This document shows positions 1 to 52,142 of a stretch of DNA of 52,142 nucleotides, in pieces (the first letter of the stretch is position 1; every line of letters starts with the position of its first letter). The translations under genes were made by a program, and so were the position numbers. The notes under the pieces are model-generated. The model had not been told where the DNA came from and ran no database searches. It saw only the letters and a list, made by a program, of their open reading frames with translations. Origin of the DNA: Robiginitomaculum sp. (GTDB taxonomy: Bacteria > Pseudomonadota > Alphaproteobacteria > Caulobacterales > Maricaulaceae); assembly GCA_016763315.1 (NCBI GenBank), contig JAESTZ010000099.1, forward strand, positions 1 through 52,142, read 5' to 3'.

Positions 1-10
1 ACCAACCCAC

Positions 11-315
11 TTGTTATAATGGTGTTGCAAGTGGCTTTAATGCGCCAGAGCATTTTCGATTCAAATTGAACTGAAATTGACTCTAACCTCTTGTTTTGTC
101 GCAATCCTTTGCCGCAAAACCGGTACCCACTTTTGCTGAGTATTGCTCTAGCTTGCTGCTCTTTGACATTGTTAATATACTCTAAACCCTATGAAATATA
201 GTTTTTTGTTAGAATCGGCACAAAAGATTTCGCCAGAAACAAACTTTCCTGCCGAAACTTTTTAAGCTTTATCCACCGTGGAAAGCCGTATGAAGATGAA
301 AATGATTTTTTATTC
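11..315 (+). promoter_or_regulatory. rRNA-leader-like intergenic cassette, copy A
   Basis: This gene-free stretch lies 3' of the histidine operon. It holds TATAATGGTGTTGCA (15-29), a boxA-like TGCTCTTTGACATTGT (157-172), TTTATCCAC (268-276, similar to a DnaA box) and a T-rich tract (306-312). The same four elements recur in the same order at 33652-33840. The spacing from TTGACA to TTTATCCAC is 105 nt here and 106 nt there. A -10 followed by boxA is the layout of rRNA operon leaders, but no rRNA follows. Copy A is interrupted by a 103 bp repeat (47-149). The homology of the two copies is seen directly; the function is unknown. Confidence 0.45.
47..149. repeat. alphaproteobacterial intergenic repeat bounded by AGAGCA/TGCTCT
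   Basis: The element begins AGAGCA (47-52) and ends TGCTCT (144-149), a perfect 6 bp terminal inverted repeat. It contains an internal near-palindrome (GATTCAAATTGAAC) and the core AAAACCGGTACCCACTTTT (116-134). The layout resembles a repeat family I know from many alphaproteobacterial intergenic regions. The core recurs exactly at 37486-37504, at the 3' end of serC. It separates the TATAAT part of cassette A from its boxA, whereas copy B lacks it, so insertion into the cassette is the simplest reading. Confidence 0.6.
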
Positions 316-343
316 GGAAAAATTAAAGCAAATTACAGCTGAT

Positions 344-961
344 CTAACCTTTATGGCGGCTTTGCAAAATGCTTATTACATCGGCAATATCTAGCCCCTT
401 GGCGCGCAAGACAATTAGCAAATGATACAAGAGATCAGCCGCCTCCTCGGTTAAATTATTCAAATCATTACCAACGGCGGCCAGAGCCACTTCGACACCT
501 TCTTCGCCAACTTTTTGCGCCGCGCGCTCTATAGAGCCTTGTAATAATTTTGCCGTATAACTGCTATTGGGATCAGCATCAGCACGCGCGGCTATAATTT
601 GCTCTAATTGCGCCAGCCACGCAGCTCCGAAAAGCTGGGTGTTGGCAAAACACGAAACACTACCAAGGTGACAAATAGAGCCTACAGGCTCCGCCAGCAC
701 CAAAAAACTATCATTGTCACAATCCAGCTCGATGCTTTGCAATTTCAAGATATTACCGCTGGTTTCGCCCTTTTGCCAAAGCTGCTTACGCGAACGACTA
801 TAAAACGACACCAATTCGGTTTTAAGAGTAGCCAGCAAAGCTTCCTCGTTCATATAGCCAAGCATAAGAACTTTTGCAGTTATGGCATCTTGAACAATAG
901 CTGGAATTAAACCATCGCCCTTTTGCCAATCGGCATTTTGTAAGTTACTCGGTAAAGTCAT
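344..961 (-). CDS. hisIE: bifunctional phosphoribosyl-AMP cyclohydrolase / phosphoribosyl-ATP pyrophosphatase
   Basis: The protein catalyses the second and third steps of histidine synthesis: PRATP pyrophosphohydrolysis, then opening of the adenine ring of PRAMP. The N-terminal HisI half shows a DCDND metal site followed by CHLGSVSCF, with conserved cysteine and histidine ligands. The C-terminal HisE half carries [13 protein letters not shown] and the helix [12 protein letters not shown]. The start is the ATG at 961, which overlaps the hisF stop as ATGA; a longer reading frame opens at 988 but would run deep into hisF. At 205 residues it matches enterobacterial HisIE (about 203). Most alphaproteobacteria carry separate hisI and hisE, so the fusion is notable. 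It is the last gene of the operon. Confidence 0.95.
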
Positions 962-1725
962 TGGCGTACCTCGATATTTTGCGAACACAAATATGATTTA
1001 AGCTCGGTAATGGAAATAGTGTTGTAATGAAAAACGCTGGCCGCCAGTGCACCATCGACATTACTTTGACAAAACACATCAGCAAAATCCTGTAATTTGC
1101 CAGCTCCGCCAGAGGCAATTAACGGCACTTTGCACAATTCGCGCATAACAGCCAACTGGCGAATATCATACCCGGACTTGCGCCCGTCCTCGCCCATACA
1201 ATTAAGAACGATTTCACCAGCACCGCGTTTTTGCACCTCGACAATCCAGTCGATAGTTTTCCAATTAGTAGTAATAGTTTTATCAGGATCGCCGGTTAGT
1301 GCCTTAACAAGCCAATCTTGTCCATTCCAATAGCTATCAATGCCAACTACAACACACTGTCGGCCAAAACGATTACTTAGCTGATTGATCAGATCAGGAT
1401 TGCTCAAAGCCGGTGAATTGATCGAAATTTTGTCTGCTCCAGCGGCCAATATTACCGCAGCATCGGCAATACTTCTAATGCCGCCAGCAACGCAAAAAGG
1501 TATATCCAGCACTGCGGCAACCTTATCAATCCAACTGATGTCAACTTTTCGCCCCTCAGGACTAGCCGTAATGTCATAAAACACCAACTCATCGGCACCG
1601 GCATCACGATAACGCTGCGCCATATCAACACATTCGCCGACAATTTCATGATTGGCAAAACGTATTCCCTTGACCACTTTGCCGCCCATTACATCAAGAC
1701 AAGGAATTATTCTTCGCGCCAACAT
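958..1725 (-). CDS. hisF: imidazole glycerol phosphate synthase cyclase subunit
   Basis: HisF pairs with HisH to convert PRFAR plus ammonia into imidazole glycerol phosphate and AICAR in the cytoplasm. This 255-residue TIM barrel starts [12 protein letters not shown] with the catalytic Asp11. It has the phosphate-binding loops FCVAGGIRS and LIASGGAGK, and the second catalytic aspartate in VVGIDSYW near residue 130. The phrases [12 protein letters not shown] and [10 protein letters not shown] are close to the enterobacterial protein. The start overlaps the end of hisA by 19 nt and the stop overlaps the hisIE start as ATGA, so translation is probably coupled. Confidence 0.96.
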
Positions 1726-2438
1726 GACAATGCTTCCTCCAAAGAAAAATTCTTCTCGTACAATGCCTTGCCGATTATAACTCCCTGGGTACCAACTCTT
1801 TTAACCGCCCTGATGTCGCTAATATTACCAATTCCCCCCGAAGCCAGCAGGTTGATTTTTGGATATTTTGACTTAATTAGCGAATAAAGCCCGGCATTGG
1901 CTCCGCCTAATACTCCATCGCGATCAATATCGGTTACCAGCAAATTACTGGCCTTGTCGCCGTAATAATCCAAAACCTGCCACAAATCAGTCGTCGCCTT
2001 ATCTTGCCAGCCGCGTATTGCCGGTATCGGTAGGTTATTCTCGAGCCGAACGTCGATTGCTAAAACTATTTGTTGTGAACCGAATTGTTCAAGCCAAGCA
2101 AGTACAGTTTCAGGCGCAGTTACCGCTAATGAGCCAATGATAACCCGCGACACCCCGCCATCAAGCAGACAACCTATGTCTTTCGTTTTGCGGACACCGC
2201 CGCCGGCTTGCACCACAAGGTCAGTATTGGTTGCAATATTAGTTATAAGTTCTTGCTGACGCAGTGAGCCTGCTTTTGCTCCATCAAGATCAACTATATG
2301 CAAAGATGTTGCTCCAGCAGCCGCAAATTGCTTTGCGCATGCCAAAGGATCAGAATTGTAATTGGTTCTTTGCTGAAAATCACCTTGGTGCAAACGAACA
2401 CATTGCCCGTCCATAAGATCAATCGCTGGCCAGATCAT
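1707..2438 (-). CDS. hisA: ProFAR isomerase (phosphoribosylformimino-AICAR-P isomerase)
   Basis: HisA carries out the Amadori rearrangement of ProFAR to PRFAR. The 243-residue half-barrel repeat protein opens [20 protein letters not shown], with the catalytic aspartate near residue 8. It shows [12 protein letters not shown], the phosphate loop VVQAGGGVR, the second catalytic aspartate in [10 protein letters not shown], and LLASGGIGN. Its ATG follows the hisH stop directly as TAAATG, with no spacer. Length and motifs are normal for the family. Confidence 0.96.
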
Positions 2439-3044
2439 TTACTTCACCTTCAAAAAATTTTGTAAAATTCTCGCCCCTACCATACCGGAAAGCTCCGGGT
2501 GAAACTGACAGCCATAACTATTCCCACGACGAATAATCGCAGAAAAGTCCATGCCGTAATTGCTAATAGCTAAAGTATCTGCGCTACGCTTTGCAGCAAA
2601 AGAGTGAACAAAATAAACATAATCTTGTTGCTTTATACCAGTTAACAACGGATCTTTCCTAAGCAGGTTTAAGGTATTCCAGCCCATGTGTGGTATCGGC
2701 AATGATTGCGTAGGCAAGGCTTCAACTTCACCGCCAACCAAGCCAAGGCAAGCGGTATCACCCTCGTTGCTGTGTTCAAATAACATCTGCATTCCCAAGC
2801 AAATACCCAATAATGGCCGCTGATATTCAGTTAGCATTTCTGCCAAACCACTATCATCTAAAGCTTTCATACCGGCACTAGCGGAGCCGACACCGGGCAA
2901 GACCAACCGGTTGGCAGTTCGCAATTTATCAGGGTCACAGCTAATCACAGCTGTTACGCCCAATCTAGCAAATGCAAAACGCACCGATGCCAAGTTTGCA
3001 CAACCGGTATCAACCAGCATGATTTCAGGCGAGCAGCACATCAC
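2439..3044 (-). CDS. hisH: imidazole glycerol phosphate synthase glutaminase subunit
   Basis: HisH is the class I glutamine amidotransferase that supplies ammonia to HisF. The nucleophile Cys lies in LLGICLGMQMLFE, and the His-Glu pair in CQFHPELSG completes the triad. VLPGVGSASAGMKAL is the expected loop near residue 50. The protein has about 200 residues, as usual. The start is ambiguous: a GTG at 3044 forms a GTGA overlap with the preceding stop and has AAGG upstream, while an in-frame ATG lies at 3041. A start at the internal Met9 (MLVDTG) would align best with E. coli HisH but has no supporting site that I can see. Confidence 0.95.
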   Translation of the reverse strand: MMCCSPEIMLVDTGCANLASVRFAFARLGVTAVISCDPDKLRTANRLVLPGVGSASAGMKALDDSGLAEMLTEYQRPLLGICLGMQMLFEHSNEGDTACLGLVGGEVEALPTQSLPIPHMGWNTLNLLRKDPLLTGIKQQDYVYFVHSFAAKRSADTLAISNYGMDFSAIIRRGNSYGCQFHPELSGMVGARILQNFLKVK

Positions 3045-4681
3045 AACGAACCCTTGCTAGAAGGAATGACCCGCCCCTGACGGTTTAAAGCCGGACGCAA
3101 TGCACGGCCAAAACCTTTGAATATTGCTTCAATAATATGGTGAGTATTCTTGCCCTCAGCCTCTATATGTATAGCTGCTTTTAATTGCTGCGACAGGGTT
3201 TCAAAGAAATGCGACACCATTTGCGAAGAAAACTCACTGACACCTGCTTCGGGAATCTCTGCTGTAAAGCGAAATGCCGCCCTTCCAGATAAATCAATCG
3301 CTACTCGCGCTTGTGCCTCGTCCATTGGCAAAGTAAATCCGTATCTACCAATGCCGGCTCGATCACCCAATGCCTCGAACAAAGCTTGCCCCAATACAAT
3401 GGCACAATCTTCAACCGTGTGGTGATCATCTATGTGCAGATCACCTTTGGCATTAAGCACTAGCGAAAAACCGCCATGGCGGGCAATTTGCTCTAGCATG
3501 TGGTCGAAAAAGCCAATACCGGTATCTATTTGCACCGGCTCGACTTCTTCAAGATCAACCATAACACTGATCTGTGTTTCTTTGGTTTGCCGACTGATCA
3601 CTGCGCTGCGCACACTATCAATGGCTTCAGGTGCAACTGCAAATGCTGCCAACAAAACATTATTCTGTTCTTGACTACCTACACTAATTCGCACCATGCC
3701 CGCATCAAGATTAGAAAAGTCACGAAGCTGGATTGAACACTGTTGCAGCCGCCGGTTAATATCGGTGTCATGGCGCAATTTCACCAATAAGAAGTTTGCT
3801 TCTGACGGCCATATCTGTTCAATAAACTCCGATCTGACAAGAGCTGCAAAGACCCTCTCTCGCTCAGACTTTAATCTCGCAATCCTCTCGGCAAAAATGG
3901 CCATATTAACCGAAGATAAAGCACGCTTTACCTCATCAATTACAGGTGTAGCCAACGGATATGGTGGCAATACTTTTCGCAGCAATTCTATAATTGGAGC
4001 ATTAGCCAAAACTGTGCCCAATCGGGCTGCTGCTAACGAATACGCCTTTGACAATGTCCGCAAAATCACCAGATTTTCTGTGGCGGATATATCAGCACTT
4101 AAACTTGGTTTATACGCAAATTCTACATAAGCTTCATCAACTATAATTAACTGCCTAGGACAAGCAGCAGCTATTTTCAGAATTTCCTCACGCTGGATAA
4201 CACTGCCAGTCGGATTATTCGGGCTGCACAGAAAAATCAATTTCACCGGATTGGATTTTGCCGCGTCAATTATAGCATTAACCGGCAGTTCAAACTCTTT
4301 GCCCAGCGGCACATTTATAATATTCGCGCCTTGAATCTTGGCTGCCACCGCATAAAAACCAAAAGTTGGTGGAGTGATGATAACTGCATCCTTGCCTGCA
4401 CCACAAGTAGCCCTAAGCAGCAGGTCAATACCCTCGTCCGCACCTCTACATAACAATATTTTATCAGATGAAACTCCGTACAGTGCCGCCATTCTGCTTA
4501 CCAAAGCCTCAGGTTGTTGCGCAGGATAGCGGTTTAACAAAACCTGAGATCCGGGCGCAGACCATGGGCTTTCATTGGCATCTAATTGCAACACATTCTC
4601 CAACGCAGCACCACGGGCGGCATACGGATTAAGCTTAGCAATTTCTTCTCTGGCAATTACCTTGATTAGCTTACTCATCAT
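3041..4681 (-). CDS. fused histidinol-phosphate aminotransferase (HisC) - imidazoleglycerol-phosphate dehydratase (HisB)
   Basis: Two histidine enzymes are joined in one frame. Residues 1 to about 350 are a class II PLP aminotransferase (HisC), with substrate motif LQLDANESPW, SPNNPTGSV, VDEAYVEF and the PLP lysine in ILRTLSKAYSLAAARLG. From about residue 360 an IGP dehydratase follows (RSAVISRQTKETQISV), with metal-binding motifs IDDHHTVED and THHIIEAIFKGFGRAL and the block DTGIGFFDHML. E. coli HisB joins IGPD to a HAD phosphatase; that HAD domain is absent here and HisC takes its place. TTG (4684), ATG (4681) and ATG (4678) are all possible starts; ATG 4681 overlaps the hisD stop by one base. 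No stop or frameshift lies between the domains, so I read it as a true fusion. Confidence 0.93.
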   Translation of the reverse strand: MMSKLIKVIAREEIAKLNPYAARGAALENVLQLDANESPWSAPGSQVLLNRYPAQQPEALVSRMAALYGVSSDKILLCRGADEGIDLLLRATCGAGKDAVIITPPTFGFYAVAAKIQGANIINVPLGKEFELPVNAIIDAAKSNPVKLIFLCSPNNPTGSVIQREEILKIAAACPRQLIIVDEAYVEFAYKPSLSADISATENLVILRTLSKAYSLAAARLGTVLANAPIIELLRKVLPPYPLATPVIDEVKRALSSVNMAIFAERIARLKSERERVFAALVRSEFIEQIWPSEANFLLVKLRHDTDINRRLQQCSIQLRDFSNLDAGMVRISVGSQEQNNVLLAAFAVAPEAIDSVRSAVISRQTKETQISVMVDLEEVEPVQIDTGIGFFDHMLEQIARHGGFSLVLNAKGDLHIDDHHTVEDCAIVLGQALFEALGDRAGIGRYGFTLPMDEAQARVAIDLSGRAAFRFTAEIPEAGVSEFSSQMVSHFFETLSQQLKAAIHIEAEGKNTHHIIEAIFKGFGRALRPALNRQGRVIPSSKGSL

Positions 4682-5970
4682 CAAGTCTCCAATCGTACAG
4701 AAATAGCTTTGGCGTGCGCATCTAAGCCTTCTAGATGTGCCATTTTTTGTAATGTCGGGGCTATTGAAGACAATGCGTCTTTCGAAGCTTTTTGCACAGT
4801 TATGAACTTCATAAAACTCTCCACACCAAGACCGCTATATGATCGCGCCGCACCATTGGTCGGTAAAACATGATTGGTGCCACTAGCATAATCGCCCAAC
4901 GCTTCTGGTGTATTGGCACCAACGAATATCGAACCTGCATTTTGCACACCCTTCACCAATTCATCTGCATTTGCAGTGTTGATAATAAGGTGTTCTGGTG
5001 CATATCTATTGCAAATATCCAGCATTTGCTCATAGCTATTTACCACTATTAATCTGGAGTTTTTCAAAGAAGCATTGGCGACTTCCTGTCTGGATAGGGT
5101 TTTTAGCTGCGCCTGCAAATCGCTTTTCACTTCATTGATAACTTTCATATTCAATGCCAATAGAACGACCTGTGATTGCGGATCGTGCTCGGCTTGACTA
5201 AGCAGATCAGCCGCCACCCATGCGGAATTTGCCGATCCATCAGCTAATACCATAACTTCGCTAGGACCCGCAGGTAGATCAATTGCCGGCCCGCCAGACA
5301 TTTGCGCTACTTGCATTTTAGCGCCATTAACCCAGTCATTGCCTGGGCCAAAAATTTTATTCACTTTCGGAATTGTTTTTGTTCCAAAGGCCATAGCGGC
5401 GATGGCTTGCGCACCACCAACACAATACACTTCTTTTACTCCACAAATCTTTGCTGCGGCCAGAATTATCGGTGCCACCTTGCCATTTTTCGCTGGTGGA
5501 CTGGTTAATATTATCTGCCTGACCTTGGCCAGTTTTGCTGGAATAGCGGCCATAAGTAACGAAGAAAACAATGGCGCACTGCCACCGGGCACATAAATAC
5601 CAACACTATCCAAAGGCCGAACCAGCCGCTTGCAAACCAATCCTGGCTCTATCTCCACCTCAGTATCAAGCGGTATTTGGACACGGTGAAATTTTTCAAT
5701 ATTATAGTAGGCACGACGCAACGCAGCTTTAATATCATTAGCAAGCTCTTGCCATGCAGCATCTATTTCATCAGCACTAACCAATAGTTTTTCGGCCTGA
5801 ACCCCGTCAAATTGCTTGGTGAAAGCAATTATACCAGCATCACCATTTTGCTTAACCGTTGCAATTATTTTAGCCACATCAGCGCTTACGTCCATGGATT
5901 CTACATTTGGACGCTGTAAAGCCACCGCTTGTTCTACCAAGCTCAATTCACTCCAATTCAAGATTTTCAT
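4681..5970 (-). CDS. hisD: histidinol dehydrogenase
   Basis: HisD oxidises L-histidinol to L-histidine in two NAD-dependent steps using a zinc ion. The 429-residue protein has YVPGGSAPLFSSLLM, GGAQAIAAMAFGT, GPGNDWVNGAKM, IDLPAGPSEVMVLAD, the zinc and catalytic region SQAEHDPQSQV, YAPEHLII and the C-terminal SYSGLGVESFMKFITVQ. The frame extends upstream to 6069, but the ATG at 5970 (MKILNWSEL) sits 2 nt after the hisG stop and matches family N-termini, so I chose it. Confidence 0.96.
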   Translation of the reverse strand: MKILNWSELSLVEQAVALQRPNVESMDVSADVAKIIATVKQNGDAGIIAFTKQFDGVQAEKLLVSADEIDAAWQELANDIKAALRRAYYNIEKFHRVQIPLDTEVEIEPGLVCKRLVRPLDSVGIYVPGGSAPLFSSLLMAAIPAKLAKVRQIILTSPPAKNGKVAPIILAAAKICGVKEVYCVGGAQAIAAMAFGTKTIPKVNKIFGPGNDWVNGAKMQVAQMSGGPAIDLPAGPSEVMVLADGSANSAWVAADLLSQAEHDPQSQVVLLALNMKVINEVKSDLQAQLKTLSRQEVANASLKNSRLIVVNSYEQMLDICNRYAPEHLIINTANADELVKGVQNAGSIFVGANTPEALGDYASGTNHVLPTNGAARSYSGLGVESFMKFITVQKASKDALSSIAPTLQKMAHLEGLDAHAKAISVRLET

Positions 5971-5972
5971 GA

Positions 5973-6857
5973 TCAGCCCATCATTTTTTCTATTGGCAAA
6001 ACCAAAATTGATTGCGCACCACAGGCTTCTAGCTGCTCTAATGTATCCCAGAATATCGTCTCGCGACAAACTGCATGTATGGCTATTTTGTCACTTGATC
6101 CGGCAAGCGGTAAAATGGTTGGCGCATCCGCCCCAGGTAGGATCGCTGTAATTTCCTCAATAGCAGTTTTAGGGGCATTTAGCATAATGTATTTGGTTGA
6201 TTGCGAAGCTAAAACCCCATCAACGCGCCTTAACAAACGCGCTAACAAAACCTGCTTTTCTTCGCTCCAGCTCACCGTTGATTGCACAAGCAATGCTTGG
6301 CTTTTCATGACAGTGGCAAAGTCAACCAAACCATTGGCCGCCAAAGTTGCACCAGAAGAAACCAGATCACAAATAACATCAGCCAATCCCAATGCCGGAG
6401 CAATTTCAACCGCGCCAGCCAGCGAAACTATATCGGCTTTGATATTTTTATTTTCCAAGAATTTTCTTAATATTTCTGGATATGAGGTTGCAATTTTAAC
6501 CCCGTCAAGATCGCTAAGTTGAGCTATATTTCCATCTTTTGGGGAAGCTATTCTTAACGTGCACCTAGAAAACCCCAACTTGCGCACTGTAAGCAGCTCA
6601 GCAGCATCTCCACCTTGTAATGCATATTCACTTAGAACATTTTCACCAGCAATACCAAGATCACATACTCCCTTGGTAACCAATGATGGAATATCATCGT
6701 CCCGCACAAATAACAGCTCTATTGGCAAGCCCTGCACCCGACAGCTCAATGCACCTGGATTGCGAAAAAAAGCTAGCCCAGCTTGCTTTAACAACCGCAA
6801 GCTATCATCAGCCAAACGGCCTTTTTTCTGTACGGCAATTCGTAAAATTTCGGTCAT
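5973..6857 (-). CDS. hisG: ATP phosphoribosyltransferase (long form)
   Basis: HisG joins PRPP and ATP, the committed and feedback-controlled step of histidine synthesis. At 294 residues it is the long form with a C-terminal histidine-sensing domain (from about 220), so it needs no HisZ. Typical features are LRIAVQKKGRLADDSLRLL, the LGIAGENVL region, and a PRPP-binding loop near residue 155-175 containing VCDLVSSGATL. Its ATG overlaps the upstream regulator stop as ATGA. Histidine feedback is expected from family knowledge. Confidence 0.95.
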   Translation of the reverse strand: MTEILRIAVQKKGRLADDSLRLLKQAGLAFFRNPGALSCRVQGLPIELLFVRDDDIPSLVTKGVCDLGIAGENVLSEYALQGGDAAELLTVRKLGFSRCTLRIASPKDGNIAQLSDLDGVKIATSYPEILRKFLENKNIKADIVSLAGAVEIAPALGLADVICDLVSSGATLAANGLVDFATVMKSQALLVQSTVSWSEEKQVLLARLLRRVDGVLASQSTKYIMLNAPKTAIEEITAILPGADAPTILPLAGSSDKIAIHAVCRETIFWDTLEQLEACGAQSILVLPIEKMMG

Positions 6858-7195
6858 GACGAAGCTCGCAACCGGTCAAGAGCCAACCGGTAACCTTGAT
6901 GCGGCTCTTCATTCAAGAACCTAGCCACCCGACCTACCGTAGTTGTGCTGGCGCCGGTTTTTTCACTAATGTCCCGATACGACATTTCACCAGCATCAAG
7001 CAATTGAGCCACCTGCCACCTAGCTTTCAAGGCTCGCAATTCCGCCGGAGTGCAAAGGTCAACCAAGAACCTCTCTAACTCTTTGGCAGTTTTGAATGAC
7101 GAAAACGCAGCAAGCAAAGAATTGTCCTGCCTGCCATTTTGGCGTGTAGTATCTTTTCTGGCGGAGACCGATTTGTCATAGGTAGTTTTGGGCAT
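6854..7195 (-). CDS. TrpR/YerC-family DNA-binding protein, probable histidine operon regulator
   Basis: This 113-residue protein is the first gene of the histidine operon. Its C-terminal two thirds match the TrpR/YerC/YecD family: LVDLCTPAELRALKARWQV, LLDAGEMSYRDISEKTGAS as the helix-turn-helix, and TTTVGRVARFLNEE. The first 30 residues are basic and probably disordered. TrpR-like genes at the head of his operons are known in other proteobacteria and are thought to be histidine-responsive repressors. The promoter upstream holds an 18 bp palindrome resembling the trp operator, so autoregulation is likely. That histidine is the effector is inferred from context only. Confidence 0.85.
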   Translation of the reverse strand: MPKTTYDKSVSARKDTTRQNGRQDNSLLAAFSSFKTAKELERFLVDLCTPAELRALKARWQVAQLLDAGEMSYRDISEKTGASTTTVGRVARFLNEEPHQGYRLALDRLRASS

Positions 7196-7636
7196 GTTGC
7201 ACCTGCGCTGTTATTATGTATTAACAAGCTAATACACTAACACATTAAGGTGCGCAAGCCTAAAATTTACCGACAACCAGCATTTATAATTGTTTTGAGG
7301 ATATATAAGTCCTGTTTTAACAAAATCAGCCAAACAACCAATTTAAAGCATCTAAAACAATGGTTAAGACACATTTGAACTAGTTCTTTTTAACAGGTAT
7401 TAATACAATTTCTACGCCGCCCGCTGGATCGTAAGAAAGAATAATTATAATTTTCAACAATCTTACAAAGCACAGATAAAGACAAAAACTGGCTCGTGGT
7501 TAGACTTTAGACCTCGACAATATTATGAACGCCAAGCCGGATACCGATAAATTACAATATATTTAATATTCACTCCGATTTATTCTGATACAGTTATTTC
7601 AAGAATAATCTAACATGACTATTGAAGGGGGCTTCA
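7196..7636. other. divergent intergenic region between his operon and DUF305 gene
   Basis: This is an AT-rich region of about 440 bp between divergent transcription units. The his side (7196-7260) contains the operator-like palindrome. The DUF305 side shows only AT-rich runs and a possible Shine-Dalgarno AAGGGGG (7625-7631). I find no RNA gene or convincing small ORF. Confidence 0.4.
7218..7235 (-). promoter_or_regulatory. candidate operator for the TrpR-like his regulator
   Basis: On the minus strand the sequence reads GTATTAGCTTGTTAATAC, with GTATTA/TAATAC arms. It matches the E. coli trp operator (GTACTAGTTAACTAGTAC) at 12 of 18 positions in the same symmetric frame. It begins at a candidate -10 hexamer TATTAG, which lies 17 nt from a weak -35 TTGCGC. 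Its position 23-40 nt ahead of the regulator start suits autorepression. The palindrome is seen; its role is inferred. Confidence 0.5.
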
Positions 7637-10171
7637 TTGACCAAATTTTCTACGTCCAATTTCCGCACATTTTTATCTACATCCACAGCATTAGCCTTAA
7701 TCAGCGCCGCTGGCTTGGCTTGGGCGCAAGATGCTCCCATTGTTCAACCCGGCGCTCCGGGCGAGCAAGCGCGATCACTTAATGCCGAAGAAGCCATCCA
7801 AATAGTCAGCACCCGTTATTCGCAAAATGATGCGACATTTATGCGGGACATGATCCCGCACCATAATCAAGCCGTGCAAATGGCCGAACTGGTAGCCGAG
7901 CGCACAAACCATGAGGAAGTGATTGATATTGCGGGTCGCATTACTGTCTCGCAGGCCGATGAGATCAATTTCATGGAAACTTGGCTACGGGAACGAGAAG
8001 AGGATGTGCCAAAAGTTGATGCACATGATGCGATGCACACCTCCCACTCGATGGCAGGCATGGCAACACCACAACAAATGGCCGAACTAGCACAGGTTGA
8101 GGGTGTAGACTTTGATAAAATGTTCCTAACCTTGATGATTACCCACCATGAGGGCGCGGTAACTATGGTCAAAGAATTACTCAAAAAACGCGGTTCTGCC
8201 TATGACCCGGTATTGTTTGATTTTGTCAATGACGTCACCAATGACCAAAATGCCGAAATTAAACGCATGCACGAACTATTGCTCGAGCTGTCTACCGATC
8301 CAAGAGCTGGCCTAGCCGCAGGGTTTGACGATGCAGGGCAAGCTATCCTCAATCTTACGCTGGTCGCCTCACTTCCAAAACCGGCCGGTTTTTTTGATCC
8401 GGAAAACCCTGCCGGATTACCTCCAATTAAACCACCTAAAAAAACCGATAAAGATGACGAAGATAAAGCCGCGGCCGATGACAAAACCACCGAAGAAGTA
8501 GAGGCTAAAGTTGAAGACGAAGCTGCCAGCGACAAACAAGATGCTGATAAGGAAAAGAAGAAAAGGAAAACTCAATGGGGAAAACGCGCCCCATTATTAA
8601 GCTTCTCCAACACCGATATGGCGTTCTTTGGCAATAAAATGGTTGTTGGCAATTATCACGGTTTTAATGCATATGAATTGCAAGAAGATGGTGTGCCAAA
8701 GCTGTTAAGCTCAGTAGTTTGCCCCGGTGGACAAGGCGATGTTTCGATTGTTGGCGATTTATTGATTATGTCCGTTGAACAAACACGCGGACGAGTTGAT
8801 TGCGGCCTGCAAGGTATTGACGAAGATGTCAGCGAGGAACGTTTTCGCGGGCTTCGTATTTTTGACATTAGCGACCTTACCAACCCAATACAGGTAGGAC
8901 AGGTTCAAACTTGTCGTGGCTCACATACTCACTCTATCGTTTCCGGCCCGGGTGAAGATGGTAAAATTATCGTCTATAATTCCGGTACTTCGCGGGTACG
9001 CAAAGAAGAAGAACTTGCTGGCTGTATTGGTAATGTTGCCGGTGACGAACGTACCGCATTGTTTCGTATTGATGTCATTGAAATTCCGGTTGATGACCCC
9101 TCAAAAGCACGCATTATCGACAGCCCGGCGGTCTTTGCCGATGAAGAAACCGGTCAAATGGCTGGCTTATGGCGCGGCGGCGATCATGGCGATGAAACCC
9201 AAAGAACCAATCAAACCAATCAATGCCATGACATTACAGTATTTCCAGAGGCAAACATTGCCGCTGGAGCCTGTTCTGGAAATGGAATTATTTTTGACAT
9301 TTCTGACCCCAGAAAGCCAAAGCGTATCGATGCTGTATTGGATACAGGCTTTGCCTATTGGCATTCGGCAACTTTCAACAATGATGGCACAAAGGTTATT
9401 TTCACCGACGAATGGGGCGGTGGTGGTCGGCCACGTTGTCGCACATACGACCCCAAAGAATGGGGCGCAAATGCTATTTATGACATTGCCGATGGTAAAC
9501 TTACCTTCAAAAGCTATTTTAAATTACCCGCACCGCAAACCGATAAAGAAAACTGCGTTGCTCATAATGGCTCTGTAATTCCAGTACCAGGGCGCGACAT
9601 TTTTGCGCAAGCCTGGTACCAAGGCGGCTTATCGGTAATGGACTTCACAGACTCAAGCAATCCGGTTGAGATCGCTTATTTTGATCGCGGCCCGATCCAT
9701 GAAGAACGAATGGTAACCGGCGGATACTGGTCAACATATTGGTATAATGGTAAAATTTACGGTACCGAAATTGTACGCGGACTCGATGTGTTTTCCTTGT
9801 CTCCAAGTGAGTTCCTAAGCGAAAATGAAATTGCGGCAGCCAACATCGCCGATCAACGCGACAGGTTCAATCCGCAACAACAATTTGCCATCACCTGGCC
9901 GCACGAGCCGGTAATTGCACGGGCGTATATAGATCAGCTTCAACGCTCCAAGGGATTAGCCAGAGCTATGGTCATTAAATTAAACGCCGCATTAGATGCT
10001 TCGGACTCACGCCTAAAAGAAGGCAAAAGCGATGCAGCTTTGGCTAGAAAACTAAGAGTGCTGGCCACAGACTTGGCGCGGACATCAAAAAGAACAAAAA
10101 ATGATGCTGCAAAAAGCCGACAAGAAGCCTTAAGTGCGACATTAAATGGAATAGCCAAGAGACTACGCTAG
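7637..10171 (+). CDS. secreted DUF305 - LVIVD beta-propeller fusion protein
   Basis: This large exported protein has a signal peptide (hydrophobic LALISAAGL, likely cut after AWA). A DUF305 domain spans roughly residues 40-215 with two metal-ligand-like motifs, MIPHHNQAVQMAE and MITHHEGAVTMVKE, plus a His/Met-rich stretch (HDAMHTSHSMAGM). Next come a lysine/acid-rich linker (about 265-315) and LVIVD-type propeller repeats to about residue 745 (LRIFDISDLTNP, IIFDISDPRKP, LSVMDFTDSSNPVEI), then a basic coiled tail. DUF305 proteins have been linked to copper handling; LVIVD repeats have no fixed function. TTG at 7622 also opens the frame, but AAGGGGG sits about 5 nt before TTG 7637, so I prefer that. 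The substrate is unknown. Confidence 0.85.
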   Translation: MTKFSTSNFRTFLSTSTALALISAAGLAWAQDAPIVQPGAPGEQARSLNAEEAIQIVSTRYSQNDATFMRDMIPHHNQAVQMAELVAERTNHEEVIDIAGRITVSQADEINFMETWLREREEDVPKVDAHDAMHTSHSMAGMATPQQMAELAQVEGVDFDKMFLTLMITHHEGAVTMVKELLKKRGSAYDPVLFDFVNDVTNDQNAEIKRMHELLLELSTDPRAGLAAGFDDAGQAILNLTLVASLPKPAGFFDPENPAGLPPIKPPKKTDKDDEDKAAADDKTTEEVEAKVEDEAASDKQDADKEKKKRKTQWGKRAPLLSFSNTDMAFFGNKMVVGNYHGFNAYELQEDGVPKLLSSVVCPGGQGDVSIVGDLLIMSVEQTRGRVDCGLQGIDEDVSEERFRGLRIFDISDLTNPIQVGQVQTCRGSHTHSIVSGPGEDGKIIVYNSGTSRVRKEEELAGCIGNVAGDERTALFRIDVIEIPVDDPSKARIIDSPAVFADEETGQMAGLWRGGDHGDETQRTNQTNQCHDITVFPEANIAAGACSGNGIIFDISDPRKPKRIDAVLDTGFAYWHSATFNNDGTKVIFTDEWGGGGRPRCRTYDPKEWGANAIYDIADGKLTFKSYFKLPAPQTDKENCVAHNGSVIPVPGRDIFAQAWYQGGLSVMDFTDSSNPVEIAYFDRGPIHEERMVTGGYWSTYWYNGKIYGTEIVRGLDVFSLSPSEFLSENEIAAANIADQRDRFNPQQQFAITWPHEPVIARAYIDQLQRSKGLARAMVIKLNAALDASDSRLKEGKSDAALARKLRVLATDLARTSKRTKNDAAKSRQEALSATLNGIAKRLR

Positions 10172-10194
10172 TTTCAAAATCCAAGACCTAAGAC

Positions 10195-10228
10195 CTGCCG
10201 CGCAAACACACTTGCGCGGCAGAGTTTT
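10195..10228 (+). terminator. Rho-independent terminator after the DUF305 gene
   Basis: A perfect 11 bp stem (CTGCCGCGCAA, loop ACACAC, TTGCGCGGCAG) is followed by AGTTTTG. It lies 24 nt past the DUF305 stop and ahead of the convergent S9 peptidase gene. Confidence 0.8.
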
Positions 10229-10365
10229 GCCAACAAAAATGCAATACAAGATATAACGAATTTCAAACATCATCAATGCTCGCAAATTCCTGTCATTACA
10301 CCCAAAATAAGGTGTCGCACAGCTTTGCCGTAGTTATTCTAGCGTACACGGATCATCAAGCCGTT

Positions 10366-12309
10366 TTACTCTGATGCGTCTTGTTTGCTAGCTTCTTTTA
10401 GGTATGTATCAAGAAATTGCACATACGCATCCGATGCCGTGATCCGATTGGCTCGGGAACGAAACCCGTGCCCCTCATCGGGAAACAGGACGTACTCCAC
10501 CGGCACATTGTTTTCTCTTAGTGCCGCAACCATTTCGTCGCTTTCAACTTGCAGTACACGCGGATCATTTGCACCTTGAACAATCAATACAGGCTTGGTT
10601 ACATTTTTGGCGTGAAACAGTGGCGAGATTTGTCGGTGTCGTTCCCCGTCAGTTTCAGGATCACCCATTTCACTATAGAGGGATTCTTTGAACGACTCCC
10701 ACCAAGGAGGAATGCTGGTTAACGTTCTTTCCCAATTGGTAACGCCGAAAATATTAATCCCGACATCGAAAACCTCTGGTTCAAAGGCCAAGGCCGCCAT
10801 CACCATAAAGCCGCCATACGAGCCGCCAATAATACCGATGCGTTCATGATCAACCCAATCGAGGCTTTCTAGGTATTTACGTCCATAAACAATATCCTGA
10901 AGATCAACATCGCCATGTTTCTTGTCGTCCATATGAAAGAAAGTTTTACCATAACCGGAGGATCCACGATTATTTGCGCCTAAAATCGCATAACCATTAT
11001 TAGCCAGATGTTGAATTGCCGCCGAATAACCGGTTCGTGTCTGACCGCCAGGGCCGCCATGAACCCAAACCAGCGCTGGTACGGGGTTGTCTTTACTGGC
11101 ACCTAAGGGTTTGTATAGGATGCTAGGGATTTCCAGCCCGTCAAAGCTTTTGTATCGAACGACTTTGCTGTTCACAAGATGTGCCGCATTAATCTCCGGA
11201 TTAAGAGCCTTGGTATGTTGGGCAAAACTTTGGTTTTGTAAATTCACGGTAAAAACATTAGATGGAGAAGTGGGCGCATTGATCAAAAACGCGATATATG
11301 TTTCATCACGCGTAAAACGCACACTGCGAAGATTTCCTTGCGGCAAGGTCGTGGGTAATGTGACTTGCTCACCTGATATACGATCGATAATTGTTACTTC
11401 AGTCGATGCATCCACATTGGCACCGTGAACCCGATAGCGACCGGATGGCGAATAGAACAGATAGGAAATATCCCAGTCATCTTCCACAAGCTTGGCTTTT
11501 TCATTGGATACCAGATCATAGCTCCAGGCTTGCCTGAATTCACCGTACTGGTTTGTGCCATAAACAAGCTTGTCGTTTTCTGGGGTGAAACCGTAAACCG
11601 AATAAGAGATGTTTCCTTCATGTTTTGTAATATTTTGCGGCGCGGCATCTGAGCCAAAAGCAATGAGGTAAATGTTATTATCGGCAGATGTCCGAGATTT
11701 GATACCAGCGGCTTTTGTTCCATCGCGCGAAATGACAAAGCTACCGAGCCCAAGATCGTTTTCAAAGATCAATGTCCGTTCAAAGTTCGAAGCGTCGTAG
11801 CGATAAAGGTCAAAGAACCGGCTGTCCCGCTCATTGGTTTGCAGGATAAACGCCGTTCCGTCGTCAACCCATGCGACAAAAGCCGCTTTTAGTTTCTCGC
11901 CCGGTGTTAAATCTCTCGCTCCCGTTTTTGCTCCGGCAACATATACATGGTTAAGCTCATCACCACCGTTATCGGACGTATAAAGATATCTCTCGCCATC
12001 GGGGAAATAGTTAATAGCATAAACAGCGTTTGTCGTGGAATTGGTTAATGCTGTGCGCTGATTAGTTTTAAGGTTAAGTGCGTAGACATTGTAAACTCCA
12101 CTCTCATCTGAAGTAATCAACAAATGCTCTTTATTCGGTGAAAAAGCATACCCGGTACCACTTATTAGAAAATCAGTAGTCTCGTAGAAAACTTCGGCAG
12201 AATAAGTAGGCGGCGTTTTCGTGTTGGGATCAGCTACAGCAGGCGGTAGCAAAAAAACCGAAGCAAGCAAGGCGGTAGCCACCGCTTGGAAACGAAATGA
12301 ATTGTTCAT
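10366..12309 (-). CDS. secreted S9 family prolyl oligopeptidase-type peptidase
   Basis: This serine peptidase (647 residues) is probably periplasmic, with a signal peptide ending near VADP. An N-terminal WD40-like propeller (about 50-370, for example YAFSPNKEHLLITSD and INYFPDGERYLYTSD) gates an alpha/beta-hydrolase domain from about 390. The catalytic triad is visible: Ser497 in GGSYGGFM, Asp582 in GANDPRV and His614 in DEGHGF. Such enzymes trim short peptides or act as acylaminoacyl peptidases. The gene stands alone. A decayed copy of the 3' end of the neighbouring DUF305 gene lies on its far side (12419-12486), so it may have entered between duplicated sequences. Confidence 0.92.
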   Translation of the reverse strand: MNNSFRFQAVATALLASVFLLPPAVADPNTKTPPTYSAEVFYETTDFLISGTGYAFSPNKEHLLITSDESGVYNVYALNLKTNQRTALTNSTTNAVYAINYFPDGERYLYTSDNGGDELNHVYVAGAKTGARDLTPGEKLKAAFVAWVDDGTAFILQTNERDSRFFDLYRYDASNFERTLIFENDLGLGSFVISRDGTKAAGIKSRTSADNNIYLIAFGSDAAPQNITKHEGNISYSVYGFTPENDKLVYGTNQYGEFRQAWSYDLVSNEKAKLVEDDWDISYLFYSPSGRYRVHGANVDASTEVTIIDRISGEQVTLPTTLPQGNLRSVRFTRDETYIAFLINAPTSPSNVFTVNLQNQSFAQHTKALNPEINAAHLVNSKVVRYKSFDGLEIPSILYKPLGASKDNPVPALVWVHGGPGGQTRTGYSAAIQHLANNGYAILGANNRGSSGYGKTFFHMDDKKHGDVDLQDIVYGRKYLESLDWVDHERIGIIGGSYGGFMVMAALAFEPEVFDVGINIFGVTNWERTLTSIPPWWESFKESLYSEMGDPETDGERHRQISPLFHAKNVTKPVLIVQGANDPRVLQVESDEMVAALRENNVPVEYVLFPDEGHGFRSRANRITASDAYVQFLDTYLKEASKQDASE

Positions 12310-12720
12310 AAAATAATCCCTTGTCCGATGATGTGAAATCTTTAATGTTTATAATTCCAAGGAAATTATCACACAGTAACGCAACCCACAACTCCTGCCA
12401 TAATCTCAAAGATATATGCGAAGACTAATGCATTGGCCAACAACCTACGCACAACATTAAATAAAATAGTCAAAAGACTACACTAAATTAAACGATCAGA
12501 AAATATTAGTGTATAAAGTTATAAACTAACTCCATTGGCTGGACATTTTCCCTAGCCCCAAGGAAAGTCGGGCAATTTTAGGCCAAGCTTCAATTTAAAA
12601 ACTTACAATGCCATACCATGTCCTCTAAAGAGTAACAAAAAACGCACATTTCAACTTACCGGATTGAGGAATTTTTAGATTTCTGTTGTTTTACTGCAAG
12701 AACACCCCCAAAGGATATAA
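12310..12720. other. intergenic region between S9 peptidase and DEAD-box helicase
   Basis: About 410 bp separate these divergent genes. It contains the DUF305 3'-end remnant (12419-12486) and an AT-rich leader. The ribosome binding site AAAGGA sits 6 nt before the helicase ATG. No tRNA or regulatory RNA was recognised. Confidence 0.4.
12419..12486 (+). pseudogene. decayed duplicate of the DUF305-LVIVD gene 3' end
   Basis: The last 10 codons here read TTLNKIVKRLH then TAA, compared with ATLNGIAKRLR then TAG at the end of the DUF305-LVIVD gene (10136-10171). The nucleotides ACATTAAAT..AATAG..AA.AGACTAC.CTA are shared, and weaker similarity runs further upstream. There is no start or ribosome site. 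It is best read as a relic of a tandem duplication. Confidence 0.45.
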
Positions 12721-14670
12721 ATGACAAATTTTCCAAATGTGCGCTCGGCGTTGGCTGCTACGCTAACCGACCGTGGCTATGAGACTCTTACCCCGGTTCA
12801 AGAGGAGGTTATCGCGCCTAATTTAGAAACTGCTGACCTGTTGGTTTCGGCACAGACAGGTTCTGGTAAAACCGTTGCCTTTGGCTTGGCACTTGCCCCG
12901 ACCTTACTTGGTGAAGACGAGAGTTTTGCACAAACCAAGGCTCCTCTGGCTGTCGTGATCACACCAACACGAGAGCTGGCTATGCAGGTAAAGCGGGAGC
13001 TTGAATGGCTGTATAAAGAAGCCAAGGCTAGGCTCGCCACATGTGTCGGCGGCATGGATATGCGCGATGAGCGCAAAACCTTGGCGCGCGGCGCGCATAT
13101 CGTCGTTGGAACACCCGGGCGACTTTGCGACCATATCAAACGTGGATCCCTTGACATGAGCACGCTTAAGGCAGTTGTCTTGGACGAAGCCGATGAAATG
13201 TTAAAGATGGGGTTTCGCGAAGAGCTAGAGTTAATACTCACTTCTGCGCCAGAAGATCGCCGGACATTAATGTTTTCAGCGACAGTACCAAAAACTATCA
13301 TTGGCATGACCAAAAAATATCAAAAAAATGCCGTGCGCATAAATACGGCATCTGAAGCAAAACAGCATCTGGATATAAAATACCGCGCATTGAAGGTAGC
13401 AAGAGCCGACGAAGAAAACGCCATTATCAATGTATTGCGTTACTACGATGCCAAAAACGCCATTGTCTTTTGCGATACCCGTATTGCGGTCAATCGCATG
13501 ACCAGCAGATTTAATAATCGTGGATTTTCAGTTGTCTCGCTTTCTGGAGAATTAAGCCAAAACGAACGTAGTCATGCTTTGCAGTCGCTTCGCGATGGCC
13601 GTGCAAAAGTCTGTATTGCCACAGACGTTGCTTCGCGAGGTCTTGATTTACCCGACCTTGAATTGGTTATCCACGCCAGCATTCCAAAAAACGCCGAAGT
13701 ACTCTTGCACCGAAGCGGACGTACTGGCCGCGCTGGGCGCAAAGGGGTTAGTGTTCTCATCGTGCCGCAAGCCGGACGCAGGCGCGTTGAGCGCCTGTTC
13801 AATACCGCCAAGATAAAAGCCGAATGGGCAGAACCACCTTCTGCCGACGATGTGCTTAATCGTGATAATGAGCGTTTATTAGCCGAGCTTGCCTTAAGCC
13901 CACCACCTGCCGAAAACGAGAGTGAAATAGTCGAAAGACTGGTTAAAATCCAAAGCCATGAACAGATTGCAACAGCATATCTGCGCCAATACCGCGCCAC
14001 ACATACTGCTCCCGAAGAATTGATGAAGGCAGGCAGCTATGAGCAGAACGACAGACCAGATAGAGATTCAAGCTCTGGCTCCCGTAAATCGCGTGGACGC
14101 AATGACTTTGAAAATAGCGTCTGGTTCTCGCTTAATCTTGGACGCAAACAAAAAGCAGAGCCGCGCTGGATTTTACCGATGTTATGTAAATCAGGAGGGT
14201 TAAACAAAAAAGACATTGGCGCCATTAAAATCAGCGAAAGCAAAACTTTTGTTGAAATCGCTCAAGCTGGCGCTGAAGGCTTTGTCCAAGCTATTGGTCC
14301 AGAAGGTAAAATTGAAAAAGCAATCACCGCCATACGCCTAGATGGTCAACCGGATTTTAGCGCACCAGATTCAAAACCTCAATATAAACCCCGCGATAAA
14401 TCCACCTATAAAAAGAAATCGACTAAACAATCTGATGACTTTGAGCATGAGTTCAGCCAAGATATTGCCCCCGAATTTAACCCTGATGTACCAAAGCAGA
14501 GCGATAAGAAACCACACAAAAAGAAGCTAGCGCGAGCCGCCGCTTTAATGAAGAAAAATACAAAAGAAAAACCCAAGAGCAAATCCAGGCACAAATCCAG
14601 AGTCGCGCCTAAAGGCAAACTAACTGCGGGTACTGGTGCAAAATTTGTACGGAAAAATCGCAAAAATTAG
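12721..14670 (+). CDS. DEAD-box ATP-dependent RNA helicase (DeaD/CsdA-like, with DbpA-type RNA-binding domain)
   Basis: This RNA helicase is probably involved in ribosome assembly or mRNA unwinding. It shows the Q motif (LTPVQEEVI, Q27), Walker A AQTGSGKT (44-51), PTRELAMQV, TPGRL, the DEAD box, SATVP and the helicase C motifs IATDVASRGLDLP and HRSGRTGRAGRKG. After a Ser/Arg-rich linker (about 440-460) comes a DbpA-like domain (NDFENSVWFSLNLGRKQKAEPRWIL at about 462-486) and a lysine-rich tail of some 90 residues. The start has a good site (AAAGGATATAAATG). The long AT-rich leader could allow cold-dependent control as in other DeaD genes, but nothing here proves that. Confidence 0.93.
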   Translation: MTNFPNVRSALAATLTDRGYETLTPVQEEVIAPNLETADLLVSAQTGSGKTVAFGLALAPTLLGEDESFAQTKAPLAVVITPTRELAMQVKRELEWLYKEAKARLATCVGGMDMRDERKTLARGAHIVVGTPGRLCDHIKRGSLDMSTLKAVVLDEADEMLKMGFREELELILTSAPEDRRTLMFSATVPKTIIGMTKKYQKNAVRINTASEAKQHLDIKYRALKVARADEENAIINVLRYYDAKNAIVFCDTRIAVNRMTSRFNNRGFSVVSLSGELSQNERSHALQSLRDGRAKVCIATDVASRGLDLPDLELVIHASIPKNAEVLLHRSGRTGRAGRKGVSVLIVPQAGRRRVERLFNTAKIKAEWAEPPSADDVLNRDNERLLAELALSPPPAENESEIVERLVKIQSHEQIATAYLRQYRATHTAPEELMKAGSYEQNDRPDRDSSSGSRKSRGRNDFENSVWFSLNLGRKQKAEPRWILPMLCKSGGLNKKDIGAIKISESKTFVEIAQAGAEGFVQAIGPEGKIEKAITAIRLDGQPDFSAPDSKPQYKPRDKSTYKKKSTKQSDDFEHEFSQDIAPEFNPDVPKQSDKKPHKKKLARAAALMKKNTKEKPKSKSRHKSRVAPKGKLTAGTGAKFVRKNRKN

Positions 14671-14725
14671 AAGAAATTCAAATTAGGAGCATTCCAAGCG
14701 CACACGATATTTGCGCCTAACGTCT

Positions 14726-15154
14726 CTAATCCATATCGATTTTGCCGCGGCGCTGTTTCTTGATCGCTCCGCGTTTGGTTTTACTATCGAGGCGGCGTTT
14801 TTTTGAACTAAAACTTGGCTTGGTTGCGATACGTTTTTTGGGAACAAGAGCAGCTTTTCGAATAACTTCAAACAGCCGGTCATGGGCATCTTTGCGGTTC
14901 ATTTCCTGCGTGCGATGACGATCAGCAAAAATCACAAACACTCCGTCTTTTGTTAAACGGCTGTCGTTTAGATTCAGGATTTTCTTCCGCACCCGTTCGG
15001 GTAGGTTCACTGATTGCGCGACATCAAAACGAAGTTGCACCGCACTTGCCGTCTTATTTACGTTTTGCCCGCCGGGACCGCTGGAGCGTACAAAACTTTC
15101 CTGTAGTTCGTCAGCAGACAATGCAATAGAATTTGTAACCTTAATTAACGCCAT
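14726..15154 (-). CDS. arfB: alternative ribosome-rescue factor / peptidyl-tRNA hydrolase ArfB
   Basis: ArfB hydrolyses peptidyl-tRNA on ribosomes stalled without a stop codon. It has the catalytic GGQ loop in RSSGPGGQNVNKTASAVQLRF and the basic C-terminal tail (KKRRLDSKTKRGAIKKQRR) that enters the empty mRNA channel. At 142 residues it lacks the extra domains of release factors RF1 and RF2. I chose the ATG at 15154 (MALIKVTNSIALS) because family members begin a few residues before this strand; the open frame reaches 15184. It is convergent with the helicase gene. Confidence 0.92.
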   Translation of the reverse strand: MALIKVTNSIALSADELQESFVRSSGPGGQNVNKTASAVQLRFDVAQSVNLPERVRKKILNLNDSRLTKDGVFVIFADRHRTQEMNRKDAHDRLFEVIRKAALVPKKRIATKPSFSSKKRRLDSKTKRGAIKKQRRGKIDMD

Positions 15155-15289
15155 CGAATAAGCCTTACAAGAATTCTGAGCCAAAGATACACACAGATTG
15201 CTTTGTTGTACGTTAAATTAGCCTAGCGTAACAATAACGGCAAGTTTAACGGACTCATTCCTGTAACTTCTTGCGGGGTTCGGCTGATC

Positions 15290-15499
15290 ATGATGCGCTC
15301 TTCAGGTAATCACAATATACTTAGATGCCGCCAATCCGACCTTGCTTTAACTCTTGGCATATCGCGCATGTCCATTAGCGCAGCTCTGAAACAGTTAGTA
15401 CAACTTGACTTAATTGAAACTGGATACGGTGAAATTACGGTTCCTGACTTTGCCAAACTATCCAAATGGGTAGCAAAATGCAGTAATCCGCCCAGTTAA
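15290..15499 (+). pseudogene. Crp/FNR-type helix-turn-helix fragment
   Basis: The 69 residues contain RCRQSDLALTLGISRMSISAALKQLVQLDLIETGYGEI, a good match to the winged helix-turn-helix of Crp/FNR regulators. The cyclic-nucleotide-binding domain and dimerisation helix (about 150 residues) are missing, and an in-frame stop lies at 15224. The similarity continues slightly upstream of the first ATG. It could be the relic of a truncated regulator or a rare stand-alone HTH protein; I favour a relic. Confidence 0.45.
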
Positions 15500-15857
15500 A
15501 TTAGCTCTTCTGTTTTGCAATATTCGAACAAGAACCTGCAAAGATGACGCCGCCACCCTAAAGCCCGGCCACCCGAAGCTCGAAGAGCGTAAGGCGGTGC
15601 AAGTGAGAACTGTAAGATCGAACCGAAACCCAAATACTCAAGAGCTAAGCTTTAGCATTGCGTTAGGACAAGAAAAATAGTGGAGGTGAGAGGTCTTTCC
15701 TCGAACCGAAACAAGGACGCGAGCGCGTCCCGGCGATTACTAGCCGCCTCGTCGAAGGCGCATTTTCGCGCCGCGAGACAAATAATGGTAGTACGCACAG
15801 TCATCGACGAACCGGTCTCACACTGATTTTCCTAAAAGGGGAGCAGGGAGTTATATT
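15500..15857. other. structured intergenic stretch with internal repeats
   Basis: No convincing gene is visible across 358 bp, but the composition is less AT-rich than nearby intergenic DNA. TCGAACCGAAAC occurs twice, 83 nt apart (15618-15629, 15701-15712), each downstream of a GTGAGA. A perfect hairpin GGACGCG-AG-CGCGTCC lies at 15715-15730. It matches no RNase P, tmRNA, 6S or SRP RNA signature that I recognise. It may be an unidentified RNA, a leader for the small ORF at 15858, or repeat debris. Confidence 0.35.
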
Positions 15858-16079
15858 GTGAAAGCAGAGAAAATATTTTCAAGAAAAGGGAACAACAAAC
15901 TTTTTAAAGTTAGCAAAGGTGGCCTTTCGTCAAAAAGACAAAGAACCAGTTGGGTATTTGCCCTCGCCAAAGCAAAAAGACGAGCCAAACACAAAGAAGA
16001 AAAGGCCTTGCAGTTACAGCAAGCCTTTCAGGGTGAGCAAAAACGCAAACAGCTTAAAAACTTTCTGTACGCGCTATAG
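15858..16079 (+). CDS. small basic hypothetical protein
   Basis: This 73-residue ORF starts at GTG with GGGAG about 9 nt upstream (GGGGAGCAGGGAG). It is very rich in Lys and Arg (AKAKRRAKHKEEKALQLQQ) and has a predicted amphipathic helical C-terminal half, which suggests nucleic-acid or ribosome binding. I recognise no family. The overlapping frame from 15919 is a less convincing alternative. Support is limited to the ribosome site and composition. Confidence 0.4.
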   Translation: MKAEKIFSRKGNNKLFKVSKGGLSSKRQRTSWVFALAKAKRRAKHKEEKALQLQQAFQGEQKRKQLKNFLYAL

Positions 16080-16152
16080 GCTTGGCGCAAGCTGGCATTG
16101 TCATGTATGAACTTTGTTACGTTAACTCACTATTTTCACAGCTATAGTATTA

Positions 16153-16182
16153 GGGGATAGATGAAAACGTTCATTTATCCCC
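16153..16182. terminator. inverted repeat between convergent genes
   Basis: GGGGATAG-ATGAA-AACG-TTCAT-TTATCCCC forms a hairpin of about 12 paired bases with a four-base loop and one internal mismatch. There is no clear T run on either side, so a simple intrinsic terminator is uncertain. Its place between the ends of the small ORF and the tricorn gene fits a bidirectional stop. Confidence 0.45.
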
Positions 16183-16244
16183 GTCACCGCTTTCACCCTG
16201 ATGTCATTCGTCGCGCGGTTTGACTGTATTTCCGGAATTTTCTT

Positions 16245-19200
16245 TTATTTACCGAGCTCTGTGGGATCGGCCGGAGCGGTTTTCAGATCCAAAGGTTGAT
16301 AGGTTTTTAACTGGTTCAGAACCTCTTCTAGGCCGCGTTCTAATTGCATATCTCTGCCTTGATTATAGGCCGCAGGGTCAAGCTCTACCCGAATATCCGG
16401 TGCCACACCTTCGTTTTCTATGGTCCAATTGCCATCGGGATCAAAGAAGCGAAAATACGGTACGGTCAAAAACCCACCGTCAATAAGACGCGGGTTGGCA
16501 GAAATGCCAATCAAGCCGCCCCAGGTACGGGTGCCGATGAGTTTGCCGATCCCTGTATGACGAAAGGCGTAGGGCATATAATCGCCACCCGAACCGGCAT
16601 CTTGGTCAATCAACATGACTTTTGGTCCATAAACTGCACCACCCGGCGTGTTAAAAACTTTACCGGCTCGGTCTTTCCAGCCCGACAGATAAACCCGGCG
16701 CAACACGTCAATAATGTAGTTTGCGGCTTGGCCGCCGCCATTGGCACGCTCGTCAAAGATCATCGCTTCGCGATCACTTTGAGCAAACATCATGCGGTTG
16801 AAATAAGTAAACCCTCCACCGGCTGTATTGGGCAGATAGACATAACCCACCTTGCCACCAGATTGCTCATCTATCCATTTACGATTGCCTTCAACCCATG
16901 CCCAATGGCGCAATTCCCGTTCGGACGCGGTGGGTTTAACAATAATATCACGGGCATCTGCGTCCGCGCCTGTGGTGCTGATGCGCAAGCTGAGCTGGGT
17001 ATTTGCACGACCTTCCAACATGGCGAAAATATTATCTTTGCCCGTAAGGACGCGACCATTTAGCGCCAAGATGTAATCACCTTCCTTAACCCCAAGTCCC
17101 GGAGCGGCCAATGGTGCCATCAGAAACGGGTTCCAGCTTTCGCCCGTGAATATTTTCTTGATCCGGTAGCGGTCGTTTTCAACTCGCAAATCAGCACCCA
17201 AGAGGCCGGTATTTGTGCGCCGTTCATTATGTATGTCGCCGCCGCCAGTGCGGTTATGGCCGACCTGCATTTCCGCGATCATTTCCACCAACAGTCTAGT
17301 CAGGTCTTCGCGGCGACCAACATGTGAAAGCAATGGCTTATAGCGATCACGTACCGCCTGCCAATCAAGGCCGTGCATATTGGTGGCATAGAAAAAGTCA
17401 CGCTCCATGCGCCAAACTTCTTCGAATATTTGCTCCCATTCATGACGCGGATCAATGAACGCCCGCAGATCGCCAAGCTTAAGAGGTTCCGGCTTTAATT
17501 CCTCGCCGGTTTCGGCAGTGACAATTGCGTTATCAATCTTTTGAATGATTAAATGCTTACCATCGGCACTCATGGAATAGGACCCAATTTCACTGGCCAG
17601 CGTTTTAGATTTTAGTTCCTTAAAGTCAAAGCGCTTCAGCTTGTTTGCGACCTGTGGGTTGCTCCCTCGTGGTTCATTGGTGATGCCTGGTTGGGTACGC
17701 TCAACATAATAAAGCGCGCCTTTTTCAGAGACGTTCAGCGTGTCATAATTTCGCTCCGGCAGGGGCAAAGCAACAATGCGATCACCCACTCCGTCAAGAT
17801 CGATTTTGGTGACAATTTTTTCTTCCTCATCATCTTTGCCGTTGTTATTTTTGTTCTTATCTTTCTTTTTTTCTTCCTCATCACCAGTTTTAGGCAAAAG
17901 CGGCGATGTATCTTCGGCACTCAACACCAAAGCATAAATTCCGGCGCGATAGGGACGTTCCTGAGAAGACATATCAAGCCCGACTTGCGCTGGGCCAGAA
18001 TTGGTTGATGCAGTAAAGTACAGCGTTTTACCGTCAGGGCTAAATGTCGGCGAGCCGGTATCACTCATGCCATCAGAGACCTTGGTGGATTGACCACTGC
18101 TGAAACTATACACCATCAAATCCGCTAGAAAATTTGGCTGCTCCAAAGTATATGCAAGCCAAGTACCATCCGGCGATAGCGCCGTACCAAAACCGGCACG
18201 GCGAGTGTTGGTGGCAATTTTGACCCGCGATCCATTGCTGATCTTAATCGCATACAGGTTCAAATGGTTATCCTGATAGATAATATGCTCTCCCGCGCCG
18301 CCCCAATTCAGAAGCGTATAAAAGGCTTTGGCGTTCTTTGAGCCAAGAGCCAGCTTGCGCGAGGTTTTTTCGCCGCGCTGGTCGCGAATAACTAGGCTGT
18401 ATACGCCATTTTTGTCATCAATATAGGCAATGGTGTCACCGTCCGGTGACCATAAGGCATCAAATTCGCGCACCCCGTCCGTACCGGTAAGATTACGTGT
18501 GGAGCCATCTTCGAGAGGCACAGTGAAAACCTCACCGCGCGCCGTAAGTACCGCACGTTTGGCACTTGGCGAAAGACCAATGCGCTCTACTTGTTTGCTT
18601 AAGTTTTTCCACTTGGGTCGTAATTGTTCCAGATCAGGGCGGATTGATATGCTGATCTCGCTGACAGTGCCTGCGGTCGTATCCAACTGCTTTAGCCGGC
18701 CACCGGCTTCAAATACAATATTGCTGCCGTGAGCGCCGGCCCAGCGCACATCCCACGGGCCTTCATCTGTGTGTTGAGTGATGACCTTGGTTGCCTGGTC
18801 ATAGCTAAACAGGTTCAGTGATTGGTTATCCCGATCGGAAATAAACCAGACCTGTCCATTCACCCACATCGGATTTAGATCATTGACGCGATCACCCGGT
18901 ATATACTCCAAAGTCTGGTTTACCGGAGTCAAAATATTGATCGACGGTGATGCCCCGCCGCGATATTGCCGCCACCCTGACGAGCCACCATAAAGTCCGT
19001 TATATGCCGGAGCGTTCGGCGTATAGGCTAGCTTTTCCCCGTCCGGCGACCAGCTGCCGTTAAAGAAGCGAGCCTCCATCTGCTTGGTAGGTAAACCACC
19101 AGTTAGCTGGACATGATAGATCTGCCCAGATCGTCCGAACTTAGTTTCTCTGTTTGACGAAAATGTCACTGCCATTCCATCCGGTGTCCATCCTGTGACC

Positions 19201-19553
19201 CGATCCCGGCTCGGATGGAAGGTCAGGCGCTTTGGCTGGCCGCCTGCAACCGACATCACATAGACATCATCATTACCATCAAAACTTGCCGTGAAAGCCA
19301 GCATTTTCCCGTCTGGCGAGAATTTAACATTGCCTTCATTCGCCGGGTGCGATGTTAAACGGCGCGGATTGCTTCCATCGGGTTTCGCAATCCAGATATC
19401 ACCAGCATAGACAAAGGCAATGTGCCTAGCCGATAGATCCGGCTGCCCGAGCATAAAGGTTTGTTCTTGTGCGGTTACAGGAGCAACCATAAGCGTGCCG
19501 CCAATGGCAAAACCGGCAATCGTAGATAATATTTTATGCTTGATTATGGTCAT
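16245..19553 (-). CDS. tricorn-like S41 family peptidase
   Basis: The 1102-residue exported protein (signal peptide ending PVTAQ) has the tricorn architecture: two WD40-like propellers (about 35-320 and 335-650, repeated FSPDGK.L.FTA), a Lys/Asp/Glu-rich insertion near 565-590, a C1 helical domain, a PDZ domain (about 780-850, LGVKEGDYILALNGR) and a C-terminal S41 protease core. Catalytic residues are visible: the His in MQVGHNRTGGGD near 770, nucleophile Ser988 in DAGSGGDYMPY and a Glu in NEGVAPDI near 1048. Tricorn proteases degrade peptides from larger proteases; this version is probably periplasmic. The gene stands alone, with a long spacer upstream. Confidence 0.93.
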   Translation of the reverse strand: MTIIKHKILSTIAGFAIGGTLMVAPVTAQEQTFMLGQPDLSARHIAFVYAGDIWIAKPDGSNPRRLTSHPANEGNVKFSPDGKMLAFTASFDGNDDVYVMSVAGGQPKRLTFHPSRDRVTGWTPDGMAVTFSSNRETKFGRSGQIYHVQLTGGLPTKQMEARFFNGSWSPDGEKLAYTPNAPAYNGLYGGSSGWRQYRGGASPSINILTPVNQTLEYIPGDRVNDLNPMWVNGQVWFISDRDNQSLNLFSYDQATKVITQHTDEGPWDVRWAGAHGSNIVFEAGGRLKQLDTTAGTVSEISISIRPDLEQLRPKWKNLSKQVERIGLSPSAKRAVLTARGEVFTVPLEDGSTRNLTGTDGVREFDALWSPDGDTIAYIDDKNGVYSLVIRDQRGEKTSRKLALGSKNAKAFYTLLNWGGAGEHIIYQDNHLNLYAIKISNGSRVKIATNTRRAGFGTALSPDGTWLAYTLEQPNFLADLMVYSFSSGQSTKVSDGMSDTGSPTFSPDGKTLYFTASTNSGPAQVGLDMSSQERPYRAGIYALVLSAEDTSPLLPKTGDEEEKKKDKNKNNNGKDDEEEKIVTKIDLDGVGDRIVALPLPERNYDTLNVSEKGALYYVERTQPGITNEPRGSNPQVANKLKRFDFKELKSKTLASEIGSYSMSADGKHLIIQKIDNAIVTAETGEELKPEPLKLGDLRAFIDPRHEWEQIFEEVWRMERDFFYATNMHGLDWQAVRDRYKPLLSHVGRREDLTRLLVEMIAEMQVGHNRTGGGDIHNERRTNTGLLGADLRVENDRYRIKKIFTGESWNPFLMAPLAAPGLGVKEGDYILALNGRVLTGKDNIFAMLEGRANTQLSLRISTTGADADARDIIVKPTASERELRHWAWVEGNRKWIDEQSGGKVGYVYLPNTAGGGFTYFNRMMFAQSDREAMIFDERANGGGQAANYIIDVLRRVYLSGWKDRAGKVFNTPGGAVYGPKVMLIDQDAGSGGDYMPYAFRHTGIGKLIGTRTWGGLIGISANPRLIDGGFLTVPYFRFFDPDGNWTIENEGVAPDIRVELDPAAYNQGRDMQLERGLEEVLNQLKTYQPLDLKTAPADPTELGK

Positions 19554-20515
19554 AACAGTTTCCCTTTTTTGGTGTTTTACACGTTGGAGCTGGCATTGTC
19601 ACGTTAGCTTCAGAAAGCGGCAGGTTTTGAACCAGAAGTATTCAAACTGAACCTGGGGTTTTGTCATTCGAGTATGGTACGAAATTGAGGATTGTCGCTC
19701 AAGCCCATTTTAATCTAACACAGAATTTTGAACAGTCTCCAGAATTACGGTAATGGGCTTTGTCAAGTTAACGCGGCAGGTTGAGCTTAGTTCTGTTGTT
19801 TCTTTCTAGGCGTACGCTGATGACGTTACAATATCCCATTGGTTTTGGGCTTGACGTCTGAAGTTTCGAAGTCAGACCGTGAGATGAGATGGCGTCTGAA
19901 GTTGAATAAGGTGTAGATTTGACTGTGGGCTTATAACAATCTTTATGTAGCTTTTATAGATCGAAACTTCTGTGCTTTTCGTTCTCTTCGTAAACTGGAA
20001 CGACAAACCATTGGAGCGCCCTCTTAATTCACCACTTGAAACGACAAAGCCGGAAACCTCCAAGAAGATAAGGCAAAAACTTTGCAAGGATGGTGAAACA
20101 CAATTTTGTTTACCATAGCATGAAAATTTAATTGTAACCGTAACTATAAAAGCAATCTTTGACGGCACTGTAACTTATATAACTGACGGCTCTTTCCCTG
20201 AAGAACTGGTGAAAGATTTACCGCTTTCATGGGCTGAGCAACGGATATATCTCGGATACTCTCACCCATGACTTACCAAACAAGCGGATACGCTATTGGC
20301 GCAAAGAGACGCTTGCCTGAAATCGGCCAACAATCGCCACATCTTCGTCGCGGGCCTATGTCTTTTCTTCATGTTTGACCGGACAAAATCGGGACAAGTG
20401 TAACAACGGTGCCCTGAGGGTTTTGAAAATTGTCAAAGCAGTATACTTTTTATCCCTTTATAAGGTATCAAATATTAAGGTGGGTGTTTCATAGATAAAT
20501 TCAGGGCAAGTTGGT
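19554..20515. other. long intergenic region upstream of the glycan operon
   Basis: This 960 bp region carries no credible complete gene. Short frames exist on both strands but have no ribosome site or family resemblance. Its main feature is the left direct repeat at 20208-20328, whose first part reads as the 3' end of a lost gene (…LPLSWAEQRIYLGYSHP, stop at 20269-20271). The operon promoter presumably lies in the AT-rich 20420-20500 stretch, where I see TTGAAA and TATACT with a poor spacing of 13. Confidence 0.4.
20208..20328 (+). repeat. left direct repeat flanking the glycan operon
   Basis: About 120 bp match 27707-27826 with only scattered differences; both contain CTTTCATGGGCTGAGCAACG and AAGCGGATACGCTATTGGCG. 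Both copies keep the same reading frame and stop (LPLSWAEQRIYLG-SH-, TGA). The similarity continues about 57 bp past the stop, so the repeat is not just a coding remnant. The two copies bracket the seven-gene operon. Confidence 0.75.
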
Positions 20516-22417
20516 GTGGTTGAAAAAATTAGTTTAAAACAATGGAGGTTGCGGGACCTTGGCAAGGCTGGCTTGTTATTGTTGTTAATATTTCTGGTAG
20601 TTAGGTATCAAATTAAGCTCTTGGGGTTTGGTGAATGGGGTGATGAATCCGAGACCATCGTCGCCGCAAAGATGATTGTTTCTGGACAGTCGCTTTATCG
20701 TGAGATTTTCAATCATCACGGACCTCTTACATTTTTACCTGGAGTTGTCCTTGAGTTGTTTGGAAGCTTTGGTGTTACGGGACACCGTGTTTCTATCGCG
20801 TTTCTTCAAATTCTGGCTCTTGTTTCACTGTATTACTCGCCGCTGTTAAAAGGCTCGCTTATAAGGATAGTTTATACAGTTGGTGCAGCGACTATTATGC
20901 TGGTGTATTTGCCTGACAATTTTGGTCATATGTATAAATACCAAGTACTGGCTGGCTTGTTTTTAGTAGTTGTGTTGTCCCAATATACTCTGCCGGCCAT
21001 TTTGGATCCGGTACCCATACCCTTTGGACGGCAAATTATTGGAAACTTGTTGCTTTCATGCATTGTTTTTTTCTCTATTTCATATTTACCGGTCGTTTTG
21101 TTATTGTTTTTTGCCAGCTTACAAAAAAATAAAATTAGAATCGTGACTATTATCTTCGTGACTGGCGGCTTGCTCAATCTAATATTCTTAATATTAATTG
21201 GTTCGGTGGCCGGATATTTGGCTTTTCATTTATACCTGAACTTTACGATTTTGCCTAAGTTTACTGGCACGGAAAATCTATGGGTGCTGATAGGGATCGC
21301 TTTTAGTACTGCAACAAAAAATCTTGCGTACTTTACTTATTTGCTAATTGGACTTGCCGCGATTCTAAAGTTAGCTAGTTTTGAGAGCAATATCCCTTGG
21401 CGGTCGTCCTTAGTGGCATTAGCTTTGGGCAGTCTTTTAATCCGAGGACCTGAGTACCACGCATTACCCTATTTGTACGCCCTAACGTCTCTTCCTTTGG
21501 TGTTTTTGTACGGCAAAAAAGTGATCCAGACTAAATGGGTTCCTGCGGCTCTTAGTTTCTTGCTTGTTTGTTTTATAAAACTGTCGTTGTTGATTCCAGC
21601 GGATGCTCAAAAATTAATGAGCGGCAAACGGTTTGAAAAAACGGAATTCGGACAGTTGGCAAAATTCTTAACTGACGAGAATGATCTAATAATCGCCTAC
21701 TCGTTCCGAAGTTTTAGTTATATTGCGGCAAACCGACTGCCAGCTTCTGGCAATTATTTTTATTTGCCTTGGCAAGAAGAGTATAAAAATAATCCAGTGT
21801 TAGGAATTGAAATTGACGCTTGTAAGGATATTAAATCCTATCGACCGAAATTGATGGCACTTGATAAGTGGAAAGTGCTGGATCGCTATTCTTGGGCTTC
21901 TTATGGTACCTGTATTCAAGATTTTGCGGATCAGAACTATACTCAGTTCCCTGCTCGACCATATTACATTCGAAATGATTTAGCTCCTGAGTTTTTGGGG
22001 CTGGATGCTGATGGCTTACCTAAAACCTTACGTCCCAGTGTTGGGTTAACTCCAAAAAACTCTATCCAAATACTCTTTACCCCCAAACACCTAAAATCCA
22101 ATAACCAGTTAACCAAAATTGGGATTATGTTTGCTACTTACCTTAAAACCAATCAGGGTGAAGCAGAGCTACAATTAATTAACAAGGACGGGTCAACATC
22201 CAAGATAAAATTTTCCTTGCCCGCACTTGTTGACAATGGTTATTTCTATTTTGATGTGAAAAATGGACAATATACCACAGGCCAAATTATCTCTCTTTCT
22301 GGCGAAGGAATTAGTACTTGGGAGAGCGCTGGGAAAGCAGGGGGCGCAACAACTTGCGTGATGTACCAATATCAAGACGGCACACTGAAGCATACACCTG
22401 GTTGCACGATTCCTTAA
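20516..22417 (+). CDS. GT-C type membrane glycosyltransferase
   Basis: This multi-pass membrane protein (633 residues, about ten hydrophobic segments in the first 360) has an early external loop EWGDESETIVAA and YREIFNHHGPLTFLPG. This is the acidic Asp-Glu signature of GT-C transferases that use polyprenyl-phosphate sugars (ArnT/GT39-like). The soluble C-terminal half (about 370-633) is probably periplasmic. In gtr systems the GT-C member puts the sugar onto the surface polymer. It starts at GTG with AGGG upstream and leads an operon of seven genes. The specific sugar and acceptor are unknown. Confidence 0.75.
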   Translation: MVEKISLKQWRLRDLGKAGLLLLLIFLVVRYQIKLLGFGEWGDESETIVAAKMIVSGQSLYREIFNHHGPLTFLPGVVLELFGSFGVTGHRVSIAFLQILALVSLYYSPLLKGSLIRIVYTVGAATIMLVYLPDNFGHMYKYQVLAGLFLVVVLSQYTLPAILDPVPIPFGRQIIGNLLLSCIVFFSISYLPVVLLLFFASLQKNKIRIVTIIFVTGGLLNLIFLILIGSVAGYLAFHLYLNFTILPKFTGTENLWVLIGIAFSTATKNLAYFTYLLIGLAAILKLASFESNIPWRSSLVALALGSLLIRGPEYHALPYLYALTSLPLVFLYGKKVIQTKWVPAALSFLLVCFIKLSLLIPADAQKLMSGKRFEKTEFGQLAKFLTDENDLIIAYSFRSFSYIAANRLPASGNYFYLPWQEEYKNNPVLGIEIDACKDIKSYRPKLMALDKWKVLDRYSWASYGTCIQDFADQNYTQFPARPYYIRNDLAPEFLGLDADGLPKTLRPSVGLTPKNSIQILFTPKHLKSNNQLTKIGIMFATYLKTNQGEAELQLINKDGSTSKIKFSLPALVDNGYFYFDVKNGQYTTGQIISLSGEGISTWESAGKAGGATTCVMYQYQDGTLKHTPGCTIP

Positions 22418-22441
22418 CGCACTGATTACTGGAAGGCAAAT

Positions 22442-23407
22442 ATGTCTAAAATAGGAGAAAAAGGGTTAATAGGCTCAACTGGGTTTGTAGGTAAGAACTT
22501 ATCTCAACAAATTGATTTTTCGCAACATTATCATTCTAAAAACATTAATGAGATACGTGGCCGATCTTTTGATTTGCTGGTATGTGCAGGTGCTCCAGCA
22601 ACAATGTGGGCAGCAAATAAATCGCCTGAAAAAGATGCAAAAAATCTACGAAATTTGTCTGCAGCCATACAATCAACAAACACCAAAAAGCTGGTGCTTA
22701 TCTCAACTATGGCAGTGTTTAGTGACGTTTCATCTGGGCCAACAGAAAGTTCTACCGAATATGAAACCAAACAAGCTTATGGTTCCAATCGCCGGGAATT
22801 AGAGCTTTTAGCGGCTGAAAGTTGCGAGCAATTGTTGATTGTTCGGCTTCCTGCTTTGTTTGGCTCAGGCCTTAAAAAGAACTTTATATTTGACTTGTTA
22901 AATCCAATTCCTTCCTTTCTAAAACCGGATGTTTTTTCTAACTTGAAGTTAAGCCTTCTAACATCTGAGCGTGCGGTTCTCTCTCGACTGTATCTCTTTG
23001 ATGATAAAACCCAAATGTGGCAATTTGATCGATTGGCTGCCAAGAGTGATCCTAGTTATAACTGTTTATCAGCCGCTTTTCGAGGCGCCGGTATGTTGGC
23101 TCGTGAATTTACCCATAGCGACAGCCAGTTCCAATATTATAATATTGATAACTTGTCTGCGGATATTATTGATTGTCTTAGAGTTGGACTTGACACTATA
23201 AACATCTGTTCTGAGCCATTACGAGCCACTGATGTGCACCAAGCATTAATTGGTAATACTTACAGGAACGTCGAACCTAAAAAAACTATCGAGAACATGC
23301 AAACCGAACACGCCATTGCTCTTGGTAAGTCAGGCTCATTTTTGTACTCACAACAAGAAACACTTTTAGACCTGAAAGCATTCTTTGATCGAGAGCTAAT
23401 AACATGA
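22442..23407 (+). CDS. NAD(P)-dependent epimerase/dehydratase (extended SDR-like)
   Basis: The 321-residue protein begins with the Rossmann motif GLIGSTGFVGKNL. It has a LVLISTMAVFSD strand carrying a Ser-Thr pair and TKQAYGSNRRELELL, where the usual YxxxK pair becomes YxxxR. The nucleotide-sugar SDR fold is therefore likely, but the replaced lysine makes activity uncertain. It lies 24 nt after the GT-C gene and overlaps the next gene by 4 nt. A role in converting the transferred sugar is inferred from context. Confidence 0.75.
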   Translation: MSKIGEKGLIGSTGFVGKNLSQQIDFSQHYHSKNINEIRGRSFDLLVCAGAPATMWAANKSPEKDAKNLRNLSAAIQSTNTKKLVLISTMAVFSDVSSGPTESSTEYETKQAYGSNRRELELLAAESCEQLLIVRLPALFGSGLKKNFIFDLLNPIPSFLKPDVFSNLKLSLLTSERAVLSRLYLFDDKTQMWQFDRLAAKSDPSYNCLSAAFRGAGMLAREFTHSDSQFQYYNIDNLSADIIDCLRVGLDTINICSEPLRATDVHQALIGNTYRNVEPKKTIENMQTEHAIALGKSGSFLYSQQETLLDLKAFFDRELIT

Positions 23408-24237
23408 AATTAGCGATCAGCAATATTGCCTGGCCTTTTGAGCAGTTTGAACAAGCTTTGCAAATAATGAGCCTGCACAATGTTAAGGGATTAGAAATCG
23501 CCCCGGGTTTAATTTTCCCAAATGAGGCTGATCCTTTTTCACCATCAGATCAGGCACAAAGGGATGTGCAGAGCAAGTTATCTGACTTTGGCATCACGAT
23601 GGTCTCTATGCAATCTTTGTTATATGGGGCTTCTGGCGCTGAAGTCTTTGGTGGTCATGCCGCGCGAAAACAGTTTCAATTGGGCATGGAGCGAGCAATT
23701 ACCCTATCAGGCCGCCTTGGTATTCCTAATTTAGTATTTGGTTCGCCAAAGGCTAGGGTTATTCCTGATAACATGCCACAAACTCAGGCATTGGAAATTG
23801 CTGTAGACGTTATGTCAAGTTTAGGGGATTTTGCCAAAGCAGTGAATACTAAAATCGCAATTGAACCATGTCCAAAAGAATATGGAACCAACTTCTTAAA
23901 CACTACAAAACAGGCGATAGAGTTCTGCGATGCTGTAAATCATCCAGCAATCACTCTAAATTTTGATCTTGGCGCACTAATAATGAACGATGAATTACAA
24001 CATTATGAAAACGCCCCACCTCAAGGCCTACACCATATTTCACACATCCATATTAGCGAACCATACCTAGGCCCGGCTCCTCAGGATTGGCGGCGTTTAC
24101 GTAAGATTACCCAAGAGATCAAAAATCTCGGCTACCAAGACTGGATATCAATCGAAATGTTGGGTAAAAAAGGTTCAGAATTGGATCAGGTGGATATATC
24201 TTTGCGGAATGCTATAAAGTCTCTAAAGGGAAGCTAA
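23404..24237 (+). CDS. sugar phosphate isomerase/epimerase (AP-endonuclease 2 fold)
   Basis: The 277-residue TIM barrel resembles the xylose isomerase-like family: LAISNIAWPFEQFEQAL, KGLEIAPGLIF, IAIEPCPKEYG with a metal-ligand Glu, ITLNFDLGALIM with an Asp, HISHIHISEPYL with a His cluster, and WISIEML with a final Glu. These are the expected metal-binding positions. It starts with an ATGA overlap. It probably isomerises or epimerises a sugar for the operon product, but the substrate cannot be read from sequence. Confidence 0.82.
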   Translation: MKLAISNIAWPFEQFEQALQIMSLHNVKGLEIAPGLIFPNEADPFSPSDQAQRDVQSKLSDFGITMVSMQSLLYGASGAEVFGGHAARKQFQLGMERAITLSGRLGIPNLVFGSPKARVIPDNMPQTQALEIAVDVMSSLGDFAKAVNTKIAIEPCPKEYGTNFLNTTKQAIEFCDAVNHPAITLNFDLGALIMNDELQHYENAPPQGLHHISHIHISEPYLGPAPQDWRRLRKITQEIKNLGYQDWISIEMLGKKGSELDQVDISLRNAIKSLKGS

Positions 24238-24238
24238 C

Positions 24239-25234
24239 ATGAAATCACAAGTTGAACCCTTAATAGAGGATTTTTTAGTATCTATCTGTTTCGTAGGTGA
24301 GTTTTCTTTGAAAAAAGAATTACAGATCATTCACAAAATTTCACAACAATTAGAAACCCGCTTTCAGTATTGGGAAATATTATTTGTCGTCCCGGAAGCT
24401 ATAAGTAAGAAATTAGAAAAGTCGGCTGATATTATACGCACAATACGGAATTTCAGAATTCTTCTTGTTAATAATGATATTGGTTATTATCAGCGACGTA
24501 TGATCGGAGCCACAGAGGCTTTGGGTGATGTAACCATTATTACTTCTATAAATGAAGTTGAGCAGACTGACATTTGTGCTTTGGCGGAAAAAACTTTTTC
24601 CAGCAACAAAATAATCATCGGCAAACGGAAAAAACGCTTTTTTGAATTTGGCCTAATATACCCATTATTGCGAGCAATATCATCCAACGATGTAAGTCGA
24701 TCGTACTTGAAAACCATCGCTTTGCCTCGAAGCACCTTAAACCAAGTGTTGACTCGCTCCAGCGCAGCACTGGATTTGCGGTATCCACCCAAAAATACAT
24801 CTCAGACATATAGCACATTAGTTTTTTCTCCACTAAAGGATAAACGCAAATCAGCATTTTTGGAACGATATCGTTTGTCTGTGGAACTGGTAATGAATGC
24901 CACAGATAAATTTTTGCGGGCATATGCAGGTTTCGCAGCATTAGTGATGTTTTCGGCATTATTCTACGGTTTCTATGCAGCTGTAATACAGATATTGGGG
25001 AACCCTAAAGAGGGTTGGTTCTCGATGGCCGCAGTCCAATCAGGAACCGTTTTCTTTATAGCGTGCGGAATGATGATTCTTAGTCATAGCATGCGGCGAT
25101 TGATCAAAAATACCGACCAACCCGAGGCATATGTTTTGGTTGGCGAAATATCAAGTTTGGATTTTTTTCAAAATGCTAATGCCTTTAATGTCGTACACAC
25201 GGCGCAAAACAGCGAAATTGCAGATGGAAAATGA
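24239..25234 (+). CDS. GtrB-like membrane GT2 protein, apparently lacking the catalytic DxD
   Basis: The 331-residue protein resembles polyprenyl-phosphate glycosyltransferases in layout. It has an N-terminal GT-A-like domain (about 10-225) ending in two transmembrane segments (AGFAALVMFSALFYGFYAAVI and VFFIACGMMILSHSM). It keeps the RRMIGATEALGDV helix that precedes the metal site in GT2 enzymes, but the following strand reads TIITSINEVEQTDI, with no DADLQ or DxD. It may be a degenerate or diverged partner of the next GT2 enzyme. The assignment is by architecture and context. Confidence 0.6.
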   Translation: MKSQVEPLIEDFLVSICFVGEFSLKKELQIIHKISQQLETRFQYWEILFVVPEAISKKLEKSADIIRTIRNFRILLVNNDIGYYQRRMIGATEALGDVTIITSINEVEQTDICALAEKTFSSNKIIIGKRKKRFFEFGLIYPLLRAISSNDVSRSYLKTIALPRSTLNQVLTRSSAALDLRYPPKNTSQTYSTLVFSPLKDKRKSAFLERYRLSVELVMNATDKFLRAYAGFAALVMFSALFYGFYAAVIQILGNPKEGWFSMAAVQSGTVFFIACGMMILSHSMRRLIKNTDQPEAYVLVGEISSLDFFQNANAFNVVHTAQNSEIADGK

Positions 25235-26084
25235 AGCAAAGCCTGATTTGCTGCGATTAGCAGAAAACTGGTCGATTCCCTCCTTCACCGAAACAATTTT
25301 TTTTCCTCCACGAAAGCCATATTTTGTCGTTATCCCTGTAATTAATGAAGGGGAGAGAATTCAAAACCAACTTCGCAAAATGCACAATGCTGGCGTATCA
25401 AAATTAGCTGATATTATATTAATCGATGGTGGCTCGACTGATGGTTCTTTGGAGACGAGCTTCTTGCAAAAGGTAGGCGTTTGCGCATTACTGACCAAGA
25501 CTGGTGAGGGGAAATTATCTGCCCAGCTTCGATGCGCATATGCATGGGCTTTGCAACACCAAGCACAAGGAATAGTAACCATTGATGGCAATGACAAGGA
25601 TGGGGTTGGACAAATAGCCACATTTATTTCGAAATTGTCTACAGGTTCCGGATACTTGCAATCATCGAGGTTTATCAAAGGCGGGGAGGCGAAAAACACA
25701 CCGCTTTTGCGGCTCCTAGCTATCCGGTTGTTTCACGCACCCTTACAGTCACTCGCAGCATGGGTTTGGTTAACTGATACCACTCAAGGCTTTCGGGGCT
25801 ATTCATCTGCATTTTTGCTCGACCCCGGAACACAACCCTTTCGAGATATTTTTAAGAAATATGAGTTGTTGGCTTATCTTACTGTGCGCGCCAGTCAACT
25901 TGGCTACCAAGTAGAGGAAATACCAACCTCGCGTATTTACCCTAAACATGAAAAAACCCCTACTAAAATTACGGGTATCATGCCTTTAGTTGATTTAGCG
26001 TTGATTGTAGTCAAAGTCTTATTTCGAGTTTATCATCCTAAAAAGCTACCGAGACTCCAAGATAAGACAGACCTGAAACCATGA
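25224..26084 (+). CDS. family 2 glycosyltransferase
   Basis: This GT-A fold transferase is of the DPM/GtrB type. It shows YFVVIPVINEGERIQNQL, IILIDGGSTDGS, and TIDGNDKDG in place of the usual DADLQDPPE; a hydrophobic stretch near residue 155-180 may bind the membrane. The frame opens at 25131 inside the previous gene, but the ATG at 25224 (MENEAKPDLL) overlaps it by only 11 nt and fits the family, giving 286 residues. Together with the preceding protein it probably loads the sugar on a polyprenyl carrier; this is inferred. Confidence 0.8.
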   Translation: MENEAKPDLLRLAENWSIPSFTETIFFPPRKPYFVVIPVINEGERIQNQLRKMHNAGVSKLADIILIDGGSTDGSLETSFLQKVGVCALLTKTGEGKLSAQLRCAYAWALQHQAQGIVTIDGNDKDGVGQIATFISKLSTGSGYLQSSRFIKGGEAKNTPLLRLLAIRLFHAPLQSLAAWVWLTDTTQGFRGYSSAFLLDPGTQPFRDIFKKYELLAYLTVRASQLGYQVEEIPTSRIYPKHEKTPTKITGIMPLVDLALIVVKVLFRVYHPKKLPRLQDKTDLKP

Positions 26085-27220
26085 ACGAGGACTATGACAT
26101 TGCGATCATTGGTGGCGGGTTTTATGGTTGTTGTCTTGCTCAATTTTTAAGCAGCATTTCCCTCAAAACTTGTATTGTTGAGGCTGGTTCAAGCTTGATG
26201 AACCGCGCGTCTAGGGTTAACCAAGCCCGTGTTCATACTGGTTTTCATTATCCTAGAAGCTTTGTAACTGCTCTGCGGTCATTGTCGCTACATCAACGAT
26301 TTACCGAAGATTTCTCAAAAGCAATTATATCTGACTTTGAGATGCTTTACGCGATTCCAAGTCGAGGATCAAAAGTTACGTCCAAACGTTTCTTTCGCAC
26401 ATTTAGCCAGATGGGAGCACCGATTGAACCGGCTAGTCAAAGTCAAAAGAGTTTGTTTGATACCTCCATGATCGACGACGTATTCAAATGCCGTGAATAC
26501 GCTTTTAACTGGCAATTGCTTCTTGAAATAATGCGAGATAATCTTGAAAATAGTAAGGTAAAAATATTGTTGGGCGAAACCGTAGAGAAGTTAAGCCGCT
26601 CAGACAAACAAGTGTGTTTGGAGCTACAAAGTGGTAAACTGCTGCGAGCAAATACTGTATTTAATATGACATATGCCAATATCAATCATTTATTGAAATC
26701 AAGCGGGATCAAGCCAGTCGCATTAAAGCATGAATTGACGGAAATAGCTTTAATTAAGCCTCCAGAAGAATTGCAAAATCTAGCGGTTACTGTGATGGAC
26801 GGGTTTTTTTTTTCAAGCCTTCCATACCCTCCGACAAAACTCCATTCATTTACTCATGTAAGATACACACCTTACAAAAGCTGGGTTGATGCAGCCAATG
26901 GGTCATCTCCGTATGAGGTCCTAAATCAACACCGCCAAACGACTAGCTGGCGGCACATGTTGCTTGATGCCAAAAGGTATCTTCCTTGTTTGCACCGCGC
27001 GCAATATCAGCAATCCATGTTTGAGGTAAAAACAGTACTAATACAAAATGAACACGATGATGGCCGCCCGATATTGTTTTGTGAGCATTCAGATTTTCCA
27101 AATCTTTTCAGCGTTCTAGGGTCGAAAATTGATAATATATATGATTTATTTCAGGCTGTGAGCCAGGCACGTCCTCAATGGAAAGATGCCGAATTTAATT
27201 TGCCCGTTGGTAGAGATTGA
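26081..27220 (+). CDS. FAD-dependent oxidoreductase (DAO-like)
   Basis: The 379-residue protein begins YDIAIIGGGFYGCCLAQFL, a typical dinucleotide-binding GxGxxG, followed by TCIVEAGSSL with the ribose-binding Glu. The motif RASRVNQARVHTGFHYPRS is like the flavin-binding region of D-amino-acid-oxidase-type enzymes. It starts with an ATGA overlap. A flavoenzyme within a gtr-like operon is unusual; it may oxidise or reduce the sugar or a lipid-linked intermediate. No substrate can be named. Confidence 0.75.
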   Translation: MNEDYDIAIIGGGFYGCCLAQFLSSISLKTCIVEAGSSLMNRASRVNQARVHTGFHYPRSFVTALRSLSLHQRFTEDFSKAIISDFEMLYAIPSRGSKVTSKRFFRTFSQMGAPIEPASQSQKSLFDTSMIDDVFKCREYAFNWQLLLEIMRDNLENSKVKILLGETVEKLSRSDKQVCLELQSGKLLRANTVFNMTYANINHLLKSSGIKPVALKHELTEIALIKPPEELQNLAVTVMDGFFFSSLPYPPTKLHSFTHVRYTPYKSWVDAANGSSPYEVLNQHRQTTSWRHMLLDAKRYLPCLHRAQYQQSMFEVKTVLIQNEHDDGRPILFCEHSDFPNLFSVLGSKIDNIYDLFQAVSQARPQWKDAEFNLPVGRD

Positions 27221-27227
27221 AACGGTC

Positions 27228-27668
27228 ATGAAGCAAATTCTTAAAAAGCTATTTTATTATAACAAGGTTCGGTATTTTTTTGTAATTTTACTTGGGTTTT
27301 GTCTTGATTTCTCCATTGCATTGTTCATGCGGTGGATGTTTGATATGCCCTTGATTACTTCGACCAGTATTGGGTTTTTAGCCGCGTTGGTTTTGAATTA
27401 TTTTTTGTTTGAGACTTGGGTTTATCAAAACTCTCGCAAAAGTTTATCCATAAAGCGTTTTTTGCTGACCTCACTGGCTGCATTGCTTACTTTGTTGGTA
27501 AGATGGGTCGTTTTGCTGACATTAGCCTTTCTGCTAAGCTATGGCCTATTATGGGACGCTCTTATGTTATTGGTAGCGGCTTTTACGTCCATGGTATTAA
27601 ATTATATAATTATTTCCCGGATTTTCACAAGCGAACCCGCTAATGATATGTCTGACGGCATACAATAG
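27228..27668 (+). CDS. GtrA-like membrane protein
   Basis: The small protein (146 residues from the ATG at 27228; an open frame reaches 27186) has four hydrophobic segments in the GtrA pattern, with FFVILLGFCLDFSIALF, IGFLAALVLNYFLFETWVY and FTSMVLNYIIISRIF. GtrA proteins are thought to flip polyprenyl-phosphate sugars across the inner membrane, though this has been questioned. It closes the operon, 7 nt after the FAD gene. Confidence 0.85.
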   Translation: MKQILKKLFYYNKVRYFFVILLGFCLDFSIALFMRWMFDMPLITSTSIGFLAALVLNYFLFETWVYQNSRKSLSIKRFLLTSLAALLTLLVRWVVLLTLAFLLSYGLLWDALMLLVAAFTSMVLNYIIISRIFTSEPANDMSDGIQ

Positions 27669-27706
27669 ACATAACAAGGCGATTTAACCGGATCACGATT
27701 GCAGCG

Positions 27707-27826
27707 GGTGAACGGTTTACCACTTTCATGGGCTGAGCAACGGATCTACCTTGGATGCTCCCACACATGACTTACCAACCAAGCGGATACGCTATTGGCG
27801 CAGAGAGACGAATGCGGAAATAGGCC
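27707..27826 (+). repeat. right direct repeat flanking the glycan operon
   Basis: This is the second copy of the 20208-20328 repeat, again with an in-frame LPLSWAEQRIYLGCSHT then TGA (27768-27770). It lies 38 nt after the GtrA-like gene and about 120 nt from tRNA-Ala. The repeat pair is consistent with recombination or insertion of the whole block; no integrase or transposase gene is visible. Confidence 0.75.
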
Positions 27827-27946
27827 GATATTCGGTCAGATCCCGCGTCTCTGCGTCTCTTCAGCGGGTCCGAATACCTAGCAAGCCTTTGAAATTGCGC
27901 CACTAAATAGAGAGACGTCAGTGTGCCGTAAAACCGGCAGACTAAA

Positions 27947-28022
<76 letters not shown>

Positions 28023-28162
28023 GAACCATTTACCGACAATCTATATCAATCAGCCTGAAGCCTTGAAATGCCAGCTTGGAAACTAGCATAGATCAACAAA
28101 GTTCGAGCGGCGGATATGCCACAGCTCTTAACGACAAACAAGAGGGATTTAGTCTTTAAGGT

Positions 28163-29674
28163 TTATTTATCAACCGTCTCGTCCAAGGAATGCCCATGAT
28201 CGGTTTTTTCCCAATGAAATGGTTTGTAAAACAATTCAATAGCAGCGCGTAATGCTGCCCAAGTTTGTAGCGGCCAATAAAATATCGAGCTAATAATATT
28301 CCAAAAATTTTGCGGTTTTCCAACTGAATAACAACCAGTAAATAATAAAACCCAAGCCACTACAACACCCGTCCCGGCCAATAAAAAATCCGCACCAGAC
28401 AGCGTTGGTGGCCCACCCAAAGCCCAGTTCAGCAAACATAAACAAAACCCGAGTAATAAAAACCCGTGGCTAAATGCGGAAAACACAGCCAAGCCAAGTA
28501 CAGAGAAAAACCCGAATGTATGTATCGGTTTACCTCCGGGTAAACCGCCACGTAAATGCACCATCAATGTCTGGATGAAGCCTTTAATCCAGCGTGATCT
28601 TTGGCCAACCCATGGCCGAACACGTGCCGTAGCCTCTTCCATAGTTGGCGGCGATATCACCCCGGCTCTCCAGCCCATTTTGGCCAGACGAAATCCGAGA
28701 TCAGCATCTTCTGTGACATTAAACGGATCCCAACCTCTAGTTTGTTCCAAGGCAGACTTACGAAAATGATTACTGGTTCCACCCAATGGAAAGGCAATAC
28801 CAAGGCGCACCAAAGCCGGAAGTATCACTTTAAATTGCGCGTCATATTCCAGCGAAAACTGCCGCGTGATCCAGTTATGATCAGCATTGTAATAACCAAG
28901 CGGTGCCTGAACACAGGCCATTTTGCCGTCATCATTGGCAAAGGCGTTCACTGCGGCTCGTAATTGCATCGGATCCGGTCGATCTTCGGCATCATAGATT
29001 GTAACAAAAGAACCTTTTGCTCTGGCCAAACCGACATTCAAAGCCTTTGGCTTGGTACGCGGGCCAATATCTGGAACAATCAATACTTCCCAATTGCTCT
29101 TTAATTCAAGTTTACGCGCCACGGCCAATGTTGCTTCATCATCGACTTCTAGTAATAATTTTATGTCCAATAGCTTTGATGGATAATCCAGCCGGTTAAT
29201 TGATTTAACCAGTTCTGGCAATATTTTTGCCTCACGATAAACCGGCAATAATAAGGTATAGACAGGCAAATCTTCCGAGGCATAGTTGTCGTCCGGCACG
29301 TCAACAACATCAGAATGTGGCCAAAAATGTGCGAGCAGCAAAATCACTCGAAAGCAAATAGCAAACCAGAAAATTGCTACCAATAGACTTTGCAAAAAAC
29401 GCAACACTGCTTCGGGAGCTATTACGGACGAAAACACAACAGTTACTACCAGCACCAGCAGTACAAGCCATTGTGCAATAGTAATCCCGCTAGCTGCTGA
29501 GAAATGCGGCAATTGTTGTGCAAGATCAAACCCTGCGCGATAGGCTTCGCTATCACGCACTCGAATTATCTTCGCGCCTGCTCCCCCCCTTAAATAATCA
29601 GCACCTTGCGGACTTACGCCGGATTGTAAATTCGATGCTGACTGTAAACCGGGGGCTTTTTCCCTGTTTACCAC
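28163..29674 (-). CDS. processive family 2 glycosyltransferase (cellulose-synthase/hyaluronan-synthase type)
   Basis: The 503-residue inner-membrane enzyme has an N-terminal cytoplasmic region, two hydrophobic segments (about 60-115), a GT-A domain and three C-terminal transmembrane segments (about 375-480). Its motifs are the processive type: TLLLPVYREA, TIYDAEDRPDP as the D,DxD site, VTEDADLGFRL and QRSRWIKGFIQT as the QxxRW-like motif. It probably makes an exopolysaccharide or transfers repeated sugars. The GTG start at 29674 has its Shine-Dalgarno in a hairpin. No partner biosynthesis genes adjoin it. Confidence 0.88.
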   Translation of the reverse strand: MVNREKAPGLQSASNLQSGVSPQGADYLRGGAGAKIIRVRDSEAYRAGFDLAQQLPHFSAASGITIAQWLVLLVLVVTVVFSSVIAPEAVLRFLQSLLVAIFWFAICFRVILLLAHFWPHSDVVDVPDDNYASEDLPVYTLLLPVYREAKILPELVKSINRLDYPSKLLDIKLLLEVDDEATLAVARKLELKSNWEVLIVPDIGPRTKPKALNVGLARAKGSFVTIYDAEDRPDPMQLRAAVNAFANDDGKMACVQAPLGYYNADHNWITRQFSLEYDAQFKVILPALVRLGIAFPLGGTSNHFRKSALEQTRGWDPFNVTEDADLGFRLAKMGWRAGVISPPTMEEATARVRPWVGQRSRWIKGFIQTLMVHLRGGLPGGKPIHTFGFFSVLGLAVFSAFSHGFLLLGFCLCLLNWALGGPPTLSGADFLLAGTGVVVAWVLLFTGCYSVGKPQNFWNIISSIFYWPLQTWAALRAAIELFYKPFHWEKTDHGHSLDETVDK

Positions 29675-29676
29675 AC

Positions 29677-29699
29677 CTGTTCTCCCGATACGGGAACAG
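29677..29699 (-). promoter_or_regulatory. Shine-Dalgarno-sequestering hairpin of the GT2 gene
   Basis: On the minus strand CTGTTCCCG-TAT-CGGGAGAACAG pairs over nine bases with a two-base GA bulge, and the GGGAG binding site is inside the 3' arm, just ahead of the GTG start. Such placement could reduce or regulate translation. The structure is seen directly; regulation is inferred. Confidence 0.5.
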
Positions 29700-29762
29700 T
29701 ATTACACGATCACGCAAAGGGCGAGTCATTATTACGAAGAAACTCTATATTCCAAGCGAATG

Positions 29763-31532
29763 TTAACCGGTTCTGACTTGTTGAATAAATTCAGAAACCT
29801 CAATTTTCAAAAATTCTGCTTGCTGTGATAATTCACCGGCGGCATTTGTCACCTCTCCGGCAGCAGCACTAGACTCACCCGAAGCCTGATTAACCCCAAC
29901 AATATTTCGGCTAACCTCTTCTGTACCCGAAGCTGCTTCTTGAACATTTCTAGCTATTTCGTTGGTTGCTGCACCTTGCTCTTCCATAGTTGCCGCTATT
30001 ACTGACGAGCTTTCATGAATACGTTTAATACGAGCCCCGATCTCCCCCATCGACACCACCGCATCCTTAGTAGCTTTTTGAATTTGACTGACTTGCGAAC
30101 CAATATCTTCGGTTGCTTTGCTGGTTTGGCTGGCAAGCGCTTTAACTTCCGAAGCCACCACCGCAAAGCCTCGTCCTGCCTCACCGGCCCTGGCACTTTC
30201 AATAGTTGCATTTAACGCCAGTAAATTAGTTTGCTCGGCAATATCGGAAATCATTTTCACCACTTCGCCGATACTATCCGCAGTAGCAGCAAGGTTTTCC
30301 ATATGCATACTGGTTTTTTCCACCTCGTCCACCGCCATGTTAGCAGCATTTGATGCTTCTTGTACCTGACTGGTAATCTCGGAAATAGAGTGTGACATTT
30401 CTTCGGCTGCCGAAGCTACTGTTTGCACATTGGTTGAGGCCTCTTCGGAAGCCGCAGAAACAGCCGCCGATAAATTACTGGTATTGTCGGCAATGCCAGT
30501 CATCGAACTTGCCGTTGCCTGTAGTTCGGTAGCCGCAGCAGAGACATTTTCAACAATTCCGCCAACATTGGCATCGAACTCATCGGCAAGCTTGACCATC
30601 ATTTCCTTGCGTTGTTTTTCGGTTTCGAGTTTTTGGTTTTCTTGTTCGTTTGTCAATTTCCTGGCCGTGATCATATGCTCTTTAAAAGTAACATAGGCTT
30701 TGGCCACCGCACCAATTTCGTCATCATTATAGACCTTAACATCAACGGTTAAATCATCAGCATTTAGTGCATCTAATCCGGCAACGATTTCTTTAAGCGG
30801 CAAGGTTATGCTTTGGCGAATAAGATATACCGCAAAAATAGAGCCAAGCAGCAAGCTAACTCCAGAAATAGCCATTAACAATTTCATTGCAAAAGCTTCG
30901 TGTTTTACTGCTGTTACAGCTGCATGTTCAGAAAACCCCTCTACTTCTAGCAATAATTTTTGCAATTCCATGTTCAAACCGGCTTGTAGATGTTCGGTCT
31001 CGACTAACTGCTGCAATGCCTTGTCTATATTTCCCGAGCGGATCACGTCAAAAGACTGCAATGCCAGACGGTCAAATTCTTTATGCTCTAATGCCAGCTT
31101 CTGCATGCTTTTCAATATACCTTGAAATTCGTGCTTACTATCTTCATTAGTTGCCAATTTGATGGCCTGTTCTGTTAAAACGATTGTATCAACAAATTCT
31201 TTTTCGACCTTTCCTGCTAATTGTTTGAACTTTGCAGAAGATTGTTCAAAGACTTGGCTGGCATCAGCGGTGCTACCAACAGCCACCGCTCCGCGAAAAG
31301 TTCGTTCCAACTCCACAGCCTGTTCCAACTGATGCGCAGTTATAGCGGCAATAGCAATCGTCAAAGGCAAATCACGTTCGGCAATTTCCTCGATCTCGGC
31401 ACCGATTTTACTAATCTGTAATAAAGCAACTACCGCACTTAATAAAACCAGTGACAAACAAAAACCGACAAGGATAAAAACCTTGGTTCCAAGCTTCATT
31501 GATTTACCTAATTTGATTGCACTAACAGACAT
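29763..31532 (-). CDS. methyl-accepting chemotaxis protein
   Basis: This receptor of about 590 residues has an N-terminal membrane segment ([21 protein letters not shown]), a helical sensor region of some 170 residues, a second membrane segment ([21 protein letters not shown]) and a HAMP domain (about 240-290). The signalling domain follows, with the conserved hairpin tip [32 protein letters not shown]. It signals to CheA/CheW, but no che genes are nearby. The C-terminal end (FIQQVRTG) lacks the NWETF tether. The ATG at 31532 (MSVSAIKLG) is preferred; an upstream ATG at 31547 is possible. Ligand unknown. Confidence 0.92.
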
Positions 31533-31798
31533 AATTAAATACTCCATTTGTCTTAAACAATTGTCGGGAGTGAGGCTTCACTAGCGGCATTTTATGAGTT
31601 ACTTTAATTAGTTATTGCTATGACGATATGCTTTATAGAGTGTTAAATTACTAATTTAGCTACTTCTGATATACATGCGGGGAATTACTCGCCTCATACA
31701 TAAACACAAATCACCAGCACCCTTGACGAAACAGCTTTCATATTCCAAGCCCTAAGGTCTGTGGACAACTATGAAAGTGTCAAGACGGGAGTAATTTT

Positions 31799-33118
31799 GT
31801 GCGGGTTCTAAACATGCAAACTGATACATATTCACCAGTCTTAAAAGTCTTGGAAAACCAACGAGCCAATGTTTACCTCACGGGACGGGCTGGAACAGGC
31901 AAAACTTCGCTGATCCGCCAATTTGTTGCCCGCAATCACGATACCAGTGTGGTTGTTGCACCAACCGGTATTGCCGCTCTTAATGCTGGTGGCCAGACAA
32001 TCCACTCGTTTTTCAGACTGCCACCAAGGTTGATTGAATTAAAAGACGTAAAACGATTACGCCATGCCAAAGCAATGCAGGAAATGCAAACCCTGATCAT
32101 TGACGAAGTATCAATGGTACGCTCCGATATGATGGCCGCAATAGACAAATCCTTACGACTTAACCGGCAAATAAATGAACCATTTGGCGGCGTGCAAATG
32201 GTTCTGGTCGGTGATCCCTATCAATTACCACCGGTTATCGAGCGCGGAACAGAAAGCTATCTACAAGAGACTTATGGTGGCAGTTACTTTTTCTCTGGCC
32301 CATCATTTCGCGAAGGTAACTTTCGTCTGATCGAGTTGTTAAAAGTATTTCGCCAATCCGATCCAGTGTTTCTTGACTTGCTAGGCGGGATCAGACGTGG
32401 GGATCTCGATCAACATCAAGCAGAAACCCTTCATGATTGTGTCGCCAGAACCACCCCGGCAGAAGCATCCAGAACCCACATAGTTCTTACTTCGACCAAT
32501 AAAGCAGCATTCGAGATCAACCATCAACGCTTGAGAGAACTACCAGCAAAAAGCCATACTTACTCCGGCACATTAAGCGGTGAGTTTGATGAAAAACTGT
32601 TTCCAACCGAAAAGGCACTGACCTTAAAACCCGGCGCCAGAGTGATGATGTTAAAAAATGATCCCGACAAACGCTGGGTCAATGGAACACTGGCAATCGT
32701 TGAACAAACCAACAGTGAAAAACTGGCGATCAATATCAAAGGCAAAATTCATCAAATAATGCCGGCGGTTTGGGAGAGATTCAAATATGGGTATGATGAA
32801 AGCAGTAAAAAACTAACCAAGAAAGTCATAGGCGCCTTCAAGCAATACCCCTTGCGGCTGGCTTGGGCGATGACCATTCACAAGTCACAAGGTCAAACGC
32901 TGGACAAGGTATATGTCGATCTGCGCCGTGGTCTATTTGCCCACGGTCAGGCCTATGTAGCCCTTAGCCGGTGTCGCACATTAGAGGGTTTGCAATTATC
33001 ACGACCATTGACTCCACGCGACCTGAACATTGATCGAAGAGCTTTGGCCTTAGGGCGTTTAAGCGAAGTAAAAGAATTCGAGCATTGCAAAATGGCGGTG
33101 CTTGAAAACGATAACTGA
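31799..33118 (+). CDS. PIF1/RecD-like DNA helicase
   Basis: The 439-residue superfamily 1B helicase has Walker A LTGRAGTGKT, motif Ia VVAPTGIAALNAGGQTIHSFF, Walker B LIIDEVSM, the Q/motif III segment LVGDPYQLPPV and the C-terminal RLAWAMTIHKSQGQTLDKV and YVALSRC. These are the PIF1 subgroup signatures. It lacks the RecBCD-specific and AddB domains and stands alone. The GTG start at 31799 has GGGAG 7 nt ahead. It probably unwinds DNA or R-loops with 5'-3' polarity; cellular role uncertain. Confidence 0.9.
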   Translation: MRVLNMQTDTYSPVLKVLENQRANVYLTGRAGTGKTSLIRQFVARNHDTSVVVAPTGIAALNAGGQTIHSFFRLPPRLIELKDVKRLRHAKAMQEMQTLIIDEVSMVRSDMMAAIDKSLRLNRQINEPFGGVQMVLVGDPYQLPPVIERGTESYLQETYGGSYFFSGPSFREGNFRLIELLKVFRQSDPVFLDLLGGIRRGDLDQHQAETLHDCVARTTPAEASRTHIVLTSTNKAAFEINHQRLRELPAKSHTYSGTLSGEFDEKLFPTEKALTLKPGARVMMLKNDPDKRWVNGTLAIVEQTNSEKLAINIKGKIHQIMPAVWERFKYGYDESSKKLTKKVIGAFKQYPLRLAWAMTIHKSQGQTLDKVYVDLRRGLFAHGQAYVALSRCRTLEGLQLSRPLTPRDLNIDRRALALGRLSEVKEFEHCKMAVLENDN

Positions 33119-33650
33119 TATCAAGCCAGTTTCACCACTTAGCCCCTCCGTCGGCTTGCCGCTTTTCTCCCCCGCAAGCGAGAGGAGGAAAACAACAGTC
33201 CTCAAGTAGCGAAGCGATAGGACATTAAAAAAACGAGGCTTGGTTGTTGCACACCCTCCGAACTCATCCGCGTCCACCTCCCCCATAAAAGGGGAGGACA
33301 AACAGAAACTTTAGAAGTAACGAAGCAAAAGGTACTTGCTGATCCCACCACGTCCGTCATGCCGGACTTGATCCGGTATCCAGCCTTGCCAGGTTGCGGT
33401 AGGGAAAATGGTGCGGAATTACCACTACTCTTTGCTTTGATATTATATGGCTGGACTCCGGGTCGGTGCCCGGAGTGACGGAGTTTGACAAGGGTCATTC
33501 ACCCTTCACGCATACCCCTTAATTAGCTCTCATTGGCAAAGAAGTTACGTTGAGCGATGGTTAATTGGCAAACATTGCACCCTTATTGGCACTTGTTTGC
33601 AATCAAGGTGCGGGGATAAGTCTCAACTATGCTCACTCCTACCCTATTTG
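33119..33650. repeat. repeat-rich intergenic region (palindromic alphaproteobacterial repeats)
   Basis: No gene is present. Several known kinds of intergenic repeat follow each other. One begins CCCCTCCGTCGGCTTGCCGC near 33141 and continues into TCTCCCCCGCAAGCGAGAGGAGG. A second contains the hairpin CCTCCCC-CATAAAA-GGGGAGG (33274-33294). A third (33355-33480) runs from CGTCATGCCGGACTTGATCC to GGTGCCCGGAGTGACG with imperfectly inverted arms and about 67 bp between. They resemble repeats common in alphaproteobacteria; boundaries are approximate. Confidence 0.6.
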
Positions 33651-33651
33651 C

Positions 33652-33840
33652 TATAATGGTGTTGCAGCAAGTCATAAACTACCTGTTTGCGGCTGTTTGA
33701 CATTGTGAACACGTGAATTAACTCAATAAAACATGAGTTTTACTGATAGTTTCATAAAGCTTTTGGTGCAACAATAGTTTTTGTTCGTCGAGATTTTTGA
33801 GTTTTATCCACGGGAAAAAGCTATTAGGGCTTTTTATTTT
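33652..33840 (+). promoter_or_regulatory. rRNA-leader-like intergenic cassette, copy B
   Basis: Copy B of the cassette at 11-315 has TATAATGGTGTTGCA (33652-33666), GGCTGTTTGACATTGT (33691-33706) and TTTATCCAC (33803-33811). A hairpin AAAAAGC/GCTTTTT (33815-33835) follows with TTTTTATTTT. It would yield a transcript of roughly 180 nt ending at the hairpin. Its 3' end faces the 3' end of purA. No -35 box is clear at the expected distance. The homology with copy A is seen directly; an RNA product is inferred. Confidence 0.5.
33815..33840 (+). terminator. intrinsic terminator, probably bidirectional
   Basis: A 7 bp stem AAAAAGC-TATTAGG-GCTTTTT is followed by a T tract on the plus strand. The A-rich left arm gives a partial U tract on the minus strand, so it may also end purA transcripts, whose stop lies 35 nt away. 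Confidence 0.55.
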
Positions 33841-33875
33841 CACTAAATTTTGCAAAATTTGTGATTAAATCAAAA

Positions 33876-35168
33876 TCAGCCCTTAAACGGGTCGCGCACT
33901 AAAATAACATCTTCGCGTTCCGGTGAAGTTGACAATAAATCAACTGGCGCGCCTATCAGTTCTTCCAGACGGCGCACATATTTAACTGCCTGCGCCGGCA
34001 AATCGACCCAAGAGCGCGCGCCACGAGTTGTTGCGTTCCAGCCCTCAAAGGTCTCGTAAACCGGCTTTACCGCTGCTTGTTCGCGGATCCCTGCCGGAAG
34101 TCGATGAATGCGTTTTCCGCCCAAAGTGTAGGCAACGCATACTTTAAGTTCGGCAAACCCGTCCAATACGTCTAATTTGGTCAGGGCGATTCCAGAAATA
34201 CCGCCAATAGTTATCGCTTGTTTGACCATTACCGCATCAAACCAGCCACAACGGCGTTCTCTACCGGTTACTGTTCCAAACTCTGCACCGCGCTCGCCAA
34301 GCCTTTGGCCAACATCATCGTCAAGCTCGGTTGGAAATGGACCGGAGCCAACTCTGGTGGTATAGGCTTTGGTAATTCCAAGCACATAATTCAAACGATG
34401 CGGGCCAATACCGGTACCACCGGCGGCTTGACCGGCAATGGTGTTTGACGAGGTAACAAACGGCCAAGTGCCATGATCAACATCAAGCATTGCTCCTTGC
34501 GCACCTTCGAATAAAATCTTCTGGTCGGCTCGAACTGCATTGTCCAAATGCTTCCATACCGCACCGGCAAATGGCAAGATTTGTGGAGCCATCGCCAACA
34601 GTGCGTCTGTCAATTCTTCGGCGACGACTTCTTCTAATTCGTAACCACGGCGCAAAGCATTATGATGTTGTAATAAGCTTTGAACTCTTTGTAACAAAAT
34701 TTCAGGATCAGCCAGATCAATCACCCGAATGGCTCTTCTGGCGGCCTTGTCTTCATACGCTGGACCAATACCGCGCTTGGTGGTACCGATCTTTGCCTTA
34801 CCTGCCGCCTGTTCTCTGGCGACATCAAGGTCACAATGCAACGGTAATATCAAACTGGCATTTTCAGCAATTATCAGGTTTTCAGGGTTAACTTTAATTC
34901 CTTGCTCACCAATACGGGCGATTTCAGCCAGTAATGCAGACGGATCAATGACCACGCCATTACCGATTACTGAAAGCTTACCACCACGCACAACCCCGGA
35001 AGGCAATAGTGATAACTTATAAACCTCGCCATCAACCACCAGCGTATGTCCGGCATTATGTCCGCCTTGAAAACGGGCTACGACATCGGCTCTCGTCGAC
35101 AGCCAGTCAACGATCTTACCCTTACCCTCATCGCCCCATTGTGAGCCGACAACAACTACATTGGCCAT
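33876..35168 (-). CDS. purA: adenylosuccinate synthetase
   Basis: PurA condenses IMP with aspartate using GTP, the first committed step to AMP. The 430-residue protein begins [20 protein letters not shown], with the GTP loop GDEGKGK at 12-18. It has [13 protein letters not shown] with the catalytic His, [40 protein letters not shown] and a C-terminal [15 protein letters not shown]. It lies 12 nt downstream of the PagL-like gene. Length and motifs are normal. Confidence 0.97.
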
Positions 35169-35180
35169 TTTTACCTCTGC

Positions 35181-35777
35181 CTAGTTTCCAAACTTTCGCG
35201 AAAAGCGAATGCCAATATTATCAAGACCTTCATTTCGACCTTGCGCCAGTATTTGTCCATGTGACAAATGCTCGAATACAATGCTTGCATCCCATTGATC
35301 ATTTACATGAAAACCCAGCCCAAGCACCGAACGAAACAGCAGATCCGAGCCTAATATTACCCGCGTTGCATCAAGACGAATACGAACCGGATCGCCGGGA
35401 TCGGTTGGCAAGTTAGAAATACCGTCATGATAAACAACGCCAAAATCAAACTCGGCAAAATACCTGTTCCCAATGTCGGTTTGCCATGCCAGCCCTGCCC
35501 CGCCAAAACTAGTCTCGCCATGAGTGTTAACCGAAAGATTAACAAACGGCCGTGGTGACCATGCCCATTGCAAGAAATCTGGCGAAGCAAAAACTATTTC
35601 ACCGGCAATATTAACTCCGTCTTCTTTGCCACCGGCACCATTTCCGGTGACATTTACGTCGTGATCTAAAACACCAAGGCGGATTTCCTCAACCTGTGCC
35701 AATGCTGCGCCACTAAAGGAGCTAAGCAAAAGACCGCCAATAAGTAATGAAACCTGAATTATTCTTGTCATATACAT
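35181..35777 (-). CDS. PagL-like lipid A acyloxyacyl hydrolase / outer-membrane barrel
   Basis: A signal peptide ending near GAALAQ precedes about 170 residues of alternating beta strands typical of an eight-stranded outer-membrane barrel. The C-terminal VFEHLSHGQILAQGRNEG followed by NIGIRFSRKF resembles the PagL active-site block (His-x-Ser plus Glu and terminal aromatic). It may remove a 3-O acyl chain from lipid A. It lies between serA and purA with 12 nt to purA. A nearby ATG two codons in (35771) is an alternative start. Confidence 0.75.
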   Translation of the reverse strand: MYMTRIIQVSLLIGGLLLSSFSGAALAQVEEIRLGVLDHDVNVTGNGAGGKEDGVNIAGEIVFASPDFLQWAWSPRPFVNLSVNTHGETSFGGAGLAWQTDIGNRYFAEFDFGVVYHDGISNLPTDPGDPVRIRLDATRVILGSDLLFRSVLGLGFHVNDQWDASIVFEHLSHGQILAQGRNEGLDNIGIRFSRKFGN

Positions 35778-35841
35778 GTACCTTTAGATTCGATATATCC
35801 AACAGCATAAACCCTGAACATATAATTGCCACCACCAAGAC

Positions 35842-37416
35842 TTAAAATTTCAATGCAAATGCTTTTCGCACATGAGATAGGGATTTTACCGCCTCTAATG
35901 CCTGAATACTTATCGGCGCATCAATACCTATCAATGATACAGCACGGGATCCTCCATCGGCTCTGCCAAGGTTAAACGTTGCTATATTCACATGATTTGC
36001 ACCAAGTAATTTACCCAAAGCGCCAATATGTCCGGGCTTATCCTCATTGGTTACATAAAGCATGTTTTCACAAAAAGGAGCATCTAACGACACATCATCA
36101 ATTTGCATCACCCTGGGAACTCCGGCAAACAAAGTTCCAGCAAAAACCCGCAAACCATTTTCGTCTTCAAGTCGTATCTCGATAATCGAATCAACGTCAC
36201 CTTTTTGCTCCTCCGACGTCTCTGCCAATTGTATGCCACGCTCGGCTGCCATAACCGGAGCAGAAACTAAATTTACATCCGACAAAATCGGCTTTAACGC
36301 TCCAGCCAAAGCCACAGACGATAATGGTTTTACATTAAGGCTGGCCACCGCACCTTGATATACAATTTCAAAGCGTTGCAAACCCGACGACATGGTTTGC
36401 CCAGCCAGCAGACCAAGCTTCTCTGCTAGTGCCAGAAACGGCTTTAAGCGCGGAGCATCTTCTGCCGAGACACTAGGAGCATTCAAAGCGTTCGCTACTG
36501 CGCCAGTAATAAGGAAATCACTCATTTGCCGGGCAACTTGCACCGCAACATTCTCTTGCGCCTCGTGGGTTGAAGCCCCCAAATGCGGAGTTCCAACAAA
36601 ATTTGGCAACGTGAACAATGGATTATCAATTACCGGCTCTTTGGCAAACACATCCAATGCTGCAGCCCGCACATGACCACTTACCAAACCGGCATAAAGA
36701 GCGGTTTCATCAATTAAGCCACCTCTGGCGCAATTTACAATCATCACCCCGGCTTTAGTCTGGTTCAAAGCGTCGGCCGACAGTATATTTCTGGTTTGAT
36801 CAGTGATCGGAGTGTGTAAGCTAATTACATCTGACTTTGTTAGAAGCTCCGGTAAATCGACTTTTCTAACACCAATTTCAATCGCTCTCTCATTGGTAAG
36901 ATACGGATCATACGCCAACACATTCATCTTTAGACCCAAGGCACGCTCAGCCACCAAAGCGCCAATATTACCACAACCTATTAGCCCCAATGTTTTACCA
37001 AACAGCTCGGTTCCAACAAACTTTGGTTTCTCCCATTTGCCTTCACGGGTTGAGCGATCCGCCGCAGGAATATTACGCGCACAGGCAAACATCATGGCAA
37101 TCGCATGCTCTGCCGTGGTGACAGCATTGCCAAAAGGTGTGTTCATTACCACGATCCCTTTGGCACTAGCTGCCGGAATATCGATATTATCAACACCGAT
37201 CCCGGCTCGGCCAATGACTTTCAAGTTTTTTGCAGCAGCAATCAACTTTTCATCCGGACGAGTTCGCGAACGAACTACCAGACCATCATATTCACCAATT
37301 ATTTCAAGCAATTCAGCACGGGACATATCTGTTTTAACATCAGTCTCTACGCCATTTTCGGCAAACACCTGCAATGCCGCAGGCGATAATTTATCAGCAA
37401 TCAATACTTTTGGCAT
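35842..37416 (-). CDS. serA: D-3-phosphoglycerate dehydrogenase
   Basis: SerA oxidises 3-phosphoglycerate to 3-phosphohydroxypyruvate with NAD, the first step of serine synthesis. The 524-residue protein has the NAD motif LGLIGCGNIGALV, VIGRAGIGVDNID, the catalytic Arg in NCARGGLIDETAL, Glu in DVFAKEP and the His in GTPHLGAST. An intervening domain (about 320-445) and a C-terminal ACT domain (about 450-525) follow, the site of possible serine feedback. The ATG at 37416 has GGAGG upstream; the earlier in-frame ATG at 37428 lies in that site. It is followed by the PagL-like gene. Confidence 0.96.
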   Translation of the reverse strand: MPKVLIADKLSPAALQVFAENGVETDVKTDMSRAELLEIIGEYDGLVVRSRTRPDEKLIAAAKNLKVIGRAGIGVDNIDIPAASAKGIVVMNTPFGNAVTTAEHAIAMMFACARNIPAADRSTREGKWEKPKFVGTELFGKTLGLIGCGNIGALVAERALGLKMNVLAYDPYLTNERAIEIGVRKVDLPELLTKSDVISLHTPITDQTRNILSADALNQTKAGVMIVNCARGGLIDETALYAGLVSGHVRAAALDVFAKEPVIDNPLFTLPNFVGTPHLGASTHEAQENVAVQVARQMSDFLITGAVANALNAPSVSAEDAPRLKPFLALAEKLGLLAGQTMSSGLQRFEIVYQGAVASLNVKPLSSVALAGALKPILSDVNLVSAPVMAAERGIQLAETSEEQKGDVDSIIEIRLEDENGLRVFAGTLFAGVPRVMQIDDVSLDAPFCENMLYVTNEDKPGHIGALGKLLGANHVNIATFNLGRADGGSRAVSLIGIDAPISIQALEAVKSLSHVRKAFALKF

Positions 37417-37470
37417 TTCTGCCTCCATCTATATTTTATCAAAAGGAATTTTGGTTAGTTTTCTTTGCGA

Positions 37471-37516
37471 TCCATCAACTTATCCAAAACCGGTACCCAC
37501 TTTTTGGATCGATGGA
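37471..37516. repeat. palindromic repeat overlapping the serC 3' end
   Basis: The arms TCCATC/GATGGA and ATCCAAAA/TTTTGGAT pair around the core ACCGGTACCCACT. The core is the same as in the repeat at 116-134 (AAAACCGGTACCCACTTTT, 37486-37504 here). It overlaps the last codons of serC and supplies its C-terminal residues. It may also end serC transcripts before serA. Confidence 0.65.
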
Positions 37517-38691
37517 CTGTATGCGCCCAAAGCCTTATCGTAAGCCCAGTCCAACCAAGTAGTTAGAAGCTGAAGATCGCTTTTCTCGATCGTGGCTCCA
37601 CACCAGATGCGAAGCCCCGGCGGGGCATCACGATAGCCACCAATGTCAAATGCCGCAGCTTCTTGTTCCAACAAAGCGGTCATTCGCTTCACCAGAGCAC
37701 TTTGCTCGACAACTGGTAATGATCGAATTTTTGGATCAGCAAACTGCAAACAAACTCCGGTATTTGAGCGCGTTTTCGGATCAGCAGCTAGAAAACCCAC
37801 CCAAGGGGTTTTGGAAACCCAGCTTTCCATCACTGCCAAATTATCATCACACCGTTGGTGCAAAGCCTCCAGTCCACCAAGACCTAAACCCCAATTCAAA
37901 GTATCAATATAGTCCTCGACACATAACATGCTTGGCGTATTGATGGTCGAACCGGTGAAAAAACTTTCATTTATCTTTCCATTTTTGGTCAAACGGAAAA
38001 TCTTTGGAACCGGCCAAGTTGGCGCGTAGCTTTCAAGTCTTTGCACAGCACGAGGCGATAAAACAATCATCCCATGCGCGGCCTCACCGCCCATGACCTT
38101 TTGCCATGACCAAGTAACCACATCTAACTTGCCCCAATCTAATTTTTGCGCAAATGCAGCAGACGTGGCATCGCAAATCGTTAAACCCGATCGCTCATCA
38201 CCAATCCAGTCAGCATTTGGCACCCGAACCCCCGAAGTAGTCCCATTCCATGTAAAAATCACATCCGCATCTTCGCGGACACCATCTAAATCTGGTAAAC
38301 TTCCATAAGGCGCGTCCAACACTCGTACATCTGACAGTTTTAACTGCTGGCAAATATCTGTTTCCCAGCCTTTGCCGAAACTCTCCCATACCAATACGTC
38401 CACCGGCTTTGATCCCAGCAGGCTCCAAAGTGCCATTTCCATCGCCCCTGTATCAGAGGCCGGAGCAATACCAATTCGATAATCATCTGGTATTTGCAAT
38501 AATTGACGCGACAAATCTATCGCTTGTTGTAAGCGTTGTTTGCCAATTTTATGTCTATGGGAACGGCCAAGTGGCGCGTTTTGAAGGTTTGCAAGCGACC
38601 AGTTTGGTCGTTTCTTACAAGGACCTGATGAAAACCTAGCATCATCAGGTCGATTTACCGGCATTGGCGCCGGTTTAGCGTGAAGTATCAT
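37480..38691 (-). CDS. serC: phosphoserine aminotransferase
   Basis: SerC transfers an amino group from glutamate to phosphohydroxypyruvate, the second step of serine synthesis. The 403-residue protein has the PLP-fold features [25 protein letters not shown] and the PLP lysine in [17 protein letters not shown], matching the alphaproteobacterial SerC type (also used in vitamin B6 synthesis). The ATG at 38691 has AGGAGAC upstream. The frame stays open to 38751, but that part is the structured leader. The last eight residues, QKVGTGFG, are encoded by a palindromic repeat. Confidence 0.95.
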
Positions 38692-38749
38692 ATTGTCTCC
38701 TATCCTCACTGGACAGGTACGCACCGTTGGGGGTGCGAAACCCATAGAC
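38692..38749 (-). ncRNA. candidate serC leader RNA motif
   Basis: On the minus strand a leader with the strong stem CGCACC/GGTGCG (38720-38737, six-base loop CCCAAC) is followed by TACCTGTCCAGTGAGGATA and the AGGAG ribosome site. It lies directly ahead of the serC start. A conserved serC leader RNA of alphaproteobacteria has been described, and this layout fits it in position and form. I cannot check it against a covariance model, and its ligand is unknown. Confidence 0.55.
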
Positions 38750-38834
38750 ATAATAAGAAACTATTTTCAGTTGGCAATACAGTATCTGCATTTCATTGTT
38801 TGACAGATGCTCACACAAGTGTCACCGCCATGTT

Positions 38835-39749
38835 ATGAGTGATTTACTAAATACAAATGGAAATGGACGACGACCAACAAGGGCTGATTGGATACGCTAT
38901 TGTGTATTAATTTTACTTTGGAGTTCTTCATTTACTTTAACTAAAGTCGCAGTTGTTGAATTATCACCGGCTATAGTTACAGCACTTCGTATCTGGATTG
39001 CTATTGGCCTTTTATACGGCTGGATGGTTTACCGCAAACATAAGTTACCACCGCTATTACCAAAACCTGATGTACGCTGGTTATGGTTATTGCCAGTAGG
39101 GCTTACCGGCTCGTCATTACCGTTTTTGCTTAATGCCTGGGCATTACAATCACTAGATGCCGGATTGGTTAGTATATTGCTAGCAACCATGCCTTTGTCG
39201 GTGGCTTTCTTAGCTCATTTCACCATTGCCGGTGATCGTATGACTTTCGCTAAAATATCAGGTCTGTTACTCGGTCTCTTCGGAGTGGTATTATTAATCG
39301 GCCCATCGGCATTATCAGGGCTTGGCGGCCCAACTACCATAGCGCAATTCGTAATTCTTGGCTGTGCAGTTATGTTTGCAATAAATAGTGTATTGATCCA
39401 TTTCATGCCCGAAACTCCGCCGAGTGTCGCGGCTACTGGAATGTTACTGGTTGGCGGTTTGAGCTTATTACCATTTGCTATTTATGACAGCTTCCAGGCG
39501 CAAATGCCCTCCTTTGGAATTATGGCTGCAGTATTAATTCTTGGACTTGGTGCAACTGGCATCGGTTCAATTTTTTATATGCAGACCTTGCGCAGTGCCG
39601 GCCCTAGTTTTTTAGCAACGGCAAACTATTTTGTACCACCGGTTGCAGTCCTGATAGGCATTGTATTTTTAAAAGAAACTCTCTCAATATTAGCATTTAC
39701 TGCTTTGGCGGTTATCTTCGCGGGAATAATGGTCGAGCGCAGAAAATAG
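38835..39749 (+). CDS. EamA/DMT-superfamily transporter
   Basis: The inner-membrane protein of about 304 residues contains two EamA halves with ten hydrophobic segments. Typical stretches are LILLWSSSFTLTKVAV, SPAIVTALRIWIAIGLLYGW, LPFLLNAWALQSLDAGLVSIL, TMPLSVAFLAHF, FYMQTLRSAGPSFLATANYF and PPVAVLIGIVFLKE. DMT transporters export metabolites such as amino acids; the substrate here is unknown. The ATG at 38835 (MSDLLNTNG) is preferred over the upstream TTG at 38796. It diverges from serC. Confidence 0.85.
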   Translation: MSDLLNTNGNGRRPTRADWIRYCVLILLWSSSFTLTKVAVVELSPAIVTALRIWIAIGLLYGWMVYRKHKLPPLLPKPDVRWLWLLPVGLTGSSLPFLLNAWALQSLDAGLVSILLATMPLSVAFLAHFTIAGDRMTFAKISGLLLGLFGVVLLIGPSALSGLGGPTTIAQFVILGCAVMFAINSVLIHFMPETPPSVAATGMLLVGGLSLLPFAIYDSFQAQMPSFGIMAAVLILGLGATGIGSIFYMQTLRSAGPSFLATANYFVPPVAVLIGIVFLKETLSILAFTALAVIFAGIMVERRK

Positions 39750-39761
39750 CTAAAAAATGAC

Positions 39762-40559
39762 TTAACCAATTTCAATTTGCCCATGCATAAAATCAACCGC
39801 ACCGCCACCAATACGCACCCTGCCCTTATGCAATTCAACATTGACTAAACCACCACGCTTTGAAGCCTGCAAAGCTTGCATTTTGTTGCGATTTAGACGG
39901 TTTGCCCAATATGCAGTAATTTGCGCAAAAGCTGCACCAGTTACCGGATCTTCATCAATTCCGACACCGGGGACAAACACCCGCGTTAAAAAATCAAACG
40001 CTCCATCACCAGGCGCTGAAATAATTAGTTCTCCCGACTCGGTTAAATTTGCTAATTGCACGCCTTCTTCAATATTCAAATTTCTAACAAAGTCCGAATC
40101 GTCAACAACAATGAACGGAAAATCCGCGCCAGCACTGGCAATCACTTTCACCTCTAAAGCTTTCACCAAATCACTGGAAGGTTGCCAAGGGTTTTGTTTT
40201 GCCGCTGGTAAATCAACAATAAAGCCTTGCCCATCGCGCTCGACACTTAACAGGCCACTGGCCGTGGTAAATGTTACCTTACCGAGATCAGGATGTAAGT
40301 GTCGTAAAACACAAACTCCACTGGCGAAAGTCGCATGGCCACAAAGCGGAACTTCGGTGGTCGGGGTAAACCAGCGTAAATTCCAATGAGATGGATCATT
40401 ACTTGCAACAATAAATGCGGTTTCCGAAAGATTGTTCTCCATAGCAATGTTTTGCATCAATATTGGATCTAGCGGTTTACTTAACGGAATTACTGCCGCC
40501 GGATTGCCGGTAAATTCCCCATTGCTAAAAGCATCTATTTGATAAATATCAAGTTTCAT
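39762..40559 (-). CDS. PhzF-family isomerase/epimerase
   Basis: This 265-residue protein has the diaminopimelate-epimerase fold of the PhzF family: DAFSNGEFTGNPAAVIPL, NLSETAFIV with the conserved Glu, LRWFTPTTEVPLCGHATFAS, and VDEDPVTGAAFAQI-like near the C-terminus. Most members have no known substrate. Its ATG overlaps the thiD stop (ATGA), so it is co-transcribed with thiD and folP. It ends 12 nt from the convergent transporter gene. Confidence 0.9.
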   Translation of the reverse strand: MKLDIYQIDAFSNGEFTGNPAAVIPLSKPLDPILMQNIAMENNLSETAFIVASNDPSHWNLRWFTPTTEVPLCGHATFASGVCVLRHLHPDLGKVTFTTASGLLSVERDGQGFIVDLPAAKQNPWQPSSDLVKALEVKVIASAGADFPFIVVDDSDFVRNLNIEEGVQLANLTESGELIISAPGDGAFDFLTRVFVPGVGIDEDPVTGAAFAQITAYWANRLNRNKMQALQASKRGGLVNVELHKGRVRIGGGAVDFMHGQIEIG

Positions 40560-41362
40560 TTGTCTCTCTTAAATAACCAATTATGAGCCAATGGCCCGTG
40601 ACCACGACCTAGTTTGGGTGCATGAATTATTGCCTTTAATACATATTCCCGCGCCATTCTTACTGCCTCGTCCAATTGTAAATCTTGCGCAAGATAAACA
40701 GCTATCGCACTGGACAAGGTGCAGCCAGTGCCATGCGTGTGCATTGTATTAATTCTTGGGCTTTCAAAAACCGCCTCGCCCTGTTCTGATAATAACAGGT
40801 CGTAAATTGTATCACCCGCTATATGACCGCCTTTGATCAACACGGATTTTGCACCTAATTGCCGCAATTCTTCGGCCGCTTTGCGCTGGTCTTGTAAATT
40901 GTTGACCGGCCTTGAGGCCAATTTACTTGCTTCGGGTGCATTTGGTGTAAGCAAATAAGTTTGCGGTAACAACTCTTCGGTCATCTTGCTAATTGCATCT
41001 TCGGACAACAAGCTGGAACCGCCCTTGGCGATCATTACCGGATCCAGAACTATTGGTATCTCCCGACCTCGCAACTCGTCAGACACCGCAGAAACAATAT
41101 CCGCGTTTCCCAACATGCCGATTTTAATTACATCAACGGCGAAATCATCAAGCACTGATCTTATTTGTGCGCGTACTAAATCAACGTCCAAAAACTGTAT
41201 TTGCTGCACCCCTTTGGTGTTTTGCGCAGTAATTGCGGTAATTGCACTGGCAGCGTAACCACCCAATACAGTTATTGTTTTGATGTCTGCCTGAACACCA
41301 GCACCACCGCCGCTATCTGATCCGGCAATAGTCAACACCACTGGTTGCGGCTGTTTATTCAT
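40556..41362 (-). CDS. thiD: hydroxymethylpyrimidine kinase / phosphomethylpyrimidine kinase
   Basis: ThiD phosphorylates HMP and then HMP phosphate for thiamine synthesis. The 268-residue ribokinase-like protein has VVLTIAGSDSGGGAGVQADIKT, VIKIGMLGN, VLDPVMIAKGG, LLTPNAPEASKL and the C-terminal MHTHGTGCTLSSAIAVYL with the catalytic Asp position replaced by the usual GTGCT loop. It starts inside the last 8 nt of folP and overlaps the PhzF gene. Thiamine riboswitch control is not seen here. Confidence 0.95.
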   Translation of the reverse strand: MNKQPQPVVLTIAGSDSGGGAGVQADIKTITVLGGYAASAITAITAQNTKGVQQIQFLDVDLVRAQIRSVLDDFAVDVIKIGMLGNADIVSAVSDELRGREIPIVLDPVMIAKGGSSLLSEDAISKMTEELLPQTYLLTPNAPEASKLASRPVNNLQDQRKAAEELRQLGAKSVLIKGGHIAGDTIYDLLLSEQGEAVFESPRINTMHTHGTGCTLSSAIAVYLAQDLQLDEAVRMAREYVLKAIIHAPKLGRGHGPLAHNWLFKRDK

Positions 41363-42206
41363 CTGTTTTTCCTTGAGAATTTACCGCCTTTAATACTCTC
41401 AACATTTGCAAGGTTTCTCGCACATCATGAACTCTAACCATTGCCACCCTTTGGTAGTACGCCGCCGCTACCATAGCCAGTGAGCCACCCAGTCGGTCAT
41501 CTGTGAGCACGGAAGAATCAAGTTCACCGATTAAGCGTTTTCGCGAAGCGCCAAGCATCACTGGGAAATCGGTTTGTTCCTGTAACTTGTCCAGATTAGC
41601 CAGTAACTTCAGGTTATCTTGCAAGCTTTTTCCAAAACCTATACCCGGATCTATAATGATGTTATCTTTGGCAACACCGGCTTGCAAAGCAGCATCAATT
41701 CGACTTTGCAAGAAATCCGACACATCACAAAACACATCGTCATATACCGGATCATCTTGCATAGTTTTAGGTTGCCCTTGCATATGCATAAGGATCACCG
41801 GACAGCCAAGTTCGGCTGCCTTGGCCAATGATGTCGGCTCATAACACAAAGCACTAACATCATTCCAGATATTGGCTCCTGCCGCCATTGCTTGTTCTGC
41901 CACTTGTGGCTTCATAGTATCAATCGAGATCGGTATTTCTGATTGTTGCCGGACACCGGCGATCACCGGCACAATTCGTGATAGCTCTTCATCAACAGAA
42001 ACTCTAATTGCTCCAGGCCTTGTACTCTCACCACCGACATCAACAAGGTCAGCGCCCTGCGCGGCCAAAGTAAGAGCGTGTTTTGTGGCTATTACAGGGT
42101 CTGCATATAACCCGCCATCGGAAAAACTATCCGGGGTTACATTTACAATTCCACAAACCAGTGGCCAGCTAGACGAATTGAAATCTTTGTCGTCTAGAAT
42201 AGCCAA
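41355..42206 (-). CDS. folP: dihydropteroate synthase
   Basis: FolP joins p-aminobenzoate to the pterin diphosphate in folate synthesis and is the sulfonamide target. The 283-residue TIM barrel has CGIVNVTPDSFSDGG, DLVDVGGESTRPGA, IPISIDTMKP, ANIWNDVSAL, CPVILMHMQGQPKTMQ, IIIDPGIGFGKS and VMLGASRKRLIG. These are all the family motifs. It starts 3 nt after ftsH ends and overlaps thiD by 8 nt. The folP position after ftsH is common in proteobacteria. Confidence 0.96.
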   Translation of the reverse strand: MAILDDKDFNSSSWPLVCGIVNVTPDSFSDGGLYADPVIATKHALTLAAQGADLVDVGGESTRPGAIRVSVDEELSRIVPVIAGVRQQSEIPISIDTMKPQVAEQAMAAGANIWNDVSALCYEPTSLAKAAELGCPVILMHMQGQPKTMQDDPVYDDVFCDVSDFLQSRIDAALQAGVAKDNIIIDPGIGFGKSLQDNLKLLANLDKLQEQTDFPVMLGASRKRLIGELDSSVLTDDRLGGSLAMVAAAYYQRVAMVRVHDVRETLQMLRVLKAVNSQGKTDE

Positions 42207-42209
42207 AGA

Positions 42210-44147
42210 TCACGCGCCTTGTGGTTCTGGCCCGTCTTTTTTACCGGCCTTTGGTTTTGGCTTTGGTTTTTTGCCACCTGAAGTTACCGGCACCGCAGCA
42301 CCGGGGCCTTTTGGTTTTGGAGTTTCTTCCGGATCAGGACGGTTTGGGCGCTTACCTTTGATCAAACCTTCAATTTCTTCGCCAGTTAGAGTCTCAAACT
42401 CAATCAACCCTTCGGCGACTGCTTTCCAAGCCTTTTTGTGTTTGGTTAAAATCGCTCGTGCAGCGACTTCACCTTCATCAACAAAACGTTTGGTTTCTTC
42501 CTCGATCAATTTTGCCGTTTCAGGTGAAATAGAACTGCTACGCATTAACTGCTGTCCCAAGAACACTTCGCCGCCATCATCGCCATAGGAAATATTCCCT
42601 AGTTTTTCCGAGAATCCCCATTTGGTAACCATTGCCTTGGCCAAGCCTGTTGCCACCTGAATATCAGAAGAAGCACCAGACGTAACATTTTTCGCTCCGA
42701 ATGCTAATTCTTCAGCAACCCGTCCGCCCATCAGTATGGCTAAACGAGATGTCATTTCTTCAAAACTTTGCGAATATTTATCATCTTCTGGCAATTGCAT
42801 TACCATACCCAAAGCCCGGCCACGGGGAATAATGGTTGCTTTGTGAACAGGATCTGCCGCCGGCACTTTCATCGCCACAACAGCGTGGCCAGCTTCGTGA
42901 TAGGCAGTCATCCGCTTTTCTTTTTCGCTCATCACCATAGAGCGCCGTTCTGCGCCCATCATTACTTTGTCCTTGGCATCTTCAAAGTCGATCATAGTGA
43001 CAATGCGTTTTTCGCGCCTTGCCGCCAATAACGCTGCTTCATTACATAGGTTTGCCAGATCAGCTCCGGAAAAACCCGGTGTCCCTCTGGCGATAACCCG
43101 AACATCAACATCGGCAGCGGTCGGAATATCCTTGGTGTGAATTTTAAGGATCTTCTCACGACCCAAAATATCCGGGTTTGGCACCGTAACTTGCCGATCA
43201 AACCGTCCGGGGCGCAATAAAGCAGTGTCCAATACGTCCGGGCGATTAGTCGCCGCAATCAGGATAATGCCTTCATTAGTTTCAAAACCGTCCATTTCGA
43301 CCAATAACTGATTCAAAGTCTGTTCGCGCTCATCATTACCGCCACCAAGACCGGCACCACGAGAACGGCCCACCGCATCAATTTCATCAATAAATATAAT
43401 ACACGGAGCATTCTTTTTGGCCTGTTCGAACATGTCGCGAACCCGACTGGCACCAACACCGACAAACATTTCGACAAAGTCAGAACCTGAGATCGAGAAA
43501 AACGGAACACCGGCTTCGCCCGCAATCGCCCGTGCCAACAAGGTTTTACCGGTACCAGGAGGGCCAACTAACAATGCACCGCGTGGGATTTTTCCGCCCA
43601 AGCGTTGGAATTTGGAAGGGTCTTTTAGAAATTCAACAATTTCTTCTAGTTCTTCTTTGGCTTCGTCAATACCGGCCACATCGCTAAACATCACCTTACC
43701 TTGACGTTCGGTAAGCAATTTCGCCTTGGATTTACCAAAGCCCATCGCTCCGCCTTTGCCGCCACCTTGCATTTGGCGCATGTAAAACAACCAAAACCCG
43801 ATCAGTAATAAAATCGGTAAAAAATTCATCAAAATCGTAAACAGCACACTGCGGCTTTCTTCCTTTACCGTCACATCAACCCCAGCCGCACTTAACTGAG
43901 AAACCAAAGCGGTATCCGGAAACGTCGTTGTCGATATAAAAGTTTCGCCATTGGCATAGGTGCCTGACAATTTCATCCCGTTTAGATTAACAGTGGAAAC
44001 TTGGCCAGCTTCGGCCTCGCGCATCAATGTTGAGAAACTGATCTCATTGGTTATCGGTTTTGTGTTGCTGGTTCCTTGAACCATGGAAAATAGCGAGACC
44101 ACCAACAAGATGATAATCGCCCATAATAGTAAATTTCGCATGGCCAT
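42210..44147 (-). CDS. ftsH: ATP-dependent zinc metalloprotease FtsH
   Basis: FtsH is the membrane AAA protease that degrades membrane and regulatory proteins. The 645-residue protein has two N-terminal membrane segments ([18 protein letters not shown] and [21 protein letters not shown]), Walker A GPPGTGKT near residue 200, [10 protein letters not shown], the second region of homology ([21 protein letters not shown]) and the zinc site HEAGH near 420. A C-terminal Lys/Pro-rich tail follows. It heads the folP-thiD-PhzF operon. A short AT-rich promoter region lies upstream, adjoining the tilS end. Confidence 0.97.
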
Positions 44148-44260
44148 CGTTTCGCTTCCTTACTCGTTTTTGTATTCAGTGTTCTAAATGGGGATAATTT
44201 ATCTTCGTGCAATGGCAAAATTCGAACAATTGCATGGTTTTGCCGTAATATTCTATCATC

Positions 44261-45577
44261 TTATGCGAATATGGTGCCAGTTTCCAACCCTCTTTGCGCA
44301 CCTGCAAACAAAATGGACTTGGGTGCGGACACCGGCAGCACCTGTTTTTTGCCGTCCGGGGTACACAAAACAGGTAACGTCTTGCGAGCAAAAGCCGGTA
44401 CCAAGGCAAGGGCCGAGCGTTGAGCCGCACCCATTGAGCCTCCACACACACCCAATGGCATCAGCACGCCTAATTCTGGGGTTCGGATCAGCCAACGGTT
44501 GTCAAACCAAACCGGCTCCATAAACGCGGAAATTGGTACCGTCAAAGGCGGCCTTCCATCGCGACCACAAACCGCGCCTGGGTCGCGATACACAAAAACC
44601 TGCTGGTCTTTACGGCGCAATACACAGCCATTAACCGCGCAAGCCCGACCGGTTTCGATCACCCGTTGCCAGCGCTCAACCAGCTTCACGCCGCGATGTT
44701 TACACCGCTGCGCCCCTGAGACACCGAGTATTACTTGTTCGAAAAGGCGCGCCAAGGTCGTCCCGCAAACTATGCGGGTGATATTGGTGTGCACCCAGGC
44801 AAATCCGAACGGACTAAATCCAACATGATCTGTAATGAGCGGCTCCAATTGCACCTGCTCGTCACGGTGCAAATTTTGAAACTGGGCCATTGCCCGTTCT
44901 GTGGACTTTAGGCTAAACCCTGCCGCTTGCAGATCAGCTAATTGGTCCCGCAATTGCACTCGCGCATAGCGCCGGTCGGCATTTGCAGGGTCTTCAATCC
45001 AACTGATCTGCGCCTGTCGCAACTCTTCACGAAGCTGTGCCCGCGAAGTTTTCAACAAAGGCCGACAAACCCGCAATCCAAACCCTTCGGGCCACAAGGG
45101 ATAGGGCGCATCAACGCCCATCGCCGCCAACCCATGCGGACCGGAACCCGCCGCGAGCCGTAACAAAAACGTCTCGCTTTGGTCATCACAGGTATGGGCC
45201 AACAATAAACGATGGGTATGTAAGGCATGAAGCGCATCAGCCAACAATGAAAACCGAGCGTGACGAGCGCTAGCATGACCGACCAAAGGTGTACCAAGCC
45301 ATGGTAAAATTTGGACTTGTGCACCTAAGCTGTGAGCCAGTTTAGCCGCCCGCTCGGCTTCGGCATTGGCACCCGGTTTCATCCGATGATTGACGATCAA
45401 TGCATGAACAGGCCGGGCGTTACGCTTGGCTATTTTGACCAAGCGCGCCAGCAAAGCGGTAGAATCGCCACCGCCGGAAAAACCAATGACAAATGGTTCG
45501 CTTTGATCAAAGTCAGCCAAAATACGGGCAAAAAAATCCGCAGGTTCCGCAGTCATGGCTTCGGCTATGGCGAGCAA
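44261..45577 (-). CDS. tilS: tRNA(Ile)-lysidine synthetase
   Basis: TilS modifies C34 of tRNA-Ile(CAU) to lysidine so that it reads AUA. The 438-residue protein has the PP-loop FVIGFSGGGDSTALLARL, VNHRMKPGANAEAE, LLAHTCDDQSETFLLRLAAGSGPHGLAAM, and ISWIEDPANADRRYAR. A diverged C-terminal domain follows from about residue 230. The start may be 45577 or the ATG at 45553 (MTAEPADFF); the first overlaps the cpoB 3' end by 13 nt. Confidence 0.92.
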   Translation of the reverse strand: MLAIAEAMTAEPADFFARILADFDQSEPFVIGFSGGGDSTALLARLVKIAKRNARPVHALIVNHRMKPGANAEAERAAKLAHSLGAQVQILPWLGTPLVGHASARHARFSLLADALHALHTHRLLLAHTCDDQSETFLLRLAAGSGPHGLAAMGVDAPYPLWPEGFGLRVCRPLLKTSRAQLREELRQAQISWIEDPANADRRYARVQLRDQLADLQAAGFSLKSTERAMAQFQNLHRDEQVQLEPLITDHVGFSPFGFAWVHTNITRIVCGTTLARLFEQVILGVSGAQRCKHRGVKLVERWQRVIETGRACAVNGCVLRRKDQQVFVYRDPGAVCGRDGRPPLTVPISAFMEPVWFDNRWLIRTPELGVLMPLGVCGGSMGAAQRSALALVPAFARKTLPVLCTPDGKKQVLPVSAPKSILFAGAQRGLETGTIFA

Positions 45578-46425
45578 TTCGCGCGGCGGCTTTCAATATC
45601 AGCTTTGGTGCGAACGGCGGCGGAGGCTTTTGGGTATTCTTTGGGAAATAATTTCAAGGTCTGGCAGGCTTCGCCTAGATCGCCCATGGCCGCGAACGCT
45701 GCGGCTAATTTGACCATGGCATCCGGCGCACGAGTGCCTTTGCGAAACTGCTTTAGTGAAGCAAGGTACTGTTCCGCTGCCAAAACTGGGTTGCCGCGCA
45801 CCATTTGAATTTCACCCCTCCAGAACAAAGCTTCACCCGCTAGGTCATGTCCGGGGTATTCGCCCAAAAACCCAGTAAGCGATGTATAGGCCTCATCAAA
45901 AAACCCACTTTCCAAAAAATAGCGAGCCTCAGCAAAGCGCTGTTCTGCGCCCGCTAGCCCGCCGTCGGTATATGGTTGTGACCCGTTGTCGCTTGGCAGT
46001 ATTCTTGAACCTATATTCTCGTTTGTGTCTGTGGTTTCATCCACGCCACCGGTAATATACCCACCAACAGCCCGCTTGGCCGATGCGGCTTCATCGCGGG
46101 CAGATCTCACATCTGCATTCAATAGATCAAGCTCTTTACGCAAGCCGTCAATATCGCCACGGTGTCGAGCGTTCTCAAAACGCAACCGTTCGTTTTCACC
46201 AATTTGCTCGCGCAATTGCCGCTCTAAACCGTCCAAGCGTTGGGACAAACGCACCGCCGCTGGATCGCCGGTTGACATCCGGTCCTCCAACACCATGATC
46301 CGGGCCATGGCCGCATCTAAGCGCAAGCCAAGCTCTTTTCTTGATTCAGCCGCAACCGCCGGTGCCAAGGGCACCAACAGCAGACAACCCGTACAAAATA
46401 TCAAAATTAGAATACGCATACCCAT
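45565..46425 (-). CDS. cpoB: cell division coordinator CpoB
   Basis: CpoB (YbgF) is a periplasmic Tol-Pal partner that coordinates peptidoglycan synthesis with outer-membrane constriction. The 286-residue protein has a signal peptide (LILIFCTGCLLLVPLAPAVA), an N-terminal coiled coil (about 30-115, LSQRLDGLERQLREQI), a linker and C-terminal TPR repeats (about 160-270, AEQRFAEARYFLESGFFDEA, AGEALFWRGEI, APDAMVKLAAAFAAMGD). It follows pal in the tol cluster, as in many proteobacteria. Confidence 0.94.
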   Translation of the reverse strand: MGMRILILIFCTGCLLLVPLAPAVAAESRKELGLRLDAAMARIMVLEDRMSTGDPAAVRLSQRLDGLERQLREQIGENERLRFENARHRGDIDGLRKELDLLNADVRSARDEAASAKRAVGGYITGGVDETTDTNENIGSRILPSDNGSQPYTDGGLAGAEQRFAEARYFLESGFFDEAYTSLTGFLGEYPGHDLAGEALFWRGEIQMVRGNPVLAAEQYLASLKQFRKGTRAPDAMVKLAAAFAAMGDLGEACQTLKLFPKEYPKASAAVRTKADIESRRANCSP

Positions 46426-46492
46426 ATCCTCTTGTTAAATTTAAGCAAAATTAGGGCAAACTTGGACGTTTTTTACGGCATCCGGAATAATT

Positions 46493-47038
46493 TTAGCTTG
46501 AAGCACCCGAAACAATAGCCGTGTGGGTATTGCGGTTGATCGACCATGCTTCGCCCATTGAGCGCGGATCAATAGGTCGTTCCTTGCCATAAGAGATCGT
46601 GGTCATCCGAGACGGATCAACGCCTAAATTGACCAAATACTCTTTGACCGCACTGGCGCGGCGCGCGCCTAGGGCCAAGTTATATTCGCGGGTCCCGCGC
46701 TCATCACAGTTCCCGGCCAACAAGGCCCGCGTCCGTGGATAGCTGTTTAACCAAGCCGCTTGTTTCGAGAGCGTAGCCCTAGCTTCGGCACTTAGCGTGT
46801 AACTATTATATGCGAAGTAAATTCGATCCCCGGCGCTGGTTGAAAACTCTTCAACCGACCCCGGTTTGGCAACATAAAGCGGTGGAGTTACTTGTGAGCG
46901 TACCGAGGTTACTGGGCGTGGTTGCGGCGCCGTAGATGTCGGGGTCACGGTACGAGAGCTTGTAGGTTGTGGATCCGTGGCACAAGCGGCAAGAACAAAT
47001 GCGGATGCACCGATGAGGCAGAACAATTTGGTTTTCAT
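46493..47038 (-). CDS. pal: peptidoglycan-associated lipoprotein
   Basis: Pal is an outer-membrane lipoprotein that binds peptidoglycan and TolB. The 181-residue protein has a lipoprotein signal with lipobox LAAC (Cys19). After a Pro/Ser/Thr-rich linker comes an OmpA-like domain (about 75-180), with IYFAYNSYTLSAEARATL, LLAGNCDERGTREYNLALGARRA and the C-terminal TISYGKERP. The usual FDYD is FAYN here. It is preceded by tolB and followed by cpoB, in the normal order. Confidence 0.97.
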   Translation of the reverse strand: MKTKLFCLIGASAFVLAACATDPQPTSSRTVTPTSTAPQPRPVTSVRSQVTPPLYVAKPGSVEEFSTSAGDRIYFAYNSYTLSAEARATLSKQAAWLNSYPRTRALLAGNCDERGTREYNLALGARRASAVKEYLVNLGVDPSRMTTISYGKERPIDPRSMGEAWSINRNTHTAIVSGASS

Positions 47039-47131
47039 TTTTAGTTCCTTTTAGCGGTTTGGGAATGGACGGGGTTTGGTAAATCTGTGGTGGGTTTTCT
47101 GTAAGGCAATGATAAAACTAGCCTCCAGATG

Positions 47132-48445
47132 CTATTCAATCAAGGGCGACCATGCGGGATCGGACGAATCTTCGGGCGTTGGCACCCGGCGCAGGTTCGC
47201 TCCAGTAAGGTCAATGCTCCAAATTTTTGGGCCGGCCCCCGGTCTGGTTTCACGGGTAAACATCAATACCCGGCCATTTGGCGACCAGGTTGGACCTTCA
47301 TCAAGATAGGCCGTGGTCAACACTCGCTCACCATCGCCATCTGGTCGCATCACGCCAATATGGAACTGGCCTTTGTTTTGTTTGGTAAATGCAATTAAAT
47401 CGCCTCTTGGCGACCAAACCGGAGCGGAATACCGGCCATCTCCAAAGGTGATCCGGTGGGTTCCAGAACCATCTACATTCATAATATACAATTGCGAAGA
47501 ACCACCTCGATCCGAATTAAAGACAATTTTTGATCCGTCCGGTGAAAATGACGGCGAAGTGTCAATCGCTGGCGAATCGGTCAATTGCACCCGGCGACGG
47601 GTACGTAAATCCATCAGCCAAATATCACTGTTTCCCGCCCGCACTAGGCTCATAATTACCTTTTTGCCGTCCGGTGAAAACCTGGGCGCGAAAGTCATTC
47701 CGGGAAAATCACCCAAAACTTCCTGTCGTCCAGTTTCGATATTGAACAAAAATACCGATGGAACTTGCGTGGCATAGGACAAATAGGTGATCTGTTGCGT
47801 CGTTGGTGAAAATCTTGGGGTCAATACCGTATAACTGCCCGGCGTTAAAAACGTTGGATTGGCTCCATCTTGATCCATAATTGCCAAGCGTTTGGTTCGG
47901 TTAATCTTGGGCCCAGATTCAGCAATGAACACTACTCTCGTATCAAAGTAACCAGACTCACCGGTTAGTTTTTGATAGATAGAATCTGCGATTTTATGGG
48001 CAATACGCCGCCAATTTTCTGGCGTAGTTCCCATTTGCTGACCAAATAAATGGGTTTCAGCAAACACATCCCACAACCGCATATCAACGCGGACCCGGTT
48101 CTCATTCTCGATAACCACCCGTCCCGCCAACAAAGCATCGGCTCGGATCACCCGCCAATCGGCAAAGCGTGGTTGGATATCAATATTGGTTTGTTGTTCA
48201 ATATAGGAAGCTTGGTCTAATACTTTGAACAAGCCAGAGCGTTCCAAATCGGCTCGAATGACATTTGCGATCAATTCGCCAATTTCTCGTTCGGGCGCTG
48301 ATGAACCGGTAAAGGCAGGAATGGCCAACGGGGTCGGCTCAAGATGACCGCGTGTGATATCGATCTCAAGTTCGGCTTTTGCGGGTACGGCAAAACCGAT
48401 CATCACCCACATCGTCACCAGACTAAAAAATAAACGAAGTTTCAT
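47132..48445 (-). CDS. tolB: Tol-Pal system beta-propeller protein TolB
   Basis: TolB is the periplasmic propeller that exchanges between TolA and Pal. The 437-residue protein has a signal peptide ([12 protein letters not shown]), an N-terminal domain (about 25-170, [20 protein letters not shown]) and a six-bladed propeller with WD40-like repeats ([66 protein letters not shown]). The start overlaps the tolA stop (ATGA). Length is normal. Confidence 0.97.
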
Positions 48446-49260
48446 CGCGTGGAACCTCCCATAATCTCGGCAGCACTAAAGCGCATAATGGTTTCCTTCC
48501 AATTGGTGTATTTTTCAGGTGGTAATAAATATGGCTGACATTTGATGACCGCCCGACGCGCGGAGTTGGCAGCCGCTCGCCAAAACGGGTCATTGGACCG
48601 GTCGATCTGGCCTTGGTTCAACACCTCTGGCGTTCCTTGTAAGCTTCCATCTGGACTTAGCCTTAGCCGGATCCGTACCATAAGCGCTTCTGGATTGGGA
48701 GCATCCATCGGGGCACGCCAACAGCGATACATTTGTGACCGTAATAGATCTATTTCATCGACGGTTAAATTTGTTGCCGCACCAACCGCATTTCGTGGTT
48801 GTACCTCGTCGTCTCGCTCAGCGATATTCATGTCAAGCACCCGATTGTCTGCCAATTTACTTTCCAACCGTGCCAGATCAAATGACGGTGGTTTTGGTTT
48901 TGGTGCCCGCTTAGGTTTTGGTTTTGGTTTGGGTTTTGGAGCTTCGGCCAGCTTTTCCACTTTGGGTTCGGGAATGTCCTGAACTGACTCAGGCGCCGGT
49001 TCGGGTTTTGGTGGTTCAATGGGAGGGCTTATTACCACTGGCGGCTCTGGTGCCAACTGCTGCTCTATAACAGGTTCGGGTTCTGGCTTTTGCACGGGTA
49101 TCGCCGCCTTAATATCCGTGGTTTCGGCCAAGGTAACCAGTTCAATGGGAATAATTGGCGTTTCATTCAAACGGTCTGGCATTGAAGTTGGCAACACGAA
49201 AACCCCCAGCGCAACTACGCTCGAATGCAAAACAATAGAAATGGGGAAACCGGCACGCAA
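48442..49260 (-). CDS. tolA: Tol-Pal system protein TolA
   Basis: TolA links the TolQR motor to Pal across the periplasm. The 272-residue protein has an N-terminal membrane anchor ([15 protein letters not shown]), a Pro/Glu/Lys-rich middle ([19 protein letters not shown] at about 120-140) and a TonB-like C-terminal domain (about 165-272, [23 protein letters not shown] and [13 protein letters not shown]). The start is a TTG at 49260; upstream in-frame codons reach a stop at 49267 without ATG or GTG, so TTG is likely. It lies 28 nt after tolR. Confidence 0.93.
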
Positions 49261-49288
49261 ATTGATCTATCTTTCTGGTTGTTTTATG

Positions 49289-49723
49289 TTATTTCGACTC
49301 GGTTACGAGGCCTAAATTCACAAACCCTGCGCCGTGAACTTTGGCCATTACATTCATGACCGAGCCATAATCAACGGCTTTGTCCGCGCGTAAGAAAATA
49401 CGCTCCTGCACACCGTTTTCAGCGATGGCTGATAATTTTGCCACCAGATCGTTCACCTCAATCTCGGTATCCATCAAATAAACCTTCCCATCAGCCAAAA
49501 TAGTAATGGTCAAAGGTTCGCTATCAGCATTGAGTACTTTGGCATCAACTTCGGGCAGGTCTACGGGCACCCCAGGGGTCATTAACGGCGCAGTGATCAT
49601 AAACACGATCAACAACACCAACATAACATCAACCATAGGCGTTACATTAATTTCAGCCCGTGGTTTATATTTTTGGCCACGCCTGCGGCCTGATCCGCTT
49701 AACGAGGTCAATGAAATACTCAT
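49289..49723 (-). CDS. tolR: Tol-Pal system protein TolR
   Basis: TolR is an ExbD-like inner-membrane protein that forms the proton-driven motor with TolQ. The 144-residue protein has a single N-terminal membrane segment (MVDVMLVLLIVFMITAPLM) with the essential aspartate in VTPMVDVMLVLLIVF, and a periplasmic domain ending VNLGLVTES. The start overlaps the tolQ stop (ATGA). Confidence 0.96.
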   Translation of the reverse strand: MSISLTSLSGSGRRRGQKYKPRAEINVTPMVDVMLVLLIVFMITAPLMTPGVPVDLPEVDAKVLNADSEPLTITILADGKVYLMDTEIEVNDLVAKLSAIAENGVQERIFLRADKAVDYGSVMNVMAKVHGAGFVNLGLVTESK

Positions 49724-50433
49724 GGGTTCCTCCCGGTAATACGCCGCGAGAAAATCGCAGAAAGTTCATCGGCAAATCCCTCAAGTCGGGTTGCATAACG
49801 TTCCGTATCAGAAGCAAATTTATTATAGAAAATCACCGCTGGGATCGCCGCAAACAAGCCCAATGCCGTGGCAAATAACGCCTCAGCAATTCCAGGAGCG
49901 ACCACTGCCAAGCTGCTATCATGGGACGCTGCAATGGCCCGAAACGAATTCATAATCCCCCAAACCGTTCCAAATAGCCCAATAAATGGCGAAGCCGAAC
50001 CAATAGAGGCTAAAACCCCAAGACCACGCTCTGCCCGCGACAATTCGCGCGACACTCGAAGTGCCATCACGCGGTCAAGACGTTCTTTTAGGGTAATGAC
50101 CTGTAAATCGCTACCGACACCGGCGCGACCTTCTTTCCATTCGCGCATCGCCGAAACGAACACTCTCGCCAACGGGTCGCTTGGTTTGTCACCGATCTGC
50201 TCAAACATTTCGTCCAAAGAGCGCCCGGACCAAAATGTCTTCTCAAAACGCTCGGCTTTGCGCCGCAAGCCCATAAATGCAAATTGCCGATCAACAATAA
50301 TCGCCCACGACCAAACCGAGGCAAACACCAAAACCCCCATCACAAATTTTACCACAATATCGGCGTGTAAAAACATAGCCAGATATGAAAAATCAGTTTG
50401 GCCAAGGGCCGGTTGAATCAAGCTAACATCCAT
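49720..50433 (-). CDS. tolQ: Tol-Pal system protein TolQ
   Basis: TolQ is the MotA/ExbB-like proton channel subunit. The 237-residue protein has three membrane segments: residues about 25-45 (VKFVMGVLVFASVWSWAIIV), 135-160 (GVLASIGSASPFIGLFGTVWGIM) and 175-200 (VVAPGIAEALFATALGLFAAIPAVIFYNKF). These are the family hallmarks. It is the first gene of tolQRAB and lies 57 nt after the ybgC end. Confidence 0.97.
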   Translation of the reverse strand: MDVSLIQPALGQTDFSYLAMFLHADIVVKFVMGVLVFASVWSWAIIVDRQFAFMGLRRKAERFEKTFWSGRSLDEMFEQIGDKPSDPLARVFVSAMREWKEGRAGVGSDLQVITLKERLDRVMALRVSRELSRAERGLGVLASIGSASPFIGLFGTVWGIMNSFRAIAASHDSSLAVVAPGIAEALFATALGLFAAIPAVIFYNKFASDTERYATRLEGFADELSAIFSRRITGRNP

Positions 50434-50490
50434 GAAAAATTCCTGTCTAAAAATAAGTAAGTGTGTTCTGAAAGAAGAATGTGACCATTT

Positions 50491-50943
50491 TCAGGTCGGT
50501 TTGTCACAAAGAAACAATTTCATCTTTGCAAGCATATCTTTTGGTATTCGTTTTGGCCGACCGTCAAGGTCAATGCACGCAAGTTCAAGCACGGCGCTGA
50601 CCAAAACCTGATCGGCGCAATCCACCGTCTGTTCGGCCCGCATCCGCGCCCCTGTTGCCTCAAAAAATCGAGTGCGAACCAACAACGCATCATCAATCCG
50701 CGCTGGCGCATGAAATGACAACTGCATCCCGCGCACCACAAAGGCCAACGGCGGGTTTTGCAGCAACAGGTCTTGATGCCCCGTACCCGTGGCACGAAGA
50801 GCTTCGGTCCGGCCTCGCTCCATAAATTTTAGGTAAGCGGCATGATACACCACGCCGCTAAAGTCCGTGTCTTCATAATAAACCCGCACCGGCAAACCAT
50901 GTTCATGACCGTTGATTTGGCCCATTTCGGGTAGAGCGTTCAT
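50491..50943 (-). CDS. ybgC: tol-pal system-associated acyl-CoA thioesterase
   Basis: YbgC is a hot-dog-fold thioesterase commonly found ahead of tolQ. The 150-residue protein shows [31 protein letters not shown], with the catalytic Asp and His of the 4-hydroxybenzoyl-CoA thioesterase group, and [18 protein letters not shown]. It hydrolyses short acyl-CoAs and may act in phospholipid metabolism. The start overlaps the ruvB stop. Confidence 0.95.
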
Positions 50944-51971
50944 TTACCAACGCCCCCAAATACATCGTCTTTTTGCGGACGCACCGCCAAGCCTAAATGT
51001 CCAAATGCCCGCTCTGTTGCAATGCGACCGCGCGGGGTACGTTGAATAAAGCCTTGTTGGATCAAAAACGGCTCGATCACTTCTTCCAACGAATCACGGG
51101 CTTCAGACAAAGACGCGGCCAAGGTTTCCAAGCCCACCGGGCCACCGGAAAATTTTTCAATAAGCGCCAGTAAATAACGTCGGTCTTGGGCATCCAAACC
51201 CAGCTCATCTACTTCCAATCGGGTCAGCGCACCATCCGCAATTTTGGCATCAATGCTCGCCACACCATCCGCATCTGCAAAATCACGAACCCGGCGCAAC
51301 AACCGTCCAGCCACCCGCGGCGTGCCGCGCGAACGCCGGGCAATTTCAAGCGCCCCGTCCGCCGATAACGCCACTTGTAATTTAGTCGCAGCCCGTAACA
51401 CGATTTTGGTCAAATCCTTGGTTTCATAAAACCCAAGCCGCAACGGAATACCAAACCGATCTCGTAACGGCGTTGCCAACAAACCGGCCCGTGTGGTTGC
51501 CCCAACCAAGGTAAACGGGGCCAGATCAATTTTGATAGAACGCGCCGATGGGCCTTCACCTATCATCAGGTCCAGCTCATAATCCTCCATCGCCGGATAC
51601 AATATTTCTTCTACATGCGGACTGAGGCGGTGAATTTCATCAATGAACAACACGTCATTGGGTTCCAAATTAGTCAAAATCGCCGCCAAATCACCGGCCT
51701 TAGCAATCACCGGCCCCGACGTTGAACGAAACCCAACGCCCAACTCACGTGCCAAAATTTGCGCCAATGTGGTTTTACCCAAGCCCGGAGGCCCGGACAA
51801 TAAAACATGGTCCAAAGCTTCACCGCGCCCACCGGCGGCGGTAACAAATACTTGCAAATTGGCCACCAGTTCGGCTTGGCCAACAAATTCGTCAAACCGC
51901 CGTGGCCGCAATGCTTTGTCAGCGCCATCGCCGGTTTGTGGCTCACGGTCGATCAATCGTTCATCGTTCAT
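50940..51971 (-). CDS. ruvB: Holliday junction DNA helicase RuvB
   Basis: RuvB is the AAA+ motor that drives branch migration with RuvA. The 343-residue protein has [15 protein letters not shown], Walker [12 protein letters not shown], Walker [15 protein letters not shown], sensor 1 [19 protein letters not shown], the arginine-finger region [20 protein letters not shown] and the C-terminal winged helix ([17 protein letters not shown]). It starts as an ATGA overlap with ruvA and precedes ybgC. Confidence 0.97.
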
Positions 51972-52142
51972 CGGTTTAGCTCTTTTAAGCCGAGCCGGAT
52001 CAGCTCATCCAAACTAGCCGTCTCGCCCAATTGGTTGGCGGCAACCCGCACCGCACTGGCCGCGTCTGATCCTGCAAAGCCCAAATTGACCAAAGCCGAG
52101 ATCGCATCCGGAGCCAAAGCAGACCCCGCCAATGCCGCCACT
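51968..52142 (-). CDS. ruvA: Holliday junction DNA helicase RuvA, C-terminal part
   Basis: The window ends inside this gene; 57 C-terminal residues are visible. They form RuvA domain III, the RuvB-binding three-helix module, with [20 protein letters not shown] and the ending [14 protein letters not shown]. The stop overlaps the ruvB start (ATGA). It is cut by the window edge, not truncated in the genome. Confidence 0.9.

Follow-up and report, generated by a model that had tools for sequence, protein, structure and literature searches.

A probable lipid-linked glycosylation cassette of horizontal origin with a candidate sugar-editing trio in Robiginitomaculum sp.

Classical gtr loci, which modify O-antigen, consist of three genes, gtrA-gtrB-gtrX, associated with undP-Glc and an acceptor-specific GT-C transferase, and the locus analysed here resembles them in its GtrA, its GtrB fold, an apparent lipid-linked donor logic, a putative transferase gene that changes and its mobility, but carries three putative sugar-editing enzymes in its conserved core. 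In mycobacteria, DprE1/DprE2, together with Rv3789 and arabinosyltransferases, combine an FAD enzyme and an SDR with a small flippase candidate and transferases, and carry out redox epimerisation of the type that we propose below; DprE1-type oxidases belong to the VAO/FAD_binding_4 family. The three-component pentofuranose systems (Citrobacter O1/O2, GT136), as presented in the available part of the source, comprise a lipid-linked donor, a flippase, an external transferase and an auxiliary epimerase, all with candidate counterparts in our locus, which differs in possessing a three-enzyme editing set (PMC11127046). E. coli YcjR, a 3-keto-D-glucoside isomerase, is encoded with two sugar dehydrogenases, YcjQ (D-glucoside dehydrogenase) and YcjS (3-keto-D-glucoside dehydrogenase), likewise a keto-glucoside epimerase beside two oxidoreductases, but in a cluster for importing and metabolising carbohydrates, for which the available part of the source names no glycosyltransferase (PMC11543891).

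In the window, i.e. the whole 52,142-nt stretch of Robiginitomaculum sp. DNA that was analysed, positions 20516-27668 are filled by seven ORFs, all on the forward strand, which confirmed the seven-gene block of a preliminary description. That description had viewed the block as a gtr-like operon with its own sugar-tailoring enzymes, and its interpretation was partly supported: families or folds could be assigned to six genes (by Pfam, or by profiles and modelling), including GtrA, SDR, TIM barrel, FAD enzyme and GT2, and three tailoring enzymes indeed lie within a gtr-like frame larger than the three-gene classical locus, but the conserved core, with FAD, TIM and SDR, has six genes and leaves gene 1 outside. 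Most starts had also been said to overlap the preceding gene by 4-11 nt, which is true for three of the six junctions (SDR/TIM and GT2/FAD, 4 nt each; gene 4/GT2, 11 nt, provided that GT2 starts at 25224) but not for the others, two of which are gaps of 24 nt and 1 nt, while the FAD/GtrA junction is either a 35-nt overlap (GtrA start at 27186) or a 7-nt gap (start at 27228). Promoter-like sites were no commoner than in shuffled sequence (16 vs 18.6) and the 5' fold was unremarkable (z -1.07). Terminator-like sites numbered 13, against 7.4 in shuffles. No description of this enzyme combination was found in the open-access literature searched for the gene set.

A search for the same set in other genomes, as that description had suggested, revealed that it recurs widely: in 66 of the 80 genome loci, and in 52 of the 56 well-covered ones, all five partners lay no more than 6.5 kb from the FAD gene, as did the SDR in 74/80 and GtrA in 71/80, these counts being taken over the best 80 of 429 FAD relatives and the viral counts below over the best 80 of 163, in both cases the closest part of the family. 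The neighbourhood table excludes L001 and L002, which are the window's own contig, and L005-L011, which are weak matches to the FAD query. No partner match was found in the control loci (n = 14, seven of them only about 3.2 kb long). With the FAD gene not serving as bait, the GT2 family was found in four of 385 genomes of the class (that of the window included), adjoining a FAD gene in all four; the SDR family was found in eight, six of which adjoin a FAD match at 1e-30 and a seventh (G391) a weaker one. FAD relatives in G230 and G165 had no SDR or TIM barrel nearby, and that in G271 had an SDR match alone. The counts with and without FAD as bait rule out chance neighbours, and the six-gene core (SDR, TIM, gene 4, GT2, FAD and GtrA) is conserved in many unrelated bacteria. 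Cereibacter sphaeroides (L013) is among its carriers.

Sequence analysis of the flanks revealed a 109-nt direct repeat, the left copy of which (20208..20316) lies outside the cassette and forms the 3' end of a serine-recombinase-like gene that has degraded, with a reading frame of ...LPLSWAEQRIYLGY, and the right copy of which (27707..27815) is the 3' end of a recombinase gene; the two are 88% identical, and a similar end is found both in L121 and in L223, a Resolvase+Recombinase protein. A tRNA-Ala(GGC) on the reverse strand (27947..28022) adjoins the insertion and also neighbours a cassette-free place in genome G009 (L121, 15938-16013), where the right-hand junction is present without the cassette and the left flank is unlike that of the window, making it a one-sided empty site. 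Vertical inheritance in the genus was rejected on the basis of this junction and of the FAD matches in 17 same-genus genomes, the best of which reached only 1.3e-5. A prophage-borne gtr was rejected as well, since the frames adjoining the cassette, inspected by eye, are not phage-like, in which it differs from classical gtr, and the viral FAD relatives are distant (24-42% identity among the 80 kept) and without any partner in 72/80 loci. We consider it fairly probable that the locus was acquired horizontally, as a cassette that serves lipid-linked glycosylation and brings its own sugar-editing trio.

The FAD-dependent oxidoreductase of this trio (26081..27220), a putative sugar oxidase, belongs to the DAO family (PF01266, 3.4e-10) and has the signature NQARVHTGFHYPRS in an alignment of 93 rows, short rows having been filtered from this and the SDR, TIM and GT2 alignments. 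Its closest solved relative by sequence is L-alpha-glycerophosphate oxidase 4x9m (1.3e-8), and no FAD_binding_4 match was listed by Pfam up to E 1. An FAD oxidase and an SDR are encoded together as in DprE1/DprE2, but the oxidase is of the DAO and not the DprE1 type, a TIM-barrel epimerase is added, and the donor is probably loaded by GT2 instead of being derived from PRPP. The Ycj set differs in that both partners are dehydrogenases, neither being known as an FAD oxidase. The TIM-barrel protein (23404..24237; PF01261, 1.2e-22), a tagatose/psicose 3-epimerase-type sugar epimerase, gave profile matches to ketose 3-epimerases and to the 3-keto-D-glucoside 4-epimerase 6wn6, which we take to be YcjR. 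Its residues E154, D188, H216 and E251, identical in 86/86 aligned rows, occupy the positions of Glu, Asp, His and Glu in 7cj4, presumably the metal-binding residues of the ketose 3-epimerase barrel, so that by alignment it has the Glu-Asp-His-Glu set predicted for such an enzyme. The SDR (22442..23407; PF04321, 3.6e-7; PF01370, 5.1e-7), an RmlD/epimerase-like putative keto-sugar reductase, has Y-G-x-[NH]-R where YxxxK is usual, with Arg at the place of the usual catalytic Lys, in 84/84 aligned relatives.

By this scheme, the FAD enzyme would turn one hydroxyl of the sugar into a ketone by oxidation, after which the TIM-barrel enzyme would invert a carbon adjacent to it and the SDR would reduce the ketone to give a rare epimer; the oxidise-then-reduce order is suggested by a Gfo/Idh/MocA domain fused to viral FAD relatives (3/3 tested, picked for a long N-terminal part). 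Owing to its Arg, the SDR might not be a normal reductase, and xylose-isomerase-like barrels also catalyse aldose-ketose isomerisation, so the trio could instead leave an altered group (a keto, deoxy or ring-changed sugar) to be attached as such with no epimerisation. We regard this as improbable, because the TIM-barrel residues are those of ketose epimerases and an epimerase between an oxidase and a reductase is most simply used for epimerisation.

For the loading step, the preliminary description had named a second GT2-like membrane protein, namely gene 4 (24239..25234). It had no Pfam match, but a confident model (pLDDT 89.8) and a profile match to GtrB (1.3e-14) gave it the GtrB shape, in line with that description. 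GtrB of gtr is a two-helix GT2 polyprenyl-P transferase with a DxD, whereas in gene 4 the fold is present and the aligned DxD is missing from 59/61 rows, the window protein included, which argues that this pseudo-GtrB is unlikely to be functional as a further transferase and that, unlike in classical gtr, loading is probably the task of a separate GT2. The GT2 (25224..26084), with a frame open from 25131 and an alignment favouring 25224 as the start, matched PF00535 just under the curated cut-off (6.5e-4), DPM synthase 5mlz among PDB profiles (3.4e-10), the GtrB-like phrog_841 (4.9e-9) and, below cut-off, PpgS (3.8e-7). A DGN[GDN]KD motif (DGNDKD in the window), aligning with DADLQ of DPMS with the second Asp changed to Asn, was present in 87 of 90 rows, the other three of which may be unrelated transferases. 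Hydrophobic segments were limited to a borderline one in the window GT2 and were absent from the domains of 83/90 relatives. The family matches and the motif make the GT2 a probable polyprenyl-phosphate sugar synthase, which, held at the membrane with the gene 4 protein, would load a sugar onto polyprenyl phosphate.

Both proteins being of GT2 fold, they might alternatively load different sugars, yielding a disaccharide or two modifications, and the aligned DxD is in fact kept in 2/61 gene-4 rows, with some DxD in a 14-residue stretch in 4/61; the general loss of the motif and a gene 4-GT2 fusion in L019 render two separate transferases very unlikely. Together with that fusion, GtrA-GT2 fusions (L080 and L083) and multi-helix domains fused with GT2 in 19/90 loci and, by eye, with GtrA in L028 indicate that the lipid-carrier parts belong together. 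In 33/90 loci no separate or GT2-fused multi-helix candidate was found in the stretch examined, some of these stopping at a contig edge and L028 having the GtrA-fused one.

The GtrA-like membrane protein (27186..27668; later start 27228 possible) falls in its expected family, above the curated cut-off (PF04138, 1.5e-10), and as a putative flippase would move the polyprenyl-P-sugar across the membrane. PPPRS, the PRPP-using polyprenyl phosphoribose synthase, and MATE flippases had no Pfam match in the seven cassette proteins. Transfer of the flipped sugar to a polymer outside could be the role of gene 1 (20516..22417), a putative GT-C transferase with a hydrophobic N-terminal and a hydrophilic C-terminal part. 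This label comes from nine hydrophobic segments predicted by hydropathy within the first 355 residues, from the place of the gene and from one relative (G230) flanked by a GtrB-like 3' end and gtrA. Pfam and NCBIfam searches gave no match, a three-row profile found no membrane enzyme in the PDB, and the single-sequence model had a pLDDT of 40. None of the cassette loci contained a gene 1 relative, and outside them the samples searched yielded only three (G217, G230 and G759); neither gene 1 by itself nor A6 gave a productive viral scan. By eye, the surroundings of the G217 relative are not gtr-like. The G230 relative ends in a C-terminal ricin-B lectin domain, comparable to the lectin/CBM tail on the transferase in the available account of the pentofuranose systems (PMC11127046).

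As to where editing takes place, we put the chances of a lipid-linked sugar at about even and those of a nucleotide sugar somewhat lower, and editing elsewhere is unlikely; no kinase or nucleotidyltransferase was among the listed Pfam/NCBIfam matches of the seven genes, which makes editing of a free sugar less likely. Heptoses are edited on GDP-sugars, and by analogy the trio may edit an NDP-sugar in the cytoplasm before GT2 and gene 4 load it, GtrA flips it and it is transferred, that is, an ordinary gtr lipid part with an unusual donor. Five of the 80 viral loci, with FAD-SDR-TIM but without GT2, gene 4 or GtrA, favour editing before loading, two of them (L182 and L208) having neighbours that by eye resemble nucleotide-sugar or sugar-activation genes. 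This reading, possible though on balance doubtful, is countered by the interleaving of the trio with gene 4, GT2 and GtrA in 52/56 well-covered cellular loci, and by the precedent that DprE1/E2 set, according to the available part of the source, for FAD-type redox editing on a lipid-linked sugar (PMC11127046). The most far-reaching reading, which we hold to be somewhat less likely than not, is a split polyprenyl-phosphate sugar synthase of GT2 and a pseudo-GtrB membrane site that loads a common sugar, with the trio rewriting its stereochemistry on the lipid carrier before the GtrA flip, as a second independent invention of the DprE1/E2 type in a mobile cassette with exchangeable transferases.

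If the trio does edit sugars as proposed, many alphaproteobacterial glycans would contain rare sugars that are unpredictable from nucleotide-sugar genes, and the six marker genes would allow such loci to be located. The DxD-less GtrB offers a direct way of testing the split-synthase idea, and the cassette would be an example of a transferable glycan-diversifying gene set.

Seven open reading frames on the plus strand occupy positions 20516–27668 of the window, namely gene 1, a putative GT-C transferase (633 aa), an SDR (321 aa), a TIM-barrel protein (277 aa), gene 4, a GtrB-fold membrane protein (331 aa), a GT2 enzyme (317 aa from 25131, or 286 aa from the likelier start at 25224), an FAD oxidoreductase (379 aa) and a GtrA-like protein (160 aa). 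Pfam matches were obtained for the SDR, TIM-barrel, FAD and GtrA-like proteins, GT2 fell slightly under its cut-off, and gene 1 and gene 4 had no Pfam match. NCBIfam gave distant kin only, every one under cut-off, the two top names for GT2 being AglJ and PpgS, the latter by name a polyprenyl-P sugar synthase. The preliminary description had most starts overlapping the previous gene by 4–11 nt; this held at three of the six junctions, the others being short gaps or the GtrA junction, which is a 35-nt overlap or a 7-nt gap according to the start chosen. Thirteen terminator-like sites were located in 20150–27950, versus a shuffle mean of 7.4 (SD 3.0).

Co-occurrence elsewhere, the check proposed in the preliminary description, was borne out for the six genes other than gene 1. 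The FAD protein used as tblastn query found 13 plasmid records, and the neighbourhoods were examined in nine. Six of the nine, all alphaproteobacterial plasmids, had SDR-TIM-gene 4-FAD-GtrA-GT2 in this order; the Azospirillum set (L018) was without GtrA; the Mesorhizobium set (L020) was GT2-FAD-SDR-TIM per annotation, its GT2 being unmatched by the cassette GT2 model; and a 10.8-kb Psychrobacter plasmid (L019) had an SMR transporter gene within the set, no GtrA match, and gene 4 and GT2 fused in a single open frame (5410–7188). Two Rhodobacterales plasmids had exosortase genes, xrtE and xrtD per annotation, in the vicinity of the cassette (L012, 4105–5715; L016, 11573–13225). A profile scan of named genomes revealed 429 FAD relatives; in the best 80 of these, counting partners up to 6.5 kb from the FAD gene on either strand, SDR was present in 74, TIM in 77, gene 4 in 79, GT2 in 77 and GtrA in 71, with all five in 66 of the 80; for the 56 loci having at least 6 kb of sequence on the left and at least 5 kb on the right, this last figure was 52. 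Each of the four exceptions was without only a separate GtrA, and two of them had a GtrA-GT2 fusion. The two most frequent gene orders placed GT2 ahead of FAD or behind GtrA. Fourteen control loci without the cassette, seven of them just about 3.2 kb long, gave zero partner matches.

In an independent count of 385 class genomes, own genome included, matches to FAD, GT2 and SDR were found in 8, 4 and 8 genomes, respectively. All four GT2 matches and six of the eight SDR matches adjoined a FAD match, and a seventh SDR match (G391) adjoined a weaker FAD relative with TIM. Counting against a module, the FAD relatives of G230 and G165 were without SDR or TIM nearby, and an SDR match in G271 stood on its own. 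By these sequence comparisons, the cassette is a recurring module. Families and orders were intermixed in the FAD tree, with the window row on a long end branch (0.97) without firm near kin. Rows placed in Chloroflexota, Cyanobacteriota, Campylobacterota, Bacteroidota and Thermodesulfobacteriota were every one labelled as a MAG, and hence these rows outside Proteobacteria may be binning errors. Two FAD relatives (G159:C10:269832–270947 and G165:C16:23061–24188) each contained one in-frame TAA.

The closest solved kin of the FAD protein by sequence was L-alpha-glycerophosphate oxidase (1.3e-8), which oxidises a secondary alcohol. The TIM-barrel profile matched ketose 3-epimerases and related enzymes (from 4.1e-14) as well as 3-keto-D-glucoside 4-epimerase (2.3e-8), and E154, D188, H216 and E251 were unchanged in 86/86. 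The SDR was similar to RmlD reductases, and its motif read YG-x-[NH]-R throughout (84 of 84 rows), so that Arg replaces the usual Lys. Viral contigs contained 163 FAD relatives, and among the best 80 of the 163, FAD stood alone in 72 loci, with SDR in two, with SDR and TIM only in five, and with SDR, TIM, gene 4 and GT2 in a single locus (L132). The five trio loci (L133, L182, L185, L201 and L208) had no cassette transferase or flippase genes; one sits on a 386-kb contig, and the neighbours of L208 resemble heptose-activation genes by eye. The viral FAD domain began at least 180 residues into the open frame in 32 of the same 80, and in all three picked from these 32 for testing (L137, L140 and L178) the FAD relative was fused behind a Gfo/Idh/MocA NAD-binding domain. 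In E. coli, YcjR, which has 3-keto-glucoside 4-epimerase activity, is encoded alongside two sugar dehydrogenases (PMC11543891). The viral fusions, the three family kinships and this E. coli set jointly support a scheme in which the trio would oxidise, epimerise and reduce a sugar. As to the carrier, the evidence is divided: the trio is interleaved with lipid-carrier genes in cellular loci, whereas viral loci have no such interleaving.

Besides the GtrA-GT2 fusions (L080 and L083), 19 of 90 loci had a GT2 whose C-terminal domain is predicted to have at least six membrane segments, and in L028 GtrA was fused to a multi-helix domain by eye. By a simple hydropathy rule, 57 of the 90 loci had a multi-helix protein (380 aa or longer), either GT2-fused or neighbouring, and 33, L028 included, had none. 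The window's gene 1 had no relative among the cassette loci; two were found among 189 other class genomes (G217 and G230) and two among 397 other phylum genomes (G217 and G759). The G230 relative ends in a ricin-B lectin domain (6.6e-9); on one side of its gene is a 3′ end that looks GtrB-like by eye, without a Pfam match, and on the other a gtrA gene (7.3e-15). The neighbours in G217 were not gtr-like by eye. From this distribution and these settings, the transferase seems to be a replaceable part, as it is in gtr loci, and we infer gene 1 to be a putative GT-C.

The cassette is an insertion. Its GC content was 0.407 versus 0.470 in the remaining window, under all 301 same-length stretches outside it (0.448–0.515), and it is flanked by a 109-nt direct repeat with 88% identical copies at 20208–20316 and 27707–27815, both translating to an almost identical protein end. 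The congener G009 had a single copy (L121, 15699–15817), next to the counterparts of the window's tRNA-Ala and of its next gene (84% identical), and none of the cassette proteins had a match in the 19 kb compared. The window's left neighbour (16245–19553) was not found in these 19 kb, the left flank being different, and therefore the empty site is shown for the right-hand junction only. This neighbour, adjoining the cassette, encodes a 1102-aa protein resembling tricorn/S41-type proteases by eye. Since the G009 repeat frame shares 38% identity with the terminal part of a Resolvase/Recombinase protein of a Sphingobium plasmid, the repeat is the 3′ terminus of a gene of the serine-recombinase kind, and the cassette lies between remnants of such a gene. 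The best FAD match in 17 same-genus genomes was 1.3e-5, and among 60 relatives only G040 and G048 had a strong homologue.

In the overall design proposed for it, the cassette is similar both to gtr systems and to DprE1/DprE2 with Rv3789 and arabinosyltransferases. However, it lacks the DxD of GtrB that marks membership of the former, and its FAD enzyme is of another family than the one marking the latter. The authors of a 2024 work on three-component systems write that they know of no further epimerases among O-antigen side-chain systems (PMC11127046). Because of these two differences and this statement the cassette is set apart as a variant of the known designs, not as a member of either.
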